From positions 1 to 22,720 of the IMG/VR virus record IMGVR_UViG_3300050821_001016: a stretch of 22,720 bases of DNA; one strand, written 5' to 3'. Of the stretch, positions 1-22,720 are shown in pieces; the stretch's first letter is position 1, and each line of letters begins with the position of its first letter. A model generated the notes under the pieces. It searched no databases and was not told the DNA's origin. It was given only the letters and a program-made list of their open reading frames with translations. This stretch comes from a virus. The position numbers and the translations under genes are program-made.

Positions 1-73
1 ACCAGGACAGGATCAGGACACCCAAGGCGGCGACCCCGAAGGATATCGATGGGCCGTCGAGGATGCGGGTCAT
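1..73 (-). CDS. Start of a small membrane protein (runs off window)
   Basis: Only 24 residues are visible: a short polar start (MTRILDGPSIS), then a hydrophobic stretch (FGVAALGVLILSW) that looks like the beginning of a transmembrane helix. The ATG at 73 stands two bases after the previous TAA, so translation is probably coupled. A holin or other lysis-region membrane protein fits the place at the end of a late operon, but too little is seen to name it. Confidence 0.5.
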   Translation of the reverse strand, partial: MTRILDGPSISFGVAALGVLILSW

Positions 74-75
74 GG

Positions 76-261
76 TTAGGGCTTGGGGTCGCCGTCAGCC
101 GGCACGACGAGTGAGGGGAAGTCGGCGTTCAGGGCGGCGAATCCATCGGCGAGGGCCTTGTGGTGGGCGCGCGAATTCGGAAGGGACGCATCCTTCTCCC
201 ATGCCCGCAACGTGGCATAGATGGCGTTTACGTGCATTTGGTAGAGGGTGATGTTGGGCAT
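76..261 (-). CDS. Small protein, function unknown (61 aa)
   Basis: The ATG at 261 is preceded by AAGGA 9 nt upstream, which overlaps the previous stop codon (TAAGGA). The protein has a helical N-terminal part (YQMHVNAIYATLRAWEKDA) and a second helix (HHKALADGFAALNADFPSL), ending Pro-rich. No signal peptide or membrane segment is seen and no family is recognised. It stands between the exported beta-helix protein and a small membrane protein, perhaps at the start of the lysis region. Confidence 0.6.
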   Translation of the reverse strand: MPNITLYQMHVNAIYATLRAWEKDASLPNSRAHHKALADGFAALNADFPSLVVPADGDPKP

Positions 262-273
262 GAGTGAGGGTCC

Positions 274-2487
274 TTAATTGCACTGCCCCACGGTTCCGAC
301 GCGATAATTGTATCCGTCGATCGTGTTGCCGTTCAGAAGATTCTTGTTCCCCGACATGGTGAATGAGACTCCAGCCCCGCCAACACCAACCGCTGCGGTT
401 TGGCTCTGAGCCGTTGTGAATGAGCCCACGTTTTGGCTCACGGTAGCTGTAAACGTGGCGGGCAGGCTTGCGGACGTGATCGGGTTGGCCTTGTTGGAAC
501 TCGTGAGAAATTCGGTGGTCAAACCGCCCCCGCCGATGGAATTCCCGGAATAGGCGTTCTGTCCAGCAGATCCGGCGATAGGCCCGGCGAAAAGCACGCC
601 ACTCGCGATGGCGGTGACTGTTACCGTGGTTCCCGACTGCGATCCGGTGATGTTCCCGGTCTGGGCGCCGATATTGCCGATGCAGGAAGAATTCAGCGCC
701 GTGTTCGACGGCCACACACCACCGGACGTGTCGATATAGTTATTGGAAATATTTACCGTTCCGTAGTTAATATATGACTGTGACGACAGAAGCACGGACG
801 TACCGGACGCCTGAATAACGGCCGCTCCCGTGTAGGTTCCGTTGGCTGTCGTTCCGAGGTTGGTGGTGTATGTGCCGGTCCCTCCGTTACCGCCAAACGA
901 TGCCAACCTGAGACCCGATGCCGGGATCGTTCCTGACGTACACGTACCTCCCGGACATCCGATCACGTTACCTGACACCAAGGAGCCGGTGAGCGATGTG
1001 ATGCTCAGAGAACATGCGCCAGGACAGCCGCTGACCGTCATATTGATGTTCTGGGCGCCCATGAGGCCCGTATTGACCACAACGATGTTGTGATCGACCA
1101 CCGTCAGGGGCCACACAAATGTAGAGGAGGCGCCACTTGTGATGTAATAAACGGTGGTGTTAGCAAGAGAGGTATTCGTCACGACATCGGTGTTAAATTC
1201 CACCGTGTTCTGATTTACGAATGTGATGAAGTCCTCACCGTGGAGAACAATCGGAACCTCGCAGCATCCCCAATCCAGATTGTGGGACCAAATCAGGGAG
1301 CCCCCGGCGTTATCCCCGTTGAAATCACCCAAGCGCCCCGTGTGATCGCGGAAATAGTTGTACTCTACGTCGGAGTTACCATCGCTTTGAGCGTTCTCGA
1401 TGGCCTCTTGCAGCCCTTGATCTCTGAAGGTTCCGGCTTCACCAAGAACCGTGTTGAAGAAGAAATTCCATGCGTAGTTGCCGCAGGCAAATGCAGCGCT
1501 ACCTTGGCCTTTGAGTTGCTGGGAGTTGGCCTGATTAGTGGACGATCCTACTTGGAACCAATTATCATTGAATGATATGGATGTAGCCGTGGCGCTTGTG
1601 GTGCATTCGCCTTGCTGGAACACATAGACTGCATCGTGGGAGACGGTGACTCCGGTGTACGAGCCCGGCGTATCGCCTGTGATGGCGTAAACACCCGTTC
1701 CGCCGGTTACCCCACTTTGTTGCGCGCCAAGGACGCCTTGGAGGGTGCAGCCGGTCGGGGCTCCACTACCAATCGAGCAGCCCGAATAGACGTTTTGTCC
1801 GGCCGCGAAATACCCAACAGGAGTCGTGGCCTTCAGCGTGAGGCTGATGGTGTCAGGAGATCCGGCCGTGATCGTGGTGGTCCCGGTCGTCTGGGCGCCG
1901 ATGGTGTGGTAGCTCGCCTGATCGGGGCCGAAATAGAAGCCCTGAATCACTGTGCCGGCGAGTGTCGGGCCTGCGCCGGTTCCGCCGGACAGCCACGGGA
2001 AGCTACCCTGATTTGTCCCGGACGAAATGACCCGGCCAATGGGGTTATAGGAATAATGTCCCGGGACAATCCCTAGGCCAGGGTTGGCGATAGCGCTCGT
2101 CGCGGCGATGGCCGGATCGACAAGCTGCGCGAGCGGCGTGTAGTTGCCGACCGGGTAATCGATCCCGGCGCCGTTCCACGCCCAAGGGTGAGTCCCGGCG
2201 GTCCAGGTCTGACAGCCTGTGACGCACGCGCCGGTCGAAGTGTTCCAGCATCCATAAGTGCTGCACGTTTGCTGGGCGTCGAAGGGCCAGCCGTTCGGGC
2301 CGACGACGCCGCCGATCTGATCCATCGCATAAGAAGTCGCGTGGGCTGCCAAACAGCCATCTGCGACAGCAAGCCCCTGCGGGCATGTGGCCGGGAACGG
2401 CGTCCCGCCGCCGTGGATCGAAGCGACCGCAGGGGCGGCCGAGAGCCATGCGATGGCGAGTGCGGCTCCGGCTAGTAGCTTCAGCAT
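274..2487 (-). CDS. Exported beta-helix protein with signal peptide (3 of 3)
   Basis: This 737-residue protein has a signal peptide MLKLLAGAALAIAWLSAAPAVA, with cleavage after A22. A cysteine-rich N-terminal domain follows (CSTYGCWNTSTGACVTGC at 75-92). The middle (about 297-475) has Asn/Asp-rich rungs typical of a right-handed beta-helix (DVEYNYFRDHTGRLG, VEFNTDVVTNTS, TVVDHNIVVVN). Three similar beta modules recur at about 202-282, 481-556 and 613-688, with a pattern like SGNSI..GG.GTYT. ATG 2487 is chosen for GGAG 7 nt upstream; the open frame reaches 2700, but that part is an Arg-rich shadow of the previous gene. It overlaps the Gly-rich gene by 7 nt. It may be a secreted glycan-binding or glycan-cutting protein, or a second spike. 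Confidence 0.75.
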   Translation of the reverse strand: MLKLLAGAALAIAWLSAAPAVASIHGGGTPFPATCPQGLAVADGCLAAHATSYAMDQIGGVVGPNGWPFDAQQTCSTYGCWNTSTGACVTGCQTWTAGTHPWAWNGAGIDYPVGNYTPLAQLVDPAIAATSAIANPGLGIVPGHYSYNPIGRVISSGTNQGSFPWLSGGTGAGPTLAGTVIQGFYFGPDQASYHTIGAQTTGTTTITAGSPDTISLTLKATTPVGYFAAGQNVYSGCSIGSGAPTGCTLQGVLGAQQSGVTGGTGVYAITGDTPGSYTGVTVSHDAVYVFQQGECTTSATATSISFNDNWFQVGSSTNQANSQQLKGQGSAAFACGNYAWNFFFNTVLGEAGTFRDQGLQEAIENAQSDGNSDVEYNYFRDHTGRLGDFNGDNAGGSLIWSHNLDWGCCEVPIVLHGEDFITFVNQNTVEFNTDVVTNTSLANTTVYYITSGASSTFVWPLTVVDHNIVVVNTGLMGAQNINMTVSGCPGACSLSITSLTGSLVSGNVIGCPGGTCTSGTIPASGLRLASFGGNGGTGTYTTNLGTTANGTYTGAAVIQASGTSVLLSSQSYINYGTVNISNNYIDTSGGVWPSNTALNSSCIGNIGAQTGNITGSQSGTTVTVTAIASGVLFAGPIAGSAGQNAYSGNSIGGGGLTTEFLTSSNKANPITSASLPATFTATVSQNVGSFTTAQSQTAAVGVGGAGVSFTMSGNKNLLNGNTIDGYNYRVGTVGQCN

Positions 2488-3602
2488 GGTCCAGCTCCAA
2501 GCGTTCGCATGGTGCATACGGCTGTAGAAGCTGTTGGCGTGTAGGTGATCCAAATCCCTCCCTGTGTACCAGCCACTTCGGCCGTCGTTCCGTAATAGCC
2601 CCCGCCACCTGCGCCGTATGTGCCGCCCGTACAGCCCGCCGCGTGGCTTGGCGCTCCACCGCCGCCGCCGCCGCCAGCACCTCCTGCCCCACCGCCCCAC
2701 TCGGTTCCGTTGTTTCCGTTCCCGCAGTTCGTGGACGAGGTAGCTCCCGCTCCACCCGTACCGCCAGAGGTACTGTCGCCTTGGCCGCCCGCGCCGCCTG
2801 TCGTGGCCGCTCCAGCCCCACCGACGGTCCCGACACCATTAGGGCCGCCTGCGCCACCGCCACCACCGCCGCCAACCGCGGAGCCGCCTGCGCCCCCCGA
2901 TCCGCCAGATTGCTTGACGCAACTTGTGCCGGTGCAAAAACTGTTACCGAGCAGGCCGCCCGCACCGGCCGTACCGCCCGCGGCCCCTGGCGACCCACCG
3001 GCGGCCCCTGCGGAGGAACCCGAGAGAGCGGTTCCGTTAAAGAACGTGTTCGCGGTGGTCGCCGTCCCGGAGGTGTAGGCGGGACCGACGCTATAGGGAT
3101 ACCAGCCGCTTGCGACGAGCGAATAGCCCGACGTCGGGTTTGACTTGACGTAGGCCCCACCGCCGCCACCACCGCCGCCTGTCGTGCTGTTGGTTCCAAG
3201 GTGGCCAAATCCACCAGCCGCAACCGCCTCGATCGTGCTCCCGGTGTTCTGCCAGTTCGACGGAATCTGGTAGCCGTAGAAGAGGTTTATCGTACAGGCC
3301 GACGCGCAGGGCGTGTCAGCCGGGCCGTTGATGGTGCAGCTATAGGTCGAGACGCTTCCGGAGCATCCGGTGAGGTAGTTCCACGGCGCCGACGCAGCTA
3401 AACCCGTCCCGGTTACGACGGTCCCATTCGGTGGGGTTCCGACAAAAGTTCCGGCGGTCGTAGAAAGCGTGGTCGATGTGGTTGTGCCGGTGACACTTGT
3501 GGCCGGAAAACCGGTGTTTGCGGTGATGGTCAGAACTGTCGCTTCAGCCTGCCAGCAGGCAAGCGAAAGAACAGCGCAAAGTGTGGCTAGAAAACGATTC
3601 AT
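2481..3602 (-). CDS. Exported glycine-rich adhesin-like protein with signal peptide (2 of 3)
   Basis: This 373-residue protein has a signal peptide MNRFLATLCAVLSLACWQAEA, with cleavage likely after A21. A Thr/Cys-rich beta domain follows to about 120. Then comes a long glycine-rich region at 129-336 with runs of up to eight Gly (TTGGGGGGGGAYVK). A C-terminal strand (QGGIWITYTP) ends the region, the common close of glycine-rich phage fibre tips. In T4 gp38-type adhesins, stacked Gly-rich polyproline II helices display receptor-binding loops; the resemblance is one of style. ATG 3602 overlaps the upstream TGA by one base; GTG 3605 is possible. Cysteines lie in pairs (SFCTGTSC). It may be a receptor-binding or secreted surface protein. 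Confidence 0.72.
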   Translation of the reverse strand: MNRFLATLCAVLSLACWQAEATVLTITANTGFPATSVTGTTTSTTLSTTAGTFVGTPPNGTVVTGTGLAASAPWNYLTGCSGSVSTYSCTINGPADTPCASACTINLFYGYQIPSNWQNTGSTIEAVAAGGFGHLGTNSTTGGGGGGGGAYVKSNPTSGYSLVASGWYPYSVGPAYTSGTATTANTFFNGTALSGSSAGAAGGSPGAAGGTAGAGGLLGNSFCTGTSCVKQSGGSGGAGGSAVGGGGGGGAGGPNGVGTVGGAGAATTGGAGGQGDSTSGGTGGAGATSSTNCGNGNNGTEWGGGAGGAGGGGGGGAPSHAAGCTGGTYGAGGGGYYGTTAEVAGTQGGIWITYTPTASTAVCTMRTLGAGPC

Positions 3603-4597
3603 CACTTGTAGTGAATGGTTATGACATACGTGGAGGCGGTTGGATTGGTCGTGTCGTTATCGGCGATCCCGCCAGTGATGCACATGGTTATCGCGGTGGA
3701 AAAGGCCGCGCCGACCACGCCGCCGCCAATCTGAATGTTGGAGCCACCGGTTACGATATACCGAGACTGCGGAGTAGGCGTCCCGCATGTCACCGATCCT
3801 TGGGCGACGTTGTAGAACTTCACATAGATTGGATTGGAGAGCGGAGTCGCCGAGTTGCTTCCGACTTCGATATCCATCAGCGAGCCAGGGCTCGTATCCA
3901 CGGCGACGGACGTGGTGTTCGCTGGTACGATCTCGGAATAGGTGGATAGGCCGCCCGTGGTGTTCGGGAGAATCCCCACCGACCCGATGTCGATTCCGAG
4001 GCTGGCTTGGGCCGCCAAGGGGGCTTGCGCGGCGGCGAGGATACCCGCGGAGTTCTGGTCCAGCGTGTTCAGATAGACACTGGAGAACGTGAACGCCGGA
4101 AAGTTCATCTCGTGGATGCGGAGGCCCCCATCGGACGCATCGACAGTGAGGGCGTCCAGGGTAGTGGATGTCGCACTGTCCTGGCCGCCGCCGAGAGTGG
4201 CGCTGGTAGGGGTGCCGAGAGCGCCGACCACACCAGTACTTGCGCCCCCGGTTACGGGTAGGGGATTGGCGACGGAAACGCCAACGAGATTCCCGCCGGA
4301 ATTGAAGCCCTCGTAGCTAGCGGAAGTAGGAACCGCCGATCCGGTAAGCCCCGCCGCCGCGTTACCGCCGCCACCCCCGCTCGCATTCGTCTGGAGTTGA
4401 CATGTCGACGTCTCGCCTACCATGCAGCGGAGGTGGGTAGACGAGTCGTAACCAAGCGGTTCGACACCCATCGCGCTAGTAGGAAGATTCCCGCCCGGCT
4501 GGAAATACTGCCCCGCAGTGGGGAGCGTAGTCTGCGCACACGCCAAGGAGCTGAGCGACATCAGCAAGGCGAGCGGTGCGTAAGCTAAACGGCGCAT
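3602..4597 (-). CDS. Exported beta-rich protein with signal peptide (1 of 3)
   Basis: This 331-residue protein begins with a basic start, a hydrophobic run and a cleavage site: MRRLAYAPLALLMSLSSLACA, with cleavage predicted after A21 before QTT. The mature part is rich in Gly, Thr, Ser and Ala, has a Gly run at about 73-78, few charged residues and paired cysteines (LRCMVGETSTC, VTCGTP, TMCITGG) that suit disulfides outside the cytoplasm. ATG 4597 is chosen because GGAG stands 9 nt before it; a TTG at 4612 is in frame but upstream of that site. C20 is not in a good lipobox, so a plain signal peptidase I site is preferred. Function is unknown. Its place after the tailspike suggests a host-surface or virion-surface role. 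Confidence 0.75.
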   Translation of the reverse strand: MRRLAYAPLALLMSLSSLACAQTTLPTAGQYFQPGGNLPTSAMGVEPLGYDSSTHLRCMVGETSTCQLQTNASGGGGGNAAAGLTGSAVPTSASYEGFNSGGNLVGVSVANPLPVTGGASTGVVGALGTPTSATLGGGQDSATSTTLDALTVDASDGGLRIHEMNFPAFTFSSVYLNTLDQNSAGILAAAQAPLAAQASLGIDIGSVGILPNTTGGLSTYSEIVPANTTSVAVDTSPGSLMDIEVGSNSATPLSNPIYVKFYNVAQGSVTCGTPTPQSRYIVTGGSNIQIGGGVVGAAFSTAITMCITGGIADNDTTNPTASTYVITIHYK

Positions 4598-4644
4598 AGC
4601 AGCTATCTCCAATGGGGCAGTCTAGTCCGATAGCGCCCGCCGTA

Positions 4645-6606
4645 CTAGGTCAGGTCTCCCGAGGCGACGCAGTTGGTGTTGAAGCTCGTGGTTCCGCCCC
4701 ATGGAGACCCGCCGAGGAGGATCTTGTTCGCAGCGCCACCGAAGGCGACCGGTTGCATGACGGTGCAGTTAACTTCGATGTGGGTGGTCCCTGCGCCATC
4801 CACGCTCACACCGCAGGTGAAGGAACCTGCGCCACCATTGATGATGGGGCGAATGTAGCCTCGCGAGCAAGTGACAAGAGTCACCGCCGGTCCAAGGGTA
4901 TGGGGAGCGGTCTTCTTGACCACGTTGTCTTCCATCGAAAACGACGTCACGCTCGTCAGCTTCGCCATCGACTGAAGATCGAGCATCGTATTGCCGAACG
5001 ATTGGAAGTTGTTGCACGTGTTGAGTAGGAATCCTGTTCCGACAACGGAGGTGAAGAACTGCATTCCGCTGACCTTCAGGAGGCCGAGAACGCCCGTAGC
5101 CTGGACACAGGAACCGGCCGCCTGAGTGACGTTGATGTAGCCACCTTCGACGGTAATGTTGGTGTATGCCCCCATGTTGTTGCAGGCGATACCGGCTATG
5201 GAGCACGAGTCGAAGTGGGCATCGATGATCGTGCAATCTTCAGACGAGTACGTCGATGACCCGCCGTTAAGGTCGGCGCCATATTGGCAAAAGCCAGACT
5301 CCGGCTGGGTGATGAACAGGTCGACGCAGCCCTGATACGTGGTGATACACGCGGAGTACGTCAGGGTGAGCGCCTGTGCCGGGAAGGTTCGACACCTATT
5401 CAGGTAGATGGAGGCATTGCCGCCATTGTATCCCGCGAATGGCGCCGAATAATCGAGGTAGAATCCGCTGAAATTGTCGTTGCTGGTATGGACGCCAGGG
5501 ACCGATCGGATTGTCGAACACCGATCCCAATAGCTCTCGACACAACCATAGATATAGAAGCCGATCGAGTGTTCTAACGCCATCACGTCGCTGCACCGCA
5601 GGAGGCTGCACCACATGAATTGAATCGCTGTTGGCGCAGGAAGGACACCGCTGGATGGATTGTTCGGTGGAACGGAACGATAGACCGTGAAATTGTCCAG
5701 TTCGATATTGCTGATGATATTGACCGGTTCCAAAGTCTGATTGGTCCCGCAGATGATGCCGGGGGTCGTCGCACTCGTGAGGACAATCTGCGACGATGTG
5801 GCCGCTGCGTTCTGTTCCCACGTCACCCCGCGAAGGGTCTTGCCGTTCATCGTTATGACGATAGGGTTTGCGGTGTAGTAGTTTGCCTGTGCCAGTTGTG
5901 TTACCGGACAAGCTACGATGCAGGCGTTGATTGCAGCGGAACAGTCGAATGCAGGGGTGTTAGGTTGCGCCCCCCACCACTCGGGATACCCCTCGATGTT
6001 GTAGGATGAGAATGTAACCGTTCCGAGACCGGCAGTTGCGTTGTTGAAGATACTCCCCCTGAACCCGACAAATAACCCTCCGGTAAACGCCAGTGTCATA
6101 CCGGTGGCGATGTAAAAGTTGGCGGGTGGCGCGAGGATAAACGTGTGCGCCCCAAGCGTGGCGTTGGATAGGATTTGGAATTGTCCGCCCGCCAGAATGG
6201 CAGGGGTCGTCAGAGCCGCGAGGATTGGACCGTCGTCGCCACCTGACGGATAGATGATCGGCAGGCCGGTGAGCAGGTCTCCAGCGGAAGAAATCGGCGC
6301 CACGATGTTGTCGACGGTCCAGATCGGGTGCGTGGGTGGGTCGGTGTCGGTCGAAGGGGCGAAGACAAACTTGTACGCCACACCCGGCGGTAGCCAGATG
6401 CCGGTGGACGCTCCTGCTACGTTTTCGGGCTCTCCTCGGGAGTTGAGAATGATCGGGTTCGTAAAGGCCGTTGCACCGGTTGAATCCGTGTAGACGTTTG
6501 CTTTCGTGGTCGTTCCGGCTTGATACGTGAAAAGCTGCGCTCCGACCGCAACTTGGCCGTTGATAAAGAAATCTTGGATTACAACCGGGGATAGATTCGT
6601 TGTCAT
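4645..6606 (-). CDS. Tailspike with P22-type head-binding domain and beta-helix
   Basis: This 653-residue protein has an N-terminal anchor of the P22 tailspike type: SPVVIQDFFINGQVAVGAQLFTYQAGTTTKANVYTDSTG at 6-44, then NPIILNSRGEP, then GIWLPPGVAYKFVF, then IWTVDNI at 95-101. The anchor binds the tail hub. A linker follows, then PEWWGAQPN at 208-216, the usual entry to a pectate-lyase-like right-handed beta-helix. The helix covers roughly 217-590, with many Asn, Gly and Ser rungs. A beta-rich C-terminal part ends the protein. Such spikes trimerise, bind host surface polysaccharide and often cleave or deacylate it; catalytic residues cannot be named here. Cysteine is unusually frequent. The start overlaps the PurD-like stop as ATGA. 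Confidence 0.85.
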   Translation of the reverse strand: MTTNLSPVVIQDFFINGQVAVGAQLFTYQAGTTTKANVYTDSTGATAFTNPIILNSRGEPENVAGASTGIWLPPGVAYKFVFAPSTDTDPPTHPIWTVDNIVAPISSAGDLLTGLPIIYPSGGDDGPILAALTTPAILAGGQFQILSNATLGAHTFILAPPANFYIATGMTLAFTGGLFVGFRGSIFNNATAGLGTVTFSSYNIEGYPEWWGAQPNTPAFDCSAAINACIVACPVTQLAQANYYTANPIVITMNGKTLRGVTWEQNAAATSSQIVLTSATTPGIICGTNQTLEPVNIISNIELDNFTVYRSVPPNNPSSGVLPAPTAIQFMWCSLLRCSDVMALEHSIGFYIYGCVESYWDRCSTIRSVPGVHTSNDNFSGFYLDYSAPFAGYNGGNASIYLNRCRTFPAQALTLTYSACITTYQGCVDLFITQPESGFCQYGADLNGGSSTYSSEDCTIIDAHFDSCSIAGIACNNMGAYTNITVEGGYINVTQAAGSCVQATGVLGLLKVSGMQFFTSVVGTGFLLNTCNNFQSFGNTMLDLQSMAKLTSVTSFSMEDNVVKKTAPHTLGPAVTLVTCSRGYIRPIINGGAGSFTCGVSVDGAGTTHIEVNCTVMQPVAFGGAANKILLGGSPWGGTTSFNTNCVASGDLT

Positions 6607-7922
6607 TCGTACTCAAGCCCCTTGCAGTACCCGGCAGCCTGCAACTTGGGCAGGCATTTCTCAACCTTTTCGCCGATGTCGGTACGATAGATCATGTCTG
6701 AAAAGCGTATGCCGTCGATAGCACCGTAGGCCGATTTACGAGCTTTCTCCACCGTACTGCCTAATCCGGTCACAATCGCGACCATCTCCCCGGCAGTCTG
6801 ATACTGCGCGCCGTCCTTCACCCTGTCGCCATCCATGACCGGCCCGCGACCGATCTGACACATGGCGGGATGCACCGAATCCCACACCTCGTCGAGCCCG
6901 GTGATCGGGATGCCTTCAACGCATTCAGGTTTGCCATCGAACTTGGGCCAAGGCGGTTGGGCGAGCACGACACCGATGGTGGGGCGATAATCCACCTTCA
7001 GGGTATCCTCGTCCTTCATCAGGTCCATCATCCACTGGACGGGATCGCCTTTGTGGGACGCGCACTGCAAATAGAAGCACGGCCACCCAAGGCGCATGGT
7101 CATCTCTAGCGGCCATGCCTTACCCTTAGTGTCCACAGCCACACCAATAGCTGTATCCCCACGGTGACCCAGCGCCGCTAATGCGGGGGCCATAGGCGCA
7201 AGCATGTCATCGAACAGCTTAGACTTTTCCATGTAACAGGTGAGCGTCCCCATCTCACCTGTGTTCGGCCCCTTCTCGCCGTTGCACAGCTTCTTGTGCT
7301 CAAAGCACTCCTGTGCCTTGTCGGGAAGAAATCCTTCAGGACCGAACCAACTCGACACACCAAAGTCGGCGATCAGGTCCACCTTTTCCTGCAACATGCA
7401 CTTGGTCGTCTTTGCGCCCCTCGCACGTTGCCGCTGAATCCACCCAACCATGTCGGCGGGCGTCGAGGATACGTACGTTAAACTTTTATCGTCTTCTGAG
7501 CCCAACGGCTTGAACACGTACGGATCTTGTGCCTTACGCGCGAACTTCTCCGCCGCCTCTAGGCTGTCGAACGTCTCATAATGCGGCAGATCGATCCCCG
7601 CCGCTTTCATAAGTTCCATCCCCTTTCCCCGGTCAATTTCGAGGGCGGCGGATTGGACAGTGGGGCCGAAAATCTGGAATCCGATTTCTCGCCAGCGATC
7701 AAGTACTCTCGTAAATTTGGCGTTCCCGGTAGGCACAACGAGGCCGTCTTTCTTGCACCACGTCATAGCTGTGGCTAGGTCGTTCGTTCGCTTTACGCCA
7801 ACGAATCCTTTGCCGATGGGGTGGTCCGTCTGCTGGAAAAGCATTACCTCATGGTCATGCTCGACACATCGGACGGCGAAGTCGAGGCCGGTGAGTTCGG
7901 TGTCGATTATGGCGACCCTCAT
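6603..7922 (-). CDS. PurD-like ATP-grasp protein (phosphoribosylamine-glycine ligase homologue)
   Basis: At 439 residues this protein is the normal size for PurD (GARS), which joins glycine to phosphoribosylamine using ATP in purine synthesis. Clear family marks are FGPTVQSAALEIDRGKGMELMKAAGI at 85-110, FEHKKLCNGEKGPNTGEMG at 207-225, VTGLGSTVEKARKSAYGAI at 384-402 and YRTDIG at 412-417. Two deviations matter. The N-terminal glycine-rich loop is changed to IIDTELTGLD. The metal-binding signature, usually N-x-R-F-G-D-P-E, reads TMRLGWPCF at 275-283, keeping E273 but losing the Asn and the DPE. It may therefore use another substrate or be weakly active. It overlaps both neighbours as ATGA, an ejection protein before and the tailspike after, so it is made with the virion. 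Confidence 0.85.
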   Translation of the reverse strand: MRVAIIDTELTGLDFAVRCVEHDHEVMLFQQTDHPIGKGFVGVKRTNDLATAMTWCKKDGLVVPTGNAKFTRVLDRWREIGFQIFGPTVQSAALEIDRGKGMELMKAAGIDLPHYETFDSLEAAEKFARKAQDPYVFKPLGSEDDKSLTYVSSTPADMVGWIQRQRARGAKTTKCMLQEKVDLIADFGVSSWFGPEGFLPDKAQECFEHKKLCNGEKGPNTGEMGTLTCYMEKSKLFDDMLAPMAPALAALGHRGDTAIGVAVDTKGKAWPLEMTMRLGWPCFYLQCASHKGDPVQWMMDLMKDEDTLKVDYRPTIGVVLAQPPWPKFDGKPECVEGIPITGLDEVWDSVHPAMCQIGRGPVMDGDRVKDGAQYQTAGEMVAIVTGLGSTVEKARKSAYGAIDGIRFSDMIYRTDIGEKVEKCLPKLQAAGYCKGLEYE

Positions 7923-10063
7923 GGCGGCGGCAACTGCCCCTGCCCGATGCGAGGCGAGGACCGGCTGACGGCGCGACGGTCGGCGGCTTTGAGGTAGTTG
8001 CGCGGCGCTACGGCGGGCGGGCCGCGTTCCAGACGGGCGCGGGCAAGGCGGTTGGTGAGGCCGCTGACCATGGCGTCGATGGGTTCGCCAGCCGCATAAC
8101 CGGCCACAGCTCCAAGCTCGCCGATGACCGGGTTGTGGGTGATCGCACCAAGAGAGGAGCCAACTGCCCCGCCGATGAGGCGACCAGCGATACCGGCCTT
8201 CAACTGCGCTGCCGTGCCGGGATCACGGACCTTGTTCGGAAGCACGGTCTGTCCGTCTCGCGCTAGATCCTGCAACAGGGCGTCACCACGCGCGAAGGCC
8301 CCTTTATCGAGGCTGGTGTCTTTCGTTCGGATTGCAGTGCGCAGTTCCTTGGGCGTGTAAACACCGTCCGGATGCCCCGCATAGGCGGTCGCTCGCTGGA
8401 GCCGCTTGAACACAGCCCAACCGGTATCCGCTTTCCGCAAATCCCTCACGACTTCCGGTGGCGAATGGCGATTGACGCTTTCGCGCAGGGCGTTTGCCGC
8501 GTCGTCGACCAGTTTGCCCAGATCCCTTTCTTCGGACGTCGGGTCACCCTGATAGCCGCGCGCCTTGCGACGAAGCTCGCTCTCCACCTTCTTGAATGTC
8601 TGACCATCCATCTTGCCGTTCTGATCGAACTTCAGGGTCAGATCATTGCCGATGATGTCGTTCAGACGTTCACGGCGTTCACGGGACAGGCTAGCCGCGC
8701 GCTGTCGGACGATATCCAGTTCGTGGACGAGTTGTGGATCGCGCTCCGTTTGGGCTTTGGCAAGCGCCCGATCGTAGGTTCCGTGCAGCTTGGTTTCGAG
8801 GGCGGCCAAACCCTCGTTACCGACCGGACCAGCTTTCGTATCGACGGGCGGTAATCCGGCTTCGGTCAGCGCGCGGTTGTAGCCCACGCGGTTGAAACTC
8901 TCGCTGCTCTTTTGACGAGCCTCTTGGGTCGCGGGGCCAGTGTAGGTGCTGCCGGTCTCGGCGCGATCCTCACGCACCTTTTTAGACCCGCCCTCACGTT
9001 GCCCCGGAGTGAGGTACTGCCCCTCCGCTTCAAGCCGGCTCGCAGCCTCCTGATGTTTAGCTTGGGCTTGTGTTGCAGGGGCCTTAGATGGTCTTTCCGG
9101 TGTCACTGCCGCCTTAAGGGTGTTTCCGCGTACGGTGGCCGCCTCATTGGCGCGAATGGCCTCAGTGCCCACGCCTGCGCTTCGGGCGCGGGAAGCCAGC
9201 CTTGCCTCGTCCGCAGCCGCACCAACACCCGGAATCGCCAAGGTAGCGACGTCGCCGACCATCTGAGGATCGAGATTGACCTTGCCGCCCGTTAGCGCCT
9301 TGAGCGTGTTCGAAACCGGCTCGCCAATCGCCCCCTTGGACAGCCCCGATAGGAACCCACCGCCCGCAACGCCAAGCGCGTCGCTGCCCAGCTTAAGGAC
9401 ATCGCCCAAGGACGAACTCGGCTTGATCGGGCCGGGCGTCACATCCTTCCGCAGGCGTTCCTGCGCCTCCGCTCCCTGCCGGAAGCCCTCGCGTACAGGC
9501 GCGGTCAGATTCTCCTCGGCAAGCTGGAGCGGCGTCTTCCGCATCTTCTTGAGATCGGAGGCGACGTCTTCCGGCTTGGCTACGGGTTCGCTTTCGGGCT
9601 TGGGCTTGGCGGCAGGGGTGTGTGGGGCTTCCGGCGGTTCGACCGTATAATCCCCAGCCCCATCGGTCTTTCCATAAGCCGCCGCCCGATCAAGGTATGC
9701 CTGCGTCTCCTTCGGAAGGGTGGCCTCATCCATCCCGTCGTGGAGCCACTTCTCGGCGACACCCGGTCCCGCATTCCACGCAATGACCTGTGCATCCTCG
9801 TTACCCGGGAATCGCTCCTGCAACTTGGCCGCGATCTTTTTCGCCGATTCCTCGTTGTATTCGGCGTTCGACAGCTTGTCGTAGTCGATCCCAAACGCAT
9901 CGGCGGTAGGGCGGGTGATCTGGAACCGGCCCGCCGCACCCTTGGGCGACTTCTGGTTATCGCCGGACGCCTCCAGCTTTCGGATCTTGGCCAGAAAAGG
10001 GGTATCGGCCACCTTGGGCGCGATCGTGGTCCCGTCAGGCGCTTCGATGGTGTAATCGGTCAC
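7919..10063 (-). CDS. Ejection protein with N-terminal lytic transglycosylase (P22 gp16-like position)
   Basis: This 714-residue protein carries a lytic transglycosylase (SLT-type) domain near the N-terminus. The probable catalytic Glu is E31 in IRKLEASGDN, followed by KGAAGRFQITRPTADAFG, then AWNAGPG at 95-101, then TQAYLDRAAAY. This domain would open the cell wall during DNA entry. A Pro-rich linker and a long helical part follow. The C-terminal region has Gly/Ala-rich hydrophobic runs (AGRLIGGAVGSSLGAI, LGAVAGYAAGEP) that could enter the membrane. GTG 10063 is chosen for the GTGA overlap; GTG 10075 would add four residues. DYTIEAPDG at the N-terminus is echoed as DYTVEPPEA after the domain. 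The stop overlaps the PurD-like start as ATGA. Confidence 0.82.
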   Translation of the reverse strand: MTDYTIEAPDGTTIAPKVADTPFLAKIRKLEASGDNQKSPKGAAGRFQITRPTADAFGIDYDKLSNAEYNEESAKKIAAKLQERFPGNEDAQVIAWNAGPGVAEKWLHDGMDEATLPKETQAYLDRAAAYGKTDGAGDYTVEPPEAPHTPAAKPKPESEPVAKPEDVASDLKKMRKTPLQLAEENLTAPVREGFRQGAEAQERLRKDVTPGPIKPSSSLGDVLKLGSDALGVAGGGFLSGLSKGAIGEPVSNTLKALTGGKVNLDPQMVGDVATLAIPGVGAAADEARLASRARSAGVGTEAIRANEAATVRGNTLKAAVTPERPSKAPATQAQAKHQEAASRLEAEGQYLTPGQREGGSKKVREDRAETGSTYTGPATQEARQKSSESFNRVGYNRALTEAGLPPVDTKAGPVGNEGLAALETKLHGTYDRALAKAQTERDPQLVHELDIVRQRAASLSRERRERLNDIIGNDLTLKFDQNGKMDGQTFKKVESELRRKARGYQGDPTSEERDLGKLVDDAANALRESVNRHSPPEVVRDLRKADTGWAVFKRLQRATAYAGHPDGVYTPKELRTAIRTKDTSLDKGAFARGDALLQDLARDGQTVLPNKVRDPGTAAQLKAGIAGRLIGGAVGSSLGAITHNPVIGELGAVAGYAAGEPIDAMVSGLTNRLARARLERGPPAVAPRNYLKAADRRAVSRSSPRIGQGQLPPP

Positions 10064-11682
10064 GGGGCAACCCACGCCCCATCACGGGCAACGGCGACCA
10101 CGTTCCCGCTCTTGTCCTTCAGCTTGGAGCCGTTCGGCACGCCAACGATGCTGGGTAGGTCGCGGGGAAGTTTGTGGGTTGCGCCACCACCACTGGTTGT
10201 ATCCCCACTCTTATCGCCAAGGTGGGGGTCTGGCCGGTCTTTCAGCAGGGCTCGGGCGTTCGGCGATAGCATGTCATCGAAATTATCCATGCCAGTCGAC
10301 GTCTCGTACTGCCGACGCAAGCCGTCCAACTGCCCGGCTTGCAGTTTTTCGACGCTGGTGATGCCGCCAAGAAGCTGTTCCGGAGAGGCCGATCTTCCGA
10401 GGTTATTCCCGAGGTTCGAGCGCTCCTCCGCGCTGCCACCGACGCCTGCCACGCCCTTGTGGACTTCCTGGCTCACGATCTGACGGAGGGAATCGAAGTT
10501 GGTCGGAACGGGACTGCCGGTCTCTTGGGCGATCTGCTGCGCCAATTTGTTGAAGAGGGGGATCTCGCCATTCTTCAACGCCAGCGCCGCATCCTTCATG
10601 GTCTGAAGGTGGTCCACGGCGACATTGTTGAACCTGACCTGATCGCCCTGCTTTCCCTTCGCAAAGGCCACTGACGCCTGCACCTTGCGGCTGTAATCGG
10701 CGGCGACGGTTTCGACCTGATCGGCGGTGAGCGGCCCTTTGCCTTCTTTCTGATTTTGGGTCTGTGCGGCCATGATCGCGCCGGCAATGCCGCCACGGAC
10801 CTGACCGGATTGGATGTGACCGGCGCCCTTGGGTTCGTAGGGGTCGCCGGACAGGGTTTTGTAGGTGGGCTGCTCACCCTTCGCACCGGGATAGGCCCAG
10901 TATTGGGTGTTGGTCTCGGGGTCGGTAAGCAGCGTCGGGGCGCGGTTATCGGCGGTCGCAGCGGCACGGGCTGGATTGAACTCCGACGCCGGGTGCTCCA
11001 GCGGCCCGGTCACCTCTACCGGAGCGCCCGCAGCATCCCGAACGATCGGCTTGCCGTCCGGTCCCAACCCATGGGCGACGAACACCGTCCTGCCGCCCAT
11101 GGTGTAGGGCGTGACCTCACCCTCTTCCTTGGCCGCCGCATTCCTTTCGGCAATGGTCATAGACCAGCGATTGGCCAGAGTCCGCAGATCGGACGGCTTC
11201 ATGTCGGAAAGCTGCCCCTTGATCGCAGCCTTGCGCTCGTCGCTCACGGGGAGGGCGTCGACATATTCGCTGACGCCAGTCTTCAGTTCACGGGCTGCGA
11301 TGGTCGGGTCGGTATGGCCGCCCGCAACCTCAGTGTCGTAGGTCTCCAGCAGATCGGACAGTACGCCCTGATGCCGCGCTAGATCCTGTGCCTGTGTCTC
11401 GGATTGGATGTGCGTGGTCTGCGCCTTCCGCTCCTCCGCCTCACCCGCAGCAGCCGACAGTTTCGCCGCGCCTTGGGGGTCGACACGAGCGTACTTGGCC
11501 AAGGTGTTCGGTGTCAGCGTCCCGGTTTTGGGGTCGATTGCGTCAGGTTGGGAGGCAAGGAACCGCAGCGTATTCTGCTGGTCCTGCTGCAACTTCATCT
11601 GGCGCAGTTCGAGCGCTTCGGAGTAAATCTTTCCGAAATCGGGCTGCTGAGAGCTTAAAATGATGGATGGATCAGTCGGCAT
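10060..11682 (-). CDS. Ejection / internal virion protein (P22 gp20-like position)
   Basis: This 540-residue protein is mostly helical and hydrophilic, with an N-terminal heptad-like part (GKIYSEALELRQMKLQQDQQNTLRFL) and many Gln, Ala and Lys residues. There are no visible catalytic motifs. A short Tyr/Pro-rich part lies in the middle (TNTQYWAYPGAKGEQPTYKTL), and a long helical region follows (YSRKVQASVAFAKGKQG onward). It occupies the place of P22 gp20, between the gp7-like protein and the transglycosylase-bearing protein. Its role in DNA ejection is inferred from this order and composition. The start overlaps the upstream TAA by one base. The stop overlaps the next gene as GTGA. No membrane segment is evident. 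Confidence 0.75.
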   Translation of the reverse strand: MPTDPSIILSSQQPDFGKIYSEALELRQMKLQQDQQNTLRFLASQPDAIDPKTGTLTPNTLAKYARVDPQGAAKLSAAAGEAEERKAQTTHIQSETQAQDLARHQGVLSDLLETYDTEVAGGHTDPTIAARELKTGVSEYVDALPVSDERKAAIKGQLSDMKPSDLRTLANRWSMTIAERNAAAKEEGEVTPYTMGGRTVFVAHGLGPDGKPIVRDAAGAPVEVTGPLEHPASEFNPARAAATADNRAPTLLTDPETNTQYWAYPGAKGEQPTYKTLSGDPYEPKGAGHIQSGQVRGGIAGAIMAAQTQNQKEGKGPLTADQVETVAADYSRKVQASVAFAKGKQGDQVRFNNVAVDHLQTMKDAALALKNGEIPLFNKLAQQIAQETGSPVPTNFDSLRQIVSQEVHKGVAGVGGSAEERSNLGNNLGRSASPEQLLGGITSVEKLQAGQLDGLRRQYETSTGMDNFDDMLSPNARALLKDRPDPHLGDKSGDTTSGGGATHKLPRDLPSIVGVPNGSKLKDKSGNVVAVARDGAWVAP

Positions 11683-12428
11683 TAGCCAAACGGAGATGTA
11701 CCGGGCGGCAACGTGTATGCAGCCTGAGACGCATTGAAGTCGGCGATCCCACTATTGCTGTATGGATTGCCGCCACCGTTCTGCAGCATGCTGTAGAGCA
11801 AATAGTTGCTGCCAAGTCCGGACGCAGCATTACCCGCACCGACGATGCCGGCCGATGTCGCATTACCGGCGCCGACGATGGCGTTGCCAACATTCGAACC
11901 GACCGTCGCTGACGTATTCCCGAGATTCGCCCCAGCATTCTCGCCAATCCCGGCGAGATTGGCCTGCATGTTGTAGTTCTGAAGCTGCTGCTGAAGGTAA
12001 TCCTCAAAGCCTTGTTGATACTCGGTCGAGGCTGCCCCTTGGTTGTACGAGGAAAGCGCCTTCAGGGTATTGCCGCCACGAGTCCCGCCGGTCGCCGAAC
12101 TGGCGTTCAGGACACCGCGATTGCCCTGGTTAAGCTGGAACTGGAATCCCGGCGTCTGCTCCAGTTTGGAGGGATCGAATGGCGCATTGAGCGTGCCCGT
12201 ACCGGTTCCGCCGGGACCAATTCCCAATTGCGCCAAGAGATTGGTGAAGGTGGTCCCGCCACCTTGGATGAACGGCTTGAGGTTCTGCTGCGTCTGCTGG
12301 AACATCGCCATCTGGTCGGCGGCAGACTGCTGTGCGGCTTGAGCCTGTGCATTGGCCCCAAGGAGCGATGCCCCGCCCGAGATAGCCGCGCCGCCGATCA
12401 GGGCTGCGGGAACGCTGATGGACGGCAT
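11682..12428 (-). CDS. DNA ejection/transfer protein (P22 gp7-like position)
   Basis: This 248-residue protein resembles the small injection proteins of P22-like phages. A Gly/Ala-rich hydrophobic N-terminus (ALIGGAAISGGASLLGA, 9-25) could insert in membrane. A Gln-rich helix follows (QAQAAQQSAADQMAMFQQTQQNLKPF). The typical PGFQFQLNQGNRGVLN segment then leads to GGTRGGNTLKALSSYNQ. The C-terminal part is rich in Gly, Ala and Asn (NVGNAIVGAGNATSAG). Such proteins are packed in the head and leave it with the DNA to help it cross the envelope. It stands before two larger proteins in the order of P22 gp7, gp20 and gp16. The ribosome site GGAGA lies in the end of the GNAT-like gene. Confidence 0.78.
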   Translation of the reverse strand: MPSISVPAALIGGAAISGGASLLGANAQAQAAQQSAADQMAMFQQTQQNLKPFIQGGGTTFTNLLAQLGIGPGGTGTGTLNAPFDPSKLEQTPGFQFQLNQGNRGVLNASSATGGTRGGNTLKALSSYNQGAASTEYQQGFEDYLQQQLQNYNMQANLAGIGENAGANLGNTSATVGSNVGNAIVGAGNATSAGIVGAGNAASGLGSNYLLYSMLQNGGGNPYSNSGIADFNASQAAYTLPPGTSPFG

Positions 12429-12896
12429 CTAGCTATCTCCAATCCACAGGACGTACGAATCCTGGATTTTCTTGGCCCCGCGACGCTTGAAGAACCGGCC
12501 GATGTGAGCGCCGCGACCTTGCATCCTATGATGAGGGAAAACGCACTGAACACCAAGGGCTTTCAGCGACGCTATGGCGACATCCCACATCATGACCGCC
12601 ACGCGAGGATGTCCGGGGTCGACATACCACGCGCCCTGCTGTGCGATCAGGAGCCCGGCCGACTCGATATCGGGCGCTATGTTCCAGGTGTAATAACCGA
12701 CCAGACTGCCATCATGTCGCGCGATAACCGTCTTGAGGCTTCCGGCGTCGGCGATGGCCTTCATCAGGGGTTCGTCGAGGCGGAACTTGCGCCGGGGCTC
12801 TACTCCGCCATCTACCTCTGCAAAGTGCGCCTCGGCATGGGGGCGCATCTCTGCCCATAGCCTCTGCGTCCACGGCTCAAGCTTGACGTCGTACAT
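12429..12896 (-). CDS. GNAT-like acetyltransferase
   Basis: This 155-residue protein fits the GNAT fold. It has an N-terminal helix region, a central beta segment (TVIARHDGSLVGYYTWNI) and a strand with WYVDPGHPRVAVMMWDVAIASLKALG at 90-115. The C-terminal part, RFFKRRGAKKIQDSYVLWIG, resembles the usual last strand. The normal acetyl-CoA loop (R/Q-x-x-G-x-G/A) is not clear; HPRVAV stands in its place, so activity is uncertain. Relatives occur in tail and internal virion regions of podoviruses, where a core-protein or modification role has been suggested. The start overlaps the sulfotransferase end by 20 nt and the stop abuts the next ATG. An acyltransferase acting on the same target as the neighbouring sulfotransferase is possible but inferred. 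Confidence 0.68.
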   Translation of the reverse strand: MYDVKLEPWTQRLWAEMRPHAEAHFAEVDGGVEPRRKFRLDEPLMKAIADAGSLKTVIARHDGSLVGYYTWNIAPDIESAGLLIAQQGAWYVDPGHPRVAVMMWDVAIASLKALGVQCVFPHHRMQGRGAHIGRFFKRRGAKKIQDSYVLWIGDS

Positions 12897-13422
12897 CGGC
12901 CTTCAGCTTGGAGATGCGATCGGCGTTGCGGACCAGCTTTTCGATCTGCTTGGCCATGTCGACCTGGATGTTCAGGCCGTCGTAGCGTTGCCACCACCAA
13001 TCCGGCATCACCTCGCCAAGGCAGTGCGCGAAGATGTCGGCGCAAGGCTCGGGATTCACCAGATCGTGGTACTCGACCGTCAGCGTGCCGGGCTCCTCGC
13101 TGATCTGCATCAGGTCGTCATCACGTGACTGCATCTCGCTCAAGAATCCGGTCAGGCCGTAGCGGGCAAGGCTGTCCGCAACCTCGAATGGGTCGCGCCG
13201 GACGACCACGAACCTGACGCACGGCTTTACGCGACGGATGAATTTCCATGCGAATGCCGCGCCCGTCTCGCATGTGCCTTGGCCTAATCTCAGAAAGAAC
13301 TCGTTCGGATAGCCGCAGTCTGGCCCGATATCGTGGCCAATCACCCGCTCCCGATAGCTCAAGAACATCGACATCCATGCGGATCGAGAGCGCGGAAGGC
13401 TGAAGACGATGAAGGGTGGCAT
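12877..13422 (-). CDS. Sulfotransferase-like protein
   Basis: This 181-residue protein has the marks of a short sulfotransferase, an enzyme that transfers sulfate from PAPS to an alcohol or amine. The 5'-phosphosulfate loop is FSLPRSRSAWMS at 7-18, in the place of the usual PRSGTT/S motif. A 3'-phosphate segment, VVVRRDPFEVADSLARYG, lies at 72-89 with R75/R76 and S84. Full-length cytosolic enzymes are 250-300 residues, so this is compact. Much of the acceptor-binding part is short, though the C-terminal DWWWQRYDGLNI could contribute. It starts one base after the previous stop and overlaps the GNAT-like gene by 20 nt. The acceptor is unknown: host envelope glycan, virion glycan or small molecule. 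A P-loop kinase relative is a less likely alternative. Confidence 0.72.
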   Translation of the reverse strand: MPPFIVFSLPRSRSAWMSMFLSYRERVIGHDIGPDCGYPNEFFLRLGQGTCETGAAFAWKFIRRVKPCVRFVVVRRDPFEVADSLARYGLTGFLSEMQSRDDDLMQISEEPGTLTVEYHDLVNPEPCADIFAHCLGEVMPDWWWQRYDGLNIQVDMAKQIEKLVRNADRISKLKADVRRQA

Positions 13423-13423
13423 G

Positions 13424-13828
13424 TCAGACGATCCCTATCTCACCCTCCGCCTCAAAAGTCAGGGCCGTTGCAGTTCCGGCCCCACCCACGAGGAAATCGG
13501 CGACGTCCATGCGCAGATACCCGTACCAATCGACATAGGATTGACCCGGAATGCTAACGCCATCGGTGAGTGAGCCGCCCGACGCAATGCCGCCGAAGAT
13601 CGTCTCTGTTCCTGCTGCATTCGCCCCCGTAGCGCCAAGCCATAGCGCGACCTGTGCGGCGGTGACCGTCTTGTTGACGATGCGGATGTGCCGAAGAATG
13701 ATGTACGTGTTGACGTTGGTCCCTGCCAATCCGATGCCGCCGGTCAGTGTCGGGGGATTGAGGATATTGGTCGTGGTCGTAAGCGACAGCGCCACGGGGC
13801 CAATTCGGATGGGTTTGTTCGCCGCCAT
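13424..13828 (-). CDS. Beta-rich virion-type protein, function unknown
   Basis: This 134-residue protein is small, uncharged and beta-rich. Its main segments are PIRIGPVALSLTTTTNILNPP, YIILRHIRIVNKTVTAAQVALWLG, SIPGQSYVDWYGYLRMD and ALTFEAEGEIGIV. This pattern resembles small virion proteins in phage tail regions that may decorate or connect fibres, but no named family is claimed. The ATG directly abuts the fibre gene's TAG, and GGAG 8 nt upstream is a good ribosome site. It probably works with the collagen-like protein before it, since both end in similar open beta strands. Confidence 0.7.
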   Translation of the reverse strand: MAANKPIRIGPVALSLTTTTNILNPPTLTGGIGLAGTNVNTYIILRHIRIVNKTVTAAQVALWLGATGANAAGTETIFGGIASGGSLTDGVSIPGQSYVDWYGYLRMDVADFLVGGAGTATALTFEAEGEIGIV

Positions 13829-14599
13829 CTAGATTTCTCCAGCCGTTATGACGGCCCCGCTGATCGAAAACACCGATGCCGTCGTTATAGACTTGGCGCC
13901 GATATCAAGCCACAGCGCTTTTCCCAATGCCGCCACAGGAATCAGCGCGGTAAGACTGAATGGTACGTTGATATCACCGCTCGCAGTCGCCGCTATCGGG
14001 TTCGTCCATGAGATATTCGCGCCGATCGCCGTTCCTGTGACTGCCGCGCCATTGGTCGGGGCTACACCCGTTCCGTAATAAATCTGCGCGAAAATACCCT
14101 GATCGACGAGGGCGGCGGAGGCGATGAAGGTTCCGCTGACGTTGATCAGGACGTTGCCGGTGGTTCTAGGAGTGATCGCGCCCGCCATGCCCATCATCTG
14201 GACGGCTGACGTGGAGCTAGGAGCGGTTGGTGAGAGCGGGCTGGATGCATAGGTCGCTCCGGGAACCGGAAGCGTGGGGATCTGCATCCCATCCGACCCG
14301 TCTTCGCCATCCTGCCCCGGGGGGCCGATCAGACCAGCCGACCCCCTTGGGCCAATCCCACCGGGTGGACCCGGCGGCCCCGGAATGACGATGCCCTCCT
14401 CAAAGCCCCCATCGTCCCACCCGCTCAACCCCAAGAAGCCGACCGGGCCGGCGCGCGTAGGCCCGAACGTGCCGCCAGACCGCTCCCACAGCACCCGCAG
14501 CAGATTGAGCCACGGCTGGGTGATGAAACCGCCGGGCTGTTTGGTCCGCGCCTCGGTCAGCGCAAGGGCGATATTCGGGAACGGCTGACTCTGGGTCAT
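13829..14599 (-). CDS. Collagen-like trimeric fibre protein with C-terminal knob
   Basis: This 256-residue protein begins with a helical N-terminal part (FITQPWLNLLRVLWERSGG, a pattern seen in phage virion proteins near gp10). Ten Gly-X-Y triplets follow at 74-103 (GPPGPPGGIGPRG onward), then a beta-rich C-terminal domain (MMGMAGAITPRTTGNVLI, then YYGTGVAPTNGAAVTGTAIG, then PFSLTALIPVAALGKALWLDIG). Such proteins form trimers: the N-terminus attaches to the virion, the triplets make a stalk and the C-terminus makes a knob. The start overlaps the gp10 stop as ATGA. P22 has its needle gp26 at this place, but the sequence is not like gp26, so equivalence is only positional. It may be a short side fibre or needle substitute. 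Confidence 0.75.
   Translation of the reverse strand: MTQSQPFPNIALALTEARTKQPGGFITQPWLNLLRVLWERSGGTFGPTRAGPVGFLGLSGWDDGGFEEGIVIPGPPGPPGGIGPRGSAGLIGPPGQDGEDGSDGMQIPTLPVPGATYASSPLSPTAPSSTSAVQMMGMAGAITPRTTGNVLINVSGTFIASAALVDQGIFAQIYYGTGVAPTNGAAVTGTAIGANISWTNPIAATASGDINVPFSLTALIPVAALGKALWLDIGAKSITTASVFSISGAVITAGEI
14291..14380 (-). repeat. Collagen-like Gly-X-Y stretch (10 triplets)
   Basis: Ten uninterrupted triplets (GPP, GPP, GGI, GPR, GSA, GLI, GPP, GQD, GED, GSD) encode a probable triple-helical stalk inside the fibre protein. Proline is concentrated at the N-terminal end and acidic residues at the C-terminal end. Confidence 0.8.
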
Positions 14600-16287
14600 C
14601 CCTGATAGGCGCCGATCATCGCCACCGCGAATTGGTCGCTGGTCGAGATGCGCCAGATACGGTCTTCACCCGTCCCGCGCCCCGTCGACCCAAGCCGGTT
14701 CCACTTCACGCGCCAGCCGTACTGGCCCGTCTTGCCGGCCGATCCGAAGCGCTCCGGGCTCCACGAGTAGCCCCCGTCATCGGACCAATCCATCATGATC
14801 TGCGGGTTGGCGGTCGGGGTCACGTTCACACCGGAATCGATGTCGATCCACAGATACTTGAACCGAACCGGATCTTCGACGGGTTTGCCTAGCGCCCGCC
14901 ATGACCGTGAACGACGGATCGCCTGACCGTTGTCGGTATAGGTATCCATGTCCAGGGCATAGATATTACCGTTCTGGTAATCCCCGACAATCGTCCTTCC
15001 ATTGAAGAACGTCGCGCAGTTGGAGCGGTGTCGGCTATAAGCTCCATTCGAGAAATACAGCCACTCGTGCCAGAACTTATCCTTGCTGGCGACATTGCAG
15101 ACCCACGTTGCATTGGCCGATGGGAAAGACAGAACGTAGAAGACGTTCTTTTCCATGCGGAAGCTGTATCCGATGGCGTCCGAAATTGTCGGATATTGCG
15201 CCATGGCGTAGGCAATGGCGTCGGTGGAGATTTCGATGGCCTCGTAGCCGGTCATCTGGAAGACGGCGTTACGACCCTCTCGGGTCTGTCCAAGCCAGAT
15301 CAGGCTCTCACTCGCCTGAGACACGGAATACGGCGCGACACAGCCCACTTCCATGTGGACCCCCTGTTCCTCGCCAAACACGAAACCGGACGGATTACCC
15401 TGGTTGATCCACACCTCGGCGGTGTCTCTCTGCAACATGACGAGCTGGCGATGCAGGAACCCGATGGACATCAGGTCAGACGGGCGGGCCTGGACGTTGG
15501 AGAAGGTCAGCGGGTCCCATATCGAGAGATCGAAGAGATTCGACTGCCAGACATTGAGGGAATTACCCTCTACGCAGACGCCAAAGCCATCCTGATAATT
15601 GGCGATGGTGGGATTGTTGAACGAAAGGACTAGCGGGACGACGCCGATAAACGGCCCCAAGACCGGATTGATCAGGGAGAAGCCACCGCCGCCGCCATCG
15701 GATGATGCCTGACTGAGGATCGGGGTCAGGTCCGTGAATGCGCCGGGTGTGGTGATCGAGAACGAGGTGACGGTCCCACCAAGCCCGATCCCTGTTACGG
15801 TGACTTGCGCTGTCGCGGGGGACGTACCGTTCTCATCCACCAATGTGATCGTATCATTGAGATTAAAATTCTCTCCGCCGTTGCCAATTGTTGCGCTTTG
15901 AAGGGGATAGCCGCCGGGCACGAGATAGCCCGCCGACCCGTCGAAAAAGGCGACTTGCAGTCCGCCACTCTCGCCATTGTCGATCCAGCTTATCGGGCCG
16001 AATGCCGTGCCGATCGAGCCCAGCTTGGTGACGTTGAAGCTCACATCTACGCTATAAACGAACGCCCCTGCGACTACGTACATGATAGATCCGAAGCGAT
16101 AGACGCCACGGATGGGATAGCTGGGAAGGGTGACCTTCAGATCGAGGCCGGGCGTGCCATAAAACGCCCCAGCATCCTTCGTGCCCGTGGTTTCGGACAC
16201 GTTGAGGAACATATTGATGAGAAGTTGGTCGGCAAGATCCTGTGATCTCGCGCGGTATGCCTGTCCGAGGAAGGTTGTTGACCTCAC
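14596..16287 (-). CDS. Packaged DNA stabilization / tail hub protein, P22 gp10-like
   Basis: This 563-residue protein resembles P22 gp10, a ring in the tail hub that follows gp4 and keeps packaged DNA inside. The family opening is seen (FLGQAYRARSQDLADQLLINMFLN). Repeated beta-rich segments follow, including WQSNLFDLSIWDPLTFSNVQARPSDLMSIGFLHRQL, then TAEVWINQG and GRNAVFQMTGYEAIEIST, ending in a Trp-rich C-terminus (DWSDDGGYSWSPERFG). Start GTG 16287 is chosen because it overlaps the endonuclease stop as GTGA; a TTG 12 nt upstream is an alternative, and neither has a good ribosome site. Residues about 130-212 look like an inserted module (GNGGENFNLNDTITLV onward), rich in Gly and Thr. P22 gp10 is 472 residues, so the extra length fits an insertion. 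Confidence 0.85.
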   Translation of the reverse strand: MRSTTFLGQAYRARSQDLADQLLINMFLNVSETTGTKDAGAFYGTPGLDLKVTLPSYPIRGVYRFGSIMYVVAGAFVYSVDVSFNVTKLGSIGTAFGPISWIDNGESGGLQVAFFDGSAGYLVPGGYPLQSATIGNGGENFNLNDTITLVDENGTSPATAQVTVTGIGLGGTVTSFSITTPGAFTDLTPILSQASSDGGGGGFSLINPVLGPFIGVVPLVLSFNNPTIANYQDGFGVCVEGNSLNVWQSNLFDLSIWDPLTFSNVQARPSDLMSIGFLHRQLVMLQRDTAEVWINQGNPSGFVFGEEQGVHMEVGCVAPYSVSQASESLIWLGQTREGRNAVFQMTGYEAIEISTDAIAYAMAQYPTISDAIGYSFRMEKNVFYVLSFPSANATWVCNVASKDKFWHEWLYFSNGAYSRHRSNCATFFNGRTIVGDYQNGNIYALDMDTYTDNGQAIRRSRSWRALGKPVEDPVRFKYLWIDIDSGVNVTPTANPQIMMDWSDDGGYSWSPERFGSAGKTGQYGWRVKWNRLGSTGRGTGEDRIWRISTSDQFAVAMIGAYQG

Positions 16288-16826
16288 GCCGGCGCCCAAT
16301 TGTCAGGCCGGCGACGATTTTGGGCTTGGGTCCGTTTGTCGGCCCAACGGCAATTGTCTGGCGAATACCCTTTGTCGTTATCCTTGCGGTCTATGGTCCA
16401 TCCGGGGTGCGGAATTGGACCCATGTCAGCGAGAAAATCGACGTAGTTTGCCCAGCGCTCACAAACAGTGATCCCACGCTCGAAATACCATTCCCTGTCT
16501 TTCGTTCGATTTCCCGGACTGCACCTCCGGTGCATTGATCGAAAAGCGCGAAATTCCGCAGACCAATCTCTCGACGGGTGGGGTGCTCTCCCCTTGCTTT
16601 TGACCTTGGCCATGAGCGCCGAGGTAAGACAGCCACACGATTTAGATATCCCGGTTCGAAGGGATGGGCCGGATACATCACGAACGGTTCCGCAATCGCA
16701 TTGGCACAGCCACATAGCGCGACGTTGCCCCTGACCTCTCTGCCTACTCTCGCCACGAAATTCGCTGAAGCTTAATACCGTCCAGGCGCCGAACTTGCCG
16801 CCGGTCATGTCGATCATATTTCCCAT
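16284..16826 (-). CDS. HNH-type homing endonuclease, zinc-ribbon type (second, unrelated to the first)
   Basis: This 180-residue protein has an opening of the type MTGGKFGAWTVL and a zinc-binding segment (WLCQCDCG at 39-46, KSCGC at 63-67). A middle region reads FRAFRSMHRRC, then FERGITVCERW, and a C-terminal core reads TIDRKDNDKGYSPDNCRWA (144-162) followed by QAQNRR. The core matches the layout of HNH domains in which Asp takes the place of the first His. Such genes are mobile in phages and often lie beside conserved structural genes. ATG 16826 is chosen because GGAGGTGA stands 2-5 nt upstream; the longer frame to 16880 has no such site and would run across the hairpin. The stop overlaps the gp10-like start as GTGA. 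Its activity and DNA target are unknown. Confidence 0.75.
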   Translation of the reverse strand: MGNMIDMTGGKFGAWTVLSFSEFRGESRQRGQGQRRAMWLCQCDCGTVRDVSGPSLRTGISKSCGCLTSALMAKVKSKGRAPHPSRDWSAEFRAFRSMHRRCSPGNRTKDREWYFERGITVCERWANYVDFLADMGPIPHPGWTIDRKDNDKGYSPDNCRWADKRTQAQNRRRPDNWAPA

Positions 16827-16850
16827 GGTCACCTCCGTTGAGGCGCCCAT

Positions 16851-16877
16851 CCTACTATGATCGGGTACAATAGTAAG
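16851..16877 (-). promoter_or_regulatory. Hairpin with overlapping weak promoter before second endonuclease
   Basis: In the 66-nt gap after the gp4-like gene, the minus-strand arms CTTACTAT and ATAGTAGG pair over 8 positions with one G-U, around an 11-nt loop. A weak promoter-like pair overlaps it: TTGTGC (16877-16882), 17 nt, then CATAGT (16854-16859). RNA started there would lack the hairpin. The Shine-Dalgarno site is outside the stem, so any control would differ from that of the first endonuclease. The promoter boxes are poor matches. Confidence 0.4.
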
Positions 16878-16892
16878 CACAAATTTTTCCGG

Positions 16893-17645
16893 CTATCTCA
16901 CTACATTTCCTGGAGAATCTGTATAGACGTTGAATCCCACTTTCGCCCTAGATACGATTTCCGTGTCGTAAATCGCAACGGCTGGCCTTCCATTGGTCCG
17001 CTTGACACTTCCAAGAGACCTTGAAGCCATGAAGACAATCGTCTTGTCCAACTCCCCGGACCCAAAGAACGGCCATAGCTCGACGGCTAGATTGTGCCGG
17101 ATCGCAGCATTGTAACCCGGCGGCAAGGAAATCGCCGTCGTCAGAGTGGGGAACTCTTGTAGCTGAAGATAACTATCCCAATACATCGTGTATGCGATAT
17201 TAGGATAAGGCAGAATGTGGATTGTTCCGTATGGAAACGTCGGCTCGTAGAACATCACGCTCGGAAAGTTCGAGTTGATCAGGCTCGACCTGTTCGAATA
17301 CATGTTCCATTTGTCGCGCTGCACCACCTCCATATTGTAGGTGTTGCCGTTGGCGTCGGTGGTGTACGCAGACCCCGGGCCTTCGATGATATTCAGGGGG
17401 CGCGTCATATTGAAGTCAGGAGCGCCGATACCGATCAGGTACGTCGCCTTGCCCGGCGTGAGTACGGCGGACTGTTCCAGTGTCGTGTAACAGGCTTGCG
17501 GCTCGTTCGACCACACGTCCATCATGTCGTTGAGCACGTCGAGGGCGAGCTGAGCGTCCTGTGAGGCCACAGGTTCGCTCGCCCCATAGATGCCGATTTC
17601 CTGGAACGCGCGGACTATGAGATTCTGAGCCGTAGTTTCTGCCAT
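16893..17645 (-). CDS. Tail accessory factor / head-tail adaptor, P22 gp4-like
   Basis: This 250-residue protein resembles the P22 gp4 family, the first adaptor ring that joins the portal to the tail and closes the head after packaging. The typical opening is seen: ETTAQNLIVRAFQEIGIYGASEPV, then ALDVLNDMMDVWSNE, then TYLIGIGAPDFNMTRPLNII. A later YNAAIRHNLAVELWPFFG segment is also typical. It is longer than P22 gp4 (166 residues), as is common in relatives. The ATG at 17645 follows the 32-aa ORF after one base. In P22 gp10 comes next; here a second endonuclease gene stands between them. No catalytic residues are claimed. Confidence 0.88.
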   Translation of the reverse strand: MAETTAQNLIVRAFQEIGIYGASEPVASQDAQLALDVLNDMMDVWSNEPQACYTTLEQSAVLTPGKATYLIGIGAPDFNMTRPLNIIEGPGSAYTTDANGNTYNMEVVQRDKWNMYSNRSSLINSNFPSVMFYEPTFPYGTIHILPYPNIAYTMYWDSYLQLQEFPTLTTAISLPPGYNAAIRHNLAVELWPFFGSGELDKTIVFMASRSLGSVKRTNGRPAVAIYDTEIVSRAKVGFNVYTDSPGNVVR

Positions 17646-17646
17646 C

Positions 17647-17745
17647 TCACTTGGTCATTTTGGGCTTCGGCGGCTTGGCCACCTTAGTCGTTACGCCGGT
17701 CCTGTGGGCTGGCGGTTTCGCATGGGGTGGGATGTGCTTCTTCAT
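17647..17745 (-). CDS. 32-aa Lys/Pro/His-rich microprotein
   Basis: The ORF begins at ATG 17745, overlapping the upstream stop as TGATG. It ends in a TGA that is separated by one base from the ATG of the gp4-like gene. It reads MKKHIPPHAKPPAH, then a short neutral stretch, then KVAKPPKPKMTK. It fills the gap between two genes exactly and is coupled on both sides, which argues that it is translated. No Shine-Dalgarno of its own is clear, so it probably depends on reinitiation. It could be a short basic linker or accessory peptide, or simply a translational bridge to the gp4-like gene. No homologue is known to me. Confidence 0.55.
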   Translation of the reverse strand: MKKHIPPHAKPPAHRTGVTTKVAKPPKPKMTK

Positions 17746-18395
17746 CAGGCGGTCTCACGCTTGCGGTAGGCCCGCTTTTGACGGGGCTGGACGGTCGAGG
17801 AGACGGGCGGGGTAGCAGTGGCCGCCTCATCGTCGAGATCGGCTTCAGGGAGCGGATCTGGGGCCTCCTGCGCCGCCTTCAGACGCGCGTTCTCCGCCTT
17901 CTCCGCCCGAAGCATCTCCATCATCTCGGACATGGCGGCGTTCATAGCCGACATCTGATTCTGGAGGTTTTCGGTTTCTGTGGCCGCAGGGATGGGCACA
18001 GGCGCATCGATAGCGTTCGGGAAATGCGATGCCGGCGCCTCCAAATCCGCCGGATCAGCCTCGGGATCTTCCGCCGCCGACCGGATCAGTTGGTCGCCGC
18101 GCCACATGGGGTACTTGACCGGCTTGTACTCGTCGGGCGGCGCATCGGAGTGAGCGCGAACCCATGCGGCTGGGTCGACCTTGCCGGCGCGCTCGTAGCC
18201 CTGCGCCCTGTAGTATTCCTCCTCCGCCTCGTTCTTTACCGTGACCGGCGGCATCAGGAGCGGCGTACCGCGGTAGTCGCGCCGAATCACCTCGCCGTTG
18301 CCGTTGTAAATCTCGGTTCCGGGAATGGGGATAGACTTCGACGGCTGGAAATTGGGGTGGGCGAGAGTCATGGGGTAGTCGGAATATTCGGTCAT
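17745..18395 (-). CDS. Coiled-coil protein of unknown function
   Basis: This 216-residue protein has no recognised family. It has a Pro-rich N-terminal half with short motifs (PNFQPSKSIPIPG, YNGNGEVIRRDYRG, PMWRGDQLIRS) and an acidic Pro/Ala linker. A Met- and Glu-rich stretch at about 138-176 is likely to form a coiled coil, and the basic C-terminus ends in RQKRAYRKRETA. The ATG overlaps the glycosyltransferase stop as ATGA, and its own stop overlaps the next 32-aa ORF as TGATG. The basic tail could bind nucleic acid or an acidic partner, and the coiled coil suggests oligomerisation. A structural or assembly role near the head-to-tail joint is inferred only from its place before the gp4-like gene. 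Confidence 0.75.
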   Translation of the reverse strand: MTEYSDYPMTLAHPNFQPSKSIPIPGTEIYNGNGEVIRRDYRGTPLLMPPVTVKNEAEEEYYRAQGYERAGKVDPAAWVRAHSDAPPDEYKPVKYPMWRGDQLIRSAAEDPEADPADLEAPASHFPNAIDAPVPIPAATETENLQNQMSAMNAAMSEMMEMLRAEKAENARLKAAQEAPDPLPEADLDDEAATATPPVSSTVQPRQKRAYRKRETA

Positions 18396-19111
18396 GCGGC
18401 ACTCCTAGCTTGTTCGGCCGCTGCTCGTGCCGCAGCCTTCTCCTTAAACACCTGAATCGAGTCGCCCATATTCGCGGCCCATCGCCTCGTTCCACGGTGG
18501 AAGAAATTTATATTCGGGTCGATCCAGACGGGAATATCCGCAGCGCGACAGGCGTTGCAGAAGGCATAATCCTCGCCCCAATAGTTCCCATCAACTCCTA
18601 CGCCAGAGTTGAAGATGGCGCGGCGCTCGTAAGTGATCCCATCAGCCTCGGTCTCCCTGTATGGCGGCGACGCATCGTACAGCCGCTCCAGCACCTCCCG
18701 CTTGATCCGCATGAAGCCGGTCGGGGCTAGCACAGCTCGGAAGAGGCCATTCTCTTCCACCAGATGATCGCCATCCGCCTCAAGCGAGCACGGGAAGGAC
18801 AGTTCCTCCATCTTGTGGGGGTAGACGCCTGCGATCACGGGCTCGGGGCGGTTGATGAACTCCAGCACCTTCTCGGCCGGCCACCCGATGTCATCGTCGA
18901 GGAAGAACAGGTCGGTCCCATCCGTCTTCAGGAACTCGCACGCAGCGGACGAACGGGCCTTGGCGATGAAGGGATCGCCCGGCCGGTTCGACCACTCGTG
19001 CGAGATGCCGTGCTCGATCAGCAGCTTTTCCGTGCGGAGGGCGGACATAAGGTACTCAAGCGTGACCCAATGGGACAGCGCTGGTGTGCTGAACCTGCAA
19101 AATGGCTTCAT
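18392..19111 (-). CDS. Family 2-like glycosyltransferase
   Basis: This 239-residue protein resembles GT-A fold transferases, which move a sugar from a nucleotide sugar to an acceptor. The pattern includes ARSSAACEFL at 52-61, the acidic metal/nucleotide motif LFFLDDDIGW at 68-77, a VIAGVYPHK segment at 92-100, and the acceptor-side GEDYAFCNACRAADIPVWIDPNI region at 179-201 followed by FHRG. No membrane anchor is present, so it should act in the cytoplasm. The acceptor could be host surface precursors, DNA bases or virion proteins; the sequence does not say which. ATG 19111 is used, but its ribosome site is weak and M22 is possible. Its stop overlaps the next gene as ATGA, giving translational coupling. 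The position in the head gene block after a structured gap suggests a later addition to the operon. Confidence 0.82.
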   Translation of the reverse strand: MKPFCRFSTPALSHWVTLEYLMSALRTEKLLIEHGISHEWSNRPGDPFIAKARSSAACEFLKTDGTDLFFLDDDIGWPAEKVLEFINRPEPVIAGVYPHKMEELSFPCSLEADGDHLVEENGLFRAVLAPTGFMRIKREVLERLYDASPPYRETEADGITYERRAIFNSGVGVDGNYWGEDYAFCNACRAADIPVWIDPNINFFHRGTRRWAANMGDSIQVFKEKAAARAAAEQARSAA

Positions 19112-19148
19112 GCCGTCAGCCTACCATACGTCGTCTGGCGGGCAAGGG

Positions 19149-19225
19149 TGCTGTGGGCCGAACGGAGTTTCACCGCATCAAGCAGGGACCGGACCTTGCA
19201 TGCCGTCTCAGGCGCACCCACAGCA
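19149..19225 (-). other. Structured intergenic element ahead of the glycosyltransferase gene
   Basis: The 125-nt gap 19112-19236, the longest in the window, holds a perfect 9-bp inverted repeat (TGCTGTGGG and CCCACAGCA, 59 nt apart). Nested inside is a second stem (GCATGCAAG with CTTGATGC on the minus strand, one bulged base). No U-run and no convincing promoter are seen. An 18-codon ATG frame starting at 19225 has no ribosome site. It may be a leader structure or the scar of an insertion; function is unknown. Confidence 0.5.
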
Positions 19226-19236
19226 TTTGTCTTGTA

Positions 19237-20298
19237 TTACGGCCCGGCGATCAAACCAAGCGCCACGAGCGCCGCGTGGTCCGCGACACCGCCGCCAACC
19301 TGGACGTTGTAGGCGTTGGACGAACCCGCAGCAGCCGAGGCGGCCGGGAACGAGGCGATGGTGTAGACCTCGGACGGCGGGGTGATCGCAGCCGCCGTGT
19401 TGTTCACGTAGTTCAGCGCCAGAGTGTTGGCCGCCGAGACGCGCGCACCGCCGAGACCAAGCCCAGCAGTGACCGTGGGCTTGTTGACCACGACCTGAGA
19501 GTTCACCGGCAGACCAGTCACGGTGAAGGTCTGCTCCGCCGTGGTGTTGGCCGCGACCGAGACGGGGGTCAGGGTCACTTGCAGGGTCCGCATCACCGAA
19601 GCGATCGACAGGTCGGTGGCGGCGAAGAAGACGTAGCTCTCGCCGGCAGTCGGGGTGATCGTGGCGGCGGTGAAGTTGGCGAACGTGATGCCCACCACGC
19701 CGGCCGAAATCATCGTCGCGTCGACAATGCCAAGGCCCGTCTGAGCGGTCGGCTTGTTGACGATGACCGGCGCATTGGCCGCCAGACCGCCCACGTTGAA
19801 CGTCTGGAGCGACATGGTGTTCGGCGCAACCGCGGCCGGCGTCAGGGTGGCGGTGATGCACATGGCCGCCGGGATGACGTTGAACAGGTAGGTTTGCGCG
19901 GCGGTCGGGGTGACGGTCGCAGCGGTGTCGTTGGCATAGGTGATCGCAACCGAGTTGGTTGCCGACACCCGCGCGCCGACCACCGCGATACCCGCATCCA
20001 CGCCCGGCTTGGTCACCGCGACGATCGAACCGGTCGCCGCGCCTGTGACGGTGAACGCCTGCTCGTTGGTCGTGTTCGGCGCCACAGAGGCGGCGGTCAC
20101 GGTGACCGAGTATTCGGTGACAGTGCCGGCAATGCCGGTAACCGAACCTTGGCTGGCCGGCTGGGCGACAGGGGTGGCGCCGAAGAAGCCGATCGGACCA
20201 GCGTTGGGGCCGCCGGGACGAATGCCGGACGGATCATCAGCGCCGACCTGAGTGAAGGGGTCGTTGATCGGGTTTACGACAGCAGTGACGACGGGCAT
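19237..20298 (-). CDS. Repeat-containing head fibre or decoration-type structural protein
   Basis: This 353-residue protein is rich in Ala, Val and Thr and almost free of charge clusters. An N-terminal segment (GPIGFFGATPVAQP, 34-47) is of a kind shared by phage head fibre and decoration proteins. Three degenerate repeats of about 88 residues follow (about 62-142, 148-226 and 237-318), each reading roughly TLTP.SVAPNTT..QTFTVTG, then VNKP, then GLGIV.ARVSA, then ITY.N.TAA.ITPTA. They look like beta-sandwich modules. A C-terminal tail with a short helix (DHAALVALGLI) ends the protein. The start ATG 20298 has a strong GGAG 8 nt upstream. The position just after coat suits an exposed head protein. 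The exact role is inferred, and a tail location is not excluded. Confidence 0.75.
   Translation of the reverse strand: MPVVTAVVNPINDPFTQVGADDPSGIRPGGPNAGPIGFFGATPVAQPASQGSVTGIAGTVTEYSVTVTAASVAPNTTNEQAFTVTGAATGSIVAVTKPGVDAGIAVVGARVSATNSVAITYANDTAATVTPTAAQTYLFNVIPAAMCITATLTPAAVAPNTMSLQTFNVGGLAANAPVIVNKPTAQTGLGIVDATMISAGVVGITFANFTAATITPTAGESYVFFAATDLSIASVMRTLQVTLTPVSVAANTTAEQTFTVTGLPVNSQVVVNKPTVTAGLGLGGARVSAANTLALNYVNNTAAAITPPSEVYTIASFPAASAAAGSSNAYNVQVGGGVADHAALVALGLIAGP
19345..20115 (-). repeat. Three in-frame ~88-codon repeats
   Basis: The repeats are visible at protein level: PNTT..Q.F.V.G recurs at about residues 74, 159 and 250, TKP/NKP at about 97, 182 and 273, and ATVTPTA/ATITPTA/AAITPP at about 127, 212 and 303. 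Spacing is about 85-91 residues. They are diverged at nucleotide level, so they are old duplications rather than a recent expansion. Confidence 0.8.
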
Positions 20299-20310
20299 TC
20301 GAGAGTCTCC

Positions 20311-20637
20311 TTAGCCGGTAAGCGCCCAACCCTTCAGCCGCTCGGCTGGGGCTGGCAACACAGTGGGATTGGCCCAATCATGGATTCGGCCGGACTTGAT
20401 GGCGATGCGAGTCGCCGCGCAGAACTGATCGGCCGCATCCTGACGCATCCTCGGGCCGATGGGGATCTGGCCCAATTCCTTGTCGAGGACGAACACCTGA
20501 TACAGCTTTTGCTGCATCGGGTTCTTCCACCCATCGGGCATCGGAGCCTTCCGGCCCCATGGGTTGATGGGGCGGAAGGGGACGTCCGAACCGGGGAAGA
20601 ATTTGTCGCCGACGCTGTTACGGGAGGAGGCTACCAT
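20311..20637 (-). CDS. Small virion-region protein, function unknown
   Basis: This 108-residue protein is not matched to a named family. It has a Pro- and Trp-containing N-terminus (FRPINPWGRK) and a predicted helical centre (QQKLYQVFVLDKEL). A segment reading DAADQFCAATRIAIKSGRIHDWANP has the feel of small proteins found in head regions of podoviruses; that impression is not a domain call. The ATG at 20637 lies inside the end of the endonuclease gene, and AGGGG 9 nt upstream serves as its ribosome site. It is followed after 12 nt by the repeat-containing structural gene, so both probably derive from the coat operon that the endonuclease entered. No signal peptide or membrane segment is visible. 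Confidence 0.75.
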   Translation of the reverse strand: MVASSRNSVGDKFFPGSDVPFRPINPWGRKAPMPDGWKNPMQQKLYQVFVLDKELGQIPIGPRMRQDAADQFCAATRIAIKSGRIHDWANPTVLPAPAERLKGWALTG

Positions 20638-21175
20638 GGGGAGTGTCCCCTGCGATGTAGGCTAGGATACCCGGAAGGCCGATCGTATCGACAATGGCCT
20701 CGAACGAACCAAGTCTGGTGTTGCAGGCATGGCATAAAAGCCCTCGAACGCGTCCTGTCTTGTGACAGTGATCCACGTACCAGTGACGAGTCTGCCGCTT
20801 GCTCCCCGGATTGTCGCGGCCATTTTCCGCCACTCCGCATAGCTTGCAGCGGTCGCCTTGCGCAGTTCGCATCGCCTCGTAGTCCTCTTCGGAGAGGCCA
20901 TACGTCGATTTGAGATTGGATCGGCGAATAATCTTCACCATTTTTTCCGGATTGTTTTTCGCCCATACGATGGCTCGCGCGGCTGTCTTGGCTCTGATGC
21001 TCGGATTCGAATGGTACTGCCGCTTGGTTTCGGCGGCGCCGCACACTTTGCAGCAATACTTCACGTACACGCCCAAGCCGTCGCGACTTTTCTGAGTGTG
21101 AAATTCCGAAACCGGCTTCACCTCGTGGCATAGGCGACATTCCTTCATGCCGTTCCGCACAGACGACATCCGCAT
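20618..21175 (-). CDS. Endonuclease VII-type HNH homing endonuclease (free-standing)
   Basis: This 185-residue nuclease has an N-terminal zinc ribbon (MKECRLC at 10-16 paired with CCKVC at 41-45) and a C-terminal recombination endonuclease VII domain. The domain shows C110/C113 and C148/C151 as zinc ligands, and the catalytic stretch VDHCHKTGRVRGLLCHACN at 134-152 with D135, H136 and H138. Such proteins cut DNA, and as free-standing phage genes they usually act as homing endonucleases that spread themselves. The gene lies between coat and a small virion-type gene, not in a recombination module, which favours homing over T4 gp49-like junction resolution. ATG 21175 is chosen because GGAG precedes it by 5 nt; M10 (MKECRLC), where the recognisable ribbon starts, is an alternative. 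The 3' end overlaps the next gene by 20 nt. Its expression is probably controlled by the promoter and hairpin immediately upstream. Confidence 0.88.
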   Translation of the reverse strand: MRMSSVRNGMKECRLCHEVKPVSEFHTQKSRDGLGVYVKYCCKVCGAAETKRQYHSNPSIRAKTAARAIVWAKNNPEKMVKIIRRSNLKSTYGLSEEDYEAMRTAQGDRCKLCGVAENGRDNPGSKRQTRHWYVDHCHKTGRVRGLLCHACNTRLGSFEAIVDTIGLPGILAYIAGDTPHGSLLP

Positions 21176-21178
21176 TTG

Positions 21179-21204
21179 TTCTCCAGTCCGAATTGACTGG
21201 AGAA
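21179..21204 (-). promoter_or_regulatory. Hairpin sequestering the endonuclease ribosome site
   Basis: The arms TTCTCCAGTC and GACTGGAGAA form a perfect 10-bp stem around the 6-nt loop AATTCG. The 3' arm contains the only good Shine-Dalgarno sequence (GGAG, 5 nt before the ATG at 21175). RNA reading through from the coat gene would therefore hide the ribosome site. RNA starting at the promoter just upstream (about 21198) would lack most of the 5' arm and leave GGAG free. No U-run follows, so it is not a terminator. Confidence 0.7.
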
Positions 21205-21233
21205 TTTCTACGATGATTTGTCGTGAGTGTCAA
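21205..21233 (-). promoter_or_regulatory. Sigma70-type promoter for the endonuclease VII-like gene
   Basis: On the minus strand a perfect -35 box TTGACA (21228-21233) is followed after exactly 17 nt by TAGAAA (21205-21210), matching the -10 consensus at 4 of 6 positions. It sits in the 73-nt gap between the coat gene and the endonuclease. A start 7 nt after the -10 box would fall on an A at about 21198, inside the 5' arm of the downstream hairpin. This is a prediction from sequence only. Confidence 0.6.
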
Positions 21234-21248
21234 AGTTTCCATCTTCAA

Positions 21249-22439
21249 CTAATTCGTAAGTCTAACGCCAAGGTCATCATAGAATTGGGCGGACCCCCAG
21301 AGAACATCCGAGCGGCAGGGGAACAAATCCGAGTTGATATCGTATGCTCGAATGATCCTTAGAGAAATACCCTTCCACATTTCTCTAGCTCTAAAGTCTA
21401 CGCCCTCTGGAAGTTCCATCGGCACTGTCACCAGCCCAATCGCATCCCGCGTGAACCCGAAGTTGTTGAAGTAGCTCGTACCCTTGGTCGGCGTGGTCAC
21501 AGCCGACACCGACGCGAGGTTGGCGGGCGACACATCGGTGTTCTGATAGGCGCCGGTCAGGTTGATCGCGGGGAAGATCGGCAGGGTGGCATTGCCGCCG
21601 CTGTCCGAGTTCACCGGGGCGGTGATGAGGAAGTTCTTCAGCGAGCCGGTCGACGTGCGGTTCTGCGCGTTGACTTGGTGGACGCCCGCGAACGACACGA
21701 CGTCGCCCACGTTGAAGAGGTTGGTCACCGAAGCGGTCCAGCCGTTGGTGATGATGCTGGAGCCGGTCTGATTGGCGCCGTTGACGACACCCGCACCGGC
21801 GAAGTTGCCCCACAGGTGGGCCTGCGTGTTCTGATCCTCGTAGATCGAGAAGTTGGCGATGTTGGCGAGGAAGCCCTTCAGCGCGGGTTCGGCGACCGAC
21901 TTCACGTACAGGGTGATGAGCCCGCCCGCGAGCGACCAGTAGGCCGCCGGGTTGAGGATCAGGACGCGGCCCTCCTGCGGCGCGGAGAGTTCGTCGAGGC
22001 GCTGACCGACAGCGGCGAGCGAGGAGAAGGACGACGGCACGGTGCCGGCAGCGCCCACGAGGTTGGAGAAGCTGAAGATGTTCGACAGCACGCCGTAATC
22101 GATCGTGTTGGCGATCGCAGCCGCGCCGGGCTTGAGGTAGCGTTCACTGAACTCCTCGATGGTGAGGGTCAGGTCGGCGCTGGAGAATTGGAAGTCGACG
22201 TGGTTCTGATTGGAGATGGTCAGCGAAGTCGACGGCTCGCTGATGTTCTGAAGTTGCAGGCCGGGACCGGATGCGACGATGAAGCGGTTCGGCTTGCGGA
22301 CGGTAATCGAGTTACCGATCTTGACGAACTGGTTCTCGAACTGCCGATTGACCTTGCCGGCTGCGACAAGGTTGTTTTCCAGGATCACCAGGGTTTCCTT
22401 GGTGACCACGGACGGCTGGAGAAGGGCTTCGGTCGTCAT
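21249..22439 (-). CDS. Major capsid protein, P22 coat (gp5) family
   Basis: This 396-residue protein builds the icosahedral shell of the head. It resembles the P22 coat family (HK97 fold; P22 gp5 is 430 residues). Supporting features are the N-terminal ALLQPSVVTKETLVILENNL segment, the mid-protein VRKPNRF and QNHVDFQFSSADLTLTIEEF segments, and the C-terminal YDINSDLFPCRSDVLWG, which corresponds to the end region of the family. The start is ATG at 22439, with an AGGA ribosome site 9 nt upstream. It follows the scaffold-like gene, the standard P22 order. Residues ~225-320, rich in Gly, Ser, Thr and Asn, are where P22-type coats carry their insertion domain; that equivalence is inferred. The gene ends in TAG, followed by a 73-nt gap holding the promoter and hairpin of the next gene. 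Confidence 0.92.
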   Translation of the reverse strand: MTTEALLQPSVVTKETLVILENNLVAAGKVNRQFENQFVKIGNSITVRKPNRFIVASGPGLQLQNISEPSTSLTISNQNHVDFQFSSADLTLTIEEFSERYLKPGAAAIANTIDYGVLSNIFSFSNLVGAAGTVPSSFSSLAAVGQRLDELSAPQEGRVLILNPAAYWSLAGGLITLYVKSVAEPALKGFLANIANFSIYEDQNTQAHLWGNFAGAGVVNGANQTGSSIITNGWTASVTNLFNVGDVVSFAGVHQVNAQNRTSTGSLKNFLITAPVNSDSGGNATLPIFPAINLTGAYQNTDVSPANLASVSAVTTPTKGTSYFNNFGFTRDAIGLVTVPMELPEGVDFRAREMWKGISLRIIRAYDINSDLFPCRSDVLWGSAQFYDDLGVRLTN

Positions 22440-22459
22440 AGATCAGGGTCCTTTTGGGG

Positions 22460-22485
22460 GAGGCCCTGACCTAGATCAGAGCCTC
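22460..22485 (-). other. 10-bp hairpin between scaffold-like gene and coat gene
   Basis: On the transcribed strand the arms GAGGCTCTGA and TCAGGGCCTC pair over 10 positions with one G-U, around the 6-nt loop TCTAGG. The structure begins 1 nt after the upstream stop codon and ends about 20 nt before the coat start. No U-run follows (the next bases are CCCCAAAAGG), so it is not a standard intrinsic terminator. A role in mRNA end stability or processing ahead of the very highly expressed coat gene is inference. Confidence 0.6.
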
Positions 22486-22486
22486 G

Positions 22487-22720
22487 TTAATTCGCTTTCG
22501 ACTTCCGGTACGCTGCGTACTCTTCCATCGACATGTCGTTCGGGTCTTTCGGCCCGGCTGGATTGCGCGCCTTGAGCGGGACGATCGGGTCCTGCCTAGG
22601 CTTTGGCGTGGGGGCTGGCGGGGCTGCGAGTCGAGCGGCGATCTTGCCGACTTCGAAGACCACCATCGCCGGCCTCAACGCCGAGATACGGTCGTGCTCG
22701 TCCTGATTCTGGGCGAGGTA
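22487..22720 (-). CDS. Probable scaffolding protein, C-terminal part (runs off window)
   Basis: The open frame continues without a stop to the right-hand edge of the window, so only the last 77 residues are visible and the true start lies outside. The visible part has a short helical stretch, a Pro/Ala/Lys-rich linker, and a charged C-terminus ending in SMEEYAAYRKSKAN. In P22-like phages the gene directly before the coat gene encodes the scaffold, and a charged helical tail binds coat protein. The assignment rests on position and on this style of C-terminus, not on a recognised domain. A TTG at 22678 could be read as a start, but the frame upstream of it is open and coding-like, so a partial gene is more likely. 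The alternative is an uncharacterised head protein. Confidence 0.55.
   Translation of the reverse strand, partial: YLAQNQDEHDRISALRPAMVVFEVGKIAARLAAPPAPTPKPRQDPIVPLKARNPAGPKDPNDMSMEEYAAYRKSKAN

Follow-up and report, generated by a model that had tools for sequence, protein, structure and literature searches.

The coat-nuclease junction

The DNA analyzed here (the window) is a whole stretch of 22.7 kb from a P22-like phage record. The late genes examined are all located on the minus strand, in the order scaffold fragment, coat, nuclease and then more virion genes. No close DNA relatives of the window were found among named phages, and the search for related bacterial genome contigs gave just three matches, all distant and actinobacterial. 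The gene for the major coat protein is followed by a gene for an HNH nuclease of the Endonuclease VII type (Table 1). The profile of this nuclease matches the structure of T4 endonuclease VII (1e7d), the HNH (beta-beta-alpha-metal) domain is present, and the Cys pairs as well as the DHxH...CHxCN motif are conserved. Judging from these sequence features and from the presence or absence of its gene at the coat junction of relatives, the protein is probably a free-standing homing endonuclease. We assume that a read-through transcript originates at the coat gene and continues into the nuclease gene, its late transcription being taken over from P22 biology.

Two other genes of the window deserve mention. 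A PurD-like ATP-grasp gene (6603-7922, minus strand) adjoins the tail genes; GARS_A and GARS_C score above the Pfam cut-offs, and the gene scores under the NCBIfam purD cut-off. The gene located two places downstream of the nuclease (19237-20298, minus strand) carries internal repeats that vary among relatives, as seen from overlapping tblastn pieces.

Table 1. Positions of the genes and regulatory features in the window
Feature	Position	Strand	Basis or remark
P22-like major coat protein gene, 396 aa	21249..22439	-	PF11651 E=3.4e-36; phrog_283 E=3.5e-69
3' tail of the coat gene	21249..21398	-	G+C 0.47 vs 0.63 in coat body
-35 TTGACA	21228..21233	-	Sequence
-10 TAGAAA, spacer 17 nt	21205..21210	-	Best promoter placement within -90..-4
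Predicted transcription start	21198	-	Predicted: 7th base after -10; folding difference saturates there
Hairpin 5' arm TTCTCCAGTC	21195..21204	-	Perfect 10-bp stem, 6-nt loop
Hairpin 3' arm GACTGGAGAA, includes ribosome site	21179..21188	-	Perfect 10-bp stem
GGAG ribosome-binding site	21181..21184	-	5 nt ahead of ATG at 21175
Endonuclease_7-type HNH nuclease gene, 185 aa	20618..21175	-	PF02945 E=1.1e-17
Second HNH gene, phrog_374 type, family unrelated to the first	16284..16826	-	Start re-assigned to 16826 behind GGAGGTGA
Hairpin over GGAGGTGA site, -10-like TAGGAT at 16854-16849	16827..16854	-	Second case of the layout

The coat stop codon and the nuclease start codon are separated by 73 nt of AT-rich sequence, TTGAAGATGGAAACTTTGACACTCACGACAAATCATCGTAGAAATTCTCCAGTCAATTCGGACTGGAGAACAA-ATG, with 46% G+C. 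An earlier, sequence-only reading had placed in this spacer a TTGACA/TAGAAA promoter with 17-nt spacing and a perfect 10-bp hairpin holding GGAG in its 3' arm, 5 nt before the ATG, and the minus strand indeed contains all of these elements. The start that it had predicted at about 21198, within the 5' arm, coincides with the 7th base after the -10 element. In a weight-matrix scan the local promoter reached 12.0 bits and ranked first among all placements between -90 and -4, as judged with an E. coli matrix, which may not suit the host. The -10 hexamer lacks the conserved final T; because it ends in A instead, a fixed promoter scan had overlooked this promoter. The hairpin is the sole perfect stem of at least 10 bp with a 3-8-nt loop in the window, while 0.13 are expected from dinucleotide shuffles. 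An intrinsic terminator was considered for the stem and rejected, since it is followed by CAAATG with no T run and the terminator scan made no call. No Rfam family matched the window above its gathering threshold, and no tRNA was detected at the hairpin site.

The predicted folds of the two possible transcripts differ strongly. The 91-nt leader has a minimum free energy (MFE) of -32.6 kcal/mol (z = -4.8), and none of 200 shuffled sequences folded equally well. On read-through RNA, opening of the region -14 to +3 is predicted to cost 17-20 kcal/mol, compared to 4-5 kcal/mol on RNA starting at 21198; GGAG is entirely paired in the former, and each of its bases is 27-85% unpaired in the latter, which retains a stem of 4 bp. 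These calculations bear out the earlier proposal that read-through RNA would fold and mask the ribosome site, and that a local transcript would keep about 4 bp of stem and free it. The predicted effect in the window is sensitive to the start point within about 2-4 nt: with a start only 2 nt earlier (21200), a 6-bp stem is kept and 9.6 kcal/mol are needed to open the start region.

The sequence-only reading had treated this leader as a single case. Its description of the window instance was confirmed, but the case is not the only one: the layout is repeated at the second HNH gene, where the promoter is weaker (7.2 bits) and the folding difference amounts to 8.9 kcal/mol. When the 21 genes of the window were compared, the two HNH genes ranked first and second in folding difference (12.5 and 8.9 kcal/mol), the next value being 3.9.

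Recurrence of the layout in related phages

Searches with the coat and nuclease sequences yielded about 350 loci, the relatives being metagenomic fragments. At the coat 3' junction, to which this count is confined, 85 distinct relatives were distinguished, comprising 12 distinct sequences with the nuclease family and 73 without it. Each leader was given two scores: (i) the best sigma70 matrix value for a start between -32 and -12, and (ii) how much more energy is needed to open the start region on read-through RNA than on RNA from the local promoter. A leader scored as a switch at 8.5 bits or more and 5 kcal/mol or more, thresholds that were chosen after most of the twelve cases had been seen. 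By these scores, the switch layout was found in 10 of the 12 coat-adjacent nuclease insertions and in none of the 64 next genes at nuclease-free sites (Fisher p=7e-11). Composition-matched shuffles of the spacers from the same 12 leaders scored as switches in 1.0% of cases. Two insertions discovered once the thresholds were fixed (L350 and L355) both scored as switches, and the leader of L091 lay narrowly below the thresholds. The L020-group insertions have no switch; their 21-nt spacer contains a ribosome site alone.

The promoter in the window is of the sigma70 type (-35, 17 nt, -10), as it is in nearly all relatives. The scoring window of -32 to -12 favours starts within such hairpins; nevertheless, the unrestricted scan (-90 to -4) agreed in 10 of 11 hairpin leaders, placing the best promoter start at -18 to -27, compared to 18% of control genes with a best start at -17 to -28. 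For L044, an alternative promoter at -67 scored slightly higher. The mean folding difference was 11 kcal/mol at the predicted start and about 2-4 kcal/mol when the start was placed 8-16 nt upstream; a shift of 8 nt already lowered it to 4 kcal/mol, while a downstream shift added little. The promoter thus lies about as far upstream as the removal of enough of the 5' arm allows. In L087 and L350 the -35 element falls within the last coat codons (TTG-AC of Leu-Thr). TTG is found there in 16 of the 73 gene-free sites as well, and this placement could be partly a coding coincidence.

The hairpins themselves share little. Loops vary from 4 to 43 nt, and both the arms and their sequences are different in each case, whereas the 3' side of the hairpin reaches the ribosome site or the start codon in every one. 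Clear spacer similarity was detected for L087 and L350 alone (z=7.9), where a G-U pair is swapped for G-C; G-U pairs also occur in the stems of L030, L044, L087 and the second HNH gene of the window. Since spacers are unrelated even between L052 and L171, whose nucleases are 61% identical, it is the layout that is kept and not the sequence. Without homology between the hairpins of the various insertions, classical covariation analysis is impossible, and the recurrence of the layout was tested in its place. Loss of stem pairing among relatives had been named beforehand as an outcome that would speak against a switch; what was found instead (10/12 insertions, 0/64 controls, 1% of shuffles) supports interpretation of the leader as a switch. 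The lack of sequence relationship between the hairpins is also consistent with the earlier suggestion of independent invention, which here would have taken place repeatedly.

When all loci were considered, the switch layout was present in 13 of 104 Endonuclease VII-type genes, compared to 7 of 1014 others. Outside the coat loci the corresponding fractions were 7/95 and 5/510 (p=0.001); the layout is therefore most frequent at the coat site, yet it also occurs elsewhere. In cultured phages with Endonuclease VII-type genes, T7-like phages and cyanophages among them, no switch was found; several of these genes overlap the upstream gene. A different arrangement was observed at about position 675 of L154, where an inverted repeat with TATAAT in its loop shortly precedes the start codon of an Endonuclease VII-type gene; an RNA begun at that place would be almost leaderless.

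Gene presence and recoding of the coat tail

The Endonuclease VII-type gene is missing from the coat junction, the only site examined in this comparison, in 73 of the 85 distinct relatives, and some almost identical phages differ in whether they carry the gene (L020 type) or lack it (L014 type). The coat sequence next to the insertions is altered. Between L087 and L171, 22 differences, mostly silent, fall within the final 99 nt of the coat sequence, compared to 0-9 per 99 nt elsewhere; between L021 and L024, 20 of 46 differences lie in the coat 3' end. In pairs of gene-free phages, too, differences are somewhat more numerous here (8-16), so part of the recoding reflects general variability. 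The drop in G+C content along the coat tail is larger beside the nuclease (-0.117) than where it is lacking (-0.051; p=1.4e-5). A recoded or co-converted flank was seen in paired relatives, and the window itself displays just the G+C drop; from its composition, the coat 3' tail of the window is probably a co-conversion tract or a recoded target. Recoding and a G+C drop would be the expected trace of double-strand-break homing, through co-conversion or recoding of the target (PMC2988022).

Several individual loci add to the picture of this region. L252 and L253 (contigs of L087 and L171) have nearly identical coat genes, different nucleases and unrelated leaders at one junction. In L056 an Endonuclease VII-type gene (3440-3952) is located at the other end of the coat gene, between the latter and the scaffold gene, and has no obvious switch. 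L319, which lies on the same contig as L070, carries from position 3704 a 12-bp hairpin behind the coat gene, with TATGAT in its 5' arm. This hairpin is followed by a broken stretch similar to another coat tail (NNDVFP...YYPEL) and by a helix-turn-helix-like piece, as in HNH nucleases. By its sequence, the stretch looks like a decayed cassette placed before the displaced old coat end.

A probable transcript-dependent switch and its precedents

Taken together, these results make it likely that the leader is the expression-control switch of a mobile Endonuclease VII-type HNH gene, silent on late coat read-through RNA and on from the local promoter. The leader would consist of a sigma70-type promoter whose start point lies in the 5' arm of an RNA hairpin, with the ribosome site in the 3' arm. 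The abundant late read-through RNA from the coat gene would carry both arms and fold, so that no nuclease is produced, while the short RNA from the local promoter, devoid of most of the 5' arm, would leave the ribosome site open and be translated. The nuclease would probably be expressed early or at a low steady level and be shut off under massive, coat-level late transcription. We regard this as the best explanation of the sequence, the predicted folds, the phasing, the recurrence and the presence or absence of the gene; where transcription starts, which RNA is translated and when, and that the enzyme is active in homing are what we infer from them. Early or low expression and late silence are proposed because the local promoter is of the host type and no T7-type polymerase was found in 18 relatives (metagenomic fragments), the search having given positive controls in T7-like phages.

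A chance origin, i.e. a fortuitous inverted repeat combined with promoter-like hexamers, is very improbable. The AT-rich spacer (46% G+C) does raise promoter scores, but the window contains this one perfect 10-bp stem where 0.13 would be expected, and recurrence in relatives contrasts with 1% of composition-matched shuffles. It is unlikely that the hairpin keeps nuclease translation low on all transcripts, or stabilizes or processes the mRNA, with the promoter match being incidental. Low expression fits a nuclease, and a stem of such strength (MFE of -32.6 kcal/mol for the 91-nt leader) would cut initiation on any transcript. However, promoter quality and hairpin phasing coincide in 10/12 insertions compared to 0/64 controls and 1% of shuffles, and the predicted start falls where the folding difference levels off.

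The inverted repeat might also act as a DNA operator, a palindrome bound by the nuclease or a phage repressor to repress the local promoter, with RNA pairing as a side effect. In almost every leader the palindrome lies across the start point of the promoter, and autorepression of I-TevI at an operator over its late promoter is known (PMC2988022). We nevertheless consider this explanation quite unlikely, as arms, loops (4-43 nt) and sequences differ case by case, the G-U pairs of several stems suit RNA rather than a DNA operator, and in all of them the 3' side extends to the ribosome site or the start codon, for which a DNA operator would have no use. Unrelated spacers and G-U pairs argue for selection on RNA structure and against a common protein-binding site.

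A switch of this kind, acting on the transcript, is already known. The genes of the intron-encoded I-TevI, I-TevII and I-TevIII and of the free-standing segB of phage T4, and mobE of phage Aeh1, all of them selfish nucleases, have a start-site hairpin on read-through RNA and, immediately before it, a promoter whose own RNA begins too late to include the whole stem (PMC2988022). The window has in common with them, in sequence and predicted folds, the start-site hairpin and a predicted promoter start that would remove part of the stem. The I-TevI-like layout recognized by the sequence-only reading stands as far as hairpin and promoter phasing are concerned, and does not extend to the T4 late promoter (TATAAATA, no -35). 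The local promoter is instead sigma70-like, with a -35 element at 17 nt, and hence the leader would work like the T4 switch but not in the T4 late-promoter form. There is no intron at the window gene, and no sequence relation to the genes of this group was found. The endonuclease-specific promoters of T4 are middle or late, never early (PMC2988022). In the T4-type systems it is early or middle read-through RNA that is silenced, whereas in the window the read-through is presumably late; the timing is thus probably inverted.

RNA sequestration is likewise known from other T4 genes. In genes e and soc, which do not encode nucleases, the long early RNA forms an inhibitory structure and T4 late promoters within it yield open RNA (PMC3014915). 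Gene 49, which encodes endonuclease VII, is listed with those in which an RNA structure sequesters the start region (PMC3014915). It shares with the window gene the nuclease domain family PF02945 and the sequestered start region; it differs in being a core resolvase, whereas the window gene is a presence/absence insertion with another promoter class. The earlier description of the circuit as serving an unrelated endonuclease therefore undersold the precedent, which lies in the same domain family; the HNH gene mobE had been listed as well (PMC3014915, PMC2988022).

A further likeness, and a strong one, was noted in the cultured Rhizobium phage RHph_N3_2, whose HNH gene EVB98_006 lies two places behind the gene annotated as major capsid. 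It has a TATAAT promoter with a hairpin (TCTCCAATG/CATTGGAGA) over the start site and a folding difference of 14 kcal/mol. Its product is a relative of the other HNH protein of the window and not of the Endonuclease VII type, and the record notes no such regulation.

No report of the switch outside T4-type phages was recognized in full-text searches of an open-access library, judged mostly by titles and the openings of abstracts. What is new here is the host-type promoter, the setting in a P22-like late operon, the recurrent rebuilding of the layout at a single junction and its tie to a recoded coat tail; silencing of late read-through, as the inverse of T4 timing, is probably new as well. The recurrence in unrelated sequence suggests that such enzymes are held silent on late transcripts. 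A broader proposal, to which we give an even chance, is that the P22-like coat junction is a hot spot for mobile cassettes that combine an HNH nuclease, silent late and expressed early in reverse of T4, with a recoded coat tail and with a host-type promoter lying inside a start-site hairpin, and that this circuit has been rebuilt many times from unrelated sequence.

If this is true, masking of the start site against read-through would be a general solution for selfish nucleases residing in operons, and the explanations specific to T4 (late timing, intron splicing) would become separable for testing. The layout would also provide a signature by which such cassettes can be recognized in sequences, as well as a compact expression part insensitive to upstream transcription.
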